Source of the DNA: Chlorobiaceae bacterium
GTDB taxonomy: Bacteria; Bacteroidota; Ignavibacteria; UBA10030; SZUA-254
Reading direction: 5' to 3'
DNA: 64,000 nucleotides
Assembly: GCA_013824245.1 (NCBI GenBank)
Contig: PNNN01000018.1
Coordinates: forward strand, 60,351 to 124,350
Positions 1 to 64,000 of the stretch are shown one piece after another; positions within the stretch are counted from its first letter, which is position 1; every line of letters begins with the position of its first letter. Under the pieces are notes generated by a model. It was not told the origin of the DNA. It was given only the letters and a program-made list of their open reading frames with translations, and ran no database searches. The translations under genes and the position numbers were made by a program.

Positions 1-2
1 TT

Positions 3-341
3 ATTATATTTGGATTTGCTATAAATATACTCGTCGCAAGACAACTTGCACGTATAAAATTTAAAATGAAAGGCCTAGGAATTCCTGATCAACTTATTAC
101 TTCAGGATTGTTTAGCATTGTTAGACATCCTTCAAGTATAGGCATTCTAGGTATGATAATCGGTTGGTATTTTTTATGGGGTGCTCTTTACTGTCTTTAC
201 TTCGCTGTTCCCATTATAGTTCTTGTTATTTTCATTGAGAACAAGCTTGAGGAAAGGAATCTTGAAAATAATTTCGGTGAGGAATATAAAACATACAAAT
301 CAAAGGTTGGTATGTATTTTCCAATTTTTAAACAAAAATGA
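3..341 (+). CDS. Isoprenylcysteine carboxyl methyltransferase-like membrane protein (5' end missing)
   Basis: The frame is open to the left edge, so the gene begins outside the window; an internal ATG lies at 66. The visible 112 residues are the C-terminal half of a PEMT/ICMT-type integral-membrane methyltransferase: a VRHPSS-xxG motif matches the family's RHPxYxG element. Two hydrophobic segments follow, and near the end comes an E-rich stretch with FGEEYKTY and a final P, as usual in this family. Such enzymes methylate isoprenylated cysteines or phospholipids with S-adenosylmethionine; the substrate here cannot be told. It lies 39 bases before the next small gene on the same strand. Confidence 0.75.
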   Translation: MIFGFAINILVARQLARIKFKMKGLGIPDQLITSGLFSIVRHPSSIGILGMIIGWYFLWGALYCLYFAVPIIVLVIFIENKLEERNLENNFGEEYKTYKSKVGMYFPIFKQK

Positions 342-380
342 TCCTGTTGTATGCAATTTCAATAAAATGTATCCGCTAAT

Positions 381-749
381 ATGAATGATCCCATACTCAC
401 TGCACTCCAGTTTAATCAGTGTATTAGCAATCACGATCTGGAATCTCTAACCAGTCTCATGACTGACGATCACACTTTTATAGATAGAGATGGAACAATC
501 CATCAGTCAAAAAAAGTAATGATTGATAATTGGAAACAGTTTTTCAAAATGTTCCCAAAATACAAAAATACTTTCGAGCATGTTCGAGTGAAAGATAATC
601 TTGTCGTTATGCTTGGTTATGCATATTGGTCTGAAAATCAACCTTATGATCCAGCAATCTGGACTGCAAATATTATCAAAGATCTGGTTCGCGAGTGGCG
701 TATTTATAATGATACGTTGGAAAATAGAGAAATACTTAATTTGGTATAG
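381..749 (+). CDS. SnoaL/NTF2-like protein
   Basis: This 122-residue protein has the size and pattern of a single-domain SnoaL-like (NTF2-fold) protein: an N-terminal helix followed by LMTDDHTFIDRDG, a conserved D/H pocket, then alternating strands with aromatic residues (YAYWSENQ, REWRIYND). Members range from isomerases to ligand-binding proteins, so no reaction is assigned. There is no signal peptide. The gene is A+T rich and is followed 20 bases later by an attC-like palindrome, so it may be a gene cassette. Confidence 0.6.
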   Translation: MNDPILTALQFNQCISNHDLESLTSLMTDDHTFIDRDGTIHQSKKVMIDNWKQFFKMFPKYKNTFEHVRVKDNLVVMLGYAYWSENQPYDPAIWTANIIKDLVREWRIYNDTLENREILNLV

Positions 750-768
750 CTGGTCGGCGGCCACGAAC

Positions 769-890
769 GGCTAACAACACAACCAATGACGCTTTATTTA
801 TAATGAATTATTGTAGTTCAATACTTTTGTTCACGAGAATGAGAATTATGAATTCACAAAAGTATTGCGTTGTTTGCCGAGACGTTATCC
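769..890 (+). repeat. Candidate integron attC site (imperfect palindrome)
   Basis: A 122-base element lies between two small genes. Its ends GGCTAAC (769-775) and GTTATCC (884-890) are complementary except for one base and resemble the attC R boxes RYYYAAC and GTTRRRY. Inside, ACAAC pairs with GTTGT, and a perfect 12-base inverted repeat (819-830 with 856-867) forms the central stem. The size fits attC (about 57-141 bases). The next gene starts about 35 bases after the core site, as in cassettes. The R boxes are not perfect and no integrase gene is seen. Confidence 0.5.
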
Positions 891-925
891 GCCATTGAGT
901 CAACATTACTTGTTAGGAAAAATAT

Positions 926-1345
926 ATGAGTTTTAAATTAACTTGCAATAATATAAAATGCCAATCTTGTCAACGTGCAAAAAATATTGTTGATCTTATT
1001 TCAAACTATGTCGGTAATGATCATTTTTTCAAATGCCCTGAATGTTCGCATAACATGTACATAAAGAAATCTTTTAACCTCCAGGAATTAGGAAGGACAT
1101 GGGAACCATATCTAAGAGGCATTATCGAACTTGGAATTAGAGGTCATTCTTATAGACCTTTCATTTTTCTGGTAAGTCGTAAAGCCAATAATCATATTTC
1201 ATCATGTTGGTTTTCATATTATAAGGATCTGCGATCATCGGGAGGCAGACTTAAATTAGGGTATGGTCCGGGTGGTCCACCGAATTTAAGAATGAAGCAG
1301 ATTAAGAAAATGATAAACGAATTAAAGCAAATGAATATTTATTGA
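926..1345 (+). CDS. Hypothetical protein with zinc-ribbon-like cysteines
   Basis: I do not recognise this 139-residue protein. Near the N-terminus it has cysteines C7, C12, C15 and a later CPEC, a spacing that suggests a zinc ribbon. The rest is basic and aromatic with a glycine-rich LGYGPGGPP stretch near the end. The start is supported by a spaced purine stretch (TTAGGAAAAATAT) before the ATG. It has no signal peptide or membrane segment. Its place directly after an attC-like element and its A+T richness suggest a gene cassette; most integron cassette proteins have unknown function. Confidence 0.5.
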   Translation: MSFKLTCNNIKCQSCQRAKNIVDLISNYVGNDHFFKCPECSHNMYIKKSFNLQELGRTWEPYLRGIIELGIRGHSYRPFIFLVSRKANNHISSCWFSYYKDLRSSGGRLKLGYGPGGPPNLRMKQIKKMINELKQMNIY

Positions 1346-1371
1346 ATCGTAGCATAATGATTCGCGTTTTG

Positions 1372-1660
1372 CAATCATTCGCTCCGTATGCATTGAAGGA
1401 TAGTAGAACGATCCTCTCAAAAGCATGATGAGGAAAATTTGCGGCGAAGCCATCACTTTGTGAAAAGCAAACTACAGCGGAGAATCCTTCATCATCCTTC
1501 GGCTCCGCTCAAGATGGCAACTCAGGACAAGATTTTGTTTATGCAAAGAAGATGATCCTTCATTGCTGACTCTTCGGAGGATAAATTTTGGTGAGATGGG
1601 TAAATAACCTTGCGAAGTTAGACCCTTCACTGCGTTCAGGGCATGCCTTCGCAAGGTTTA
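1372..1660. repeat. Block of dispersed palindromic repeats, no gene
   Basis: This gap holds no convincing gene. It contains several short inverted words, the clearest being a perfect 12-base stem AACCTTGCGAAG (1606-1617) with its complement at 1647-1658, enclosing CCCTTCACTGCGTTCAGGG. The minus strand reads out CHLERSRRM and HALNAVKG, peptide strings that I recognise as spurious translations of dispersed intergenic repeats in many environmental genomes. The word CCTTCGCAAGGT (1646-1657) occurs again at 51124-51135. The stem at 1606-1658 lies just after the TlpA-like gene's stop and may end its transcript. Confidence 0.6.
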
Positions 1661-1670
1661 TCAGAAAAAA

Positions 1671-2237
1671 TTATTTCAATAGGGCGTTAATCGCTTCGGC
1701 GAATTGCTCTTTCGTTCTTCCGCCTACAATGGTTTCCGCGATCTTTCCGTCGGCATCGATCAAAAATGTCGTCGGTATAACGCGAATGTTGCCGTATGCT
1801 TCTTCAAGATCCTCGTTAGATATGACAATCTGATAAGTTATTCCGGCCTGGGCTACAAAAGATTTTACATCATCGATAACATTTGAGCCGCGATCTGTAG
1901 AAATACCTATCACCTTCACCCCTTTGCTTTCCATTTCTTTGCTTAGAGCGATAAGATCGGGAAGTTCGCGCTTGCAGGGTCCGCACCAGGTTGCCCAGAA
2001 ATTTACGAGCGTGACTTTTCCGCGGAATGTATCGAACGAGACCACCTTGCCGTCTTTATCTTTCCATGAAAAATTTGGGGCGATGTCTGTGCGTTTTTCG
2101 AAGTCCGAGATTTCTGAAACATTGGTCGCTTTGGGACCGACAGATTCGGCTTCGCCTGATTGTTCTTTTTTCTTCACGCAGCCCGTTATGAGTATGAGAG
2201 CAAAGAATAATGACAAAAATAAATATTTAGATTTCAT
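1671..2237 (-). CDS. TlpA/ResA-like thioredoxin-fold lipoprotein
   Basis: A periplasm-facing thiol-disulfide oxidoreductase. The chosen ATG gives a short lipoprotein signal with lipobox LITGC; a longer frame upstream adds 34 residues that do not look like protein. The AhpC/TSA-TlpA domain follows, with active site WCGPC in WATWCGPCKRELP, then a cis-proline region IPTTFLIDADGK. Family members keep apocytochrome haem-binding cysteines reduced, which would suit a genome with so many c-type haems, but this gene is 5 kb from the cytochrome cluster and the link is inference. An AAAGAA stretch lies upstream of the start. Confidence 0.88.
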   Translation of the reverse strand: MKSKYLFLSLFFALILITGCVKKKEQSGEAESVGPKATNVSEISDFEKRTDIAPNFSWKDKDGKVVSFDTFRGKVTLVNFWATWCGPCKRELPDLIALSKEMESKGVKVIGISTDRGSNVIDDVKSFVAQAGITYQIVISNEDLEEAYGNIRVIPTTFLIDADGKIAETIVGGRTKEQFAEAINALLK

Positions 2238-2526
2238 AATAATTCTTTCAAATAATATTGATACTGATAATGAATTGTTTTGGAAAATCCTACGCACGAT
2301 TATCGAAGCACTAAGCAAATCCAAAATACGAATTCTCAAAATTCCGACAATCGGTTTCTTAAAGCTGTTTAAGATTTTGAAAATCCGAATTTGTTTTGAA
2401 TTTCGGAATTAGAGCTTCGAATTTTTGCACCCAAAAATTATTTTGCAAATCATGAGTTAAGAATATAAAATTACCCGGTCGTTTTACATCTATTATACGT
2501 TTAGATGCTGTATTGGGATTCACGCT

Positions 2527-3105
2527 TCAAGCTGTTTTTGACGTTACATAACCATGTTTTTTCGCGTAGTCGAAGAGAGTTACCTGAAGCATTTTTCTTC
2601 CCCTGTGCAAACGAGATCTGACCGTACCGATGGGACAATCGACAAACTCGGCAATTTCTTCGTAACTCAATCCCTCGATATCCGATAGAATAACGACGGT
2701 GCGAAAATCTTCGGGCAATGATTCCATCGCGCGTGCTACATTATCTTCAAGCAATCCGCCGAATATTTTTTCCTGCAAATCGTTCTGGTCGGTAAATTGA
2801 TGCCTGATAGTATTATAGAAATTAGCTATTTCCTCATAATCAACCGTGTTCGGTTCTTTTGTTTCTTTGCGGTAGCGGTTGATGTATGAGTTTTTCATAA
2901 TTCTGAACAACCACGCACGGATATTTGTTCCTTTTTCATACTTATCCCAGAACCTGAACGCCTTCATGAATGTTTCCTGAACGAGATCGTCGGCGTCGTT
3001 TGGATTACCGGTCAACCTGAGAGCATAGTTGAACAGAATGTTCATATGCGGAACGGCTTCTGTTTCAAACTCACGATATGTTTTACTTGGATATGATTTA
3101 CTCAT
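2527..3105 (-). CDS. ECF-family RNA polymerase sigma factor
   Basis: A 192-residue sigma-70 family protein of the extracytoplasmic-function type. Region 2 contains NADDLVQETFMKAFRFWDKY and the -10 recognition stretch around RAWLFRIMKNSYINRYRK. Region 4 has the helix-turn-helix LSYEEIAEFVDCPIGTVRSR followed by LHRGRKML. No anti-sigma gene with a zinc-binding motif sits next to it, which is unusual for classical ECF factors, so its control is not visible here. The preceding 257 bases (3106-3362) are A+T rich and contain no gene. Confidence 0.92.
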   Translation of the reverse strand: MSKSYPSKTYREFETEAVPHMNILFNYALRLTGNPNDADDLVQETFMKAFRFWDKYEKGTNIRAWLFRIMKNSYINRYRKETKEPNTVDYEEIANFYNTIRHQFTDQNDLQEKIFGGLLEDNVARAMESLPEDFRTVVILSDIEGLSYEEIAEFVDCPIGTVRSRLHRGRKMLQVTLFDYAKKHGYVTSKTA

Positions 3106-3362
3106 GAATATCTGTCGAAACCCCCCTCAAGATAAACCTCAAAAGGTGATTTTCTTCAATAAAATCGAATACGATGGATAATAATAAATATGTTCATCAA
3201 AAAAATACAAAAATATGGGATTAGTAGCAAGATGAAAAAAGATGGGGGAAAATTCAGGCAGTCCGCTGAAGTGTACTGTATAGACTTCTGAGCACAATAC
3301 GTTTCAGAAAAATAAACGGACAATATTAACCACCAACAGACAGTATGGAATAAGGTAAACTC

Positions 3363-4424
3363 TTATTTAAAGAGATAAGCCGATTCGATACGCTTTACTG
3401 CGGTGCCGTCGTGAATAAGATAAGAGCCGCCGCTGCGCATATTAGCTCCGCCGTGCTCGCCCTTTTTATTGATCGCATAAAATGATACGCCATGTTTGAA
3501 TTTTCCTTGATCGTCTTGCAAACGTTTTTCGCGGCAGCGTTCGTTCACGCGCTTGCAAGCGAGTAAACATGCCTCTTCCGGTGATTTCCCCTGACGCATC
3601 CATTCTACAATCATAACCGAACTGCAGTTCAAGAGATTCGCTTCGCCCCGGCCCGTGGATCCGGCAGAGCCGACTTCATTATCGCAATACAAGCCGGCGC
3701 CGATTATCGGCGAATCTCCGATCCGTCCGGGAATTTTAAACGAAAGTCCGCTTGTTGTGGTAACGCACGATAGATTTCCGTTCATGTCGAGCGCGCTCAT
3801 ATGTATTGTTCCGTAATGGCGAAGATATTTTTCAAAAATCTGACCGATCTCTTTATCTTCTATAGTATGAGGCGGCAGCCAATCATCTTCTTTGCTTAAA
3901 TTTTCTTTCCACTTTAACCAAACTTCCCGCGCTTGATCGGTGAGCAAATTTTCTTCGGCAAAGCCGTGCGCCCGTGCGAATTTTAACGCACCCTCTCCAA
4001 CCAACAGAACATGATCGGTGCGTTCCATTACAACTCGTGCAACCTTCGAGGGATTTTTTATATTTCTTATACCCGCCACGGAACCGGCTCTGTAACTTGG
4101 TCCGTGCATTACAGCCGCATCAAGTTCCACCACGCCTTCCTCATTGGGTAATCCGCCGTATCCAACACTCATATCGTTCGGATCATCCTCAACAATGTTT
4201 ACGCCCGCAATCACTGCGTCTATGGCATCTTTTCCTTCTTTAATCATCTCCATCGCTTTTTCCAATGCCTTCGCTCCGTTGCCGCTGGAAATGGCTATTG
4301 GTTTAGCGGCGGTCTCCTCTTTGGCAGATGCCAACGATTCGAGATTTAAAATGGACGATGTGGCAACCGCCGCGCCCGACAGCGCGGTGGTTTTAATAAA
4401 TTTTCTGCGGTTAATATTTTCCAT
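3363..4424 (-). CDS. Isoaspartyl peptidase/asparaginase (glycosylasparaginase family) with Tat-like signal
   Basis: An N-terminal-nucleophile hydrolase of 353 residues. It begins with NRRKFIKTTALSG, a twin-arginine type signal, predicting export of a folded precursor. The family core DAVIAGVNIVEDDP and a GGLPNEEGVVELDAAVM stretch are typical of N4-(beta-N-acetylglucosaminyl)-L-asparaginases. The self-cleaving threonine is most likely T206 in HYGTIHMSALD. Downstream glycine-rich GSTGRGEANL builds the substrate pocket. The likely role is hydrolysis of asparagine side-chain amide or glycosyl-asparagine bonds in the periplasm. It stands alone between a sigma factor and a membrane gene. Confidence 0.88.
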   Translation of the reverse strand: MENINRRKFIKTTALSGAAVATSSILNLESLASAKEETAAKPIAISSGNGAKALEKAMEMIKEGKDAIDAVIAGVNIVEDDPNDMSVGYGGLPNEEGVVELDAAVMHGPSYRAGSVAGIRNIKNPSKVARVVMERTDHVLLVGEGALKFARAHGFAEENLLTDQAREVWLKWKENLSKEDDWLPPHTIEDKEIGQIFEKYLRHYGTIHMSALDMNGNLSCVTTTSGLSFKIPGRIGDSPIIGAGLYCDNEVGSAGSTGRGEANLLNCSSVMIVEWMRQGKSPEEACLLACKRVNERCREKRLQDDQGKFKHGVSFYAINKKGEHGGANMRSGGSYLIHDGTAVKRIESAYLFK

Positions 4425-4490
4425 AATAATTCCTAAAGAAGAATAGATGATTTAGTTTCTTATGCTGGTTGCTTCTGTGCCGAGATGAAT

Positions 4491-5246
4491 TTATCTCATT
4501 GCCCAACCGACGACAGAAACAATAATAATCCATAATAGCCAGAGACCGAGCGATATTCCAATACCGGCTCCTGTTGATTTATTCGACAACCTGGAAAGAC
4601 CTATTCCTAAAACAATCATCTGCCAGATCGATATAAAATTAAGAGACGCAATAATTGCATGTGCAATGTTATTTCGGTCGAAATTTCCCATAATGAAAAG
4701 CGAGGCACCCGGTGTTGCGAGAATCGAAGCGAAAATTTGAATCATCAATAATGTAACAATCGCATTTAGAAGTCCGATGATTGTTGAAAGTCCGTATACC
4801 TCGAGTAATTTTTTATAAGATGCGTTCGATTTGAAAAACATTTTTATCGCGAGCCAGAAAAATAGCGGCGCACCGAAGATGCTAATTGTTACATATATTA
4901 CCGATGTCACCGAGCCAAATATCATAACCATAGTCGATGACTCCATCGATTCGGTGGCTTGATCCATTTGCGCCTGAGTCATCTCGCCCTTATCCACGCG
5001 TTGCTGCATCGCTTGTCTTTGCGGTTCAAGGGCTTGATCTTTAAGTGTTTGATCGGATAGAATAGAGAAAGTAGTTAATAAGGCGAGCACGAGCATTAAT
5101 AGATATGGTAGAAGCCAGGATGAACTTTGGACAGGAGCTTTGGCAACTTCCTCAAAAACTTTTGATGGTGCCGCAAATATATCAACAGCACGTTCCATAA
5201 ATGATGAAATCTGCTGTTCTTGCCGATTTAAGGGTGTTTCTTCCAT
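4491..5246 (-). CDS. Yip1-family integral membrane protein
   Basis: About 250 residues. After a polar N-terminus with FMERAVDIFAAPSKVFEEVAK, typical of bacterial Yip1-domain proteins, come five or so membrane segments. A charged loop rich in Q, M and E (residues about 70-105) separates the first from the rest. The internal ATG at 5246 is preferred over the upstream one because GGAG stands six bases in front of it. The function of bacterial Yip1-like proteins is unknown. No operon partner is evident. Confidence 0.75.
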   Translation of the reverse strand: MEETPLNRQEQQISSFMERAVDIFAAPSKVFEEVAKAPVQSSSWLLPYLLMLVLALLTTFSILSDQTLKDQALEPQRQAMQQRVDKGEMTQAQMDQATESMESSTMVMIFGSVTSVIYVTISIFGAPLFFWLAIKMFFKSNASYKKLLEVYGLSTIIGLLNAIVTLLMIQIFASILATPGASLFIMGNFDRNNIAHAIIASLNFISIWQMIVLGIGLSRLSNKSTGAGIGISLGLWLLWIIIVSVVGWAMR

Positions 5247-5378
5247 TCTTTTCTCCTTTATTTGAGTTTGCAAAAATTACGGAATTATTCTCACACTATC
5301 AAATTAAATGATCGGGCTTGATTTTTATGAAATGCTTTGTTATTTTGGCAAGGTCGATAATTTATAATTTTTAACGGA

Positions 5379-5936
5379 ATGGCTAAGCTAACTCAGGATG
5401 AAATAAGGGAAAGATTCGAATCTTCGAAAGAATTCAATGAGATTTTCGATGCATTCGAGCAAGCAATAGAACAACGGATTGACGACATAGAATTGTATCG
5501 ATTGTTGTTTTGGAATTCAGCTCTTAAAGCAGAAGAGCTTTCGCTCTTTGGTGAAAAATTAGCTAAGGAATTTTCTCACATTTCTTACGATGTGTATATG
5601 TGGTTGGCGAGTGTGTTTGAAGTGATGCATTCTGTGTACGATAATTATGAACTCGCACTTCAATATTATAAAAAAGCATCTACCGCAAAACCCGAAGCTA
5701 TGGCTCCATACCTCGACGCAGCCGATTGTTATGAACACGATTTAAAAATTCCACCGATTCATCTTCTTATCGACTTTCTCAAACAGGGGGCATCGTCTGT
5801 TCCCGAACCCCTGCCTATTTTTGAAAAGCTGGCGCATCTCTATGAGCTTTCGGGGAACGATGAGATGAGCATGTTCTATAAACGAAAATTTGATGAAGGT
5901 CCCTCCCCGCCGTCAGACCAATCACCAGAAGAATGA
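5379..5936 (+). CDS. Tetratricopeptide-like hypothetical protein
   Basis: An acidic, all-helical protein of 185 residues with no signal peptide. Segments such as NYELALQYYKKASTAKPEAMAPYLDAADCYE and PIFEKLAHLYELSGNDEMSMFYKRKF have the spacing of degenerate TPR repeats, suggesting a protein-interaction role. The stop overlaps the start of the next gene by four bases (ATGA), so it is translated together with the exporter and the RNA methylase that follow. No specific function can be given. Confidence 0.65.
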   Translation: MAKLTQDEIRERFESSKEFNEIFDAFEQAIEQRIDDIELYRLLFWNSALKAEELSLFGEKLAKEFSHISYDVYMWLASVFEVMHSVYDNYELALQYYKKASTAKPEAMAPYLDAADCYEHDLKIPPIHLLIDFLKQGASSVPEPLPIFEKLAHLYELSGNDEMSMFYKRKFDEGPSPPSDQSPEE

Positions 5937-6817
5937 AATCACTCAAGGGGTATCTTTTAATACTCGCCGCCACAACTTTTTGGGGTATTGCGGCGACGAT
6001 TGCAAAATTTTTGTTTACTCACGACGTAGATACACTTACACTCGTACAGCTTAGGATGACCTTCTCTTGCATTGTACTTCTTTTATATTTCTTCTTTTTT
6101 AAAAGACATCTTCTGCGGGTTCAATTCCGCGATCTCTACAAATTCGCAATGCTCGGCATTCTTGGTGCCGCTGGATCTAACTTTACTTATTATTATACGA
6201 TTGCCGCGACCAACGTGGCTACCGCGATTCTCTTGCAATATTTAGCGCCGCTCCTTGTTTTACTTTATGCGGTGGTAGCACGCGAAGAAAAAATAACTGC
6301 AATAAAAACCACTGCAAGCGTTGTGTCTTTGGGGGGTTGCTATCTTGCGGTCGCCGGAAAAGATTTTTCAATCATATCTATTAATAATCTTGGCTTGATT
6401 GCAGGACTCGCATCGGCTTTTTGCTGGGGTTTTACGAACGTCTGGTTGAAACGTTTATTGAAACAATATAATGTTTGGACATCTCTTATATATGCTTTTT
6501 TATTTGCCTCGCTTTTTTGGTGCGTAATTAATCCGCCGTGGAATGTTCTTAGCGCCGGATATTCAATGGAAACCTGGGGAATATTTTTCGGCTTCGCGAT
6601 GATATCTATTTTGATTCCCCACTCGTTATATTTTTCCGGTATGCGATACCTCACCGCCTCGCGGGCAATCATTACAGCCACATTCGAACCGATTGTTGCG
6701 ATAATATCGGCATATTTTATTGTGTATGAAATTTTATCTGCGGTTCAAATCGTCGGCGCTGTTCTTGTTCTTCTCGCCATCGGTATTCTGCAATTAAAGC
6801 AGGAAGAAAACAAATGA
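5933..6817 (+). CDS. EamA/DMT-superfamily transporter
   Basis: A 294-residue membrane protein with about ten hydrophobic helices arranged as two EamA repeats, each opening with a hydrophobic helix (LLILAATTFWGIAATIAKF and GLIAGLASAFCWGFTNVWLK). The second repeat contains the family's proline/aromatic loop ahead of TFEPIVAIISAYF. Such proteins export metabolites or amino acids; the substrate is not predictable. It overlaps both neighbours by four bases and forms a three-gene operon with the TPR-like and TrmH-like genes. Confidence 0.88.
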   Translation: MKSLKGYLLILAATTFWGIAATIAKFLFTHDVDTLTLVQLRMTFSCIVLLLYFFFFKRHLLRVQFRDLYKFAMLGILGAAGSNFTYYYTIAATNVATAILLQYLAPLLVLLYAVVAREEKITAIKTTASVVSLGGCYLAVAGKDFSIISINNLGLIAGLASAFCWGFTNVWLKRLLKQYNVWTSLIYAFLFASLFWCVINPPWNVLSAGYSMETWGIFFGFAMISILIPHSLYFSGMRYLTASRAIITATFEPIVAIISAYFIVYEILSAVQIVGAVLVLLAIGILQLKQEENK

Positions 6818-7386
6818 CAGAGCGTCGCCGTGAAAAATTTCTTCAGGTTATCGCAAACCGCCAATGTGACCTTACAGTTGTAATGGAAGATATTCACGAC
6901 CCGCACAACGTCAGCGCAATGCTTCGTTCGGCGGATGCGGTTGGTGTTAATGAGGTACAGCTTCTTTACATCAACGAAGAATTCCCAAAGCTTGGCAAAA
7001 AAAGCTCTGCTACCGCAAGCAAGTGGGTTAAGCGAAGAAAATTTTCTGCAATTAAAGAGTGTTATAACACGCTACACGCGGAGGGATATATTATCTACGC
7101 AACGCATATGGGGAAGAAATCAAAGTCTTTATACGAGCTTGATTTGACGAAAAAAGCGGCTATTGTTTTTGGAAATGAGCACCGCGGTGTATCGAGCGAA
7201 GCCGCTAAACTTGCGGACGAAAACTTTTTAATTCCGATGGCCGGAATGATCCAAAGTTTGAACGTTTCGGTAGCTTGCGCGGTCACGCTGTATGAGGCAT
7301 TTCGCCAGCGATTTTTGAAAAGGGGAGACCACTCTCTTACACCCGAGGAAAAAGAAAAATTATTTTTAGAATGGTTAAAGAAATAA
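6814..7386 (+). CDS. TrmH-like (SpoU) RNA 2'-O-methyltransferase
   Basis: A 190-residue SPOUT-class enzyme, the size of tRNA (guanosine-18) 2'-O-methyltransferase TrmH. Motif 1 is HDPHNVSAMLRSADAVGV, motif 2 AIVFGNEHRGVSSEA and motif 3 IPMAGMIQSLNVSVACAVTL, together forming the knotted S-adenosylmethionine site; the arginine in motif 1 is catalytic in the family. The KKSSATASKW stretch also fits TrmH. It is the last gene of the operon and is followed by a hairpin terminator. Confidence 0.88.
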   Translation: MTERRREKFLQVIANRQCDLTVVMEDIHDPHNVSAMLRSADAVGVNEVQLLYINEEFPKLGKKSSATASKWVKRRKFSAIKECYNTLHAEGYIIYATHMGKKSKSLYELDLTKKAAIVFGNEHRGVSSEAAKLADENFLIPMAGMIQSLNVSVACAVTLYEAFRQRFLKRGDHSLTPEEKEKLFLEWLKK

Positions 7387-7388
7387 AA

Positions 7389-7420
7389 AACCCCGCACAG
7401 AAAATCTATCCGGCGGGGTT
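7389..7420. terminator. Bidirectional hairpin terminator
   Basis: AACCCCGC (7389-7396) pairs with GCGGGGTT (7413-7420) around a 16-base loop, with A-rich sequence on one side and T-containing sequence on the other. It lies between the convergent TrmH-like and ccmF genes and can serve both. Confidence 0.8.
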
Positions 7421-7441
7421 AATTGTTACAGTTTAAAATCT

Positions 7442-9694
7442 TTAATTGATTTCTTTCTGCAAAGTACGGCGACGGAAAGCGATCAGCGTTCCTAAAATTA
7501 TCAATACAACGCCTGTCCATATAACCATCATCAACGGTTTGATGCTGATATCGACAACAAGCGCCTGAGATGCTTGCGGCTCTTCATGCGGTTGAGTGAA
7601 ACCGTGGAATTCGAGCATGATCTTCTTTTCCTCTACACTCAATGCATTTAAAGTAACATGAGGTTGCATCTCCGCATTTGAATATCCGCTAAGAATCGGC
7701 AACTCTGCCGGTATCGGTTGTCTGCCATTCTTATTATCGAATGTCAATGTTGGAATAACCTCATGCATTTTTCCGCCCGCTTCTATGTTAAGCACAGCTC
7801 CGACGGACATAGCGCCCATTTCAGCATGTTGTCCAACATCAAACTTTGTGAATGTGATTTTGTATCCCAACATTTCTTTCGTCTCACCTTTAATGATCTC
7901 AATCATCGGATTGTGCTGATGTTGAGGATCATCCATTTTCAACTCGAGCGGAGAAATATATAAATCTTTTAGTGGCAGTACTTTGATATCCGGCTCGCGC
8001 ATTACAGCTTGATTTATTTGACTGAAGTATAACTTAGGTTGGCTGGTAAAAGAACTTTTCCCATCCGATACTTCAATCTCCATTATCGGTTTTAGCGCTT
8101 CCGGATTTTGCACTCCTTTGAATGTAAAATTATATCCAAAAGCAGCTTGTGGCTCGCCCTGTTTCAAAATTAACTGATTCGATTCATCAAAGCTGCCTGA
8201 TCCAACAATGCCAATGAGCATTAATGTGACCCCGATATGTGAAAGCGGTCCACCAATATGCAACCATCCCGACCGGTATTGCCTGAAAGTTATTATAACA
8301 TTAGAAATCAAACCAAACGCCGATGCGCCTACAAACAATAATAATGTGAATGAGGTTACTCCGGCAACGTAGGCAATAACGCACGAAAGCGCGGTTAGCA
8401 CCAACGGCATTGAATATCTTTTTAAGAAATTGAATTTCTTTTCTTCTGCCCAACTCGTGAATGGTGTAATTCCAAGAAGGAGAGCCATCGCAATAGCTAC
8501 CGGAAGGTTGACTTTGTTATAGAATGAAATATCAACCTGTGAAGCTTTGCCTATTAGACCGGTTATGATTGGAGACGACATTCCAACGAATGTGAACAAT
8601 GCGGCTGCCCCCAAAACATACATGCTCAACAGAAGTAATAATTCTCTATTTAAACTTGACGTGTCTATTTTGGGAGATTTAATTTCACTAAACCGCGTTG
8701 CTAATAAACCAAACCCCAACGCCATGCTTGCTACTATCACGCCCATTAAATAATTATTAATCCCTAAATCAACGAAGGAGTGAACCGAGAAATCTGCAAG
8801 CACACCACTTCGTGTAAGGAAAGTTGCATACAATACGAGTATGAAAGTGAGAATGGCTAAAAACATATTTGTCCGTTGAAGCGACCCTTTCGCTTTGAAC
8901 ACAACAAGTCCATGAATTGAAACAAGCATAACTATCCATGGAACGAGCGATGAATTCTCAACGGGATCCCATCCCCAATAACCGCCCCAACCAAGAACTT
9001 CGTAAGCCCAGAAACCGCCAATGATGATGCCGGCGCCTAAAGAAACAGAAGCAAAAAGCGTCCATCCAAAACCCGAATTATTCCAGCGCTCGTATTTCCT
9101 CTTTGCTAATCCAGAAATCACAAGGGCGAATGGAAAAGTAGATGCCGCATATCCCACAAAAAGAATCGGTGGATGAATTGCCATCCACGGATCTTGCAGC
9201 AATGGATTCAATCCTCTTCCATCGAGTGGAACAGGTGTTATCAATTCAAACGGGCTTTTTATTAGCATAAGAAGATAAAGGAACGCCGAGAAAGCGCTCA
9301 CAACAGCCATCGCATAGCTATCGTTACCGTTTGATTTTTTAAGAAAGAAAATTCCCATTAAGCCGACAAAGAGCGCCCAGAGTAGAAACGTTCCTTCCTG
9401 ACCAGCCCAGAATGCAGAGATCAAATAAATTAGCGGAAGATCTTTCGAACTGTAACCGTTAACATATGAATATTGAAATTGGTGTGTGAACAGTGCATAG
9501 TAAAGAATAATTCCGGCAAGCAAACCAAAACCAACGCTGAGGTAATATAAACGTTTTGCCGCATCACGTTTTAGGGGCGGCAGAGTTTTTCCGGGATTTG
9601 CCGGGTTATTTTTTCTTGCTTCCATAAAATAGAAGATCGTCGCTCCTGTTGACGCAAGAAAGGCGATTAGTATAGTGATATGTCCAATATTCAT
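7442..9694 (-). CDS. ccmF: CcmF-like cytochrome c haem lyase
   Basis: A 750-residue polytopic membrane protein that attaches haem to apocytochrome c in the periplasm. It carries the family signature FWAGQEGTFLLWALFVG (near residues 95-111) and the tryptophan-rich WWD haem-handling motif WGGYWGWDPVENSSLVPW (residues 236-253), then more helices, a large periplasmic domain (about residues 500-700) and a final helix. It is the last gene of the multihaem cluster, four bases after the 11-haem gene, which makes functional sense. None of the other system I genes (ccmA-E, H) is in the window. Confidence 0.9.
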   Translation of the reverse strand: MNIGHITILIAFLASTGATIFYFMEARKNNPANPGKTLPPLKRDAAKRLYYLSVGFGLLAGIILYYALFTHQFQYSYVNGYSSKDLPLIYLISAFWAGQEGTFLLWALFVGLMGIFFLKKSNGNDSYAMAVVSAFSAFLYLLMLIKSPFELITPVPLDGRGLNPLLQDPWMAIHPPILFVGYAASTFPFALVISGLAKRKYERWNNSGFGWTLFASVSLGAGIIIGGFWAYEVLGWGGYWGWDPVENSSLVPWIVMLVSIHGLVVFKAKGSLQRTNMFLAILTFILVLYATFLTRSGVLADFSVHSFVDLGINNYLMGVIVASMALGFGLLATRFSEIKSPKIDTSSLNRELLLLLSMYVLGAAALFTFVGMSSPIITGLIGKASQVDISFYNKVNLPVAIAMALLLGITPFTSWAEEKKFNFLKRYSMPLVLTALSCVIAYVAGVTSFTLLLFVGASAFGLISNVIITFRQYRSGWLHIGGPLSHIGVTLMLIGIVGSGSFDESNQLILKQGEPQAAFGYNFTFKGVQNPEALKPIMEIEVSDGKSSFTSQPKLYFSQINQAVMREPDIKVLPLKDLYISPLELKMDDPQHQHNPMIEIIKGETKEMLGYKITFTKFDVGQHAEMGAMSVGAVLNIEAGGKMHEVIPTLTFDNKNGRQPIPAELPILSGYSNAEMQPHVTLNALSVEEKKIMLEFHGFTQPHEEPQASQALVVDISIKPLMMVIWTGVVLIILGTLIAFRRRTLQKEIN

Positions 9695-9697
9695 AAT

Positions 9698-11182
9698 TTA
9701 ACTTTCCTTGATTCCATTATTCTTATTTTGTTGTTTAATCTCGATTTTTCTTATAGTCAAATACAGCGCAACACCGACAATTGATATAATCAACGTTGCT
9801 ATGCCCAAGCCCCACCGCCTAAAATAGTATTCATCAATAGCATGTTGAGCTTCACCGGCAACAAAAGATGCGGTCGATAATCCTTTCATCGCAGCTTCAT
9901 TAAATTTTTTAGCATTGAATGAATGCACCATCGTGCGTGTTTGCAATCGTGCCTGATGAATATCACGCAGTTTAAATTTTGCCTCGGAAATTTCCATTCC
10001 TTTTTGTTCTGCATCGGTTACAAGAGCGCCGGCATTATTTTCCGACGATTCCAAGCTATCCGTTAGATGTCTCATCGCTTTTGCAATAACATATCCTTTT
10101 GGATTTTGGTTCTCGTTATGGCATCGGCTGCAAACTGCTTCGGGTGTTGCACCAAGCAGTTTTTCGGTTGCCGCGATAATTTCGTGATTGCTGTGGCAGG
10201 TTTCGCATTCGGGTAGTTTCTTCTCGTCGAAAACTTTTTTGTGCGGACTAGAAGAAAATAGTTCTGCATTTAAAGCATGGCACGTTCCGCAGACCTTCGA
10301 TATCGATTCAACGCCGGGCGGTGTTGCGCCGTGATTTCCATGACAATCGTTGCACGCAGGCGCGGCAACATCGCGCTTTTGAAGCAGTGATATTCCATGG
10401 ACGCTTTTCGAAAATTTTTCATATTGATCTATAGGAATATTATATTCCTTCATATACACTGAGTTGCTATGACAGTGCGAACACGTGGATGGTATGTTAA
10501 CAGCATACACGGATGATTTAACGTCATTCGCAGAGCGTATATCATGACCGCCATGACAGCTTGCGCACTCGGCAGTTTTGGAATCACCTTTGGAATTCCG
10601 CATTCCGTGAACGCTTGTCTTGTATTTCTCCAATTGATCAACTGGCATCGATGGATTATATGCCCGCATGTATGCCGGATCAGCGTGACACTTTGTACAG
10701 GTCTTGACTGCATTCAATGGATACACAGGCGATGCAGGATTTTTCACGGATACGATATTATGAACACTATGGCATGTAATACACTGAACGATGTGTTCAT
10801 TGCCGGCGAGTGAAGACTTTCCATGCACGCTCGTTTGAAGCAACTGCCATTGGTTGGTCGGGAGCGTGGAGCCAAGCTCATTCATTTTATCGGGGTTCGC
10901 ATGGCAATTGGAGCACACTTTCGAGATGTCATCTCCTTTTGGCACCCCAATGAAACCTGCTTCTTTACTCATTGCCTGTTCCATATCGTCAGAGTTTTGA
11001 TTCCCGCCATGACATTCCGCGCAAGATATTCCTTTTGATGAATGAATATCGTGTGAGTAAAGAGATGAAGGTTTATCGCTCAATCCTTTGTGGCACGTAA
11101 GACACTTATCACCGGCGTAAGAAACACCATTGCTAAGTACGGGGAGAAGAAATGAAAGCAAAAATAACATTACTTGTTTCAT
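9698..11182 (-). CDS. Membrane-anchored 11-haem cytochrome c
   Basis: The protein begins with a signal peptide, then has eleven CXXCH haem-binding motifs (first CLTCH, last CSRCH) with many extra histidines, in repeats such as SVHG and HGGHDI that usually provide distal ligands. After the haem domain come a helical segment of about 100 residues, one membrane helix ([16 protein letters not shown]) and a basic tail, so it faces the periplasm. The ATG at 11182 is chosen because it overlaps the stop of the cytochrome b gene as ATGA; a start three codons earlier is possible. It probably takes electrons from the Rieske/cytochrome b complex encoded just upstream. Confidence 0.9.
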
Positions 11183-12258
11183 AGCAACCACCCCAAAATG
11201 GTGAAGAAGATAATGTATAGAACGGCAAATAACCCGATATAATTTATGAAACGATTTTGTTCTCCGCGATTACTTTTCTTGTCCCAGAAAGGAACAAGCA
11301 TCCACAATAGACCGGCGAAACTGAAAAGCAAGACGCCAAAAACCTCACCGTCGATAACAAGCAATTTGGCAGGTATATATTTCAATGTCTGGAACATGAA
11401 AAGAAAATACCATTCCGGCTTGATGCCGGCAGGCGCCGAGGCGAACGGATCGGCTTTCTTTCCCAATTCCCATGGAAAAAATACCGCAAGAATAGCAAGA
11501 AGATTTAACACGACAAGCCAAAAAAGTAAATCTCTCAAGAGAAAGTTCGGAAAGAACGGCATTGTTTTCAGCCCGGACTTGGAATTTGCCCCCAGTCCTA
11601 ATGGTTCGCTCATCCCCTGACGTTGTACGAGAACTAAATGGATTCCAAGGAGGACAGTGAAGATGCCCGGTAGAACAGCAACATGAAAACCAAAAAACCG
11701 GGAAAGAGTCGCTCCATTTACTTCTTCACTGCCGCGAAGAAAAATCATTAGCGGCTTACCGATGAAAGGAATAACACCGGCGATATCGGTTCCAACCTTG
11801 GTTGCAAAGAATGCAAGTTCATTCCAGGGAAGCAGATACCCGCTGAAACCGAAACCCAGCGCCAGAAAAAACATCAACATGCCGGTAATCCACGTCATCT
11901 CGCGCGGTTTACGATATGCTTTTTCGAAAAAAACACTGAACATATGAATCATAGCAGTCAGAATAAACAGATTTGCTGTCCAGCTATGGATCGAACGTAT
12001 CAGCCATCCAAAATTCACTTTAGACATGATGTACTGGATACTTTCAAAAGCAAATTCCTCACCGCTTTTATAATAGAGAAGCAGCAAAATGCCTGTCATT
12101 ACCTGAATGATGAAAAGGAAAAGCGATACGCCGCCAAAATAATACCAGATCGAATGGCTGTGTACGGGGACGTATTTTTTACCCATGAATTGAATGAGGT
12201 TCTGAAGCTGGACGCGTTCATCAAGCCAAGAGTAGAATTTATTCCAAGCCGATTTCAT
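11179..12258 (-). CDS. Cytochrome b of a Rieske/cytochrome b (bc-type) complex
   Basis: A 359-residue quinol-oxidising cytochrome b. The two haem-ligand pairs are H91/H105 and H192/H207. The second pair is 15 residues apart, as in cytochrome b6 and menaquinol-type complexes, not 14 as in mitochondrial bc1. The Qo-site PEWY motif is present in [13 protein letters not shown]. The chain combines the b6 part with helices equivalent to subunit IV. It lies between the Rieske gene (21 bases) and the 11-haem cytochrome (four-base overlap). No cytochrome c1 or f gene is nearby, so the 11-haem protein is the likely electron acceptor. Confidence 0.93.
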
Positions 12259-12279
12259 ATTGATACCACAAAAATGGAT

Positions 12280-12738
12280 TTAAACATTTTTTGAGACAAA
12301 GATATTGTCACCTTGAACTACTACTTTATACTCATTCAATGGTCGGGGTGGGGGACCGGAAACATTACGGCCATTCAAATCATACTTGCCGTTATGGCAT
12401 GCACACCATATCATTCCGAAGTCTTTGCGGTATTGCACCGTACAATCAAGATGAGTGCACGTTGCAGAAAATGCGCGCAGGTCGCCGCTTTCAGTTCGGA
12501 CGAGCAAAACGGGCTTTGTTCCAAACTTTACTATTGTACCACTGTTCTTTTCGATATCCTTCAGCTTTCCAACTTTTACGCTTGAAACTTCGACCTCGCC
12601 TTGCTTGGGAGGTTTCAGAAAAGCAAAGATCGGATAAAGAATCGAACCAACAAGAGCGACGATACCTCCAGAGAGTATAATCTTAAGAAAATTTCGCTTG
12701 CTCTGTTCCGGTTGAGTTAATATCTCTTTGTTCATCAT
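12280..12738 (-). CDS. Rieske 2Fe-2S protein
   Basis: A 152-residue membrane-anchored iron-sulfur subunit. After a basic KRNFLK stretch comes one hydrophobic helix (residues 20-40), then the Rieske domain with C94-T-H96-L-D-C99 and C112-A-C114-H115. C94, H96, C112 and H115 would bind the cluster, and C99 and C114 form the usual disulfide. SGPPPRPL near the end is the conserved proline loop. It transfers electrons from quinol at the Qo site to a haem protein in the periplasm. Translation may start at either of two adjacent ATG codons. Confidence 0.95.
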   Translation of the reverse strand: MMNKEILTQPEQSKRNFLKIILSGGIVALVGSILYPIFAFLKPPKQGEVEVSSVKVGKLKDIEKNSGTIVKFGTKPVLLVRTESGDLRAFSATCTHLDCTVQYRKDFGMIWCACHNGKYDLNGRNVSGPPPRPLNEYKVVVQGDNIFVSKNV

Positions 12739-12841
12739 GAATGTTTCCTAATCTGATACAGTTTCAAAGTCACTGACCGTAGCAGGTTCCAGTACTTTGA
12801 GCAGAAAAATTTTCATTTATCACCCACCGAAATCATTACGG

Positions 12842-14335
12842 TTATTTTGGATTATGACAATCACTACAATTCGTTTCTTTCCAGGCATCGCCGACATCGA
12901 CGGGATGCTTGTAATCAATGCCGTTGAGCGATAGTTGAGGTGTATCCTGTTCGAATTGCTGCGATAATATTGTATGGCAAACATTACAATCTTTTGAGAG
13001 AACTTTCCCCTCATTACTAATATGTTTACCGTCGTGACATCGGAAACATCCAAGATAATATAAATGTCCGAGGTTGTCGTTGAAGTTTTTCCAGTTCACT
13101 TTCATCGCGGGAAAGTAATTGCGGTTGTAAATTTTTTGCACTTCGGCAATAGCGCTGTCGATTTTTACTTTCTTTGATAACGCAATATCCGCGTAATTCT
13201 GCTGATAGTATTCATTTATGCTGAGCTTAATGCTGTCAAGTGCGCCTTGCCTGCTGACATATGGATTTTCCAGAGCGTTCACTGAGATACTTTTAATGTT
13301 GGGAAGTTTTGAATCAATCCATCCAAGCGACATGATGTGATTGACAGAGCGTGCCGGTGGATGATATATATGTGTCGGACGGTTATGGCAATCAATGCAA
13401 TCCATCCTTCGAACTAAAAATTTCTTAAGAGAGTCGTCGCTTATTGTAATATCCGTACTCCGATAAATTGTTTCTTTACCATCTGGACTTTTGGAGCGCA
13501 CCCAGGGTATAACCTGTCGTTGCGTATCAAGTGCGGCATATGAAACCTCGTGTGCAATATTCATGTGCCAATGGATACCAGAAGTTGGACCAGCTTCGAT
13601 ATTTCCTCCGCCAATTTTCATCAGCAGATTTAGTGTCCACTTAGTATTTTGTTCATCTGATATATAATAAGTATTAACATGCTTCTTTTCACTGAAAAAA
13701 TGTTTGGGCCAGTGGCATTGTTCGCATGTTTGTTGCGCGGGGCGTAGATTTTCGATAGGCGTGGGAATGGGCTTTGGATATTTATTGAACAGCACAGCAT
13801 ATACCTGATAACTACCCGAGATTTTTGCTCGCACAAACCAGTCGGCGCCCGACCCGATGTGGCATTGTACGCAACCAACGCGAGCATGAGGTGAGTATTG
13901 ATATGCGGTGTACTCTGGCTCCATAACCTTGTGACATATTTCGCCGCAAAATTGGTCTGAATCTGTGTACTCATACGCTTTGAAACTGCCGAATGCTGAG
14001 AAAGCCAATAATGCTATGGTTCCAATTGAGAAAAGAGTAAATGCGGCACGATGATGCGGGTTATTCAGATCGATCTGTGGAAGATGAAGACCGTGAGGTT
14101 TCCCCAAGCGTTCTCTTCGATGTTCACGAATAATTCCAAAAGCAATTAGGATTATTCCAACAAAGAGAACCATGGGAAGAATAACAAAAGTGAGGATTCC
14201 CATGTAGGGTTTCGATTGTGTGGCGAACATTTCCAGTATAATCAGGAATGCAATCAAAGCCAGGCTCACGCCGGCCACGGCCGCACCTATAAGTGTAACC
14301 AGGTTATAAAAAGATGGGGGAAATATTCTCTTCAT
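12842..14335 (-). CDS. NapC/NrfH-like seven-haem cytochrome with a CX3CH motif
   Basis: A 497-residue protein with three hydrophobic segments at the N-terminus (residues about 10-35, 45-68 and 95-115) followed by a periplasmic haem domain. The first haem site is unusual: CGEICH has three residues between the cysteines, in the context FCGEICHKVMEPEYTAYQ typical of NapC/NrfH quinol dehydrogenases. Six standard motifs follow (CVQCH, CEQCH, CIDCH, CFRCH, CNVCH, CSDCH). The likely role is moving electrons from menaquinol to periplasmic partners. It sits 104 bases before the Rieske gene. Confidence 0.88.
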   Translation of the reverse strand: MKRIFPPSFYNLVTLIGAAVAGVSLALIAFLIILEMFATQSKPYMGILTFVILPMVLFVGIILIAFGIIREHRRERLGKPHGLHLPQIDLNNPHHRAAFTLFSIGTIALLAFSAFGSFKAYEYTDSDQFCGEICHKVMEPEYTAYQYSPHARVGCVQCHIGSGADWFVRAKISGSYQVYAVLFNKYPKPIPTPIENLRPAQQTCEQCHWPKHFFSEKKHVNTYYISDEQNTKWTLNLLMKIGGGNIEAGPTSGIHWHMNIAHEVSYAALDTQRQVIPWVRSKSPDGKETIYRSTDITISDDSLKKFLVRRMDCIDCHNRPTHIYHPPARSVNHIMSLGWIDSKLPNIKSISVNALENPYVSRQGALDSIKLSINEYYQQNYADIALSKKVKIDSAIAEVQKIYNRNYFPAMKVNWKNFNDNLGHLYYLGCFRCHDGKHISNEGKVLSKDCNVCHTILSQQFEQDTPQLSLNGIDYKHPVDVGDAWKETNCSDCHNPK

Positions 14336-14445
14336 GGAATCAATCTTCTCGTTTAATTTATTGATCTCCGAAAAATCGCTTTGTATTTTGCTAATTCAAA
14401 GCCATATTCAGACCTTATGGTACTAAATATAAGAAAAATTTTGAT

Positions 14446-15294
14446 TTAACGGTACGCAAAAATCATTGCATAAATAATCCACACCGTTATGCTGAAGCCG
14501 AGCGATAGAGCGATCCATCCGAACACTCTTACTGTTCGAAGAACGATTGGAGGATAAGGTTCAACAAGAAATTTATCAAGCTCGCCTTTTTTAACAAGGT
14601 CTTCGTATTCAGCCGGTTTGTCGTGTTTGAATTCCTCTAGCGTCATTCTGCCGGTAAATACCACTATATCCATCGGAAATTTTTCTGGGCGGAGATGTGT
14701 ATTAAAGAAGTGAACAGTGAAGATAAATCCGGTAGCTAACAATGCCTCGTCGCTATGGATGATTGTTGCTACGTTTATCAGTTCTCCGGGAAACATCAAA
14801 GTAAAAATTTCAGGAAACCAGAGAGTTAAACCGGTAGAACCAATTACGAATACCCCCCAAAACACGGCGAAGTAATCAAACTTTTCCCAATAAGTCCAAC
14901 GACCATAATTTGGTCTTGGTCCGATGCCCAGAAACCATTTCAGGTTTCCGATGAAGTCGCGTAAATCTTTTTTGGTGAAAAGCATTGTATCGGGTCCGAA
15001 TAAAAGTTTTTTCCACGAACCAAATTCTCTCTTCTTTCTGCGCGTTAGATCGTAGATATGAGTAAAGAATACACCGAACATAATTATTGCCGCCGCACGG
15101 TGGATATTTCCGGCAGTTTCAAATCCGCCTAAAAGATGCGAGAGGAGAACTGCCCAACCGGTGTACGAAAATTTCAGCGTCATACCGGTAAGTGCGAGTG
15201 AGATGAAACTTACAATCATTAAAATGTGTAAGATTCTGTTCAGCCGTGAAAAACGGAGATACTCTTTTGCTTCAGGATTATTTATCGTTTCCAT
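14446..15294 (-). CDS. Di-haem cytochrome b subunit (FdnI/cyt b561-like)
   Basis: A 282-residue membrane protein with at least four main helices and well-placed histidines ([49 protein letters not shown]), matching the formate-dehydrogenase gamma/thiosulfate-reductase type cytochrome b that links the quinone pool to periplasmic partners. Its start overlaps the end of the 19-haem gene by 17 bases, so the two form one unit. It resembles the C-terminal half of the 17287-19524 protein, including the shared pattern WxYWEKxxYxAxxWGxxVxGxTGxxLWF and the TLTEEE/MTLEEF tail. Confidence 0.88.
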
Positions 15295-17287
15295 TGTTCT
15301 CCTTTTCCCGGTTTGCTTGTTCTTGTTTGGATCGTTCTAGGGCTTTAAGTTCGCGGCGTATTTTTAACGCGCGTGGTAGCCATAAGAGTGTATGAATTCC
15401 ACCCAGAATAAACGTGCCGACGAGTAGCGTGGTCATACCCCAAAACGTCCAGAATAAAAATGGATATTTTTTGGGATCGTGGTGAGTTGCATGTGTTAAG
15501 TAACCTGCAAATCTCCTCGTTGCACCGGGATGGCAATTTTGACAAGTCTTTACAACGTTTTCGCGACTGAGATGAGATTTAGGATCCGAAATGGGTAATA
15601 TATCGTGAGCCCCGTGGCAATCGTAACACTTAGCTGTTTTAGTATAACCAAGCTGCGAAACTTTTCCATGGTAAGTATCGAAATATGTTTTTGCGATGTC
15701 TTCGTGGCAGCGTCCGCATTTTTGCATTATGTCGAGTTTGAATCCGGCTTCATCGGCGCGGCGTATTGTGTGTGCGCTATGGCAGTCGTTGCAAACCGGA
15801 AGCTGTTTATCGGTTTTACCAACAAGCTTTGCGTGTATGCTTTGTTGGAACTGATCTTCGATTCCATGATGGCATTTACCACAAGTAGCAGGAATATTTT
15901 TCGGGTTTATGCTCGACGATGAGTCGGCATGAGGCATAACGCTATGCGCGGTATGACAATTTGTGCACATCGCAGTTACGGTCAGACCGCTTTTCATCAA
16001 CCCCTTGCCATGAATACTTTCAGCATAATGTTCAATGATTTCATGCTGATCGCCGGTATAACGAACAGCAGCTTTTTTTCCTTCGCGATGACATCGTGCG
16101 CACAGCACTGGAACGTTAAGAGCGAAAGTTGGAGATGTTGGTTGTGATTTTCCTAAAATAGCATGCGTGCCATGGCATTCTTTACAATTTGGGGCATTCG
16201 GATCGTTCTTGGCAATCAGCATTCCGTGCATGCTTTTTTGATATTGAGTTCCAACTTCGGCATGGCACGAGGCACAATCAATTTTTTTCTTGATTGTTTC
16301 GCATGGGCGTACATGCGATGCGTTCACCTCGGAATGGCACTGGCTGCACGCTATATTCATGTGCCGAGATAATTTTACATCGGTGTACTTTACGTAAAGC
16401 GAGCGATTGTCTTTTGAAGATTTTATTTCGGGTTTATCGTGACATCGCATACAGTCTTTATCCGCCATCCCCTGATCGTAAAATAATTTTCTTACTTTGT
16501 GCGGTTGATGACAATCCACGCAAGCAGGTAAGACGTGTTCTTGTTTTTCCCACAACTCACCTTTGATAACTTTTCGATGAACTGCCTCAATCTCAGCATG
16601 GCACTTGGCGCATGTTGAAGCAATATTTTTTCTGGAAATCGATGAGGTAGCATCTGTGTGAGGTAAAATTGAATGAGCAGTATGGCATGACGCGCAATTG
16701 GGCGCAACGATTAATCCTTTTTTAAGCAAGCCCTGACCATGGATACTCTCAGAGTAATTCTCGATGATGTGGTCTTGGTGAATTGTTCGTTGTTTCTGAA
16801 CCGGCGCACCTTCCTGATGACATTTACCGCATAGAAACGGAATCTTTAAAGGTGAGGTTGGAGAGTTTATATTTTTTGCCGAAAGAATATCGTGCGTTCC
16901 ATGGCAATCGGTGCAATGGGGTGCTAATGGATCTCCGCGAGCTATTGCTTTGCCATGAAGAGATTTAGAATGAAGTGATTGTTCATCAGAATGACAGCTA
17001 CCGCAATTAACCGGTTGAAGATCTTCTGTGTGAGGCAGTTCTTTTCCTTCTAAATCGCTATGACATGAAACGCAGGTCAGCGAAGTATGAATGGATAAAC
17101 CAAATCGTTTTTCGTCGACAAAGACAGAAATTGTTTTCCCTTTTTTTGTACCGTTTAGAGATCGGTCATTATGGCATCCGAGACAATCGCTGTTTTCCTG
17201 TGCTAGGATGCGGTAGCTTGGGGCAATCGCGAATAAGGCAAAGAACAAAATCCATCGATGAAATGGTTGATAGTATCTCATCGTCAT
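15278..17287 (-). CDS. 19-haem periplasmic cytochrome c
   Basis: This 669-residue protein has a signal peptide ending near AQENSDC and nineteen CXXCH motifs, then one C-terminal membrane helix (FWGMTTLLVGTFILGG) and a charged tail. Two halves are clearly duplicated: a GTHDILSAKNI...SIHGQGLLKKGL...TAHSILPHTD block recurs as GTHAILGKSQ...SIHGKGLMKSGL...TAHSVMPHAD. Its start overlaps the stop of the 13-haem gene by one base (TAATG), and its end overlaps the cytochrome b gene by 17. It probably acts as an electron conduit fed by that cytochrome b. Confidence 0.93.
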   Translation of the reverse strand: MTMRYYQPFHRWILFFALFAIAPSYRILAQENSDCLGCHNDRSLNGTKKGKTISVFVDEKRFGLSIHTSLTCVSCHSDLEGKELPHTEDLQPVNCGSCHSDEQSLHSKSLHGKAIARGDPLAPHCTDCHGTHDILSAKNINSPTSPLKIPFLCGKCHQEGAPVQKQRTIHQDHIIENYSESIHGQGLLKKGLIVAPNCASCHTAHSILPHTDATSSISRKNIASTCAKCHAEIEAVHRKVIKGELWEKQEHVLPACVDCHQPHKVRKLFYDQGMADKDCMRCHDKPEIKSSKDNRSLYVKYTDVKLSRHMNIACSQCHSEVNASHVRPCETIKKKIDCASCHAEVGTQYQKSMHGMLIAKNDPNAPNCKECHGTHAILGKSQPTSPTFALNVPVLCARCHREGKKAAVRYTGDQHEIIEHYAESIHGKGLMKSGLTVTAMCTNCHTAHSVMPHADSSSSINPKNIPATCGKCHHGIEDQFQQSIHAKLVGKTDKQLPVCNDCHSAHTIRRADEAGFKLDIMQKCGRCHEDIAKTYFDTYHGKVSQLGYTKTAKCYDCHGAHDILPISDPKSHLSRENVVKTCQNCHPGATRRFAGYLTHATHHDPKKYPFLFWTFWGMTTLLVGTFILGGIHTLLWLPRALKIRRELKALERSKQEQANREKENNGNDK

Positions 17288-19524
17288 TAATGTTTTATAG
17301 TTTCTTCCGGTGATTGAATTATTTCTTGTTTTGATTTCAATTCTTCAAGTAATTCTTCTTTATTAAGTTCCTCAAGTTCAAGAGGATGTTCATCTTCCAT
17401 CTCTTCTTCCGTTAATGTTCCCTTCCAGAATGCGAGATTTAGAGGGTATACATCGGGATTAAATATGATAAAGTAAAAATGCCAAACTATAATTGCGAGT
17501 GTTGCAAGCCATGCTTCGTAATAGTGTATGGTGCGCGCGGCATCCCATCCTAATTTTGTAAAAAGTCCCATAAATGTATTATCGAACCAAAGAATAACAC
17601 CCGTAACACCCATGACTATTGTTCCCCAAACAAGGGCCCAGTATTCTGCTTTTTCGATGTAGCTGAACCGCTTAAATCGTGGTTTAATATCGGAAATTCC
17701 AATATTATATTTTATTAAATCCAGCACATTCGTGATATCGCGGCTTTCGGGTAATAAATCGCGCAGAAGTTTTTTTCCTCTCGGTACGAAAAAAACGTAA
17801 TAGATATGATATAAACTTGCTAATATCATGATAACGCCGGCAACTCTATGCACAACCCCGCGAATTTCGAACATGACAGGGCTTATATTTCTAAGCGGAG
17901 CTACCCACCATGCATCCGGGAATTTTAATGCGAAACCGGTGAGCACAAGTGTTATAAAGCTGACGAGCAATGTACCATGCTGAATACGTTCGTTGCCGCT
18001 CATGCGCACATACATTCTTGTTCCATGATGCGACTCAGGAATAAGCCCACGACGAATCATCAGTTTGCGTTTCGACTTCCTGACAAAATCAAGCAGGTTA
18101 TGAATCAACATTCCACCAATTGTAAAAATAATCAGGGCAATGTATGATGAAGCTATCCAGTAAAGAAGAGGTTCCTCGATATTGGCGGTTGTACTGTGAA
18201 CCGACCCCATGGTGAAACGCTCGTTTGCACCCGGATGACATTTACCGCAAGTTGCCACAAGGTTTGCTTTCGAGATCATTGATGTTGAATCGCTGGATGG
18301 TTTTATGTTATGAACTCCGTGGCAGCTTGCGCAATTTGCCACTTCAACCGAACCCGCTTTAACGGCAAGACCATGATAACTGTCTTCGTATGTTTCAGCG
18401 CGGTTGCCGAGCATGTCATATTTTTCAGAAAGTTTAACAGATGTATGGCAGGGAGTGCAAACTTTTTCCGAAACATTCTTCTTAGCCACACGCGAATTTG
18501 GATCATTGTGTTGCAAAATATTGTGTTCGCCATGGCAATCTGTGCATGTTGGCGATTCTAAAATTCCGCCTCGTAACGATACGCCATGAATGCTCTGACT
18601 GTATTCTTCTGTGATTTTTTCATGACACTTTGAACAGGTTTCTGCAATATGAAGTCTGCTGATTTTTGCAGACGGATCTAAACCTTTCTTCATTTCATGA
18701 CTGCCGTGGCAGTCGACACAGTTTGCCGCTTTTGAATTACCGCTCAACATGGCTTTGCCGTGAACACTTTTTTCATACGCGGCAATGAATCCGGCAGACG
18801 GAGACGTTTTAGCACGCACATCAGGATTATCAAGATGACACGAAAGACACATTTTTTCCTGCTCTTTTTTGAATTGCAGGGAATCGTGGATACCGGAAAG
18901 GTTCGAAACCTCATGACGGTGACAAGTCAAACAATTTGGTGCACCTTTTTGGTTCAACGCCAGAGCTTTGCCGTGAGCAGATGTAAGAAACATCTTTTTA
19001 ACATCGGAATGACAGATCGTGCATGATTCAATGATGTTTGCTTCGTTAAATTTTGATTGAGGCGATTTTATCGAAGTAATATCATGTTTACCATGGCAAT
19101 CGATACAGCTTACATCGGGTTGTTTACCGTCAGCTATCGATTTTACTAATTGAGGATGGAAAATATGCTTACCGGCAATATCATTGTGGCATCCCGTACA
19201 TTCAACAGGCGTAATTTTTGATTTGTGTGGAATATCTTCGGCTTTGAATCCATCGTGACACGTTACACACGTTAAACCGCTATGAACGGATTTATCAAAT
19301 ATCTTTTGATTCACGAAAAGCGAAACTGATTTTCCGCGTTGAGACATGGTAAGCGAATTATCGCTGTGACACATCAGACAATCAGAGTTTGATTGTGCAA
19401 CAACTCCTGATTGAACTATAAGCAATAAAATAAATATTAATATCATGGGTTTTGAAAAAGATCGGAATAAAGGTTTAGAGATAATGATTCCCTGCCGGCA
19501 CGTTCTCCATGTGCGGGAGAGCAC
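17287..19524 (-). CDS. 13-haem cytochrome c fused to a cytochrome b domain
   Basis: The N-terminal half is periplasmic with thirteen CXXCH motifs (CLMCH to CGKCH). After a membrane helix (YWIASSYIALIIFTIGGM) comes a four-helix cytochrome b domain with histidines in RIQHGTLL, GVVHRVAGVIM, SLYHIYYVFF, TIHYYEAW and VWHFYF. The opening haem segment is paralogous to that of the next gene (NSDCLxCHxDxSL, LTCVxCH). The start is uncertain: a GTG at 19524 lies within a palindrome and gives a long basic leader, whereas the ATG at 19446 leaves a signal sequence without positive charge. One polypeptide here does what the next two genes do separately. Confidence 0.9.
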   Translation of the reverse strand: MLSRTWRTCRQGIIISKPLFRSFSKPMILIFILLLIVQSGVVAQSNSDCLMCHSDNSLTMSQRGKSVSLFVNQKIFDKSVHSGLTCVTCHDGFKAEDIPHKSKITPVECTGCHNDIAGKHIFHPQLVKSIADGKQPDVSCIDCHGKHDITSIKSPQSKFNEANIIESCTICHSDVKKMFLTSAHGKALALNQKGAPNCLTCHRHEVSNLSGIHDSLQFKKEQEKMCLSCHLDNPDVRAKTSPSAGFIAAYEKSVHGKAMLSGNSKAANCVDCHGSHEMKKGLDPSAKISRLHIAETCSKCHEKITEEYSQSIHGVSLRGGILESPTCTDCHGEHNILQHNDPNSRVAKKNVSEKVCTPCHTSVKLSEKYDMLGNRAETYEDSYHGLAVKAGSVEVANCASCHGVHNIKPSSDSTSMISKANLVATCGKCHPGANERFTMGSVHSTTANIEEPLLYWIASSYIALIIFTIGGMLIHNLLDFVRKSKRKLMIRRGLIPESHHGTRMYVRMSGNERIQHGTLLVSFITLVLTGFALKFPDAWWVAPLRNISPVMFEIRGVVHRVAGVIMILASLYHIYYVFFVPRGKKLLRDLLPESRDITNVLDLIKYNIGISDIKPRFKRFSYIEKAEYWALVWGTIVMGVTGVILWFDNTFMGLFTKLGWDAARTIHYYEAWLATLAIIVWHFYFIIFNPDVYPLNLAFWKGTLTEEEMEDEHPLELEELNKEELLEELKSKQEIIQSPEETIKH

Positions 19525-19533
19525 CAGCAGGGA
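19489..19533. repeat. Imperfect palindrome between cytochrome genes
   Basis: TCCCTGC (19489-19495) pairs with GCAGGGA (19527-19533), with further imperfect pairing of GGCACGTTCTCC against GGGAGAGCACC. It lies between the tetrahaem gene's stop and the 13-haem gene, so it may weaken transcription between them or be another dispersed repeat. Confidence 0.5.
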
Positions 19534-19569
19534 CTATGCAATGTTATGATTGTTTAAACCGGAAGAAGA

Positions 19570-20115
19570 TTACGATTTCTTCGCAGGATGCTTTATTTTA
19601 TCCCACATTGTTTTGAACTTGAACTCTTTGAAAGTAGGGCTCTTTTCGTTGTGGCATGTTTTGCACTGCTTTTCAATAGCTGCTTCGTCTTTATATTCCG
19701 TCAAACCGGCTGCAATTGCTTTTACTTTATCTTTCATTACACCCATTGCCTTGTAATTCGAACCAGCACCATGGCACGATTCGCATTGAACGCCGTCTTT
19801 AACATCGAAACCCTTATCGAGCAATTTCGCATCTGCAGTAACAGCATGGCAGGTGAGACACTCCGGTGATTCAGATGCCGGTTTTTTTAAACCTTTTTCT
19901 TTTGCAATTTTTGCCGATGCTTCTGAAGTTAATGTGGTGAATGCTTTTGCATGTGCCGATTCGTTCCACACTTTCAATTGATTACCTTTTGCATCCGACT
20001 TATGGCACATTGAGCATGTTTTTACTCCAACATACTTGTTGTCGGCTGCAATGCCAGAACCAACAAAGAAGAAAGTAACAGCAATAAGGATGAATAAAGA
20101 GATTGTATACTTCAT
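19570..20115 (-). CDS. Cytochrome c554-like tetrahaem cytochrome
   Basis: A small secreted protein (181 residues) with a clear signal peptide (MKYTISLFILIAVTFFFVG...AA) and four CXXCH motifs: CSMCH, CLTCH, CESCH and CKTCH. The pattern YVGVKTCSMCHKSDAKGNQ, WNESAHAKAF and GVQCESCHGAGS matches the cytochrome c554 family, soluble periplasmic electron shuttles. It is the first cytochrome gene of the cluster in transcription order and probably carries electrons between the membrane modules and an unknown terminal partner. Confidence 0.92.
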   Translation of the reverse strand: MKYTISLFILIAVTFFFVGSGIAADNKYVGVKTCSMCHKSDAKGNQLKVWNESAHAKAFTTLTSEASAKIAKEKGLKKPASESPECLTCHAVTADAKLLDKGFDVKDGVQCESCHGAGSNYKAMGVMKDKVKAIAAGLTEYKDEAAIEKQCKTCHNEKSPTFKEFKFKTMWDKIKHPAKKS

Positions 20116-20180
20116 AGTAGACCCTTTATGATTTTTATAGATGTAGATTTAATTGATTATTTATGATGGTATATCTTTTT

Positions 20181-20702
20181 TCATTTTTTATTGTTTATCG
20201 ATTTGATGTGCAACTGCTCGTCAACATCATCCTCTTCCATAAGTTTCATCTGAACTTTCATGGGCTTAACCGATAAAACCGGTATCGGAGAATAACGAAC
20301 TACTTTTTCTGCTACGCTGCCCATCAATACGTGAGCAATTCCTGTTCGCCCATGTGTTGAAATTATTACAAGATCGATATTCTCTTCCTGAGCAAACTTC
20401 ACTATTTCTCGATGCGATTCTCCGTGTTTGACTATTAGCGAAATTGCGCCGCATTCAGAGAGATATTGATTAGCGACTGTGCCAAGTTGTTTCATCGCAT
20501 CTTTTTCCATCTCGGCTTTTGTCTTTCCCACCCCTTTTTTCTTTTTTGTTCCCTTTTGCTCAACACTTTTTTCAATTACATGAATTAAATATATCTGTGG
20601 CTCTTGCAAGCCAAACAGCATTTCGGCGTATCCCATAGCTTCGAAAGAAAGTTTCGAAAAATCTGTCGATACTAATATTTTTTTTATTACGAGTTGCTTC
20701 AT
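20181..20702 (-). CDS. Universal stress protein (UspA family)
   Basis: One Usp domain (173 residues). It opens with KKILVSTDFSKLSFEAMGYA, and near the end carries the ATP-binding type motif GRTGIAHVLMGSVAEKVVR (G-x2-G-x9-G-S), followed by PIPVLSVKP. A lysine-rich loop (GTKKKKGVGKTK) and an acidic tail are added. It lies between the response regulator and the cytochromes on the same strand and may help respond to energy or redox stress. Confidence 0.92.
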   Translation of the reverse strand: MKQLVIKKILVSTDFSKLSFEAMGYAEMLFGLQEPQIYLIHVIEKSVEQKGTKKKKGVGKTKAEMEKDAMKQLGTVANQYLSECGAISLIVKHGESHREIVKFAQEENIDLVIISTHGRTGIAHVLMGSVAEKVVRYSPIPVLSVKPMKVQMKLMEEDDVDEQLHIKSINNKK

Positions 20703-20851
20703 TTATCCTGCCCTCTTTATAGAGTTATTGCCAAAATATACGAAAATATTTTCACAAAAGATATGCCGATCTTTTACTCTCGAAATCATTTAAAAATCGC
20801 ATTTATTTCAAAAAAGTATTTCATTTTTGATAATTCCACTGTGTGTTTTAC

Positions 20852-22210
20852 CTATTCTTGAGGTATGGATAAATCTTTTATCCTGCGATATAGAGTCGGC
20901 AAACTTATCTTTAATGCGCGGGCGGTATTTTCTTTATTAAAATTATGTTTTCTAAGCTCCGATAAAATATACTGTCGCTCTAAATTATTCATTGCAGATT
21001 CAAGCGAAGTATAATTTTCTAAAATATCCAGATTTTTACCGGCACCGAAAAAATCGGGAAGTTCACTCACCGTTATATGCTTGCCGTTGCAAAAAATAAC
21101 AGCACGTTCAATTACATTTTCCAGCTCGCGAATTTCTCCACGCCATTCATGTTGTATAAGAAATTGCATCGCCGTATTGTCTGCACCCTGAATATCTTTT
21201 CTCATCTCCTGTCGAAATTTATTTATGAAATGATCGACAAGCAAAGGAATATCTTCTTTCCTTTCGGCGAGCGACGGAAGTTTTATATCTACGACATTTA
21301 GGCGATAGAACAAATCTTCTCGGAATCGTCCGCCGGCAACTTCTTTTTGAAGATCGCGGTTTGTGGCGGCGAGGAAGCGAACATCAATTAAAAACGAATT
21401 GGACATTCCAACCGGGGTTATTTCTTTCTGCTCAATCGCACGGAGGAGCTTTACCTGAAGCTGCATCGGCATTTCGCTGATCTCATCAAGGAATAGCGTT
21501 CCCCTGTCTGCCGCCTTGAAATATCCCATCTTATCTACAACGGCGCCGGTGAACGATCCTTTCTTGTGTCCAAACAATTCGCTCTCAATCAAGGTCTCCG
21601 GAATTGCTCCGCAGTTTACAGTTATGAAAGGTTGATCTTTCCGATTGCTATGAAAATGAATCGCCTTTGCAACTAATTCTTTTCCTGTGCCGCTCTTTCC
21701 GGTAATTAAAACGGTGCTGTCTGTTGCAGAGACCCGATGAATCAAATCGAACACGCGCTGCATCGGCTGACTTGTACCGACGATTGTTGACATGGTTATT
21801 TCACGATGCAATTCTTTCCGGAGATATTGATTTTCCATTGCAAGTTTCTTATGGTCAAATAACCGGCGGATTTTTACAAGCAGTTCATCGAACTCTAAAG
21901 GTTTTAAGATATAATCGCTTGCCCCGGATCTGAGCGAGGCAATTGCGGTTTCAAGAGATCCGTATGCGGTGATAATAATTACTGAAATTTCAGGGCTCAT
22001 CTTGGTTATGCTGTTGAGCAGTTCGATCCCTTTCATCTCGGGCATTTCAATATCCGTTATTACCAAATCGAACGGTTCGGTAAGCAGTTTGTTGTGCGCA
22101 ATCTTCCCGTTCTCTGCTTCGCTAACTTGATATCCTTCTTTCTTAAGAATGAATGATATTGATTCTCTAATTATTTGTTCATCGTCTACAACTAAAATTT
22201 TTTCTGACAT
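20852..22210 (-). CDS. NtrC-family sigma-54-dependent response regulator
   Basis: A three-domain activator of 452 residues. The receiver domain has the acidic pair VVDDE, phosphoacceptor D53 in VITDIEMPE and the conserved K in YILKPLEF. The AAA+ domain has Walker A GKSGTGKE, the sigma-54 contact loop GSFTGA (serine in place of the commoner alanine) and Walker [11 protein letters not shown]. The end is a Fis-type helix-turn-helix ([20 protein letters not shown]). No partner histidine kinase is in the window. Its position upstream of the cytochromes and near hemN suggests control of respiration, which is inference. Confidence 0.94.
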
Positions 22211-22235
22211 AAAACCTGAAGTGAAAAAGATATGA

Positions 22236-23636
22236 TTAAACTGTTCTTGAAAATACCGGCTTATCTTTTGAAACCTTATTTAAATATGCATCGAAGCACA
22301 TTGCAATGTTACGTAAAAACAATCTTCCCTGCATGGTGACCAACAACTCTCCCGCTGTGCGCTCAAGAAGATTATCTTCGATGAACGGCTCAAGCTTCTG
22401 GAGCGATTCATGAAAACATTCTTCAAACTTAATGCTAAATTTATTTTCAACATCTTGGAAGTTGAGCGTTAAATCGCACATAAGCCTGAGAATCACATAT
22501 TTACGGAGTTGATCGTCGTGCGACATGCGATAACCAACTTCGGTTGCATAACGGTTGTGGTCAATTGCCTGATAATATTCTCCCAGAGTCTTTGAATTCT
22601 GAGCGTAATTTGTTGTAAAATGGCTAATAGACGACATTCCCAGACCGAAAAGATCATACCCCGCTTTTGTGGAATACCCCTGAAAATTTCGTTGAAGGGT
22701 TTTCGACTTTTGGGCGATTGTCAGTTCATCGTTTTCTTTCGCAAAATGATCCATTCCAATATACACATATCCGGCGTGTGTAAACTTTTCAATTGTCATT
22801 GTTAGAAGTTTGAGTTTTATTTCTGGCGAGGGAAGTTCGTCTGGGTTGATCAGTTTCTGATGCGGTTTCATCCATGGAACATACGCAAAATTATATACCG
22901 CAATTCGTTCGGGTGAAACCTCAATAATTTTATCAAGTGTCTGCTCAAACGATTCAACCGTTTGAAGCGGGAGTCCGTAAACAAGATCTAGATTCAAGTT
23001 GTTAATTCCAACAGCCCGTGTCCACCCGATTACCTTTCTTGTAAGCTCTTCACCTTGATTGCGGTTGATAGCAGAAAGAACGTCAGGGTTAAAATCTTGG
23101 ACCCCCATGCTCACCCTGTTGAAACCGTTAGCCCTCAAAGCTTGAATATGCTCGAATGATAAATCGCGCGGATCCATTTCAACGCTGACTTCTGCATCAT
23201 CAGCGAAGTTAAATCGATTTCTTATGTGTTGTGTTAGATCGGAGACTTCAGACGGAGTGAGATATGTTGGAGTTCCGCCGCCCCAGTGCATTTGAACAAT
23301 CCGCCTGCTGTTTGAAACCTCGGAGGCGAGCATATCGATCTCGCGTTTTAAATATACGATATATTCCCCAACACGTTCCCTGTTTTTTGTGACTACCGTT
23401 GTACATCCACAGAAGTAACACAGCGTATCGCAAAACGGTATATGAAAATAGAGGGAAAGATCTGTTGAATTATTCTTGCTGTTCGACCGGACTATTTCTT
23501 CCCGATAATTTTCAGGACCAAAATCAGAATTAAACATCGGAGCAGTTGGATAGCTTGTGTAGCGAGGACCGGGTTTATCGTATTTTTTCATCAACGAAAA
23601 GATATTTTCCCCCAACAACGCGCTGCCTGAATTCAT
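22236..23636 (-). CDS. hemN: Oxygen-independent coproporphyrinogen III oxidase
   Basis: A 466-residue radical SAM enzyme of the HemN type. It has the cluster motif C69-DTL-C73-YF-C76 followed directly by GC, the N-terminal Y-stretch GPRYTSYPTA, and GGGTPTYL for S-adenosylmethionine binding. It decarboxylates coproporphyrinogen III to protoporphyrinogen IX without oxygen, so it supports haem supply for the neighbouring cytochromes under anoxia. It ends 26 bases before the response regulator gene and may be co-transcribed with it. Confidence 0.94.
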   Translation of the reverse strand: MNSGSALLGENIFSLMKKYDKPGPRYTSYPTAPMFNSDFGPENYREEIVRSNSKNNSTDLSLYFHIPFCDTLCYFCGCTTVVTKNRERVGEYIVYLKREIDMLASEVSNSRRIVQMHWGGGTPTYLTPSEVSDLTQHIRNRFNFADDAEVSVEMDPRDLSFEHIQALRANGFNRVSMGVQDFNPDVLSAINRNQGEELTRKVIGWTRAVGINNLNLDLVYGLPLQTVESFEQTLDKIIEVSPERIAVYNFAYVPWMKPHQKLINPDELPSPEIKLKLLTMTIEKFTHAGYVYIGMDHFAKENDELTIAQKSKTLQRNFQGYSTKAGYDLFGLGMSSISHFTTNYAQNSKTLGEYYQAIDHNRYATEVGYRMSHDDQLRKYVILRLMCDLTLNFQDVENKFSIKFEECFHESLQKLEPFIEDNLLERTAGELLVTMQGRLFLRNIAMCFDAYLNKVSKDKPVFSRTV

Positions 23637-24093
23637 TTGGTTTGCCAGTGTATTTGATTAGAACGAGAAATTTTGATAATACATCATAACACAATCGTTA
23701 TGCCATAAAAGAAAGAATTAATATTGAAAAAAAGTTGAACATCGGGAAATTTCTTCTTAATCCTGATAAATTAGCTACTTTTCTTGTCATTCATGATAAT
23801 AAAATAGTATAAAATATCTTAATGAACAAAAACGTAATTATAATATAGAGGGAATATTATTTCAACTTGTGTATAATAAATATATATATAACTTCAATAA
23901 GTGCTTTTGTACAAAATAATATGAATTATCCGACTATTTGTATCTTCAAGAATGATAACTTACAATATGTCTTAAAAAAATATTCCCTTAAATGTCCCAT
24001 AACCCCTTAGAACAATGGAATGATATTTGTGTATGTTCCGAGTAATTAATAAATATGATAGAATTTTGTTCAGTAGTATCGAAAAGGATTTAA
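23637..24093. promoter_or_regulatory. Divergent intergenic region, hemN / hydrogenase
   Basis: These 457 A+T-rich bases separate two divergent operons and must hold both promoters. AGGGAATATT near 23851 has its exact complement AATATTCCCT near 23980, too far apart for a simple hairpin but possible as operator sites. TTGAT-N5-ATCAT at 23673-23687 is close to an FNR/CRP box but has the wrong spacing. I could not fix a promoter with confidence. Confidence 0.4.
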
Positions 24094-25263
24094 GTGAAAA
24101 CGTCTGAGCAATCTCTTTCTAATGCTGTAACGATAGAAAGAAAAAATTTTGACGCTCTTTTTGCGTCGCTTATCAAACGAGAATACCAAATTGTTGGCCC
24201 CACCCAACGCGATGGCGCAATCATTTATGATATAGTTAAAAGCAGTAATGATTTGCCCGAAGGATGGGCAGAAGAGCAGAATGCCGGAACAATGCGCCTG
24301 AAAAGGCGGAACGATAAGGCGCTGTTTGGATTCAACAGCACAGTTCAATCGTGGAAAAAGTTTATTCACCCACCGTCACAGCGTTTGTGGCAGACAAAAC
24401 AGAGCAGCGGTAAGCCGGCTATTATTCCCGAAAAATCTAAAAAACAAAAGCTCGCCTTTTTAGGTGTTCGCGCTTGCGATCTTGCCGCAATGGGAATTCT
24501 CGATAAAGTTTTTACCGACAGTCCGTTCACAGATACCGGTTACCGGATTCGTCGTTCAGATATCTTGGTAATAGGCGTAAACTGTACACAAGCAGGCGGA
24601 ACCTGTTTTTGTGCATCTATGAACACGGGACCGGCGATCAGTTCGGGATATGATATTGTAATGACCGAGATTGTTGAAAAAAGCCGACATTACTTTGTTG
24701 TAGAAAAAGGTTCAAAAGTTGGCGAAGAAATTATAAAAGAACTTCCAAGCGCCGAGGCAAATGTTTATGAGATTGAAGGCGCAGAAGAACTTGTGAACAA
24801 AACATCTTCGGCTATGGGTAGAAAAATTGATACAACAAACATTAAAGAATTATTATCTCGTAACAGTGAAAACCAGCGATGGCAGCAAAATGCACAGCGT
24901 TGTCTTACTTGCGGTAACTGTACAATGGTATGTCCAACATGCTTCTGCACGACAATTGAAGATGTAACCGACCTAACAGGCAGGGAAGCAAACCGAATGC
25001 GAAAATGGGACTCTTGTTTTACAATGGATTTTTCATATATACACGGAGGAAGCATACGTCCATCGGTTTATTCGCGTTATCGCCAGTGGCTTACACACAA
25101 GTTTGCCGCATGGCATGACCAATTCGGAACAAGCGGATGTGTCGGATGCGGCAGGTGCATCACTTGGTGTCCGGTAGGTATAGATGTTACGGAAGAAATT
25201 ACAGCGATTCGAATGTCTGATAAAAATAATCCATCAATCACACTATCAAAGGAGAACAAATAA
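24094..25263 (+). CDS. Group 3b hydrogenase iron-sulfur (beta) subunit, HydB-like
   Basis: A 389-residue ferredoxin-like subunit starting at GTG after AAAGGATTTAA. It has a conserved GVRACDLAAMGILDKVF segment, an internal CTQAGGTCFC, and two 4Fe-4S clusters near the C-terminus: CLTCGNCTMVCP and CVGCGRCITWCPVG. This is the sulfhydrogenase/anaerobic sulfite reductase A type beta subunit that relays electrons between the flavin subunit and the NiFe module in cytoplasmic NADP-linked hydrogenases. Its stop overlaps the next start (TAATG). Confidence 0.88.
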   Translation: MKTSEQSLSNAVTIERKNFDALFASLIKREYQIVGPTQRDGAIIYDIVKSSNDLPEGWAEEQNAGTMRLKRRNDKALFGFNSTVQSWKKFIHPPSQRLWQTKQSSGKPAIIPEKSKKQKLAFLGVRACDLAAMGILDKVFTDSPFTDTGYRIRRSDILVIGVNCTQAGGTCFCASMNTGPAISSGYDIVMTEIVEKSRHYFVVEKGSKVGEEIIKELPSAEANVYEIEGAEELVNKTSSAMGRKIDTTNIKELLSRNSENQRWQQNAQRCLTCGNCTMVCPTCFCTTIEDVTDLTGREANRMRKWDSCFTMDFSYIHGGSIRPSVYSRYRQWLTHKFAAWHDQFGTSGCVGCGRCITWCPVGIDVTEEITAIRMSDKNNPSITLSKENK

Positions 25264-25724
25264 TGGAAACTCTGGAGCCATTACTTAGTGAACATCCTTT
25301 CTTAAAAGGACTCGATCCGAAACACCTCCAGCTAATTACAGGGTGCGCCTCCAACGTCAGATTTGATGCTGGGCAGATCATTTTCCGCGAAGGCGAAGAG
25401 GCAGATCAATTTTATATTATTCGCAACGGTAAAGTAACATTGCAAATTTATACCCCGGGGCGCGGCTCTATCATCATCGATGCGCTGACCGAGGGTGATA
25501 TCCTCGGCTGGTCGTGGCTGATACCACCGTATCAATGGCGTTTCGATGCCGTAGCCGGAGAATTAACGCGCGCAATAGCGCTGGACGGAAAATGCCTGCG
25601 CAATAAATGTGAATCAGATCATGATCTTGGATACGAACTGTTGAAACGCTTCGCTTCGATTGTCGATTCAAGACTTGAATCAACCCGATTAAGATTATTG
25701 GATATGTATGACAGTAACCCTTGA
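25263..25724 (+). CDS. Cyclic-nucleotide-binding-domain protein without DNA-binding domain
   Basis: A 153-residue single CNB (CRP-like sensor) domain: [20 protein letters not shown] and [13 protein letters not shown] outline the beta-roll and phosphate-binding cassette. The helix-turn-helix expected in CRP/FNR proteins is absent; the chain ends after the dimerisation helix. It is preceded by AAAGGAG, overlaps the HydB-like gene by one base and the flavin-subunit gene by 17, so it is an integral member of the operon. It may sense a ligand and control the enzyme by protein contact, which is inference. Confidence 0.85.
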
Positions 25725-26568
25725 AAAATTAACGAAAGATATTGTTCCTTCTCAAGAAATGATACCTGAATATTTTCGTATAATTCGGACACAGAAGAAC
25801 ACCCATGATACATTCACGATTGAACTAGAACCGCCCAAGAATGGATTTAGTTTTGCTCCGGGGCAGTTCAACATGTTATACATGTTTGGGGTTGGTGAAG
25901 TGCCGATTTCCATCAGTGGTGATCCTTCCGACAGGAATACGCTCACGCACACCATTCGCGCTGTTGGTAGTGTAACCCGCGCAATGCAGAAGTTGAAGAA
26001 GGGTGATTTTGTCGGGGTCAGGGGTCCGTTTGGAACACATTGGCCCGCCGAGGAATCTAAAGGAAATGATATTGTAATTGTTGCAGGCGGTATTGGCTTA
26101 GCTCCGCTTAGACCTTCGATCTATCATATTTTATCCAATCGGGAAAAATACGGCAAGGTTGTTTTACTTTACGGAACAAGAATGCCAAAAGATATTTTAT
26201 ACAGAAAAGAATTAGAACAATGGCGCGCACGTTTTGATCTGGAAGTTCTTGCAACCGTTGATCGTGCCGCTTCAGATTGGAAAGGAAATGTGGGTGTTGT
26301 AACAACTTTAATTCCGAGGTCGCACTTTGACCCCCCTAACACGGTTGCAATGGTTTGCGGACCGGAAATCATGATGCGGTTTAGCGTTCAAGATTTATTG
26401 AAGCGCGGTGTTCCAGTCGAAAATATTTATGTTTCGATGGAGCGGAATATGAAATGCGGAATCGGGTTCTGCGGGCATTGTCAGTGCGGTCCAACTTTTA
26501 TTTGCAAGGATGGTCCCGTATATCCGTACAACGCTGTTAAAGATATCTTTATTAAACGAGAAATCTGA
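25708..26568 (+). CDS. Hydrogenase FAD/NAD(P)-binding (gamma) subunit, HydG-like
   Basis: A 286-residue ferredoxin-NADP reductase type flavoprotein. Residues about 15-110 form the FAD barrel ([23 protein letters not shown]), followed by the NAD(P)-binding domain with [12 protein letters not shown] and [13 protein letters not shown], and a 2Fe-2S site near the end built from the four cysteines of [12 protein letters not shown] and FICKDG. It is the NAD(P)H-reacting subunit of the hydrogenase. It overlaps the CNB-domain gene by 17 bases and is followed one base later by the small subunit. Confidence 0.9.
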
Positions 26569-26569
26569 T

Positions 26570-27346
26570 ATGAAAACGAAAGCAAAGCCGAAACTTGCGG
26601 TATGGAAATTTTCATCGTGCGATGGGTGTCAGTTGAGTATTCTCGACTGTGAAGATGAATTATTAGCCGTTGCGGGCGCGGTTCACATTGCGAATTTTCC
26701 CGAAGCGTCTCGTGCAGTAGTGAAAGGTCCTTACGATATTTCTCTTGTTGAGGGTTCCATCACAACACCGCACGACGCGGAACGAATTCATAGTATTAGA
26801 AGGCAATCGAAACTGCTCATATCCATTGGGGCATGCGCAACAGCAGGTGGAATACAGGCGCTTAAGAATTTCAGCAATGTAAAAGAGTTTGTTTCTATCG
26901 TATATGCAACGCCGGAATATATTCACACTTTGAGTAAATCAACTCCAATTTCAGATCATGTGAAAATTGATTTCGAACTTCGCGGCTGTCCGGTCGATAA
27001 GTACCAGCTTGTTGAAGTGTTGAACGCGTTTTTAAACGGTCGAAAACCGAATACTCCACATTACAGTGTATGCATCGAATGCAAACGGCGAGGTATCGTT
27101 TGCCGAATGGTGGGTCACGAACAAATTTGTCTTGGTCCGGTAACGCAAGCCGGTTGCAACGCACTTTGTCCATCTTATGATCGCGGATGTTTTGGATGTT
27201 TTGGTCCGAAGGAAACTCCAAACACTTCATCGTTGGCAGAATTCTGGAGCAAGAAAGGTATGGGCAAACGCGATTTGATTAGAACATTCAGAGGTATTAA
27301 CGCATACGCAAAAGAGTTTCGTTTAGAAAGTGAGAGTCATGAGTAA
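26570..27346 (+). CDS. NiFe hydrogenase small (delta) subunit, HydD-like
   Basis: The ATG at 26570, one base after the previous stop, is preferred to an upstream frame that adds 20 residues coded within the flavin gene. The proximal cluster ligands are in [17 protein letters not shown] and RGCPVDKYQ. Additional cysteines ([34 protein letters not shown]) bind further 4Fe-4S clusters, as in group 3 enzymes. There is no Tat signal, so the enzyme is cytoplasmic. It overlaps the large subunit gene by eight bases. Confidence 0.92.
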
Positions 27347-28637
27347 AATACCGGCGAAAATTGTCAAAGTAGATTACTTAGCGCGCGTTGAAGGTGAGGG
27401 TGGATTGTACATTCGCGTGAAAGACAATGAAGTAAAGGATGTAAAGTTTAGAATATTTGAACCGCCGCGTTTTTTCGAAGCATTCATGCGAGGAAGAGAT
27501 TATAGTGAAGCGCCCGATATCACCGCGCGCATTTGCGGCATTTGCCCGGTTGCATATCAAATGAGTTCATCGCAGGCAATGGAAGATGCATTCGGCGTTG
27601 AGGTGGATGGACAACTACACGCTTTGCGGAGATTATTATATTGCGGCGAATGGATAGAATCGCACGCACTACATATATACATGCTGCATGCCCCTGATTT
27701 TTTAGGATATGAAGATGCGCTGCAGATTGCTTCTAAGTATCCGGATATCGTGAAACGCGGACTTGAAATTAAAAAGATCGGCAATGAACTGATGACAATC
27801 ATTGGCGGTCGCGAAATCCATCCTATAAATCCGCGAGTCGGCGGGTTCCATCGAGCATCGTTTGAACACGAATTGAAACCGATGATAGAAAAACTAAAGT
27901 GGGCATTTGCCGCTTCTTTAGAAACGGTGAAATGGACGTCAACATTCAACTTTCCCGATTTTGAATATGATTACGAATTCGTTTCGCTGCGCCACCCCGA
28001 AGAATATCCAATAACGGGCGGTCGGCTTGTATCGAACAAAGGGCTCGATATTTCTGTGCAGGATTATGAAAAACATTTCCAAGAGATTCATATTGAACAC
28101 ACAAACGCACTTCACTCTGAACATATTGGCGTTGGTCCTTATCATGTTGGTCCAATGGCACGGTACAGTTTGAACTTCGATAAGCTGTCGAATAAAACAC
28201 AAAAAGCCGCACGCGAAGCCGGATTGGGTAAACAATGCTTCAATCCATTTAAAAGCATCATCGTCCGCAGTGTGGAGCTTGCATATGCTTGTGAAGAATC
28301 GATTAGGATCATTGAACAATACAAGCGTCCGGAGAAATCGTTTATCGATATAAAACCTAAGCAAGGCACCGGTCGTGCATGCACCGAAGCCCCGCGCGGC
28401 ATTCTTTATCATCGTTATGGTCTCGCTGAAGACGGCACAATCCTCGATGCTAAGATTGTTCCGCCAACCTCACAAAATCAAAAAACAATTGAATCAGATT
28501 TGTATCATTTTGTGAAGAAAAATATATCGTTACCGGAAGATAAGTTAACGTGGCAATGTGAACAGGCGGTTCGAAATTATGATCCATGCATATCGTGCGC
28601 TACACATTTTCTAAAACTGGAAATAGAACATGAATAA
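27339..28637 (+). CDS. NiFe hydrogenase large (alpha) subunit, HydA-like
   Basis: The catalytic subunit, 432 residues from the ATG at 27339. Its NiFe ligands are C66 and C69 in ARICGICP (L1) and C417 and C420 in DPCISCATH (L2). Only 12 residues follow the last ligand, a tail for a maturation protease to remove. Together with the neighbouring genes this is a group 3b (sulfhydrogenase-type, bidirectional, NADP-linked) enzyme that oxidises or evolves H2 in the cytoplasm. No hyp metal-insertion genes are in the window. Confidence 0.94.
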
Positions 28638-28679
28638 ACATAATCTTGTTATCTGGCAAAAATTGAGTAAGTGATTTCT

Positions 28680-29186
28680 ATGTCGGCATCGCAAACGAAA
28701 CCCCATCCTCAGAAATTGCTTGTAATAGGTGTTGGCAATGAATTTAGAAACGACGATGCGGTTGGAATTAACGTCGCGCGCAAATTACGGAAACTAAATA
28801 TTTCCGCGATTCAAATTATGGAAGATACCGGAGACGGCGCAAAGCTAATAGAAAAGTGGAAAGATCAAGATGTTGTTGTTGTTGTTGATGCGGCATCCAG
28901 CGGCTCGGAACCCGGAATGATTTATCGCTTCGATGCGGTAAAACAAAAAATGCCGACACAGTTTTTCAATTATTCATCACATAATTTTTCAGTTGCCGAA
29001 GCAGTAGAGTTATCGCGAACACTAAATCAGTTGCCAAAGCGTCTTGTAGTTTACGGAATCGAAGGCAAAGATTTCGCACAAGGCAACAGTGTAACCTCTC
29101 CCGTGAAAAAAGCGGCAGAATATGTTCTCGATATAATTATTGAAGAATTCCGAACAAAGCATTCATCCGTACAAAATCCACATTAG
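28680..29186 (+). CDS. Hydrogenase maturation protease
   Basis: A HybD/HycI-family endopeptidase of about 168 residues that removes the C-terminal tail of the large subunit after nickel insertion. It has VIGVGNEFRNDDAVG with the first metal-binding acidic residue, VVVDAASSG with the second acidic position, and SSHNFS with the histidine. A GTG nine bases upstream (28671) is an alternative start. It follows the large subunit gene by 42 bases and closes the operon. Confidence 0.9.
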   Translation: MSASQTKPHPQKLLVIGVGNEFRNDDAVGINVARKLRKLNISAIQIMEDTGDGAKLIEKWKDQDVVVVVDAASSGSEPGMIYRFDAVKQKMPTQFFNYSSHNFSVAEAVELSRTLNQLPKRLVVYGIEGKDFAQGNSVTSPVKKAAEYVLDIIIEEFRTKHSSVQNPH

Positions 29187-29216
29187 TGAGTTTTACACTT
29201 TATTCTTGCCAAACTG

Positions 29217-29528
29217 TTATTTAAATATCTTCAGTATAGAGGAAATAGTGTTTTTTTTATTTCCCTCTACCGATGATATTTTTTCAAGCTCTCCCTCATC
29301 AAGCCAAATACCGTTGCAGTGAAAACAGCGGTCAACTTCAACGTGATGAATATTGATCGTTTCTAAATGCTGACCACATTTGGGGCAGCGCATCCAATGA
29401 AGTTGCTTTATTTCATCGCGCTCTTTTTTCTTCATCTCTTTGTCGCGCTCTTCCGCTATCTTCTTTAATCTGGTGGCTTCCAATTTAAGAAAATATTCTT
29501 CTTCTTTTTCGCTTGGTTTAATCGGCAT
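29217..29528 (-). CDS. zf-TFIIB-type zinc-ribbon protein
   Basis: A 103-residue protein made of a highly charged, probably coiled-coil N-terminal part (residues 5-42, rich in K and E) and a zinc ribbon: CPKCGQHLETINIHHVEVDRC and CNGIWLDEGELEKI, the hallmark of the zf-TFIIB family (PF13453). The role of such proteins in bacteria is not known. It is convergent with the hydrogenase operon; the 30 bases between them show no strong terminator. Confidence 0.85.
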   Translation of the reverse strand: MPIKPSEKEEEYFLKLEATRLKKIAEERDKEMKKKERDEIKQLHWMRCPKCGQHLETINIHHVEVDRCFHCNGIWLDEGELEKISSVEGNKKNTISSILKIFK

Positions 29529-29631
29529 GTATTAATTCCTTTTTTGATGATATATAAATTATAATCTTTTTGAACAATTTGCAAGCACAAATGGTTGCCA
29601 TTGAGTAGGGTGATTGTTATATTTTGATGAT

Positions 29632-30390
29632 ATGAAAAACATTCTGTTTCTAATCGTTATATGCGCAACCGTATCGCTGTCGCAGGGCAGCGCAGGCTCG
29701 AGTGCCAAATATGAGCCGCGCTTTCTTATTGATGTGCCGACAGGAGGAATAATACCGCATGGTATGCTTGCGACAGACATTGAATTTTTTCAACAAGGCG
29801 GTGTTCTTGCTTCTATATCTCTTGGCTTGTTTGACATAATGGGTCTCGGCATGTCTTATGGTGGAGCGAATATAATCGGAGACAATTCACCCGTATGGAA
29901 TGAACTTCCGGGAATCAATTTTCGATTTCGTCTTATAAATGAATCAATCATCTTTCCCGCAATCGCTTTTGGTTTTGATTCTCAAGGAAAAGAATTATAT
30001 GATAGAGCCAATCAGCGGTATACAATTAAATCACCCGGGTTTTATATCGTTGGAAGTAAAAATTATTTATTGCTCGGTAATCTTAGTTTTCACGGCGGAA
30101 TAAATTACAGTCTTGAGCGTACCGATGGAGATCGAGATCCTAATATTTTTATCGGAACCGAGAAATCGATTGGACCGATTGTATCTATTTTAGCGGAATA
30201 TAACCTCGGCTGGAACGACAGCAACGCAAAAGCATTCGGAAAAGGAAGAGGTTATCTTAACGGCAGCGCAAGAGTTTCTATTGGTGACGGATTTTCAATC
30301 GGAATCAATCTAAAAGACATACTAAAAAACCAGAAAAAGATCACAATCGGCAACCGAACCATTTTACTTGAATATGTCCAAGAACTTTAA
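29632..30390 (+). CDS. Predicted outer-membrane beta-barrel protein
   Basis: A secreted protein of 252 residues from the ATG at 29632, with a signal peptide (MKNILFLIVICATVSLSQG) and alternating hydrophobic strands rich in glycine and aromatics. Segments such as PTGGIIPHGMLATDIEFF, LGLFDIMGLGMSYGG and GFSIGINLKDIL resemble barrel proteins common in Ignavibacteria-like genomes. No specific family is firm and no substrate can be proposed. It stands alone. Confidence 0.6.
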   Translation: MKNILFLIVICATVSLSQGSAGSSAKYEPRFLIDVPTGGIIPHGMLATDIEFFQQGGVLASISLGLFDIMGLGMSYGGANIIGDNSPVWNELPGINFRFRLINESIIFPAIAFGFDSQGKELYDRANQRYTIKSPGFYIVGSKNYLLLGNLSFHGGINYSLERTDGDRDPNIFIGTEKSIGPIVSILAEYNLGWNDSNAKAFGKGRGYLNGSARVSIGDGFSIGINLKDILKNQKKITIGNRTILLEYVQEL

Positions 30391-30713
30391 TCCACCCTCG
30401 CGTTCTGCTCAGGTCGCTTACGCTCCATAGCTTTAACGACGGAACGCGGACGAGAAAAGTATGGGTACAATTCACCGTTGTTTGTCTACGACCTGCAATG
30501 CGGCGATATAGTTCATTGTATTGAAAATAATACGATTAGAAGGTCTCTTGTCTTATCCATACCACACCTTATCCTATGCAGGATTCCACAAATAGCCGAA
30601 AAGCTTGTTTTCTTGTCAGGTTATGAGTAAATTAAGAATACAGAAATAGGTTTTCCTGGCATTTCAATTGCCATAGATTTTGATGTATTTATAGAAAGTG
30701 AAGGTTAGAATTT
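30391..30713. other. Intergenic region without a gene
   Basis: No gene is seen. CGCGTTC and its complement GAACGCG stand about 50 bases apart near the left end, in the style of the other dispersed palindromes. The last bases before 30714 contain GAAGG, a weak ribosome binding site for the lipoprotein gene. Confidence 0.4.
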
Positions 30714-31682
30714 ATGAAAATGAAATTATCGTTTTTCGGTTTGTTGAGTCTTCTCAGCATGGTTCTTCTTCTATCATTCTCAGGTTGTTATACACAATTA
30801 GGTACAACGCGCGATGGAGATGATGAAGAAGAATATGATACAGTTACCCAAAATGAAGAACCCGCGACAATCGATGAGAACAACGAGTACACGAACGATA
30901 GTTGTTATGAAGATTATTATCGACCCCGTGTTGGATTTTCCTATTATTATCCGTCTGCATACTCGCCCTCAACTTTATTTACCATTGCGTATTCTGATCC
31001 GTGGTTTTACGACTACAACTGGTGGGCTTACGACCGATGGTATTATAGATCGCCTTATTCTTGGTATTACTCTTCGTGGTATTCTCCTTATTATTATCAA
31101 CCCTATTATTACGGATATTATGATTACACCGGCGGGTCATCAATTTACGGAAGCAAACGTAACGATGGAACGATGTTAGGAAACGACAATGCCCGACGTG
31201 TGCGCGATAACCAATACGAAGTTGGTGGTGCCGCAAGAACAAATTTCGATATGCCAACAGGCGCAGCTTATAATAAAACCACAAGCGGTGTTTCTGGGGC
31301 AAACAGAAATACAAACACTGCACCTACATCAATAAGGCGCGATGGAGCAACACGAGTTGAGACACGACGTGAAAGCAGAACAGCCGAGCGTTCTTTCAAT
31401 CAGCCCGCTCGCGCACCACGACAAGAACGTCAAGTTAGAACCGATGATCGCCGTCGAGACACTCGGTCGCAGCGTAAACCGGTTGAAACATATAAACCAC
31501 AATCTCCAACTTATAAATCTCCGCCGCGTGAAGAGCGATCTCCGGCGCCAAGTTATACACCTCCACCGGCTCCACGGAACAATCCACCACCACCATCAAA
31601 CGATGGCGGCAAAAGGAACGACAACAGTGGCGGTAGCCGCAGTTCAAGCAGTGGAAGCGGTTCACGAGATAGACGTCCGTGA
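30714..31682 (+). CDS. Tyrosine-rich then Arg/Pro/Ser-rich lipoprotein
   Basis: I do not recognise a family. The protein has a lipoprotein signal with lipobox LSFSGC, then an acidic linker (DGDDEEEYDT). A segment of about 70 residues is dominated by tyrosine and tryptophan (YYRSPYSWYYSSWYSPYYYQ and similar). The C-terminal 150 residues are disordered, rich in R, P, S, G and N (RRESRTAERS, PPPPSNDGGK). Such composition suggests a surface or envelope structural protein, perhaps cross-linked through tyrosines, which is inference. It precedes a FadL-like gene by 55 bases. Confidence 0.7.
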   Translation: MKMKLSFFGLLSLLSMVLLLSFSGCYTQLGTTRDGDDEEEYDTVTQNEEPATIDENNEYTNDSCYEDYYRPRVGFSYYYPSAYSPSTLFTIAYSDPWFYDYNWWAYDRWYYRSPYSWYYSSWYSPYYYQPYYYGYYDYTGGSSIYGSKRNDGTMLGNDNARRVRDNQYEVGGAARTNFDMPTGAAYNKTTSGVSGANRNTNTAPTSIRRDGATRVETRRESRTAERSFNQPARAPRQERQVRTDDRRRDTRSQRKPVETYKPQSPTYKSPPREERSPAPSYTPPPAPRNNPPPPSNDGGKRNDNSGGSRSSSSGSGSRDRRP

Positions 31683-31737
31683 TAATATTTTAAATCGATA
31701 GCAGTAAAAAAATAATTACGCTTAAAACGGAAAATTT

Positions 31738-33042
31738 ATGAAACGTACCATTTTATTATCTATTCTATTCATTTTTAGTTCAATGCTGTATGGGCAGTAC
31801 AAAGAAGACGCATACCGGCTTTCATATCTCGGTTTAGGTTTCGGCGCGCGGTCTCTTGCAATGGGAACTGCTTACACGGCTATTGCGAACGATTTCTCAG
31901 CCGTCTATTGGAACCCTGCCGGCTTGGGACAAGTGAAACGCAACGAAATTTCACTTGGGCTTTCTCATTATTTATATAAAGATGAAAATACTTTTCTTGG
32001 TGAAAATTCATCTTTCTCCAACTCCAAAACAAACCTAAATAGTTTGGGCTTAGTATATCCGTTCCCGGTTCAAAAAGGAAGCATGGTGTTCGCCATCGGT
32101 TACGGCAGGCAAGTTGACCATGCTACCTCGCTCGCCATTAATGCCTTCAATATAAAAACTACAACTGCTAATTACCCCGACAATGTTGATATCCGAACAA
32201 ACGTATTGGAAAACGGCGGATTGAACAACTGGATGGTGGCGGGGGCAATAGAAGCGGCACGTGGTCTATACCTAGGAGTCTCTATCAATGTTATTTCCGG
32301 TTCATATACCTACAATAGAGATTATACGGGTAGCGATATTAATAACAATTATTATTTTTATGAAATCAATCGGCTTTATACTATTCAGGAAGATATCAGC
32401 GGGTTCACCGGGCGCCTTGGATTGCTTTACGAAACAAAAAATAAAAAAGGGCGCTTCGGCATTAATGTGAAATTACCATCCACACTTTCAATGCGCGACG
32501 ATTGGGCTGACACGGAAAATTATTACGACGATATACCCGACAGCGATTATGTTGCCAAAGATGTCGGCTACTCTGAATTTGATCTAACAACACCGTTTGT
32601 TTTCAGTGTAGGTGCTTCTTGGACATTCGGCGATCTGCTCATTTCTGGCGATGTCGATTATACAGACTGGACTCAGATGGAATTTAAAAACACTTATGCG
32701 GATTTGCTTCAGGAAAACACAATCATTAAAGAAACGATGGAGCCGACGGTTAACTTGCGTGTGGGTGCCGAATATGAAATTCCATTATCAGATGTTGCGG
32801 TTCGCGCCGGATTTGCTTATTTGCCATCGCCTTATTCGTTCCACACTTCCGATAACGCGCAAAAATATATTACGGCTGGTTTAGGATGGACTATTGAAAA
32901 TTCAGTTCGACTCGACTTCGGTTACGCCTACGGATTCTGGAATGCCAGCCAGCAAGTAAATTTCGATCCGCCATTTTATACAGATACAAATGAAAAAGTA
33001 AAAACGCACAATCTAATCGCCACGATGGTTTATCGCTTCTGA
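31738..33042 (+). CDS. FadL/PorV-like outer-membrane protein
   Basis: A 434-residue outer-membrane barrel with a signal peptide ending at YGQ. The conserved N-terminal plug motif GARSLAMGTAYTAIANDFSA and YWNPAGLG is characteristic of the OmpP1/FadL/TodX group and of PorV-type proteins in Bacteroidota. The chain ends in a strand with terminal phenylalanine (ATMVYRF), the signal for insertion by the BAM machinery. It could transport hydrophobic compounds or serve the type IX secretion machinery; sequence alone does not decide. A strong terminator follows. Confidence 0.85.
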   Translation: MKRTILLSILFIFSSMLYGQYKEDAYRLSYLGLGFGARSLAMGTAYTAIANDFSAVYWNPAGLGQVKRNEISLGLSHYLYKDENTFLGENSSFSNSKTNLNSLGLVYPFPVQKGSMVFAIGYGRQVDHATSLAINAFNIKTTTANYPDNVDIRTNVLENGGLNNWMVAGAIEAARGLYLGVSINVISGSYTYNRDYTGSDINNNYYFYEINRLYTIQEDISGFTGRLGLLYETKNKKGRFGINVKLPSTLSMRDDWADTENYYDDIPDSDYVAKDVGYSEFDLTTPFVFSVGASWTFGDLLISGDVDYTDWTQMEFKNTYADLLQENTIIKETMEPTVNLRVGAEYEIPLSDVAVRAGFAYLPSPYSFHTSDNAQKYITAGLGWTIENSVRLDFGYAYGFWNASQQVNFDPPFYTDTNEKVKTHNLIATMVYRF

Positions 33043-33074
33043 CGATTGCAGATAATTTCTTAAAAAAGTATATT

Positions 33075-33111
33075 ATCCCGTCACATATTTTGGGTGACGG
33101 GATTTTTTTTT
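33075..33111 (+). terminator. Rho-independent terminator
   Basis: ATCCCGTCAC (33075-33084) pairs perfectly with GTGACGGGAT (33094-33103) over a nine-base loop and runs into a tract of T up to 33111. It ends the FadL-like transcript. Confidence 0.92.
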
Positions 33112-33147
33112 GCCGTTATCATCTTTAATCGAACAGTCATATAATAA

Positions 33148-35565
33148 ATGCCCAACGCTAAAAAAATATTGATCGGTATCGCTTTTACACTGTTAATAGC
33201 GTTAATCGCCATTTCAATTTTTCTATATCATCTTGTTACTAAATCATTTCCGGAAACATCCAGATCGATTGCTGTTTCCGGTCTTAAGGGTGATGTGAGT
33301 ATTTACCGGGATGAATATGGTGTACCGCATGTTTCGGCTGTAGATGAACACGATTTGATGTTTGCAACCGGATATGTTCACGCGCAAGACCGGTTGTGGC
33401 AGATGGATATGTTTCGACGTGTAGGACAGGGACGTTTATCCGAAATACTCGATACGGCAACGGTGAAATTCGATAAATTATTCAGAACACTCGGCATTGC
33501 AAACACCGCAGAATCACTCTATGTTCATTTACACCCAACATCGCGACGGCTTCTTGACGATTATGCAGAGGGCGTTAATCAATTCATTGTAACTCATAAA
33601 GGAAAATATCCAATTGAATTCGACATGCTCAATTACGAGCCGGAGGAATGGAAACCACAACATTCATTGATTGTCTCACGAATATTAGCGTGGGAATTAA
33701 ATTTTGCATGGTGGGTTGATCTCACTTATGGAGAAATTGTTTCAATGGTTCCGCCTGAAAAATTTAAAGAACTCCTTTCAACCGATGAACAATACGGAGC
33801 GCAAATAACCGAAACGAAATTGGAACAAAACACCATGCACGATTTTCTTTCGCTTGTCCGTTCTTACCGTGATTATTTTCAGATGGGATCATTCTCTTCG
33901 GGAAGCAATGCGTGGGTAATCGATTCATCAAAATCGTTGAGCGGAAAACCGATTCTTGCAAACGATCCACATCTGCTTATTTCTCTCCCCGCGAAATGGT
34001 ACGAGATGCATCTTACAGCGCCGGGATGGAATGTTGCAGGTGTTTCAATTCCGGGTATTCCTCTAATTGTTGTCGGCCAGAACGATTCAATCGCATGGGG
34101 ATTTACAAACGCGATGCTTGATGACTGCGATTTTTATATCGAGCAGATCGACTCAGCGAAGCATCCCTCATATCGATTCAAGGGAAATTCATTACCGGTT
34201 AAAATGCGCGAAGAGGTAATTTACATCGGTAAAAGCGATAGTGTCGCCATTAATGTTCTGTCAACACATCACGGACCTATTGTTTCGAATATTCATCCAA
34301 GTACAATTCATATTAAAAACGATTCAACTACGGCAAAGAAAAATGTGTCGCTTCGATGGACCGGTTTTGAGATGAGCGATGAAATTCTTGGTTTTTATCG
34401 ACTGAATAAATCCGCTAACTCAGTTCAATTCGAAGAAGGTCTTAAACAACTTACCGTTCCGGGACAATGTGCCATGTACGCCGATGTGCGCGGTAATATT
34501 GGATGGTGGGCTGCTGGGCGGGTTCCAATAAGAGGAAAACATTCTGCCGCTTTACCGCTCGATGGCACAACGGGTGAAGATGAATGGGTGGAATATATTC
34601 CTTTTGAAAAATTACCAAAAATCTGGAATCCTGCTGAGGGCTTTATTGTTTCGGCAAACCAGCCGCTCGCCGGAAAATCTTATCCTTACTATCTTTCAAC
34701 ACTCTGGGAACCGCGGCATAGATACGAACGTATCAGAGAACTTCTTGGACTTGGGAAAATTTCCGCGCAAGATTTTCAGCAATTTCAACAAGATGTTGAA
34801 ACAGGTTACGGTAAAATGCTCGCAGGTCATATAATTCGTGCATTCTCAAACGACTCTTCAACTAACGATTATATCAAACAAGCAATTATTTATCTTCGAA
34901 ATTGGAATAACCGCGCCACTACGAGCGACATTGCCACAACTATAGTTAATGTTTTTTTTGTGAATCTTCTTCAAAATACATTTGAAGATGAACTCGGCGC
35001 TGATGTTTTGGATGATTTTAAATACTCTCTAACTCCCGCTTACCGCGTTACCGAGAAATTACTTACAAATGAAAACTCCCAATGGTTCGACGATGTGAAG
35101 ACAGACACCGTTGAATCGAGAGATGTGATAATTAGAAAAAGTTTTCAAAATGCGATTGATGAATTGTTGCTCTCTCTCGGTTCGGAGATGAAGATGTGGC
35201 AATGGGGAAAAGTTCACACTGCGATATTCGAACATCCATTCGGCAAACGGAAACCGTTAGATAAAGTTTTTAACGTGGGCCCATTTCCGGCAGGCGGAAG
35301 CGAGCAAACTATCAACAAAGGTGCTTTTAGATTGAACGGATCATATCAGGTTTTTGGATCTCCCTCGATGCGGCAGATTGTAGATTTTGCTCAGCCAAAC
35401 TCTGCTTACCGGGTTTTAACTCTTGGTCAATCTGGACAGCCGCTTCATACCCATTACGACGATCAGGTATCGCTCTGGTTGAATGGCGGTTATCGACAAA
35501 CAACGATAGACTGGAATTTGATTGAGCAAAAAGGGTGGAGAAAGCTTGTATTGAAACCGAAATGA
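33148..35565 (+). CDS. Penicillin acylase (S45) family hydrolase
   Basis: An 805-residue N-terminal-nucleophile amidase precursor. A membrane signal anchor (residues 7-28) is followed by the alpha-chain region with VSIYRDEYGVPHV and GYVHAQDRLWQMD. The beta chain would begin at S253 in SSGSNAWV, the self-cleavage site and nucleophile. NDPHLLISLPAKWYEMHL and the later AAGRVPIRG and FIVSANQP stretches are conserved in the family. It acts in the periplasm on an amide such as an acyl-homoserine lactone or acyl-amino acid; the real substrate is unknown. Confidence 0.92.
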   Translation: MPNAKKILIGIAFTLLIALIAISIFLYHLVTKSFPETSRSIAVSGLKGDVSIYRDEYGVPHVSAVDEHDLMFATGYVHAQDRLWQMDMFRRVGQGRLSEILDTATVKFDKLFRTLGIANTAESLYVHLHPTSRRLLDDYAEGVNQFIVTHKGKYPIEFDMLNYEPEEWKPQHSLIVSRILAWELNFAWWVDLTYGEIVSMVPPEKFKELLSTDEQYGAQITETKLEQNTMHDFLSLVRSYRDYFQMGSFSSGSNAWVIDSSKSLSGKPILANDPHLLISLPAKWYEMHLTAPGWNVAGVSIPGIPLIVVGQNDSIAWGFTNAMLDDCDFYIEQIDSAKHPSYRFKGNSLPVKMREEVIYIGKSDSVAINVLSTHHGPIVSNIHPSTIHIKNDSTTAKKNVSLRWTGFEMSDEILGFYRLNKSANSVQFEEGLKQLTVPGQCAMYADVRGNIGWWAAGRVPIRGKHSAALPLDGTTGEDEWVEYIPFEKLPKIWNPAEGFIVSANQPLAGKSYPYYLSTLWEPRHRYERIRELLGLGKISAQDFQQFQQDVETGYGKMLAGHIIRAFSNDSSTNDYIKQAIIYLRNWNNRATTSDIATTIVNVFFVNLLQNTFEDELGADVLDDFKYSLTPAYRVTEKLLTNENSQWFDDVKTDTVESRDVIIRKSFQNAIDELLLSLGSEMKMWQWGKVHTAIFEHPFGKRKPLDKVFNVGPFPAGGSEQTINKGAFRLNGSYQVFGSPSMRQIVDFAQPNSAYRVLTLGQSGQPLHTHYDDQVSLWLNGGYRQTTIDWNLIEQKGWRKLVLKPK

Positions 35566-35660
35566 TTCATGATATCAGATATGGGTTATGAGATATGCGT
35601 TTCTGAACTTTACTTTTATGCGAACATCGAATGACGAACATCTAATATCTTTGAGTGAAT

Positions 35661-36389
35661 ATGTTCTCCCAACAATTTATAACCAAATTAAATAGAGCTC
35701 AAACTGTTACTGTTCTCACCGGTGCGGGCATTTCTGCCGAAAGCGGCGTTCCAACATTCCGTGGGACGGATGGATTGTGGAAAAAATTCCGACCCGAAGA
35801 GCTTGCCAACTTCGATGCGTTTATAAAAAATCCCGATCTTGTATGGGAATGGTATAAATACCGCAAACAGATAATCTCAGAAATTAAACCTAATGCGGGA
35901 CACTTCGCGCTTGCCAAGATGGAGAAGATACATAAATCTTTTTCTATAGTTACACAAAATATCGACAACCTTCATCGTAGAGCCGGAAGCAAAACAGTTT
36001 ATGAATTACACGGAAATATCGAGCAGAATTATTGCATCGTATGTTATAATAAATTTTCAAACGAGGAAATTATCCGATCAGAAAAAGCGCCTAGATGTTC
36101 GTGCGGCGGATTAATTCGCCCCGACGTTGTTTGGTTTGGAGAAATGCTTCCCGAATCTCAATGGAGTGCAAGTGTAATGGCATCAGAATCTGCCGAAATA
36201 TTTTTTTCGATAGGCACCTCTGCGGTGGTTTATCCGGCGGCATCGCTTCCGATGATTGCAAAACGTACAGGGGCTTACGTGGTGGAAATTAATTTAGAAA
36301 GAACTGAGTTGAGCCATCAAGCAGATGAGGTGCTGATTGGAAAATCGGGAGAGATTCTCCCAAAGCTAATTGACGTTTGTTATCATTAG
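35661..36389 (+). CDS. NAD-dependent protein deacylase (sirtuin)
   Basis: A Sir2-family enzyme of 242 residues. It has the NAD-binding GAGISAESGVPTFRG, TQNIDNLHRRAG, the catalytic histidine in YELHGNIE, and zinc ligands in CIVC and CSCGG. The WEWYKYRKQ segment places Tyr and Arg in a YxxR pair, the feature that lets SIRT5/CobB-type sirtuins remove succinyl and malonyl groups. The ATG at 35661 has GAG five bases in front and is preferred to an upstream GTG. It is a single gene. Confidence 0.94.
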   Translation: MFSQQFITKLNRAQTVTVLTGAGISAESGVPTFRGTDGLWKKFRPEELANFDAFIKNPDLVWEWYKYRKQIISEIKPNAGHFALAKMEKIHKSFSIVTQNIDNLHRRAGSKTVYELHGNIEQNYCIVCYNKFSNEEIIRSEKAPRCSCGGLIRPDVVWFGEMLPESQWSASVMASESAEIFFSIGTSAVVYPAASLPMIAKRTGAYVVEINLERTELSHQADEVLIGKSGEILPKLIDVCYH

Positions 36390-36720
36390 AGAGCTACCCG
36401 AAAGTTACTGGTTTCATTTGACATTAAACTCTCGGGAGTTGATATATCTTCAACTCAAAAGAATCCCGTACATTGACTTTCACTCCGGCAAGTTTTATAT
36501 TCTTGCAGTGTAATTTTTCGATTTGATAGCTTGGAGCGGTTTTGGTGAATACATTTTCGATTTGGTGCTTTTTAAATAACGAAAGACGAACATGTTTTAC
36601 GGAACAATACTCATAAATTGCTTAAATCTGAAAATAAATGATGAATTTTAAAAAATAAAAACAATTTATCCCGCTCGGAGAGCGTGACAATTTCATAACT
36701 AACCGTTAAAGGATACTGTC
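36390..36720. other. Intergenic region without a gene
   Basis: No coding sequence is seen in these 331 bases. Two small inverted repeats lie near the left end: CTCTCGGGAG, and GAGTTGA paired with TCAACTC around 36434-36456. AAAGGA (near 36708) is the ribosome binding site of the following small gene. Confidence 0.45.
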
Positions 36721-36960
36721 ATGAAGAAAGCGTTACTTTACCTGATGGGAGCAATAGGAATAGGCTTGGTGGTTATCTATGGCTTTGTGTTCTGGGGTTT
36801 AGCATCCGCCAATCCACTCTTACGGTGGACCATATTTGTGGAACCCATGATCATGTCTGGTGCACTCGTATTTGTTGGGATAATAGTAACCATCATAGGT
36901 GTATGGTTATTGGCAAAAGAAAAGAAGCGGGAAATTGCTGAAAAGGAAAAGCACTCTTGA
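36721..36960 (+). CDS. Small two-helix membrane protein
   Basis: A 79-residue protein with two hydrophobic helices (residues about 4-28 and 42-65) and a very basic and acidic tail (KEKKREIAEKEKHS). AAAGGATACTGTC supplies a good ribosome binding site. No family is recognised; such small proteins are often subunits or regulators of membrane complexes. Downstream the same frame stays open after the stop. Confidence 0.6.
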   Translation: MKKALLYLMGAIGIGLVVIYGFVFWGLASANPLLRWTIFVEPMIMSGALVFVGIIVTIIGVWLLAKEKKREIAEKEKHS

Positions 36961-36966
36961 TATCCC

Positions 36967-37098
36967 TTGAATGATGCGCCAGAACTTATCGACCAGGTAG
37001 AGGATGAGAGTATAAGGGCGCGTTTGTCATTAACGGTATTGAATCCAGTTTTGAGGACAGAAAATCCGTTTCAGAATTTGTACATCAGTTCTCAATGA
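36967..37098 (+). pseudogene. Possible gene remnant (about 43 codons)
   Basis: In the same frame as the preceding gene, from a TTG at 36967 to a TGA at 37096-37098, the translation looks protein-like (PELIDQVEDESIRARLSL, then NPFQNLYISS). It has no good start and reads like the end of a longer protein. I do not recognise the source. The following bases up to 37313 contain one further weak frame (37144-37332, a single hydrophobic stretch) that may be a broken cassette gene. Confidence 0.25.
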
Positions 37099-37365
37099 CA
37101 ACTCACAATGTAGAATCCTCGCTGCGTTCACAAGAGAACTACGATGGTGGAACCAATCGGCGATGGAATCGAAAAGGAAAGTCTTCCAATGATCCATGTG
37201 AAGAAACACCTCATTTACTTGCTGCTTGTCGGAGCGTTCTCCTGTTCGTTGATTCGCTCACTCGAATTTAGGAGGGTGTATTGGCTTATTTGTTTACTTA
37301 TAAGGTTGAACGCAAATGTTGGGGCCGGATAAGCCATTTGCGGAAGTTGCCAATATGCAGCGGCG

Positions 37366-37503
37366 CACCGCACATAATACGCCGCACCACGTCGCGCACT
37401 CGTTTGTAAAGGCGTTCTTGAAGCAAGGCTTGGCCTCAAAAGTTGTGTACGCTCAACGACTCGCACATTTGATAGAAAAGCGTGGTGCGGCGAGATGTTA
37501 CCG
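37366..37503 (+). repeat. Second candidate attC-like palindrome
   Basis: CGCCGCACCACG (37380-37391) has an exact complement at 37481-37492. Outside the stem, CACATAATA on the left roughly mirrors AGATGTTACC on the right, and GTTACCG (37497-37503) resembles an attC R box. The 138-base length fits large attC sites. The A+T-rich hydrolase gene begins 39 bases later. The left R box is poor, so this could be a degenerate site or an unrelated palindrome. Confidence 0.4.
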
Positions 37504-37541
37504 CCAATTTTTGCATGAACGAACCAGGTACAATATTGACA

Positions 37542-38687
37542 ATGGAAATATCAACAAAACAAGAATTCAAATTTCCGGTTGGATACGAAAAGTTTCATAA
37601 AAAACAGCTTTTCAATTTCCAACTAAATCGACCGTATTCTTTTGGATATGCCAGATTTGAAGACATGAAAGAAGTAGGTCAAAAAATTAAGACTTTTACA
37701 GACTGGAAAAAAGAAATGCTACTACTCGCTGAAAAAGCGATTTCCGAAGAAAGATTAATGAATGCTGCATTTTATTACCGAGCAGCAGAATTCTATACAA
37801 AATCAAATGACACAGAAAAAAGCATACTTTACGATAAGTTTATTGAACTTTTTTATAAAGCTTTTGAGAGAGATGAAATTGAAAAACACAGAGTTCCATA
37901 TGAAGATTCTTTTTTATCGGCTTTAAGAATTGCTTCATCCAGTAAAAAGAAAGGTACAATTGTTATCCATGGCGGTTTTGACTCATTTATTGAAGAGTTT
38001 TACTCCATGATGAAATACTTTTCAAATCGTGGTTATGATGTTATAGGATTTGAAGGACCAGGGCAAGGTGCCACATTAAGGAAATACAACATTCCAATAA
38101 CCATTGAATGGGAGAAACCAACGAAAGCAATTTTGGATTATTTTCAGCTTGAAAATGTAACAATGATTGGTATTTCAATGGGTGGTTGGTTTTGTTTACG
38201 AGCTTCTGCTTTTGAAAACAGAATAAAACGAGTGATTACAACAGGACATGCAATAGATTACATGAAAAGCATGCCACCAATATTTCGTAAGATTCATTTA
38301 TGGTGTATGGAACATTGGCCAAATTTTATGAATCGTATGGCAGTTATGAAATTCGAAAAAAGAGAAGGTATGGCATCGTGGGTTGTTGACCATCTAAAAT
38401 ATATCACAAAGAAAACCAAACCGCTGGATGCTTTAGAAATCTATTTACAAATGAACGAGCAAAATATCCATTCAGAGTTGGTAAAACAAGATGTTCTGAT
38501 ACTGACTGGTAGAAAAGACCATTTTATTCCTTTTAAAATGCACGACATGCAATTAAAAGCTTTAGTTAATGCAAAATCCGTTACTGGAAAATTTTTCACA
38601 AAAGAAGAACATGCAGAGAATCATTGCCAGACTGGAAATTTTGAATTGGCTTTTGTAACCATGACTGAATGGATTGAAAGTAAATAA
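37542..38687 (+). CDS. Alpha/beta hydrolase (FrsA/EstA-like), probably acquired
   Basis: About 381 residues. A helical N-terminal part (YYRAAEFYTKSND...) precedes an alpha/beta-hydrolase core with IVIHGGFDSFIEEFY (oxyanion region), GFEGPGQG, nucleophile elbow GISMGGW and a late histidine in AENHCQTGN, so a Ser-Asp-His triad is likely. The layout resembles FrsA-like or dihydropseudooxynicotine-hydrolase-like enzymes. The gene is visibly richer in A+T than its neighbours, follows an attC-like palindrome, and its stop lies a few bases from the broken end of a thioredoxin-like gene, all signs of transfer. Confidence 0.8.
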   Translation: MEISTKQEFKFPVGYEKFHKKQLFNFQLNRPYSFGYARFEDMKEVGQKIKTFTDWKKEMLLLAEKAISEERLMNAAFYYRAAEFYTKSNDTEKSILYDKFIELFYKAFERDEIEKHRVPYEDSFLSALRIASSSKKKGTIVIHGGFDSFIEEFYSMMKYFSNRGYDVIGFEGPGQGATLRKYNIPITIEWEKPTKAILDYFQLENVTMIGISMGGWFCLRASAFENRIKRVITTGHAIDYMKSMPPIFRKIHLWCMEHWPNFMNRMAVMKFEKREGMASWVVDHLKYITKKTKPLDALEIYLQMNEQNIHSELVKQDVLILTGRKDHFIPFKMHDMQLKALVNAKSVTGKFFTKEEHAENHCQTGNFELAFVTMTEWIESK

Positions 38688-39053
38688 AAACTGCGGCGTA
38701 TGTGTTGCACCGAACGCTTCAGCAGTTTGCTGGTCTACATCCCGTAGGTATTTGAAATTAAATTCTTTTGCTTTTGCCCGCTTTATCATTTCATCAAAAT
38801 TATCATCGGGATAGTTTCTTTCGTCGTTCGAGTTTATCGCAACAAGCTGAACTCCTCGATCAGAGTAATCTTTTTGCACTGCAATCATTCTATCCTCGTA
38901 TGCTTTTACATACGGGCAATGATTGCAAGAGAAAACGATAATCAAAATGTTCACATCATTGAAATTGGAAGAAGAATATTTCTTTCCATCGACGCAGGGA
39001 AGATTTTTAAACTCCGGCATCGGGTCGTTTATGTTGAGTTTATTTCCTTTCAT
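38562..39053 (-). pseudogene. Truncated AhpC/TSA thioredoxin-fold protein
   Basis: The first 120 residues match thiol peroxidase-like proteins: NLPCVDGKKYSSSNF, VFSCNHCPYVKAYEDR with the CNHC pair, VAINSNDERNYPDD and RDVDQQTAEAFGATHTP. After THTP, where relatives continue for about 60 residues with the rest of the fold, the frame runs antisense through the end of the hydrolase gene and reads as non-homologous sequence. The break lies between 38687 and 38694. The start has a good AGGAG. The gene is therefore broken, most simply by the insertion that brought the hydrolase. Confidence 0.75.
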
Positions 39054-39122
39054 TTTATCTCCTATGATAGTTTTCTCTTGTTATGTCAATGTACATCCCG
39101 CTAAAACATGGAACAAACCAAA

Positions 39123-42100
39123 TCACGATTCAGACAACTTGGCAATTTCCTCTATTCTGCTCTTAATTGCATCGATACGTTTGCCCGGTTCTTTGATTGA
39201 TCCCAGATTAAATTGAAGCGTAAGTTCTTTCTCCGATTGCTTTAATCTGATATCTTTTCTTTTTTCATTTGCAATCTTCTTTATCAGTCGCTGGAATGGA
39301 GAATTACCATCTCCGATTTCTCCGTAAAATTGTTTATTCGTTTCATTCGGAAGTGTTATTGCAAGCATTTGTTCTTTGATCATAATTTTCGGGAAACCGG
39401 AACGCGAAGCCGACAATCGCACTTCAACAAGCTGAATTAGATTTTCAACCTCTTCGGGAGATTCCCCAAATCGATCCTTCAACTCTTCACGCATTGATTT
39501 TAATTCTTCGTCTGTTGTTGCCTGATAAAGTCGTCGGTAAATATCAAGCCGCTCAGTATTAGATTCGATATAAAAATCCGGGATCAGAGCTTCAATGTCG
39601 GCATCAATAATAGTATCAAGCTTCAAGTTTATAGTTTCCTGTTTTTTAACCTGCGACTTGAGAGTTGAATCTTGAAACAGTTCCTTAAATTCTTCTTGCT
39701 TCAACTCATCAACTGTTTCCCGCACAATTCTCTCATACATTTCGAACCCCATCTCAATAATGAAACCCGATTGCTCTGCGCCGAGAAGGTTGCCCGCACC
39801 CCGGATTTCAAGATCGCGCATAGCAAGATTAAAGCCAGAGCCAAGTTCGGTAAATTCTTCTATTGCTGACAAACGCCGAAGCGTATGTTTCGGCAGAATG
39901 CTAACCGGCGGCACAAGAAGATAAGCGTACGCCTGAACGTTTGACCTTCCAACCCTTCCGCGCAACTGGTATAATTCTGCAAGCCCGAATCTATCTGCGC
40001 GGTTGATGATGATTGTGTTTACATTTGGAATATCGAGTCCCGACTCGATGATCTTTGTGGCTACAAGAACATCGTATTTTTTCTCAAGAAATTCGAGCAT
40101 AGTTTTTTCAAGCTGATGCCCGGTCATTTGTCCGTGAGCAACATGAACACGGGCTTCGGGAATGTGCGTCTTCACTTGCTCGGCAATTGCGTCAATGTTC
40201 TGCACGCGGTCGTGCACAAAATAAATTTGCCCGCCGCGACGAAGTTCTTTTAAAATCGCTTCACGTATAATATGCCACTGAGTTCTTCTGCCATCAGTAG
40301 CAGAAATAATTTCGGTTATGATGGGTATGCGGTTTCGTGGTGGAGTATTTATCAGCGAAAGATCACGCGCGCCAATGAGAGAAAAATGAAGTGTTCTCGG
40401 AATCGGAGTTGCTGTTAATGCTAATGTATCAACGCTTGCTTTTAGCTGGCGCAATTTTTCTTTTGCCGACACACCAAACCGATGCTCTTCATCAATAATC
40501 AGCAATCCTAAATCTTTAAATCCTATATCCTTGGAAAGCAATCTATGAGTTCCAATAACGATATCAATAGAACCCTTTTTCATTTCTTCTATAATCCGGT
40601 TCTGATCTTTTTTCGATTTGAATCTCGTTAGATTTTCGACCCGGGTTGTATAGCGCTGCAGACGATCGATGAAAGTATTGTAATGTTGCAGAGCGAGAAT
40701 CGTAGTCGGAACCAAAATGGCAACCTGTTTGCCATCCAGAACTGCTTTGAAAGCCGCACGCACAGCGACTTCAGTTTTTCCAAAACCAACATCGCCACAG
40801 ATAAGACGATCCATCGGCGACGGACTTTCCATATCCCGCTTCACTTCAAGTGTTGCTGTTGCCTGATCAACTGTGTCTTCATACATAAACGATGCTTCAA
40901 GCTCTTTTTGCCAGTGTGAGTCTGGAGAAAAGGCAGTTCCATTTTCTTTTTTTCGTTTTGCATAAAGCGAAATCAGATCTCGGGCAATATCTTTGATCCG
41001 TTTCTTTGCTTTAGCTTTCATCCGTTCCCAATCCGGCGCACCCAGCTTGGTGAGTTTGGGAATATGACCTTCCTGAGAAGAATATTTTTGCACGCGGTTT
41101 ACAAAATTCAGGTTCACATATAGCGTATCTTCTTCAAGAAACAATACTTTCATAACTTCTTGCTCAATGCCTCCGACTTTTATTTTTGTCAACCCTGCAA
41201 ATTCTCCGATGCCGTGATCCACATGAACAACATAATCGCCGTTTTTAAGTTGTTTCAATTCTTTGTGCGAAAATCCCTTAAAGCGCCGTCTCTTTATTTG
41301 TCCGCGTCTCTTTAAACGACCGAAAATCTCATGCTCAGTGAAAACGGCAATTTTTGAAGCACGAGATATAAATCCGGAATGGATAGTTTCAGTAAGAAAC
41401 ATGGGGTGGATATGAGATGTGAGATATGAGTTCTGCAATTTACTAGTTTCCCAACTTTTCAACTTCCGATCTTCTATTTTTTCGGGATTTGTTACTACCT
41501 CATCGATCAGATCTTTCAATCTTTCTGTTTCTTCTTTCGTATCGCTTGAAAGAAATATTTTGTACCCTTCGTTCTCAAGTTTTACAAGATGATCAATTAG
41601 CAAATTGATGCTGCCGTTGAACGAGGGCTGAGCGGCAGTATCAAAGTCGACAATGTTATAAGTTTTGAGTTTTGAGTTTTGAGTTATGCCACCCAAAGAT
41701 GAATTAACAATAAGTGGAAATTCGTTCGATTTATTCAAGAGGTCTTCGTATGCAAAAATATTTTGTACATTTTCGCGGACCAACTCTTCGATTTCCCGTT
41801 TGATAATTTCCGGCTCATCAAGAATTACAATCGAATCTTTAGCAAGATAATTGAATAATGAATCAGTGCATATCTGTGTTTCTTCGGTGTTGTCTGTGGT
41901 TAAATTGGGTACGATGCTCGCTATTTTCAACTCGCGGATAGAACGTTGTGATAAAACATCAAACTCGCGGATTGATTCAACGGTATCTCCCCAAAACTCA
42001 AAGCGTATTGGATTTTCACCGACATACGGAAAGACATCAATAATCCCGCCCCGCACAGCATAATCGCCATAACTTTCAACGAAGTTCTTGCGCTCAAATC

Positions 42101-42581
42101 TTATTTGATCAAGATGGTCAATGAATTTTTGAAAACTGTAATTACGATTGACTTCGATTTCAAAAATTGTTTGAGTGAATTTATCGGGCGTTGGTATTTT
42201 TTCAACTATTGAATTGGGTGATGCAATTACAAGAAACCGTCCTTCTGTAGATAATGCTTTCAATGTTTCTATCTGTGATATCGAGGAAGACATATCGATC
42301 ACATGCGCCTGATGCATGGGGCGTGAGCCGAAGTAACGAACGGATTGCTCGCCTAAAAGGAGAGAGCAGTCATCGCGTAATTTCTCAGACCGATCCTCAT
42401 CTGACGCGATCAACACAATCTGCTTCTGCTTATATTCAAATATAAAAGATGCAAGAAATGCAAGAAGCGATCCGCCAACTCCTTGCACATTTAATGCTTC
42501 GCCAGGTTTAAGCTTCTCAATTTCTACGTCGAAGCGTTTAAAATTTTCAGATTTAACTAATTCTTTTTTAACTTTTTCCAT
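39123..42581 (-). CDS. mfd: Transcription-repair coupling factor Mfd
   Basis: A 1152-residue DNA translocase that removes stalled RNA polymerase and recruits UvrA. An N-terminal UvrB-like region is followed by the CarD-like RNA-polymerase interaction domain (KNGDYVVHVDHGIGEF, about residue 455). The RecG-type motor follows, with Walker A GDVGFGKTEVA, DEEHRFGV and TATPIPRT, then GRVGRSNVQAYAYL and a C-terminal regulatory domain. Two stretches (about residues 299-307 and 383-391) are encoded by short tandem words that also occur between genes. Its start region carries similar repeat words. Confidence 0.97.
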   Translation of the reverse strand: MEKVKKELVKSENFKRFDVEIEKLKPGEALNVQGVGGSLLAFLASFIFEYKQKQIVLIASDEDRSEKLRDDCSLLLGEQSVRYFGSRPMHQAHVIDMSSSISQIETLKALSTEGRFLVIASPNSIVEKIPTPDKFTQTIFEIEVNRNYSFQKFIDHLDQIRFERKNFVESYGDYAVRGGIIDVFPYVGENPIRFEFWGDTVESIREFDVLSQRSIRELKIASIVPNLTTDNTEETQICTDSLFNYLAKDSIVILDEPEIIKREIEELVRENVQNIFAYEDLLNKSNEFPLIVNSSLGGITQNSKLKTYNIVDFDTAAQPSFNGSINLLIDHLVKLENEGYKIFLSSDTKEETERLKDLIDEVVTNPEKIEDRKLKSWETSKLQNSYLTSHIHPMFLTETIHSGFISRASKIAVFTEHEIFGRLKRRGQIKRRRFKGFSHKELKQLKNGDYVVHVDHGIGEFAGLTKIKVGGIEQEVMKVLFLEEDTLYVNLNFVNRVQKYSSQEGHIPKLTKLGAPDWERMKAKAKKRIKDIARDLISLYAKRKKENGTAFSPDSHWQKELEASFMYEDTVDQATATLEVKRDMESPSPMDRLICGDVGFGKTEVAVRAAFKAVLDGKQVAILVPTTILALQHYNTFIDRLQRYTTRVENLTRFKSKKDQNRIIEEMKKGSIDIVIGTHRLLSKDIGFKDLGLLIIDEEHRFGVSAKEKLRQLKASVDTLALTATPIPRTLHFSLIGARDLSLINTPPRNRIPIITEIISATDGRRTQWHIIREAILKELRRGGQIYFVHDRVQNIDAIAEQVKTHIPEARVHVAHGQMTGHQLEKTMLEFLEKKYDVLVATKIIESGLDIPNVNTIIINRADRFGLAELYQLRGRVGRSNVQAYAYLLVPPVSILPKHTLRRLSAIEEFTELGSGFNLAMRDLEIRGAGNLLGAEQSGFIIEMGFEMYERIVRETVDELKQEEFKELFQDSTLKSQVKKQETINLKLDTIIDADIEALIPDFYIESNTERLDIYRRLYQATTDEELKSMREELKDRFGESPEEVENLIQLVEVRLSASRSGFPKIMIKEQMLAITLPNETNKQFYGEIGDGNSPFQRLIKKIANEKRKDIRLKQSEKELTLQFNLGSIKEPGKRIDAIKSRIEEIAKLSES

Positions 42582-42778
42582 AAAATTCAGATATCTAATA
42601 TCGAACGTCTAACATCTTCAACGGGGTAAAAAACACTTCACCCCGCAATCCCGTAAGCTCAATAAAACTAACGGCACAGCAGGGTAACTCAACTTAGCAA
42701 AGATCGAAGGAAAATGCAAGGTTTGAAGTATTAGAGTATTTTAGTATGTTAATATTTGAGATCATATTATTATTAGAA

Positions 42779-43210
42779 ATGTTAGAGAAAATTCAAATCT
42801 ACCAAAATTTGGAGATTCCACTTGGGGAATTGCATTTTAAGTTTGCACGAAGCGGCGGAAAAGGCGGGCAAAATGTAAACAAAGTAGAGACGAAGGTGGA
42901 ATTACTTTTTGATGTTGTAAACTCTTCTTTTTTATCCGATCATCAACGAACTCTAATCCTGAATAACTTAAAAAACCAGATTGATCTGGAAGGAATCTTG
43001 CACATTGTTTCGCAGGAATCTCGCAGTCAGTGGAAAAACAGGGAGGATGTGGTTCGTAAATTTATTGAGATACTTCAGAAAGTATTGAAGCCGAAGAAGA
43101 AACGGATAAAAACAAAAATATCATTGGCAGGAAAAGAGAAGCGATTGATTTCAAAGAAACAGCGCGGGGAAATTAAAAAGACGAGAAAAGTTATAGATTT
43201 ATATCAGTGA
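42779..43210 (+). CDS. arfB: Peptidyl-tRNA hydrolase ArfB-like (GGQ) protein
   Basis: A 143-residue release-factor-like protein from the ATG at 42779, which removes a doubtful leader of 11 residues. It contains FARSGGKGGQNVNKVETKVEL with the catalytic GGQ that hydrolyses the peptidyl-tRNA ester. It ends in a very basic tail (KKKRIKTKISLAGKEKR) that in ArfB/YaeJ enters the empty mRNA channel to rescue stalled ribosomes. It lies alone, opposite mfd and convergent with thyX. Confidence 0.9.
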   Translation: MLEKIQIYQNLEIPLGELHFKFARSGGKGGQNVNKVETKVELLFDVVNSSFLSDHQRTLILNNLKNQIDLEGILHIVSQESRSQWKNREDVVRKFIEILQKVLKPKKKRIKTKISLAGKEKRLISKKQRGEIKKTRKVIDLYQ

Positions 43211-43266
43211 CTTTGCGACCTTTGCGAGATAATTTTTCTAAATAAAATCGTAAAGTATGCGAAGGA

Positions 43267-44124
43267 TCATTTTTTCAGTTTATTCAGCTTCTCCAAAAAC
43301 TCTTCCGCCTCTAAACCTTTAAGATTGAATTTCTCCAAATATTCTTTTGTTATCTTCTGCATATCAAGGTGATCGGCAATAACTTTTAGCTCGGCTTTTG
43401 AAAACCGTTCGCCGTAAAAAACATAATCCTCAAATGCTTCCCATGCCATTGGCGCAATCCGCTTCACAATTTCGCCCATCGTTTCAGCATAAATACGGAT
43501 TTCAAATTGAGCATGCTTATCCATACGCAAATGAAGAAAATGCAAAAGATTGTGCAGATCAATTTTCCAGTACCATTCTGTGTAAAGCGAAAGAGGCAGG
43601 TTAACGCGGGCAAGCTCGCGGGCGATGTTATCGTTTAATAATTCTTCATAATGATTATATGAGGTTTGTTGATCCTGTAAGAGAATAGATAATATCTTTT
43701 GTTGCAATTCGGGTGAGATTTCTTCATCGGAACGTCCCTGTTTGTTGTTTATGCTTTGTCTCTTAATGGTATCGGCAGACGGGACGTAGAATTCATCTTT
43801 CATAATAGAATACCGCCCCGAAAGCTCGTTCACGTTTGCCGTGCGGTGGCGGATCCACTGCCGCGCGACAAAGATCGGCAGCTTCACATGAAATTTCAAT
43901 TCCACCATTTCAAACGGTGTCGTGTGCATATGTCTCATGAGATAACGCAGGAGAATTCTATCCTCGTTAACACTCTTAGTTCCTTTACCATACGACACGC
44001 GTGCGGCTTGAACAATCGATTCATCGCCACCCATAAAATCAACAAGGCGCACGAAGCCGGCGTTGAGGCATTTAAACTCTTTATCTAATATTTCTTCTGC
44101 TTTTGGATTTGTAACGTGTGCCAT
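43267..44124 (-). CDS. thyX: Flavin-dependent thymidylate synthase
   Basis: A 285-residue ThyX with the signature RHR-x7-S, seen as RHRTANVNELSGRYS (residues 92-106), that binds dUMP and FAD. ARVSYGKGTKSVNEDRILLRYL and HTTPFEMVELKF are also typical. It makes dTMP from dUMP with methylene-tetrahydrofolate and NADPH. It is somewhat longer than many ThyX proteins because of a C-terminal helical extension (KNFNLKGL-like leucine and glutamate-rich tail). No thyA is seen in the window. Confidence 0.96.
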   Translation of the reverse strand: MAHVTNPKAEEILDKEFKCLNAGFVRLVDFMGGDESIVQAARVSYGKGTKSVNEDRILLRYLMRHMHTTPFEMVELKFHVKLPIFVARQWIRHRTANVNELSGRYSIMKDEFYVPSADTIKRQSINNKQGRSDEEISPELQQKILSILLQDQQTSYNHYEELLNDNIARELARVNLPLSLYTEWYWKIDLHNLLHFLHLRMDKHAQFEIRIYAETMGEIVKRIAPMAWEAFEDYVFYGERFSKAELKVIADHLDMQKITKEYLEKFNLKGLEAEEFLEKLNKLKK

Positions 44125-44288
44125 GAGTTTCTTTCAAAATGTCCGTGGGATTAAATGTAAGGATTATGGAAAATAAATCCAACAGAAATTTTTAAAGACG
44201 TCATTCGAGCTTGGCGAAGAGTTATAGTTACTGTTGATTCAAGTTTCAGCGATAGGTACAAATATTATGATCTAAACCAAGTCTGAAG

Positions 44289-44567
44289 TTATTTGATTTC
44301 ACCTTCAATCCACAGTTTTTTTGTGTCGCGAAGCCGTGCTTGTTCATCAAGCGTCCTCTTCAGCATATCGATCTTCGCATCCAAAAAATGAACATAATAA
44401 AGTACAACTGCAAGTATTGCCAACACGGGGTTGACCGATTCGGGGAACAGCCAACGAAATCCTACGACAACAATAATAAAAACAATTGCCGCAGCAATAA
44501 TCGGCTTGACATATAGTTCATACACTGTTGCACGGTTAAAGTTCTTTTGCCATCTATTTGTTTTCAT
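44289..44567 (-). CDS. Small two-helix membrane protein in the ECF operon
   Basis: A 92-residue protein with two hydrophobic helices (about residues 22-40 and 48-62) and a charged C-terminal part (DAKIDMLKRTLDEQARLRD) that could form a coiled coil. It overlaps the anti-sigma-like gene by four bases (ATGA), so it belongs to the same operon and may take part in signal control. The family is not recognised. Confidence 0.65.
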   Translation of the reverse strand: MKTNRWQKNFNRATVYELYVKPIIAAAIVFIIVVVGFRWLFPESVNPVLAILAVVLYYVHFLDAKIDMLKRTLDEQARLRDTKKLWIEGEIK

Positions 44568-45037
44568 ACGTTTTTTCTCCTGTAGAAAATTAATGTGTTC
44601 CAGTTAAACGATTGTTTGATTATAAAAGTGATAATTAGAAGACTAATTATCAGCAAAAAAGTTGGTATGATATTCCATTGGTAAATATTGATGAGCGATT
44701 CGATTGGACTGAAGACAGAAAGCAGAGCGCCAACTATAGAGATGATAGCAAATCGAATGTTAGTCCCGAAAATTTCTACTATGAATTTCAAAGCTGGTGA
44801 GAGTTCGGAGGTTATTTTTTGAGCCAACAATTTTTGTCGGAACCGCTCATCGAAGACGGCGGGAATTTCATGTTGTTTGATTATTGAAAAAGTTTTGTTC
44901 ATTGCGAGCATCGGCATAAATTGTTCCCGGCATATAGAACACTCCGATAGATGTAGCCGCACAATCTCTACATCACTATCCGATGCTGCGTTTGTAAGAA
45001 CTTCAACAATAATTTGTTCAATCTTATTACAATCCAT
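44564..45037 (-). CDS. Putative anti-sigma factor (zf-HC2-like)
   Basis: About 157 residues from the ATG at 45037, which has AAGGG five bases in front; the upstream frame overlaps the sigma gene and is rejected. The N-terminal region holds an H-x3-C-x2-C zinc-finger motif (HLSECSICREQF), typical of zf-HC2 anti-sigma domains, and the C-terminal half has two membrane helices. It would hold the upstream ECF sigma factor at the membrane until a signal arrives. Confidence 0.82.
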   Translation of the reverse strand: MDCNKIEQIIVEVLTNAASDSDVEIVRLHLSECSICREQFMPMLAMNKTFSIIKQHEIPAVFDERFRQKLLAQKITSELSPALKFIVEIFGTNIRFAIISIVGALLSVFSPIESLINIYQWNIIPTFLLIISLLIITFIIKQSFNWNTLIFYRRKNV

Positions 45038-45059
45038 TTTAACCCTTTTATTTTGCAGC

Positions 45060-45575
45060 TTATCTGATGTTATAATATTCCTTGAGTATCTTGAAAGCAC
45101 GAAAGACTCTTTGCTTCACATTCGTTTCGCTGATACCCAGGGTTGAGGCACATTCTGCCGATGTAAGTCCATGTAGTTTGGTCATTACAATTGGTAGCCG
45201 ATATATTTCGGGTAATCGAAGCATTGCGCGTTCAAGATCAATCGCATCGTTATAATCATAATTAGATTCATTTTTTATTTCTTCTTCGCCATCACCCAAT
45301 CGAGAAAACTTTTTATTCCGTTTTCTCATTTTACAGCATTCGTGATATGTAATAGAGTATAACCAGGTTGTAAATTTACCTTTTCTAAAATCAAATTGGT
45401 AGATGTGCTCAAAAACTAGAAGAAAAACATTATGTGCAGCATCCTCAGCTAAATTCTTATCTAGAAGGAATCGCAAAGCAAAGTTATAAATGCCTTTTTT
45501 ATGACGTTCATATAATTCATGGAATGCCTCGCGATTCCCTTCGGTTATTTGCTGTGCAAGTTGTTCATCGGTCAT
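45060..45575 (-). CDS. ECF-family RNA polymerase sigma factor
   Basis: A 171-residue sigma factor. Region 2 has NREAFHELYERHKKGIYNFALRF, NLAEDAAHNVFLLVFEHI and FTTWLYSITYHECCKMRKR; region 4 has IVMTKLHGLTSAECASTLGISETNVKQRVFRA, a helix-turn-helix. It is the first gene of a three-gene operon with an anti-sigma-like gene 22 bases downstream and a small membrane protein, a complete signalling unit unlike the lone sigma gene at 2527. Confidence 0.93.
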   Translation of the reverse strand: MTDEQLAQQITEGNREAFHELYERHKKGIYNFALRFLLDKNLAEDAAHNVFLLVFEHIYQFDFRKGKFTTWLYSITYHECCKMRKRNKKFSRLGDGEEEIKNESNYDYNDAIDLERAMLRLPEIYRLPIVMTKLHGLTSAECASTLGISETNVKQRVFRAFKILKEYYNIR

Positions 45576-45696
45576 AATGTTGCATTCTGTCTCTATTAAT
45601 TATAGTACTGAGAGATAAAAATAGTTACACAGCGATACTAATGAAGAAGGGATAATCTATGATTTAGTATTCGCGAGATAGGATTTATTTGATGAT

Positions 45697-46065
45697 TCAT
45701 GCTTGCCGAATTTTAGGTTCGTTGTTGTACCCGTGTTCACCGAATGGTTGAAGCTTTTCAATCCAGATTTGTTCGAGAAGTGTAAGCTCATCCTCTAAAT
45801 TAAAGTCGGGATCGTCTTTGACCTTCACGGTTTCTAAAATTTCGAAAACAAATTTATCTCCGCCTAATTCATTCCAGTCTTTTTGCAGCGTTTCATTGCG
45901 ATGTTTCCCGATTGTGAGCATGAATTTATGGCTATTGAGCGGACCTTCTAGATTTAAACTGCTCCCTAAAAGAAATTTACCGTTGGCGGTATTTTTTACA
46001 TGAAAGATGCCTGCCGGTTTTTTACGTTCTTTGTATTCTCTTATAATATCTTGTCTTGTTTTCAT
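45697..46065 (-). CDS. GIY-YIG-like small protein
   Basis: A 122-residue protein of the short GIY-YIG nuclease group: KPAGIFHVKNTANGKFLLGSS stands for the two strands, and LEGPLNSHKFMLTIGKHRNETLQKDW and EDELTLLEQIWIEKLQPFG are conserved in the group. The name-giving residues are altered (GIF and LLG for GIY and YIG), but arginine and glutamate positions are kept. Its biological role is unknown; catalytic activity is uncertain. Confidence 0.8.
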   Translation of the reverse strand: MKTRQDIIREYKERKKPAGIFHVKNTANGKFLLGSSLNLEGPLNSHKFMLTIGKHRNETLQKDWNELGGDKFVFEILETVKVKDDPDFNLEDELTLLEQIWIEKLQPFGEHGYNNEPKIRQA

Positions 46066-46192
46066 GATTCTGTTTCCCGAAACTATTTTAAATCACCTCA
46101 TAAATATATTGATTAAGGGTAAAGAAACCTAACAATAACCTCTTATAGAATCCATCTTTGTATTTCCTTCGCCGTTTCCGTATCTTTTTGTC

Positions 46193-46591
46193 ATGATTAA
46201 AGTTGCCGTTGGTATAATCAACAATAATCGGAACGAAATTCTACTTTGTCAGCGCAAACCGAATCTTCCATATCCGCTCAAGTGGGAATTTCCCGGCGGA
46301 AAAGTTATCGCAGGCGAAACAATAGAGAAGTGCTTGCACCGAGAATTGAAAGAAGAATTAGGAATTAATGCAGTTATCGGTCGATTGTATCACCGTCAAG
46401 AATATGTTTACAGCGACAGCGGATCATTCAATGTCTTTTATTATATGGTAACCTCGTATTCAGGCGAGATCATTAATAATGTTTTCGAATCTTACAGGTG
46501 GGTTCCAATTTCTGAATTATCAAATTATGATATATTGGAAGGAAACAAAAACGTGATCGAAAAACTAATTCAAACAAAGAATCCGTCATGA
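46193..46591 (+). CDS. MutT-like Nudix hydrolase
   Basis: A 132-residue Nudix enzyme with the complete box GGKVIAGETIEKCLHRELKEELGI and the MutT-like opening VAVGIINNNRNEILLCQRK with KWEFPGGK. It most likely hydrolyses 8-oxo-dGTP to the monophosphate, preventing mutagenic incorporation. It overlaps the following DNA glycosylase gene by four bases (ATGA), which supports a shared role in 8-oxoguanine defence. Confidence 0.9.
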   Translation: MIKVAVGIINNNRNEILLCQRKPNLPYPLKWEFPGGKVIAGETIEKCLHRELKEELGINAVIGRLYHRQEYVYSDSGSFNVFYYMVTSYSGEIINNVFESYRWVPISELSNYDILEGNKNVIEKLIQTKNPS

Positions 46592-47226
46592 AAAAAAATA
46601 TTCCTCTTCTTAAACTATCAGAACTCAGATCAAATTATCGAAATTTGAAATCCGACATCAGAAATCGCCTCAAAGAATTTTCGAACATTCCTGCGTCAGA
46701 ATATTTCTATGAACTCACATACTGTTTGCTTACTCCCCAGTCAAGCGCAGTAAACGCCGATAAGGTAATTTCACTTTTGAAGGCAAACAAATTCAAATCA
46801 AAAGAAATAAATCCCGAACCAATTCTGCGGAGGAAAGACAGCTACATCCGCTTTCATAAAAACAAATCAAGATACCTCGCCGCTGTAAAAAAACAATATC
46901 CGTTAATTTCCAAGCAGATTACTGATAATATTTCGGGCGAAGAGTTGCGCCTCTGGTTGGTAAAAAACGTGAAGGGACTGGGTTGGAAAGAATCATCCCA
47001 TTTTTTAAGAAATATCGGTCATAGCAATTTGGCAATACTCGACAGACACATCCTAAGAAACCTTGTTCGACTTGGTGTTCTCCATGAATTGCCCAAAACT
47101 TTGACTGCTAAGAATTATTTGCAAATCGAGGAAAAATTTCGGAAGTTTTCTAAGCGCATCGGTATTCCGATGGACGAGTTGGATCTGCTGTTTTGGTGCA
47201 TGGAAACAGGGCAGATATTGAAGTAG
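46588..47226 (+). CDS. ogg: N-glycosylase/DNA lyase (Ogg2-like 8-oxoguanine DNA glycosylase)
   Basis: A 212-residue helix-hairpin-helix enzyme of the archaeal-type Ogg family. The hairpin and catalytic lysine are in VKGLGWKESSHFLRN (K134), and the conserved aspartate in LAILDRHILR (D152). CLLTPQSSAVNADKV near residue 46 and the C-terminal FWCMETGQILK end are typical. It excises 8-oxoguanine and cuts the strand at the abasic site. It is translationally coupled to the MutT-like gene. Confidence 0.9.
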   Translation: MKKNIPLLKLSELRSNYRNLKSDIRNRLKEFSNIPASEYFYELTYCLLTPQSSAVNADKVISLLKANKFKSKEINPEPILRRKDSYIRFHKNKSRYLAAVKKQYPLISKQITDNISGEELRLWLVKNVKGLGWKESSHFLRNIGHSNLAILDRHILRNLVRLGVLHELPKTLTAKNYLQIEEKFRKFSKRIGIPMDELDLLFWCMETGQILK

Positions 47227-47376
47227 ATGAGTAATTAAGTAGTCGAGTATGTTGGTCTTATAAAAATAAAGAATGAATATTAAGTAAAAATTCAAAATGC
47301 AAAAATCTAAAGTAAAAATACGATATAGCTCTAAGATTAAAACTCACAACCCAGTACTCACAACACTGAGAATCAT

Positions 47377-48522
47377 ATGAAAGCGTTGGTTATTGGAGCC
47401 GGTATGATGGGAAGTGCGCTGGCGTACGACCTCGCACATTCCGATGATGTTGCGAAAGTATATCTTGCCGATATTGATTTCGATAGGGCTGAGAGCGCGG
47501 CAAAAAATATTGGCACGAATGTAGTCCCGGTCAAACTCGACGTGAATTCTCACGACGATGTTGTTTATGTCATGGAACAGGTCGATGTTGTTTGCGGAGC
47601 TACATCTTACAATCATAATTTGTTGTTAACGAAAGCGGCGATAGAGACCGGGAAACATTTTTGCGATCTTGGCGGCAACATGGATGTCGTGTACAAACAA
47701 ATGGAGTTGAACGAAAAAGCGAAAGCGGCAAATGTTTTAATCATCCCTAATTGCGGTTTGGCGCCGGGGCTTGCCGCTATACTTGGCGCCGGCGGAGCGA
47801 AATACTTTGATGTTGTTGATGAAATTCATCTTCGTGTCGGCGGCTTGCCTCAGCATCCTGTTCCTCCGTTAAACTACCAGATTGTTTTTTCTGTTGAAGG
47901 ACTGATCAACGAATATATAGAGCCGGCGGAAGTAATCAGAAACGGTGAAGTTAAACAAGTACCTTCGATGGATGATTTGGAAGAACTTGATTTTCCTTCG
48001 CCATTTGGAAAAGTAGAAGCATTTAACACGTCGGGTGGTGTTTCAACTTTGACGAAAATGTTCAACGGTAAAGTTAAAGCTCTCGATTACAAAACAATTC
48101 GGTATAAAGGACATTGTGATAAATTTAAAACCCTGCTCGATCTTGGTTTTGCGAGTTCCGAGCCGTTAATGGTCGGCAACTCGGTGAAAACCGCGCGAGA
48201 ATTATTTCAGGAATTATTAAAGAAAAAACTTCCGTCGAGTGGGCACGATTTAATTTTGATGCGTGTCTGGATCCAAGGAACAAAGAACAAGGAACAAAGA
48301 ACATTAATATATGAAATGATCGATTACTTTGATGAGAAAACAAAAATCTCCTCGATGATGCGCACGACTTCGTTCCCAACTTCGATAATTGCACAGATGG
48401 TTGTGAATAGCACAATCAAAGAACGAGGTGTTTTGCCGCCGGAACATTGTGTGCCGGTTACACCGTTAATAAATGAATTAAAGAAAAGAAACATTATTAT
48501 TAAAGAAAGCTTTTCGGGTTAA
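47377..48522 (+). CDS. Saccharopine dehydrogenase family protein
   Basis: A 381-residue NAD(P)-dependent oxidoreductase. It begins with the Rossmann motif VIGAGMMGSALAYDLA, followed by LADIDFDRAESAA and CGATSYNHNLLLTKAAIETGKHFCDLGG, and the PNCGLAPGLAAILG segment typical of lysine-9/saccharopine-reductase-like enzymes. Lysine metabolism is likely but not proven. The codons for GTKNKEQR (about 48276-48301) consist of the repeat word AACAAAG/AACAAGG also found between genes; relatives have a turn of similar length there. Confidence 0.9.
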   Translation: MKALVIGAGMMGSALAYDLAHSDDVAKVYLADIDFDRAESAAKNIGTNVVPVKLDVNSHDDVVYVMEQVDVVCGATSYNHNLLLTKAAIETGKHFCDLGGNMDVVYKQMELNEKAKAANVLIIPNCGLAPGLAAILGAGGAKYFDVVDEIHLRVGGLPQHPVPPLNYQIVFSVEGLINEYIEPAEVIRNGEVKQVPSMDDLEELDFPSPFGKVEAFNTSGGVSTLTKMFNGKVKALDYKTIRYKGHCDKFKTLLDLGFASSEPLMVGNSVKTARELFQELLKKKLPSSGHDLILMRVWIQGTKNKEQRTLIYEMIDYFDEKTKISSMMRTTSFPTSIIAQMVVNSTIKERGVLPPEHCVPVTPLINELKKRNIIIKESFSG

Positions 48523-48743
48523 ACTCCGACTACCAAGAACCAATGACTAACAACTAAGAACCAACAACCAACATGAAACGCCCATTATCAGTTATCATCA
48601 TAACAAAAAATAAAAAGACCGGACAAGAAATTCACAACCGGTTTGATGCGCAGACAAGATTTCCAAGATTGAAATTGATTTCAATATTTTTTAAATCTAT
48701 ATTTTCAATCTGATGCTACCATTATTACTTGAAAGATTTAACC

Positions 48744-49241
48744 ATGGCTGATACAAGTTCGTTCGATATTGTTTCAAAAGTAGATATGCAGGAAGTTGAT
48801 AACGCACTTAATCAGGCGCGGAAAGAAATTATTCAGCGTTACGACTTTAAAGGATCAAAATCTTCCATCGAGCTGAATGAAAAAGAGCATGAGATCACCC
48901 TCATATCGGATGATGATTTTAAAATGCGGTCTGTTGTTGATATTCTTCAATCAAAATTCGTGAAGCGAAGCATTCCGTTAAAAGCATTGACTTATAGCGC
49001 CGTTGAGCCGGCTGCCAGCGGATTAGTTAAACAAATAATTAAATTGCAAAACGGTATTGACAAAGATAACGCACGGCTTATCGTAAAGATGATCAAAGAT
49101 ACAAAGTTACGAGTACAGTCGCAGATAATGGAAGATCAGGTGCGTGTAAGCGGAAAGAGTAAAGACGATTTGCAAACAATTATGGGAATGCTGCGTCAGG
49201 CAGATTTAAAATTCGCAATCCAGTTTGTAAACTATCGATAA
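48744..49241 (+). CDS. YajQ family nucleotide-binding protein
   Basis: A 165-residue member of the DUF520/YajQ family from the ATG at 48744. It has SFDIVSKVDMQEVDNALNQA at the start, QRYDFKGSKSSIEL, and near the end RVSGKSKDDLQTIMGMLR, covering the two ferredoxin-like folds. Some members bind cyclic di-GMP or nucleic acids and affect transcription. The gene lies seven bases before the amidase gene. Confidence 0.93.
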   Translation: MADTSSFDIVSKVDMQEVDNALNQARKEIIQRYDFKGSKSSIELNEKEHEITLISDDDFKMRSVVDILQSKFVKRSIPLKALTYSAVEPAASGLVKQIIKLQNGIDKDNARLIVKMIKDTKLRVQSQIMEDQVRVSGKSKDDLQTIMGMLRQADLKFAIQFVNYR

Positions 49242-49248
49242 TAAACTG

Positions 49249-50808
49249 ATGTTTCGCAAGCTTATATTGTTGATATTTTTTGTAGTGTCTGTCGCCTACG
49301 CTCAGAATTCCATCCCAGTTCAGTTTATTCAGAATTCTTCCCGAAACACGCAGATCGGTTCTTTTATAAAAAACGGTATCATGTATGGATCGCTCAACGA
49401 TCTTGCTTACACATTCAAATTACGGCTCTATACAAATCAAACATCAAAAAAATTAGAAATCAGATCCGACGACATCACCATCAGAGTTACTGCCGATAAC
49501 TCTTTCGTTGTTGTTATCGATAAAAAGGAAAACGCGAATCTAATTCAATTGCCTGTCAATGTTATTTTTGCCGCGAATTCTTTTTTTGCTCCCATTGAAC
49601 CTTTCGTTATGATACTGAAAAATACTTTGCCGGAAGAAATTGTTTTTACCGGAACAGCCATCAAAGTCGGACAGGTTGTATCAAAATCATTTTTCGATAT
49701 TACGGGGATCAGATTCGACGACAAATCGAACGGACTTCTCGTCAATATCAATTGCAGTAAAAAATTAACCGATTACGAATGTTGGCCCAAGCAAATCGGC
49801 AACGACACATGGCTTTACATTACCATAGCAAATGCAAAAGCTGATATTAATACAATTAACAACACTAAACTATCGGGGATTGTAAAACAGGTTTTGGCTT
49901 TTCAATATCCAACATCTGTTCAGTTGACACTTAGATTAAAGGGACAAATAAACAGTGCCGAGCCGATACCGGCGGATGAGGGAACAAATATTCTGATTGC
50001 AATTCAAACATCAACAGAAGAACAAGCCGAAGCGCGAAAAACAAGAAATTACGAACGCGAACTACAGCGGCAGCGCGATAAATGGAAACTCGATGTTGTT
50101 GTAATAGATGCCGGACACGGGGGAGACGACCCGGGTGCTATCAGCAGGAGCGGAACGCAGGAAAAAGACATTACATTGCCGATAGCTTTGAAACTTGGCG
50201 CTCTGATTGAAAGCAAACTTCCCGGCGTTGATGTTGTTTATACGCGCAAGACAGATAATTTTGTTGAGTTATATCGCCGCGGTCAGATTGCAAATCAAAA
50301 TGGCGGAAAATTATTTATCAGCATCCATTGCAACTCGATGCCGAGAAAGAAAAGCACGGAGACAGGTTTCGAGATTTATCTGTTGCGTCCGGGTAAAACA
50401 GACAATGCCTTGCGTATTGCAGAAAAAGAAAACGAAGTAGTAAAACTTGAGCAGGGATACGAAAAACGTTACCAGCAATTAACGGAGGAAAATTTCATAC
50501 TTCTCACGATGGCGCAAAGCGCGTATGTAAAATATAGCGAGCAGTTTGCCGAGATACTTACGCAGGAAATGGGAAAACATCTTGACCTTCCGAATAATGG
50601 AGTTAAGCAAGCGGGTTTTTATGTTCTGGTTGGCGCGTCTATGCCGAACGTGCTTGTTGAAACCGGCTACCTATCGAATAAACATGATGAAAAAATATTG
50701 AAGAGCGCCAAAGGACAACAACGCATAGCCGAAGCAATATTCAACGGCGTGAATCGTTTCAAACAGGAATACGAGAAAACACTTGGCGAAGGAAGAACAA
50801 GCGAGTAG
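49249..50808 (+). CDS. N-acetylmuramoyl-L-alanine amidase (AmiC-like)
   Basis: A 519-residue periplasmic cell-wall amidase. After a signal peptide ending at VAYAQ comes a region resembling copper-amine-oxidase N-terminal and AMIN domains (residues about 20-270). The zinc-dependent Amidase_3 domain follows: VVIDAGHGGDDPGA with the first zinc histidine, LYRRGQIAN, FISIHCNS with the second, and VLVETGYLSN with the catalytic glutamate. A glutamine and glutamate-rich insert separates the last two motifs. It splits daughter-cell peptidoglycan. Confidence 0.95.
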   Translation: MFRKLILLIFFVVSVAYAQNSIPVQFIQNSSRNTQIGSFIKNGIMYGSLNDLAYTFKLRLYTNQTSKKLEIRSDDITIRVTADNSFVVVIDKKENANLIQLPVNVIFAANSFFAPIEPFVMILKNTLPEEIVFTGTAIKVGQVVSKSFFDITGIRFDDKSNGLLVNINCSKKLTDYECWPKQIGNDTWLYITIANAKADINTINNTKLSGIVKQVLAFQYPTSVQLTLRLKGQINSAEPIPADEGTNILIAIQTSTEEQAEARKTRNYERELQRQRDKWKLDVVVIDAGHGGDDPGAISRSGTQEKDITLPIALKLGALIESKLPGVDVVYTRKTDNFVELYRRGQIANQNGGKLFISIHCNSMPRKKSTETGFEIYLLRPGKTDNALRIAEKENEVVKLEQGYEKRYQQLTEENFILLTMAQSAYVKYSEQFAEILTQEMGKHLDLPNNGVKQAGFYVLVGASMPNVLVETGYLSNKHDEKILKSAKGQQRIAEAIFNGVNRFKQEYEKTLGEGRTSE

Positions 50809-51143
50809 CCGCAATCTCCTCCCGGATTTAACTTGAGATGATTGCGTTGTTTGGCAATTACGCGGACATCTATCCTATGACAACCTGAAAAAGTCCGCGG
50901 CTACAGCAAAGAGAAAGTCAATATATCGTTGTGAACATGATCAAAGATTTTTTATTTTTCATTACCTGAGATCGGTCTGTTTGCTAATATTGCCAAGCAA
51001 GAACTCCGACTTTTGATTCCGTTATGCTCTGGAAAAAGTCGGAGTTCTAACATCTATGTGCGACTCACCTGCAATGAAGCACCAACGCTGGAGGTGAGTC
51101 GCACTTTAGTTTTTTTCGAGAAACCTTCGCAAGGTGATTAAGA
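50809..51143. repeat. Cluster of three palindromes between convergent genes
   Basis: This 335-base gap has three inverted repeats. CGCGGAC (50861-50867) pairs with GTCCGCG (50893-50899). AGAACTCCGACTTT (51000-51013) pairs with its exact complement (51035-51048). GTGCGACTCACCT (51058-51070) pairs with its exact complement (51092-51104) and is followed by a T tract (51111-51117), so it may end the amidase transcript. The word ATCTAT occurs beside the first and between the last two. CCTTCGCAAGGT at 51124 recurs at 1646. No gene is seen. Confidence 0.7.
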
Positions 51144-51926
51144 TTATTTTAGCATTAACATTTTCTTTACAAGTTGTACGCCATCCGATTTTACCTGATA
51201 GAAGTACGTCCCGCTTGAAACCACGCCGCCATTCTCGTCTTGTCCGTTCCATTGGATTGTGTATGATCCCGCATGCTGTGTAGTATTTAATAATGATTTT
51301 ACTAAACGGCCATTGATATCATAAATTCCTATCTCAACATTTCCTTGCTTGGTAATTTTGTATTCAATGTTTGTATTAGGGTTGAATGGATTAGGGTAGT
51401 TTTGAGAAATCGAGATGTTTTCAGGAAAGCCCTGTGTTTTCTCGACGAGATCGGGTGGAAGACCATGGTGATATTTTGTAATAAAAGCAACATAGTAACC
51501 ATAATTGTCAGAAAAATCCTTGTCATTAATTCCCAAATATAATTCTCCTATCACGTTTGCCTTAAAGCTACAATTTTTCCCGATATAAAACGTAGTTCCA
51601 GTAGAGCCTATTTTGCCAATTACAGAATGTGATGCCGCTCCAGGTAATGGACCATCCGGTGCCATCATCCAATCTGGACCACCCATTCCTTCTGGACCAA
51701 TCCATAAATCAGTATTTGAAACTGTATTACCGTTTGTTGCGGCAACTCCTTGTACAAGTATGACATAACTACTATCTTTTGTTAATATGATGCCCGTAGA
51801 GGTCCACGCTTCTGTATTACTCACTACAACTGCAGGGAAACCTAAATTACCAATCGGAGTGATGTCTTGCGCAAAACTTGCAGCATAAAAAGCTAAGAAT
51901 ACAAAAAAAATAGAAAAACGGAACAT
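51144..51926 (-). CDS. Secreted protein with type IX secretion sorting domain
   Basis: About 260 residues from the ATG at 51926, which has AAGGAAG in front. A signal peptide (FSIFFVFLAFYAASFAQ) leads to an unrecognised beta-rich domain with LGFPAVVVSNTEAWTSTG and TFYIGKNCSFKANVIGELYLGIND. The final 75 residues are a Por type A sorting domain (SQNYPNPFNPNTNIEY, YDINGRLVK, QWNGQDENG, VSSGTYFYQ) that directs export by the type IX system and attachment to the surface. The central domain may bind sugars or be an adhesin, which is a guess. Confidence 0.88.
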   Translation of the reverse strand: MFRFSIFFVFLAFYAASFAQDITPIGNLGFPAVVVSNTEAWTSTGIILTKDSSYVILVQGVAATNGNTVSNTDLWIGPEGMGGPDWMMAPDGPLPGAASHSVIGKIGSTGTTFYIGKNCSFKANVIGELYLGINDKDFSDNYGYYVAFITKYHHGLPPDLVEKTQGFPENISISQNYPNPFNPNTNIEYKITKQGNVEIGIYDINGRLVKSLLNTTQHAGSYTIQWNGQDENGGVVSSGTYFYQVKSDGVQLVKKMLMLK

Positions 51927-52153
51927 AAAACTTCCTTTCAAAATGTTTGGTGGATTATGATGTGAATTCATAATACACTAGTTGCAAACATAAAATGTTG
52001 CGGAAAAATTCAGAAAATATCTTTTGATGCAAGTATGAAATGCGTAAATGTTGAGAAATTGGCAAGAAATGAAGGAAGTGCGTCGGGTATCCCATTGGTT
52101 GATTCTCAACGTCATAATTACTACATTTATAATGAGAATTAAAGGAATTGATC

Positions 52154-52399
52154 ATGAGTGAACAAGAATTATTATCCCGCATTAAGATTGTTCCGGGTGT
52201 ATGCGGAGGCAGACCGACAGTCCGTGGGCTGCGTATTACAGTTTCAAATATATTGGAACTCCTTGCGGGGGGAATGACTGAACTTAAGATTTTAGAAGAA
52301 TATCCATATTTAGAACGTGAAGACATTCAAGCTTGTCTGAACTATGCTTCACGTCTTTCATCATTTTCAAGTGAACCATTAGCCGCCACGCAGGTATGA
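52154..52399 (+). CDS. DUF433 antitoxin-like protein
   Basis: An 81-residue protein with the DUF433 pattern: RIKIVPGVCGGRPTVRGLRITVSNILELLAGGMTELKILEEYP followed by LEREDIQACLNYA, a small winged-helix-like DNA-binding fold. It lies in front of, and overlaps by four bases, a DUF5615 PIN-like gene, the usual partner in predicted type II toxin-antitoxin modules. AAGGAATTGATC precedes the start. Confidence 0.9.
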   Translation: MSEQELLSRIKIVPGVCGGRPTVRGLRITVSNILELLAGGMTELKILEEYPYLEREDIQACLNYASRLSSFSSEPLAATQV

Positions 52400-52749
52400 A
52401 TTGGTTAGTCGACGCTCAACTTCCTCCACACTTGTGCAAATGGCTCAAAATAAAAGGTGATTATTGCATCCATGTTTCTGAACTTCCAAGCGGTATACAA
52501 CTTCCCGATGAAACACTCTGGCAGTATGCAAAAAAAGAAAATCTTATAATCATATCGAAAGACAGAGATTTTTTCGATTTTTCTATTCTTCGGGGTTCGC
52601 CGCCTCAAATTCTATATATCAATGTAGGCAATTGTTCAAACGATCGCCTTTTGAAGATAATGAATCATGTTTGGAAGGAAACAATAAAAGCATTCGCGGC
52701 TGGAAATTCTTTAGTTATTATTACTCAATCTGGAATTCAAAAGTTTTAA
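52396..52749 (+). CDS. DUF5615 PIN-like toxin
   Basis: A 117-residue PIN-like protein. WLVDAQLPPHLCKWL carries the first acidic residue and IISKDRDFFDFSIL the second acidic cluster typical of the Mut7-C/DUF5615 fold; PQILYINVGNCSN follows with the conserved polar position. It is predicted to be an RNase toxin neutralised by the DUF433 protein encoded just before it. Activity has not been shown for most members. Confidence 0.88.
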   Translation: MNWLVDAQLPPHLCKWLKIKGDYCIHVSELPSGIQLPDETLWQYAKKENLIIISKDRDFFDFSILRGSPPQILYINVGNCSNDRLLKIMNHVWKETIKAFAAGNSLVIITQSGIQKF

Positions 52750-52833
52750 TTTTGAGTGGGATTTTCTTTTTACTTTTTATCTGCCTGAGCCAGATTGATT
52801 TTTTTAATTTTTCCTTTTGCATTTTTAATTGAT

Positions 52834-54258
52834 TTAGTGTTTCACCATCGTCCATTCTTTCCGCCATTTTTTGCCGTCCCAGTAGCGGATATTGTTTTTA
52901 AGATTGTCGAGATAAGGTTGGTCAATTTCTCCCGCGAGCTTACCCTTATTTACCATATTAGCGCGGAACCTGATGATGGCAGAATTTGATTTTACTCTCC
53001 TAATTTTCAAATTCTTCGAAAAATAAAAATCAAATCCTAAATCTTGCTCTGCATAATCCCCGCTTATTGGAGAAAAAAAGGAGATATCGGATTCACTTTC
53101 AACATTCATACTATTTACTTGTGGAATACATTTTAGCTGATCATTTATGTCTGATCGTGGAAAACGTATGTAAAACAATTCGGCATCAGAAAATTTCCAA
53201 TTGAAACCTGGACAGGCAGTTGATTTTGTGTCACCGATAATTTTTAACGGATCAATAACTGCAATGACCGGATATTCTTGATTGATTGAATCGGGTGTAT
53301 CATTTTTTCCACAAAGTACAAGTTCCTCTTTTCCATCATTATTCACATCGAGTGGGAACATGCTCATAAAATATCCAAAGTGCCAATATCTTCCAATTTC
53401 ATTCCCTTTTTCATCGAGCCGAGCTACAAATGCTGGTGAACGCCCAATATTTTCAGTGATTAAAATGATTTCTTTCTTTTCCTTATTTTTAAAATTATTT
53501 ACCACTATTCCATCGGGTGAAAAATTTGGACTGTATGTTCTATTCAGATAATTAAAAGGAACCACAAATTCTTTTTCTAAAATAATTTTCTTATATGCAT
53601 TCAAAATTTTTAAAGAATGTTCACCTTCTTTTCTAAGCGAAATATTGGTAATCACTTCATTTGTGTCATTATTGTCTATATCGCATAGCACTGTTGAAGA
53701 TCTTTTGACCAATCTATCATGGTTAAATCGTTCCAAGAGACCTGGTGAAATTATTTCCCAGAGTTTTTCATCTTGTTTGTTATATATTTCCAACATATTC
53801 GCATTTGTATTGTACAAAAAGCTGGATGGATTCTTATCGGTTATAGCATTATCTTTCGCAACCGGTTTAATAAAATCATTCAACAACCACCCGACTACGA
53901 TGAACGATGCAAAACTGCTAATTGAAACCGCAACCGGATGCCGGCGTACAAAATAAAACATTTTTGCAAGCGGTGTATTTGTGTGGTAACGTACCGGCGG
54001 CGCAAACGGGTCATAATATTGCTCAACTGCTTTGTTTATACGAACTAAAGCTTTGCTTTTTTGAGTACCGTTTTTTACATAATTTTTGCTTATTTGAAGA
54101 GAATCTTCGGCGTTTTTATAAAACGCTTCCATCTGCCCGGCAAGCGTACGGCAGCCGCGACATTCTTTAAGATGCGCTTCAATCTCGGCAATCTGTTCTT
54201 TTACGAGATCGGAACCGAGCACGTATAATTCTATTGTATGTTCATCTATATGGTGCAT
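52834..54258 (-). CDS. Anti-sigma-like membrane protein with FG-GAP-like periplasmic domain
   Basis: The ATG at 54258 is chosen; a longer frame reads a palindromic repeat. The N-terminal 35 residues hold HLKECRGC, an H-x3-C-x2-C zinc-finger motif of anti-sigma factors. A membrane helix (VAVSISSFASFIVVGWLL, about residue 108) separates the cytoplasmic part from a large periplasmic domain with FG-GAP/VCBS-like calcium repeats (DIDNNDTNEV, DVNNDGKEELVLCG). The layout suggests an envelope sensor that holds a transcription factor. Its gene lies 172 bases after the stop of the sigma-like gene on the same strand. Confidence 0.7.
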   Translation of the reverse strand: MHHIDEHTIELYVLGSDLVKEQIAEIEAHLKECRGCRTLAGQMEAFYKNAEDSLQISKNYVKNGTQKSKALVRINKAVEQYYDPFAPPVRYHTNTPLAKMFYFVRRHPVAVSISSFASFIVVGWLLNDFIKPVAKDNAITDKNPSSFLYNTNANMLEIYNKQDEKLWEIISPGLLERFNHDRLVKRSSTVLCDIDNNDTNEVITNISLRKEGEHSLKILNAYKKIILEKEFVVPFNYLNRTYSPNFSPDGIVVNNFKNKEKKEIILITENIGRSPAFVARLDEKGNEIGRYWHFGYFMSMFPLDVNNDGKEELVLCGKNDTPDSINQEYPVIAVIDPLKIIGDTKSTACPGFNWKFSDAELFYIRFPRSDINDQLKCIPQVNSMNVESESDISFFSPISGDYAEQDLGFDFYFSKNLKIRRVKSNSAIIRFRANMVNKGKLAGEIDQPYLDNLKNNIRYWDGKKWRKEWTMVKH

Positions 54259-54269
54259 ATTTTCTTCTT

Positions 54270-54331
54270 TTGTAGGACGGAATGTTATTCCGTTCACCTA
54301 TTAATGATCGATTCAGCGAATCGATCTACAA
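54270..54331. repeat. Composite palindrome TTGTAG...CTACAA
   Basis: TTGTAG (54270-54275) and CTACAA (54326-54331) enclose two small hairpins: ACGGAAT with ATTCCGT (54277-54293), and GATCGATTC with GAATCGATC around AGC (54306-54326). It lies just upstream of the FG-GAP gene and belongs to a repeat family in this window with TGTAG/CTACA ends. Confidence 0.75.
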
Positions 54332-54365
54332 ATAACTAATTGCATTTTTAAGCTATTGCGTAAAT

Positions 54366-54430
54366 ACCCTCACCCTGTCACTTCGTGACACCCCTCTCCC
54401 GATTCGGGAGAGGGGTTACAGGGTGAGGGT
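54366..54430. repeat. Cruciform-forming dispersed repeat
   Basis: ACCCTCACCCTGT (54366-54378) pairs perfectly with its complement (54418-54430). The interior folds into a CAC-TTC-GTG hairpin and a strong CCCCTCTCCC...GGGAGAGGGG hairpin (54391-54415). Words of this type are dispersed in many bacterial genomes. It touches the stop codon of the sigma-like gene and may act as its terminator. Confidence 0.8.
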
Positions 54431-55455
54431 CAATTCTCTTTCAATCTTCTCACCGTCTCCTTATTCGCCTGCTTCAATAAATACTCAATCTTATTTCTGT
54501 GGCTTTTCTTGTAATCTTCTTTTGTTAAATCGGGCGACAGCTTTTTTAAACTTTCGTAAAGCGAAAAATTGTGTCCGTCTTTTCCTGTAAATATTTCGCA
54601 CAGTTCTTCTTCAAGCACAATGAAATATTTTTCAAACATATCTTTGGATACTTTACCTTTTTCAACATATTTTATTTGATTTTTATTCTTAATGTCTTCA
54701 CAAACATTTTTTATAGTTGCAGATGTATCGCTTGCAACAAGTTCTGCATCTTCCATAACAACCTGATTTGGTAAATCTTGACGGCAGTTATAAATCGAAC
54801 GGAAAAGAATTGCAACTGTAACAATCGGTATAACGCGGCAGTGTTCGTTTTGCTCGCGAAGGTAAAGAGATAGTTTTGCCATCAACTCGGGTACCAATTC
54901 ATACCCTGTTGTAAGAGCGGCAAATTTTTGTTCCAGCAGATCGCGATCGATTATCGGATAATTTTCAAGTGTGTCGCATGCGCACGGGACGATACATGCT
55001 TCTCCGAACCGTTCCACCTCATTATAATTTTTCAAAATGTTTACTGCAATTTTTACATTGCGGATAATTTTTGCGAGCGACGGATCTGCCTCGCTGTATA
55101 AACGATAGATTCCCTGATTGACTTTCGAGAAAACGAGTCGGCGCAGATATGCAAGAATTTCTTCATCTTTCGCCGCAGTCAAAGAAAGACCTTTGAAATA
55201 TGATAGCAACTGGATATAATTACCGTCAGCGTCTTTTTGAAATAGATCGGCGATGCAGTCGTATGCTAAATCGGATGTGCTCAAACCGTATGTGCCACTT
55301 AACGTGCCTGCTGTTGTTTTGCTGGCAAGGAACGAGTTGGCAAGCGTGTGCGAAACTGCAATGAGCCGGTTCAACTGGTCGTGCGTGTACGAGCCGGCAA
55401 GAATTGCCAGAATATTCTCCCTTAAATTTTTAGAAAGATGTAAATACTTCGACAC
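54430..55455 (-). CDS. Unrecognised protein with sigma-region-2-like segment
   Basis: I do not recognise a named family. The 341-residue protein is cytoplasmic and mostly helical. Residues about 58-120 (STSDLAYDCIADLFQKDADG, then DEEILAYLRRLVFSKVNQG) have the spacing of sigma region 2: a DLAxD...DLF helix followed by a helix and an R/K-rich pairing. No canonical region 4 is seen; the C-terminus is very basic (KKSHRNKIEYLLKQANKETVRRLK). The gene following on the same strand encodes a zinc-finger, membrane-spanning FG-GAP protein, so a divergent sigma/anti-sigma pair is plausible. Confidence 0.5.
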   Translation of the reverse strand: MSKYLHLSKNLRENILAILAGSYTHDQLNRLIAVSHTLANSFLASKTTAGTLSGTYGLSTSDLAYDCIADLFQKDADGNYIQLLSYFKGLSLTAAKDEEILAYLRRLVFSKVNQGIYRLYSEADPSLAKIIRNVKIAVNILKNYNEVERFGEACIVPCACDTLENYPIIDRDLLEQKFAALTTGYELVPELMAKLSLYLREQNEHCRVIPIVTVAILFRSIYNCRQDLPNQVVMEDAELVASDTSATIKNVCEDIKNKNQIKYVEKGKVSKDMFEKYFIVLEEELCEIFTGKDGHNFSLYESLKKLSPDLTKEDYKKSHRNKIEYLLKQANKETVRRLKEN

Positions 55456-55523
55456 GCAGGTGGTGGATTAGGAGTTAATAATTATCTAAAATGTAGTAAA
55501 ATGATGTGAGGGATGCAAGGAGT

Positions 55524-55554
55524 TGTAGTGCCGATCTGGTGATCGGCTACTACA
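55524..55554. repeat. Palindrome TGTAGT...ACTACA
   Basis: TGTAGT (55524-55529) and ACTACA (55549-55554) flank GCCGATC paired with GATCGGC (55530-55536, 55541-55547). It overlaps the stop codon of the Nramp/Usp gene. It belongs with the 54270 and 61634 elements by its TGTAG/CTACA ends. Confidence 0.75.
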
Positions 55555-57421
55555 CCACCAATACCGGTATCTTCAATTTGTGGCGAACCTTAGGTACTGT
55601 TGTTCCGAACAAAATATCTTTCAATCCGCTGTGGCGGTGACCGCCCATGATGAGTAGATCGATTTGCGTTTCGTTTGCAAGCATTACAAGTTGTTTGGGA
55701 ACGTTGCCGAATCCGAGATGAGTGTGAACTTCAAAACCGAATGTACGAAGTTGGTCTGAGATATTTTCAATATGCTCTTTGTCGCTTCGTGCTTCATCGT
55801 CAAATGCTTCTTTCCCAAAAAGTTGTCCGCTTACTCCTTCAACAACATGGAAAAGATAAATTGCGGCATGATGATGCTCTGCGATTGATTGAGCGTGAGA
55901 GAGAATTTTCTCTTCCATCCCGCCAAAATCTAAAGCAACGCCAATTTTAGTGTATGTTTGATGCGAAAGCGAAAGCGATGGGATTGGCATAGTAACTTCT
56001 CTCCTTTTCCTCCATAATTTCGGAAATGTCATATACATGAGTAAAATTGTACAGCCAAGAATAAATGGCACGGCTGTAATCCAAATCCAGATTGCATTGC
56101 TGCCCGCCGCTTCAATCCATTCTGATAAAACACCATAAACTAACCGTGCATTGAGCGTGATAATAACTACTGCCGCAGTCCATGCAAGAATTAAAACCCA
56201 TTTCTTGTTTGCGAATTGTTTCATGCGTATTTTATCGCTTGTGAAGTGAATCAACGGAACAACTGCGAACGGGAGCTGTAAGCTTAAAATAACCTGACTG
56301 AGAATAAGAAGTCCGTACGATCCCTCATCGCCTTGTACCGCAAGAACAATTACTGCCGGAATAATTGCAAGCATCCGCGTTATGAGCCGACGTATAACCG
56401 GACGCATTTTGAATTGCAGGAATCCTTCCATAACAATCTGTCCGGCAAGTGTACCGGTAAGCGTTGAGCTTTGCCCCGCGGCAATTAAAGCAAGCGCAAA
56501 TAGTGTGCTGGCGATAGCTGTTCCAAGAAGCGGTGTAAGAAGACTGTGCGCTTGCTGGATTTCCGTTACAACGATTCCGTTTTTATAGAAAACCGAAGCG
56601 GCAACTATAAGAATTGCGGCATTTACAAAGAACGCGGCATTAAGCGCTATTGATGTATCGAGAAGGTTCCAACGGCATGCCTGCTTTTTGCAATCGTCGG
56701 TTTCGCATACGTCGCGTGTTTGTACCAGCGCAGAGTGAAGATAAAGATTATGCGGCATCACTGTTGCACCGAGAATTCCGATTGCAACATATAAACTTTC
56801 GGAAGTCAGATGGGGAACAAATCCTTTGGCAACCTCTCCCCACACCGGTTCGGCTAAAAATATTTCAATACCGAAACACAATCCGATAGTCGAAATCAGC
56901 ATAACGATAAACGCTTCAACTTTTCTGATTCCAAAATTTTGAATGATAAGAAAAAGAAAGGTATCAAATCCGGTTATGATAACGCCGTATAAAAGTGGAA
57001 CGTTCAATAAAAGATTCAAGCCGATAGCCGTACCGAGAACTTCGGCAAGATCGCAGGCGGCAATTGCAATCTCGCAAAGCACCCATAAAATGAACGCGAC
57101 GGGCTTCGGGTAATTCTCGCGGCACGCCTGCGCAAGATCTCTTCCTGTAACAATTCCCAATCTTGCCGAAAGAGTTTGCAGTAAAACAGCAATCAGGTTC
57201 GACATCAACAAAACCCAGATGAGAGAATAACCAAACCGCGCGCCGCCTTCGAGGTCAGTTGCCCAGTTACCGGGGTCCATGTAGCCCACGCTAACGAGAT
57301 AGGCGGGACCGAGGAATGCGAAGAAGCGTTTAAATGTTCCCACATTTTTCGGAATAGAAACCGAGCGATGAACCTCGGAGAGAGACTGAGATGTTTGATT
57401 GTCCTTTGTAGAAGGATTCAT
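55550..57421 (-). CDS. mntH: Nramp-type Mn/Fe transporter fused to a universal stress domain
   Basis: The first 455 residues form an eleven-helix Nramp transporter with DPGNWATDLEGG (metal-binding D and N in helix 1) and VMPHNLYLHSALVQ (helix 6), moving Mn2+ or Fe2+ with protons. The last 150 residues are a UspA domain (KIGVALDFGGMEEKIL...MGGHRHSGLKDILFGTTVPKV). Standard MntH proteins are about 410 residues and lack it. The ATG at 57421 overlaps the DUF5131 stop by one base. The cytoplasmic Usp part may bind nucleotide and gate transport; this is inference. Confidence 0.93.
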   Translation of the reverse strand: MNPSTKDNQTSQSLSEVHRSVSIPKNVGTFKRFFAFLGPAYLVSVGYMDPGNWATDLEGGARFGYSLIWVLLMSNLIAVLLQTLSARLGIVTGRDLAQACRENYPKPVAFILWVLCEIAIAACDLAEVLGTAIGLNLLLNVPLLYGVIITGFDTFLFLIIQNFGIRKVEAFIVMLISTIGLCFGIEIFLAEPVWGEVAKGFVPHLTSESLYVAIGILGATVMPHNLYLHSALVQTRDVCETDDCKKQACRWNLLDTSIALNAAFFVNAAILIVAASVFYKNGIVVTEIQQAHSLLTPLLGTAIASTLFALALIAAGQSSTLTGTLAGQIVMEGFLQFKMRPVIRRLITRMLAIIPAVIVLAVQGDEGSYGLLILSQVILSLQLPFAVVPLIHFTSDKIRMKQFANKKWVLILAWTAAVVIITLNARLVYGVLSEWIEAAGSNAIWIWITAVPFILGCTILLMYMTFPKLWRKRREVTMPIPSLSLSHQTYTKIGVALDFGGMEEKILSHAQSIAEHHHAAIYLFHVVEGVSGQLFGKEAFDDEARSDKEHIENISDQLRTFGFEVHTHLGFGNVPKQLVMLANETQIDLLIMGGHRHSGLKDILFGTTVPKVRHKLKIPVLVV

Positions 57422-58212
57422 CAAGCGGAGATTCGTTGAGAGAGTTTATTTTCGTTAATATTCTTCTGTGAATATTTCGAATTAAAATTTTCATCTATTG
57501 AATTTCTGGATGGCATCTCATTATATATTTTTCCATCAAGCATCCTTCCATTTTTCTTCTTGTGAACACCACCCCATTGTTTAAAGAAAAATGGCACACT
57601 GTTGTTTTTACACTGCTCTCGAATATTTCTCACCCATTCCGGGGACATTGTTCTTGCTTTGGGTCCGGATTCACCACCGACAATTACCCAATCGATTTTA
57701 TCAAGGGGGATTGTCGAAATCTGCCCAAGCAAAGGCTCCAATGAGATGAATCGGACAACCGAAGGAACTTGCGCAAGATCATGTACTCGTGAGATATAAT
57801 CTTCGGACTCAACACTTACACCCATCCAAACATTTTTGGGCCAAATCAGGATTGGAGCAAGCAAACGTAATCGATCTGAGCGTTTTGTTAAAATCTGAAA
57901 AGTATGGTGGTTTGCCTTATCCATCATCCGGAATACCTTTTGAATGTACTCTGTGGGAATTTTTTCATGAAATAGGTCGCTCATTGAATTTACAAAAACA
58001 ATCCGCGGTTTCCTCCATTTTAGTGGCAGCGCAATAACATCTGGGTGTAGAGTTACTTTAAATCCACTGTTATAGGAGGGCGAACCCATCGCCTGCAATC
58101 TCTTTGCAATACGTTCAGCATAACAATTTTTACATCCTGGGCTGACTTTCGTGCATCCCGTTATAGGATTCCACGTTGACTCAGTCCATTCTATTTTTGA
58201 TCTATCTGCCAT
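57421..58212 (-). CDS. DUF5131 (phage Gp37/Gp68-like) three-cysteine protein
   Basis: A 263-residue member of the DUF5131 family. It begins SKIEWTESTWNPITGCTKVSPGCKNCYAE with the three cysteines C20, C27 and C30, a radical-SAM-like arrangement with C-x6-C-x2-C, followed by VFVNSMSDLFHEKIP, TKRSDRLR, WMGVSVES and GGESGPKARTM. Proteins of this type are encoded beside TcmP proteins in phages and bacteria, as here. The reaction is unknown. It overlaps TcmP by 11 bases and the transporter gene by one. Confidence 0.9.
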   Translation of the reverse strand: MADRSKIEWTESTWNPITGCTKVSPGCKNCYAERIAKRLQAMGSPSYNSGFKVTLHPDVIALPLKWRKPRIVFVNSMSDLFHEKIPTEYIQKVFRMMDKANHHTFQILTKRSDRLRLLAPILIWPKNVWMGVSVESEDYISRVHDLAQVPSVVRFISLEPLLGQISTIPLDKIDWVIVGGESGPKARTMSPEWVRNIREQCKNNSVPFFFKQWGGVHKKKNGRMLDGKIYNEMPSRNSIDENFNSKYSQKNINENKLSQRISA

Positions 58213-59044
58213 TTGAAAAATCTAATGTTCCTTGATTGAAGCTACCTAATATTGCTTTATTCCAAAATTCAATACCCTTTTTATCCCTTGAATAGAATGC
58301 TAGATGATATAATGGTACATTATTTTGTTGAAGCTTTATTCGTTTGGGATTTCCTTTCATATATCCTAATTTAAACATTTGTCTTTCAAATTCCGAAATT
58401 AAGAATCTAGAAAAATTACTATCTTTCTTTGAATGGTCTGTCCACCCGCTACGCCAATCTGCGATTCCAAGAAACTTTTCAATTTTGTCGTTTGATGGTT
58501 TCAAATAGTTTGGGATGTTTCTTTTGACATCCATGCCAAAAGCTAAAAGAACAAGAAAATCCACAAATTTCGCTTCTGCTAGAATTTTAATGGTAGAATA
58601 ATATAAACCAATGTCAGGTGGATCAACAAAACAAAAAGATAATACTTTTTGTGTCTTTGAATGCTTCGGTATAGCTTTTATAATCTCTGATATTCTATCA
58701 TTACAGTTTCCAACAATGTAGGAAATGTCGGAAGATACATTCAACTGCTCTATCCTGCGCTTTAAGATGTCTATATTTTCAGAATTAATATCACAGTAAA
58801 TATATTTATCAAACGGATCCTTTACCGTCAATACCAACAACGGTGATCCTGCAAAAATCTTCTTAGTCCCTTTTATTTTAAAGCACCCTGGGCCGCTATA
58901 TAAATCTATAAACACCCTTTTATCCCATTTTTGTTTCATCCCTTTCGAAAATAAATTAAGATAGTAGGAGAGTAATTTGTACTTATCGATCGAATAGTTA
59001 CCTCTCTCAAAACATTTTAAATTATCGTTTGATAGTTCTAACAT
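58202..59044 (-). CDS. tcmP: Three-Cys-motif partner protein TcmP
   Basis: About 280 residues, starting at the ATG behind a perfect GGAGG. FIDLYSGPGCFKIKGT, GSPLLVL, YIYCDINSENIDIL, FCFVDPPDIGLYYSTI and LLAFGMDVKRNIP match TcmP, a methyltransferase-like Rossmann protein defined by its neighbourhood with the three-cysteine DUF5131 family, which indeed follows. Function unknown; a nucleic-acid or small-molecule modification role is guessed from the fold. The A+T-rich composition suggests recent arrival. Confidence 0.88.
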   Translation of the reverse strand: MLELSNDNLKCFERGNYSIDKYKLLSYYLNLFSKGMKQKWDKRVFIDLYSGPGCFKIKGTKKIFAGSPLLVLTVKDPFDKYIYCDINSENIDILKRRIEQLNVSSDISYIVGNCNDRISEIIKAIPKHSKTQKVLSFCFVDPPDIGLYYSTIKILAEAKFVDFLVLLAFGMDVKRNIPNYLKPSNDKIEKFLGIADWRSGWTDHSKKDSNFSRFLISEFERQMFKLGYMKGNPKRIKLQQNNVPLYHLAFYSRDKKGIEFWNKAILGSFNQGTLDFSNGR

Positions 59045-59096
59045 AAATCCTCCAGATAAAAATTTACATTTTAACAATAATCAATAATTATATTGT

Positions 59097-60365
59097 CTAT
59101 TTTCTTGCTTCCTGAACTGCAACAACTTTATTATATATCGCCATCAATACGGTTGCAAGAATTCCAATTCCAAACAGCACGAACCAAATTATTCCCGGTT
59201 CGCCCGTGCGTTTTGCGTTTTCATACATCCATCCGCCAAAAGGTCCACCAACAAACCATGCAATCGCTATTGGAAGGAATGCATATCCTTGAAACAAACC
59301 TTGTTGACCCGGTGGCGCTAATTCAGATATATATTCATAATATCGCGGTGCCTGTGCCATCTCGCCGATAGCGAAAACAACGATGCCGGCGGCAATCGTC
59401 GGAATGCTTGGACTCAATCCAATAATCAGCCAACAAAAACTTGAAACACCAAAACCCATAACTATCGCAGTTCGTGTTGGAATATTTTTCGTCAACCGGT
59501 TCACAACAAGCTGCAGCACGATAATCGCACCGGCTCCTGACCATGATTGTATCAACTCGAACGGTGCATCTTTATCAACAAAGTCAACAAGATAATACGG
59601 TATAATTACAAACTCTTGCCAGAACATAATCCAGAATAGCGAGAAGATGAGAAGGAATATCATAAACTTCACATTACCAAGAACAATAACGAGATTCTTC
59701 ATCTTCGTTCCGAGCGTTTCAACAACTTCCGTTGAAGCACTCTTCACTTCTTTATAAAAGAAAAAATTTACAACCAACATAGCCGCACAACTGATTGCGG
59801 AGACAAGGTAAACATACTCGATTCCGATTGAATCTCTCACGAAGTATGCAATCGTAGGACCAATGGCTGCGCCGATATTCACAAGCCAATAATAAATTGC
59901 ATAACCGAGAGATTTTGTTTCTTTGGATGAAGTAACCGCGATGGTTCCAAGAACAGACGGTTTGATGAAAGAACCGCCGATAGCTGTGAACACAAGAAAC
60001 ACAATCAATACCGGGTAGAGTGGCAAGCCGCCATAAATTCCAGAGAAAATTGTCATCCCGACAGAACCAATCAAAAAGTAACCGACTGCTAACATAGAGA
60101 ATGCAATCATGAAGGCACGCCGGAAACCAAATTTGTCTGCAAGTGTTCCTCCGAGAATCGGAAGCAGATAAATCAAACCGCCGAAAAGTCCTGAAAGTCC
60201 TCCAGCTTCAGTTTCACTGAAACCAAGTTTGTTGCGGAAGTAGATGCCCATAATAATTTGCTGACCGTAAAGAGCTAACCGCTCAAACAGTTCCATGCCG
60301 TTTGCAACCCAGAAAGTCGGATGAAAACCGGTTTTCAATTTTTCTAAACCTTTTGTTAATGCCAT
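59097..60365 (-). CDS. POT/PTR2-like MFS transporter
   Basis: A 422-residue major facilitator from the ATG at 60365, which has AGGAG five bases before it. FWVANGMELFERLALYGQQIIMGIYF is the E-x2-ER proton-coupling helix of peptide (POT) transporters, and GLFGGLIYLLPILGGTLADKFGFRR the following loop. The later SFIKPSVLGTIA and EMAQAPRYYEYISELAP pieces are less POT-like, so oligopeptide uptake is likely but not certain. It is preceded on the same strand by no close partner. Confidence 0.85.
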   Translation of the reverse strand: MALTKGLEKLKTGFHPTFWVANGMELFERLALYGQQIIMGIYFRNKLGFSETEAGGLSGLFGGLIYLLPILGGTLADKFGFRRAFMIAFSMLAVGYFLIGSVGMTIFSGIYGGLPLYPVLIVFLVFTAIGGSFIKPSVLGTIAVTSSKETKSLGYAIYYWLVNIGAAIGPTIAYFVRDSIGIEYVYLVSAISCAAMLVVNFFFYKEVKSASTEVVETLGTKMKNLVIVLGNVKFMIFLLIFSLFWIMFWQEFVIIPYYLVDFVDKDAPFELIQSWSGAGAIIVLQLVVNRLTKNIPTRTAIVMGFGVSSFCWLIIGLSPSIPTIAAGIVVFAIGEMAQAPRYYEYISELAPPGQQGLFQGYAFLPIAIAWFVGGPFGGWMYENAKRTGEPGIIWFVLFGIGILATVLMAIYNKVVAVQEARK

Positions 60366-60593
60366 GAATACTCCTGCTGATACAATAAGATATTTATGAA
60401 AATAAAGCGATAATGTGAAATTAGTGAATTGAGGAGTGAGATGCAAACCAAAAGCTAAAAGCCAATAGTTAAGAGTACTGCTTGATCGGGATAAACTCCA
60501 AGTAAAGAGTGATATGTGATTTTGTTGATAGATTGAAGATGAGATTCCTTTTCGTTATCTTTCAAAGTGATAATATAACTCGAAAGAAAGATT

Positions 60594-61652
60594 ATGAAAG
60601 CAGTACGTTTCCATGAATTTGGCGGCGCAGATGTTTTAAAATTTGAAGATATGCCAATCCCAAAGATTGGACCAAATGATGTATTACTCCAACTTAAAGC
60701 GGCGGCATTAAATCATCTTGACCTTTGGGTGCGAAGCGGGGATAGAGAAAAAAGCATTCCTCTTCCTCATATACCCGGCTCTGATGGCGCGGGCATTATT
60801 GCAGAAGTAGGAAGCGCAGTTGATTTTCTGAAAGTCGGAGATAAAGTTTTAATATCGCCCGGAATATCCTGTGGACATTGCGAGATGTGCTTAGGCGGAA
60901 CCGATAATCTTTGCAGATATTATCATGTGCTTGGTACAAAAGAAGATGGAACCTACGCAGAGTTTGTAAAAGTTCCGGCAACAAATGTTCTTCCTATTCC
61001 CGATGGTTTAGATTTTAACCAAGCCGCAGCGATACCGCTTGTGTTTCTTACTGCCTGGCATATGCTGGTTGGTGTAGCGGAAGTTAAACCGGGAGAAACA
61101 GTTCTTGTTCATGCGGCAGGAAGTGGTGTTGGATCGGCGGGAATTCAGATTGCGAAACTTATGGGCGCACAAGTAATAACAACTGCCGGCACTGAAGAAA
61201 AATTGGATAAAGCTAAAGGACTTGGTGCCGATGAAATTATCAATTATAAAGAAAAAGATTTTGTGGCAGAAGTTAAGCGACTCACAAACAAGCGCGGTGT
61301 CGATATTGTCTTCGAGCACACGGGAGGTGAAATTTTCGAGAAGAGCATATCCGTACTTGCCAAGGGCGGCAAACTTGTAACGTGCGGATCAACCGATAAT
61401 TATCTTGCAAAAGTCGATATTCGTTATGTTTTTGCAAAACATTTAACTCTCTTCGGTTCATTTATGGGAACAAAACGCGAGATGATAGAAGTGCTGAATT
61501 TTTTTAAAAAGGGTGAAGGAAATGCTCAGCTTAAACCGGTTATCGATTCTGTCTTCCCGATAGAAAAAGCATCGGAGGCGCATAAAAAAATGGAAGAAAG
61601 AAAAATTTTTGGAAAAATAGTTTTAACATTAGAAGATGTAGCACACCTTTAA
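60594..61652 (+). CDS. Zinc-type alcohol dehydrogenase-like (MDR) oxidoreductase
   Basis: A 352-residue medium-chain dehydrogenase. Catalytic-domain features are ALNHLDLWVRSGD, HIPGSDGAGIIAEVG and the structural-zinc cysteines in CGHCEMCLGGTDNLC; the NADP-binding part has VHAAGSGVGSAGIQIAKLMGA. The usual catalytic zinc cysteine is replaced in the NHLDLW stretch, as in quinone-oxidoreductase-like members. The last codons and stop (VAHL) are supplied by a palindromic repeat. Confidence 0.9.
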   Translation: MKAVRFHEFGGADVLKFEDMPIPKIGPNDVLLQLKAAALNHLDLWVRSGDREKSIPLPHIPGSDGAGIIAEVGSAVDFLKVGDKVLISPGISCGHCEMCLGGTDNLCRYYHVLGTKEDGTYAEFVKVPATNVLPIPDGLDFNQAAAIPLVFLTAWHMLVGVAEVKPGETVLVHAAGSGVGSAGIQIAKLMGAQVITTAGTEEKLDKAKGLGADEIINYKEKDFVAEVKRLTNKRGVDIVFEHTGGEIFEKSISVLAKGGKLVTCGSTDNYLAKVDIRYVFAKHLTLFGSFMGTKREMIEVLNFFKKGEGNAQLKPVIDSVFPIEKASEAHKKMEERKIFGKIVLTLEDVAHL

Positions 61653-62268
61653 GGCGTACTACATCTAAGCATCTAAGAAACATCATGGAATTGAATACCG
61701 ATCAATATTATCATATTTACAACCGCTCAATCAATAATGAATTAGTTTTTCATTCAGAGAATAATTATGATTACTTTTTAAGAAAGTATCAACACTATTT
61801 TAGCAATTATTTTGACACAATTACATACTGCTTAATGCCTACACATTTTCATTTTCTGGTGTTTGTTAAATCTGACGACATTATCAAATTAAAAAATAGC
61901 GTAGGAATATTTTTAAGTTCTTATACCAAGGCACTAAATATAGAGCAATGCCGACATGGAAATCTTTTTCAGCAACACACAAAATCTCGACATGTGGATA
62001 AAGATAGTTATCTGATTTCGGTAGCGTCTTATATTCATCAAAATCCGATTAGGTCTGGTATCGTAAATAAACTCGAGGATTGGAAATATTCCAGTTATCT
62101 TGAGTATATTGGTCTACGAAAAAATTCTTTTGTCAAAATCGACTTGTTATTAAATTATTTTTCATCGATTGAGGACTTTAAAACGTACTCTGAAGTAATT
62201 ATCGAAAATAAAGATGAAAAATATTGGATCTAATTCACAGATAACGTAATGTGTAGCACACCTTTAAG
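61637..62268 (+). mobile_element. REP-associated transposase unit with flanking repeats
   Basis: An identical 17-base word TGTAGCACACCTTTAAG stands at 61637-61653 and 62252-62268, each inside a palindrome: AGATGTAG with CTACATCT (61634-61666), and AATGTG with CACATT (62248-62282). The transposase gene lies between them in the pattern of RAYT/REP units. Confidence 0.8.
61685..62233 (+). CDS. REP-associated tyrosine transposase (RAYT, Y1/HUH)
   Basis: A 182-residue IS200-like single-strand transposase. The HUH metal site is in CLMPTHFHFLVF; the catalytic tyrosine region is YLISVASYIHQNPIRSG, followed by WKYSSYLEY, typical of the REP-associated group. These enzymes recognise palindromic REP repeats and are thought to spread them, usually staying in place themselves. 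Identical repeats flank the gene. Full length appears intact. Confidence 0.92.
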   Translation: MELNTDQYYHIYNRSINNELVFHSENNYDYFLRKYQHYFSNYFDTITYCLMPTHFHFLVFVKSDDIIKLKNSVGIFLSSYTKALNIEQCRHGNLFQQHTKSRHVDKDSYLISVASYIHQNPIRSGIVNKLEDWKYSSYLEYIGLRKNSFVKIDLLLNYFSSIEDFKTYSEVIIENKDEKYWI

Positions 62269-62323
62269 TTATACTCCACATTCTGGGATTGTTTTATCAA
62301 TTTAACAATAAAGGAGAATCGTC

Positions 62324-62797
62324 ATGAAGGGAAACACAAAAATTATCAACATGCTCAATGACCGGCTTGCGGATGAGCTTACAGCTATCAATCAATACAT
62401 AGTGCATTCGGAGATGTGCGCTAACTGGGGTTACGAAAAGCTTCATCACACTATCGAAAAGCGTGCTATTGAAGAAATGAAACACGCCGAGAAGCTTATT
62501 GCCCGACTTTTATTTTTAGAAGGAACACCAGTTGTCAGCAAACTCAATAAAATGTTTATCGGCGCAAATGTGGAACAGCAATTTAAAAACGATTGGAATG
62601 CAGAGAGCGGCGCTATTAAAGATTACAACGACGACATCAAGCTCGCAGTTTCGGTTGGCGATAACGGAACACGCGAGATGCTCGAAGCTATACTGGTTGA
62701 TGAAGAAAACCATATCGATTGGTTAGAAGCTCAGCTCGATCAAATTAAGCAAATAGGAATTCAAAATTATCTCTCACAACAAATCGAAAAAGCATAA
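62324..62797 (+). CDS. bfr: Bacterioferritin
   Basis: A 157-residue four-helix ferritin. LADELTAINQYIVHSEM supplies the first ferroxidase ligands, and IEEMKHAEKLIARLLFLEG contains glutamate and histidine ligands plus the methionine (M52 type) that binds haem between subunits. VDEENHIDWLEAQLD completes the di-iron site. It stores iron and detoxifies peroxide or oxygen. AAAGGAG lies ahead of the ATG. Confidence 0.95.
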   Translation: MKGNTKIINMLNDRLADELTAINQYIVHSEMCANWGYEKLHHTIEKRAIEEMKHAEKLIARLLFLEGTPVVSKLNKMFIGANVEQQFKNDWNAESGAIKDYNDDIKLAVSVGDNGTREMLEAILVDEENHIDWLEAQLDQIKQIGIQNYLSQQIEKA

Positions 62798-62807
62798 AGG
62801 AAAAATT

Positions 62808-63158
62808 ATGAATCATTTTGGACACATAGAAATACCTACGACAAACTTTGAAATCGCGAAAACATTTTTTGGTTATGTGTTTGGCTGGACATTCCAGGAC
62901 GTACCAAAAATTGAATATGTTCTTTTCAAAGCCGGTATGAAACCCAATGGCGGATTTTTTAAAGTGAAGAAAATGCCAAAGACAAATCAAGTGAATGTTT
63001 ATATAGAAGTGAAAGATATCAACGCAACCTTGAAAAAGGTTCAAAAAGCCGGTGGCACTGTAATTATTAAAAAGTCAAAAGTGCAAAATATGGGCTGGTT
63101 CGGCATGTTTTCAACTCCCGACGGCTGCCATCTATGTTTGTGGCAACGAAAAGTGTAG
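62808..63158 (+). CDS. VOC (glyoxalase/bleomycin) family protein
   Basis: A 116-residue single vicinal-oxygen-chelate fold: HIEIPTTNFEIAKTFFGYVFGW at the start and FSTPDGCHLCLWQ at the end with the metal-site positions. Members include glyoxalases and resistance proteins; no substrate is evident. It follows bacterioferritin by ten bases and is preceded by AAAGG, so the two are likely co-transcribed. Confidence 0.88.
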   Translation: MNHFGHIEIPTTNFEIAKTFFGYVFGWTFQDVPKIEYVLFKAGMKPNGGFFKVKKMPKTNQVNVYIEVKDINATLKKVQKAGGTVIIKKSKVQNMGWFGMFSTPDGCHLCLWQRKV

Positions 63159-63190
63159 TTATCCACAAATTCTCTTTTAAAATTTTTTTA

Positions 63191-63271
63191 ATGTAATGCT
63201 TATGTAACATTGAGCACTATTATTATCAAAAACGAACGAAAATCGCGAATTTTTATGTAATGGCTATGTAA
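63191..63271 (+). promoter_or_regulatory. Direct repeats upstream of the AlbA_2 gene
   Basis: ATGTAATGCTTATGTAA (63191-63207) and ATGTAATGGCTATGTAA (63255-63271) differ at two bases and are 64 bases apart, ending nine bases before a start codon. ATGTAA occurs twice in each copy. They look like operator sites for the downstream gene's own product. Confidence 0.5.
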
Positions 63272-63279
63272 AGGTTTAT

Positions 63280-64000
63280 ATGAAATCTTGGATTGAACGT
63301 GCTATTAGTTTATTGGAAAAGAGTCTTGAGCCAATTCCTCAGGAACTTAACCAATTAGATTGGAAAATTGATATATCACAAAAAGATGAAAGATTTCATC
63401 ATCATATTTCGGGATTCGCGAACACCGAAGGCGGGGGATTTCTTGTTTTTGGTATCGATAGACATGGTATTGTTCATGGTGTAAATAAAAATATTATTGA
63501 TAATATTATACAAAAAATTGGCAATATTGCACGAGATGGATTAGAACCATCAGTTTCAATAGATCATAGCTTAGAAGAATATCGAGGAAAATCTGTTTTG
63601 TTCATCTACATCGCAGAGTCGAGAATTAAACCGGTGCACATGCGTGGTCAACCATTAGAGGAATCATATATACGTTCAGCAGCACAAACTCGAAAGATAG
63701 ATAAGAATGAACTTCGTCGTGCGTTAATTTCTTCTCAACCAATTCGCTTTGAAGAAATGACCGCATATACTTCACAATCTTTGACAGATATTCTATCCCG
63801 ATTAGACTATATACGTGTTTTTGATATGTTGAGATTCCCGGTTCCGAAAACTGATTTTGGTATTGCAGAATTTTTAATATCACAAAAATTTCTTACTCGT
63901 GATAATGATAGATACAACATCACCAATTTAGGAGTATTGGTGTCAGCAAAAGAAATCCAATCTTTTTTGGGAAAGGAAAGAAAAGCTGTCCGGGTAAATG
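63280..64000 (+). CDS. AlbA_2 (Schlafen-like) domain protein, 3' end missing
   Basis: The frame from the ATG at 63280 runs off the right edge (240 codons seen). The N-terminal AlbA_2/Schlafen DNA-binding domain is clear: HHISGFANTEGGGFLVFGIDRHG, then VLFIYIAESRIKPVH and ESYIRSAAQTRKID. A second region begins at about residue 165 with DYIRVFDMLRFP. Such proteins are usually ATP-binding transcription regulators or defence-linked. The repeats in front suggest autoregulation. Confidence 0.85.
   Translation, partial: MKSWIERAISLLEKSLEPIPQELNQLDWKIDISQKDERFHHHISGFANTEGGGFLVFGIDRHGIVHGVNKNIIDNIIQKIGNIARDGLEPSVSIDHSLEEYRGKSVLFIYIAESRIKPVHMRGQPLEESYIRSAAQTRKIDKNELRRALISSQPIRFEEMTAYTSQSLTDILSRLDYIRVFDMLRFPVPKTDFGIAEFLISQKFLTRDNDRYNITNLGVLVSAKEIQSFLGKERKAVRVN

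Follow-up and report, generated by a model that had tools for sequence, protein, structure and literature searches.

The window analysed here is a stretch of 64,000 nucleotides (contig C8, positions 60351–124350, of a genome of 3.23 Mb). Two adjacent open reading frames that the sequence-only reading of this DNA had described, for a 341-residue protein (A) and a zinc-finger protein (B), lie on its minus strand in the order A, then B. The B frame was listed as 52834–54297 with a GTG start at 54297; the start shared by its family is the ATG at 54258, which gives a product of 474 residues. The features of the locus are as follows.

54430..55455, minus strand: gene A, 341 aa, GTG start (open reading frame; constant neighbour of the zinc-finger gene)
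55240..55278, minus strand: region-2.2-like helix of A, residues 60–72, TSDLAYDCIADLF (from conservation; aligned with sigma region 2.2 by eye)
55087..55167, minus strand: region-2.3/2.4-like long helix of A, residues 97–123, with conserved R105, R106 and R118 (likeness by eye)
55033..55086, minus strand: conserved stretch of A (residues 124–141) that follows the sigma2-like part, with D124, R132 and N133 nearly invariant
54392..54414, no strand: core of an inverted repeat between A and B, possible hairpin
52834..54258, minus strand: gene B, 474 aa, zinc finger, membrane helix and beta-propeller (open reading frame and model)
54073..54258, minus strand: predicted N-terminal anti-sigma-type (ZAS-like) helical domain of B (model helices 7–14, 18–33 and 35–63)
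54151..54174, minus strand: H-x3-C-x2-C motif of B (HLKECRGC), residues 29–36, from the sequence
53848..53937, minus strand: predicted transmembrane helix of B, preceded by a basic FVRRHP stretch, N-terminus predicted inside
53656..53682, minus strand: FG-GAP-type acidic loop DIDNNDTNE of B, from the sequence
53323..53349, minus strand: FG-GAP-type acidic loop DVNNDGKEE of B, from the sequence
52987..53823, minus strand: predicted periplasmic beta-propeller of B, FG-GAP/VCBS type (model and FG-GAP_3 in relatives)
51144..51971, minus strand: type IX secretion cargo gene, candidate target (TIGR04183 1.8e-11; Por_Secre_tail 1.3e-9)

The inverted repeat between A and B reads CCCTCTCCC-N5-GGGAGAGGG; its pattern is found at two further genomic sites, so that a dispersed hairpin element is possible. 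The cargo gene at 51144–51971 is the next same-strand gene downstream of B. Between the two, on the opposite strand, lie DUF433 and DUF5615 (PIN-like) genes (52148–52749, plus strand), likely a toxin-antitoxin pair.

Analysis of B revealed that the histidine and both cysteines of the H-x3-C-x2-C motif, together with an upstream histidine, are invariant in 39/39 aligned relatives. This is the Hx3Cx2C signature of class I zinc anti-sigma factors, in which it runs across helices 2 and 3, and in B the motif is flanked by predicted helices 18–33 and 35–63. The description of this domain as an anti-sigma-like zinc finger held for the motif, whereas the zf-HC2 score of B itself was below the cut-off (E 0.0032; 18.0 versus 22.2 bits); zf-HC2 was matched at E ≤ 0.1 by 20 of the 39 relatives. 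Hydropathy analysis agreed with the earlier count of one membrane helix, and the highest-scoring stretch of 19 residues fell at model residue 109 (hydropathy 1.92). The C-terminal part is, according to the structural model, a beta-propeller. The calcium-repeat FG-GAP domain proposed for the periplasmic side is in keeping with this model, with two DxDxDG-type acidic loops and with FG-GAP_3 matches at E ≤ 0.1 in 25 of the 39 aligned relatives, whereas Pfam FG-GAP gave no match at E ≤ 1 in the B protein of the window.

To evaluate the conservation of the pairing, we searched 60 genomes of the same order, of which 37 had an A match and 40 had a B match, weak in a few cases. For 69 of the 78 A matches, a B match followed on the same strand no more than 8 kb downstream (two genes, being broken into pieces, are counted twice among the 69), and in 59 of these the distance was at most 300 bp; the conserved gene pair that the sequence-only reading had named as a check was thus found. 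The nine unpaired A matches comprised seven partial ones, one at a contig end and one that was nearly full-length (G018:C70). The window genome carries three A-B pairs, and the sole other sampled genome of its genus (G002) has neither gene. Across the phylum, A was present in only 18/148 genomes, which indicates a patchy and accessory system. Consecutive locus tags in an Ignavibacteriales metagenome-assembled genome, HY964_01490 and HY964_01495, encode relatives of A and B with 85% and 39% identity, respectively. A scan of named genomes yielded 28 loci with A, 13 of them on contigs that also belong to the same-order set, so that the two counts overlap; the next reading frame contained HxxxCxxC in 25 loci and CxxC only in one (L098), and two loci lay at a contig edge. 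In the control, HxxxCxxC occurred within the first 80 residues in 0/229 reading frames of at least 120 aa (all frames of 40 control stretches). The presence of an HxxxCxxC gene beside A is more than chance, and the pairing of A with a zinc gene extends to records titled KSB1 and Neomarinimicrobiota.

A sigma factor is the part of RNA polymerase that chooses which genes are read. We found 143 relatives of A at E ≤ 0.001 (the best 120 of the 143 were listed), and conservation scores from a 36-row alignment, widened to KSB1 and Neomarinimicrobiota, peaked at residues 60–72 (0.689), followed by residues 124–141 (0.612) and 97–123 (0.582). Among 52 family members, D66 was present in 52/52 and residue 70 was D or E in 52/52, while R105, R118, R132 and N133 were nearly invariant. 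By eye, SDLAYDC of A resembles the DLVQEV part of ECF region 2.2, and YLRRLVFSKVN resembles region 2.3; the available part of one source describes an acidic DAED motif of ECF region 2.2 that contacts beta' (PMC8999054).

Sequence comparison did not reproduce this likeness. Pfam sigma models were listed for 0/52 family members at E ≤ 1, and HHalign comparison of whole and partial A profiles with an ECF alignment from the window genome, run with reversed controls, gave probabilities of at most about 8%. The best of these rows (3.4 to 8.1%) fell on the sigma4 part with only 19 columns aligned, and when the N-terminal part of A was set against the sigma2 part of the genome's ECF profile the reversed control scored higher, which lends no support to the alignment by eye. 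The extended A profile found no sigma match among PDB sequences, nor in the window genome at E ≤ 10. As all of these routes (Pfam, HHalign, PDB profile, own-genome profile) were negative, A was not filed in the sigma70 family. The earlier remark that A has no recognisable region 4 agrees with the absence of a Pfam match to the sigma4 helix-turn-helix in the 52 members at E ≤ 1, a search that neither found nor excluded region 4. RA_2 and similar weak Pfam lines (3/52 members, best E 0.016) were taken as chance, and the label 'MerR regulator' on one relative of A (P0010) had no support in the Pfam search. Separately, we noted a divergent ECF-like sigma factor of 181 residues (L079, G000:C20:23772-23963; Sigma70_r2 23.2 versus a cut-off of 24 bits), which by eye is a possible bridge between ordinary ECF factors and the family of A.

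Structure prediction, which had been proposed as a further check, gave a divided answer. For the AlphaFold2 model of A (mean pLDDT 86), the closest structures by VIA-align were sigma factors, with sigma chains in 42/50 rows, although the rows that cover nearly the whole model had an rmsd of 10.5–17.5 Å. Foldseek alone returned no significant match; in the viral library, the three highest probabilities displayed belonged to sigma chains. The fold predicted for A partly resembles sigma domain 2, and the region-2-like helices of the sequence-only reading survive in the predicted fold only. Neither outcome named as counting against that reading, a fold unrelated to sigma region 2 or a missing pair in related genomes, was observed. 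The anatomy and context of the pair support A and B working like a sigma factor and its anti-sigma factor. Class I anti-sigma factors are recognised by an adjacent ECF gene and the neighbour of B is A, which is not recognised as an ECF factor; B is likely an anti-sigma-type partner of A and was not filed as a confirmed class I anti-sigma factor. In our preferred reading, B probably keeps A inactive at the membrane, and a signal from the envelope would release A to direct RNA polymerase. The same genes could also encode a switch with a different output, in which A is some other, new helical regulator that binds DNA or RNA polymerase and is sequestered by the zinc domain of B in the same way. 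We consider this unlikely in view of the sigma chains that fill most of the VIA-align rows and head the probabilities from the viral library, and of the zinc anti-sigma domains described as sigma binders in the portion of a survey available to us (PMC7406223).

Two other gene layouts were observed around A. In the first, found at nine loci of same-order genomes (L108, L109 twice, L110–L115; L114 is the same contig as L097) and at L098 and L107, a large gene of 715–847 aa encodes the sensor. A separate small gene was listed between A and the sensor gene at all of these loci but L115; its product lacks a membrane helix and, except at L098, contains HxxxCxxC. The 11 sensors share invariant Ser248 and Lys300 (11/11), their profile matched the LonB proteolytic domain 1z0e in the PDB (E 3.1e-9), and at E ≤ 0.1 Pfam recognised Lon_C in 5/11 and FG-GAP_3 in 9/11. 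Judged from these sequence matches, the third gene encodes a Lon-type (S16) Ser-Lys protease domain joined by a membrane helix to an FG-GAP propeller. An anti-phage role was considered and set aside: PADLOC at E ≤ 0.01 matched neither A nor B, nor the single Lon-propeller protein (of the 11) that was compared. The second layout occurs at L099 and L105, which are titled KSB1, and at L100 and L102, which are similar; its zinc protein has 214–215 aa and no membrane helix. At L099 it is followed by two REC-DUF4388 proteins, and at L100, L102 and L105 the reading frames after it include ones that start like those of L099. A further product of L099, 170 residues long, starts like a GTPase by eye and matches nothing in Pfam or NCBIfam. 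Across the layouts A and the zinc protein are constant while the sensor varies; no other observation speaks more strongly for control of A by the zinc protein.

To investigate candidate targets, we inspected the genes downstream of B. At each of the three A-B loci of the window genome, a gene for a type IX-tailed protein follows no more than about 3 kb downstream, and Por_Secre_tail (Pfam) was matched in 8/10 chosen neighbours. Type IX or LamG-type proteins, identified by regular expressions on either strand within 1.1 to 4.1 kb downstream of B, were present in 18/40 stretches (139.9 kb in total; chosen by us from the 69 paired matches, fused layout only) versus 4/40 control places (159.9 kb; picked by hand, mostly on the same contigs; Fisher p 8.7e-4), a comparison that may include false positives among the short hits (81 and 99 aa). 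Since genomes of this order hold many type IX and LamG-type genes, this is a roughly fourfold enrichment above a high background, a hint that surface proteins may be regulated. A search for an autoregulatory promoter gave no signal: the commonest dyad upstream of 35 A genes, a set that includes uncertain start codons, occurred in four sequences, and 40 shuffles gave maxima of 3 to 5.

The clustering of secreted and type IX cargo genes near the pair would also fit a pair that serves the envelope or type IX secretion and not transcription, with the zinc domain of B as a structural module and A as a cytoplasmic adaptor; the sub-threshold zf-HC2 score of the B protein in the window points the same way. 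Such a role is improbable, because the zinc protein of the other two layouts has no membrane helix and stands beside a Lon-type protease or response-regulator proteins, which fits signalling, and because the most conserved parts of A are residues 60–72 and 97–141. That B is instead the anti-sigma factor of an ordinary ECF factor encoded elsewhere, with A as an accessory or release factor, is very improbable: the window genome does have 15 Sigma70_r2 matches (14 over the cut-off), but it is A that is the constant neighbour, in the same-order genomes as well as in the KSB1- and Neomarinimicrobiota-titled records.

Returning to the reading in which B restrains A, A would be a divergent sigma-type factor that binds RNA polymerase and promoters, and the zinc domain of B would bind zinc and grip A at the membrane. 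The outside propeller would sense an extracytoplasmic ligand or calcium, and on meeting its ligand it may adopt another state or make B open to cleavage. In the split layout, the Lon domain would be activated by the propeller and would cleave the soluble zinc protein, thereby freeing A. The neighbouring type IX-secreted surface proteins would be among the targets. A and B would then form a gene switch of a type missed by the standard sequence searches tried here. More tentatively, and with some doubt, we propose that A could represent a second, sequence-invisible lineage of RNA polymerase specificity factors in Ignavibacteria, KSB1 and Neomarinimicrobiota. In that case, zinc anti-sigma proteins would keep A locked, and its release would fall to exchangeable sensors, one of them a transmembrane FG-GAP propeller receptor with its own inside Lon protease.

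Among known systems, the pair resembles ECF sigma factors with class I zinc anti-sigma factors (ASDI/ZAS; for example RpoE-ChrR and SigW-RsiW) in the adjacent gene pair, the N-terminal Hx3Cx2C helical domain and the acidic region-2.2-like segment of A. The differences are that A has 341 aa, that its sequence gives no detectable match to sigma70 and no sigma4 was recognised in it, and that the sensor of B is an FG-GAP-type propeller by prediction. One or more membrane helices are present in about 65% of the anti-sigma proteins covered by one survey (PMC7406223). The split layout parallels CRISPR Calp (Lon protease CalpL, anti-sigma factor CalpT, sigma factor CalpS) in combining a sigma-like gene, a zinc anti-sigma-type gene without a membrane helix and a Lon-domain sensor gene; an excerpt of the Calp report has CalpL cleaving CalpT (PMC12751052). 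Unlike Calp, in which Lon is fused to SAVED, the split-layout sensor is a predicted transmembrane FG-GAP propeller whose Lon domain best matches LonB, and no SAVED match was listed for its 11 members at E ≤ 0.1.

The sequence-only reading had set B apart because anti-sigma factors are usually small. This distinction does not hold, as the RsgI anti-sigma-I factors of cellulosomal Clostridium are presented in the available section of one paper as membrane proteins that sense extracellular substrates (PMC12203970). B would resemble RsgI as a membrane anti-sigma factor with outside sensing; the partner of RsgI is sigma-I. To our knowledge, RsgI factors have neither the zinc motif nor the FG-GAP propeller. 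Sigma factor control of type IX secretion in Bacteroidetes is described, in the parts available, for PorXY-SigP (PMC4800418, PMC7712824), where a two-component system uses an ECF factor to control components of the secretion machinery, whereas the neighbours of A-B are cargo proteins. As to the suggested novelty of an FG-GAP sensor, open-licence literature contained, among the matches listed, neither such a sensor on a zinc anti-sigma-type domain nor the A-B pair or a Lon-propeller sensor beside an anti-sigma gene.

If A is of sigma type, surveys based on Pfam region 2 and region 4 overlook an entire family of regulators in those environmental lineages that carry it. The split layout would amount to a one-protein transmembrane signalling protease (outside propeller, membrane helix, inside Lon) and would give sigma factor release a new route of regulation. 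With three paralogous pairs in a single genome, all of them upstream of a type IX-tailed protein, surface-protein switching in uncultured Ignavibacteria would become testable.

Elsewhere in the window, positions 57421–59077 on the minus strand hold a radical-SAM-like gene (rSAM_mob_pairA, below the cut-off) and a three-Cys-motif partner, TcmP, a pair that matches the PADLOC candidate defence models PDC-M41B and PDC-M41A.
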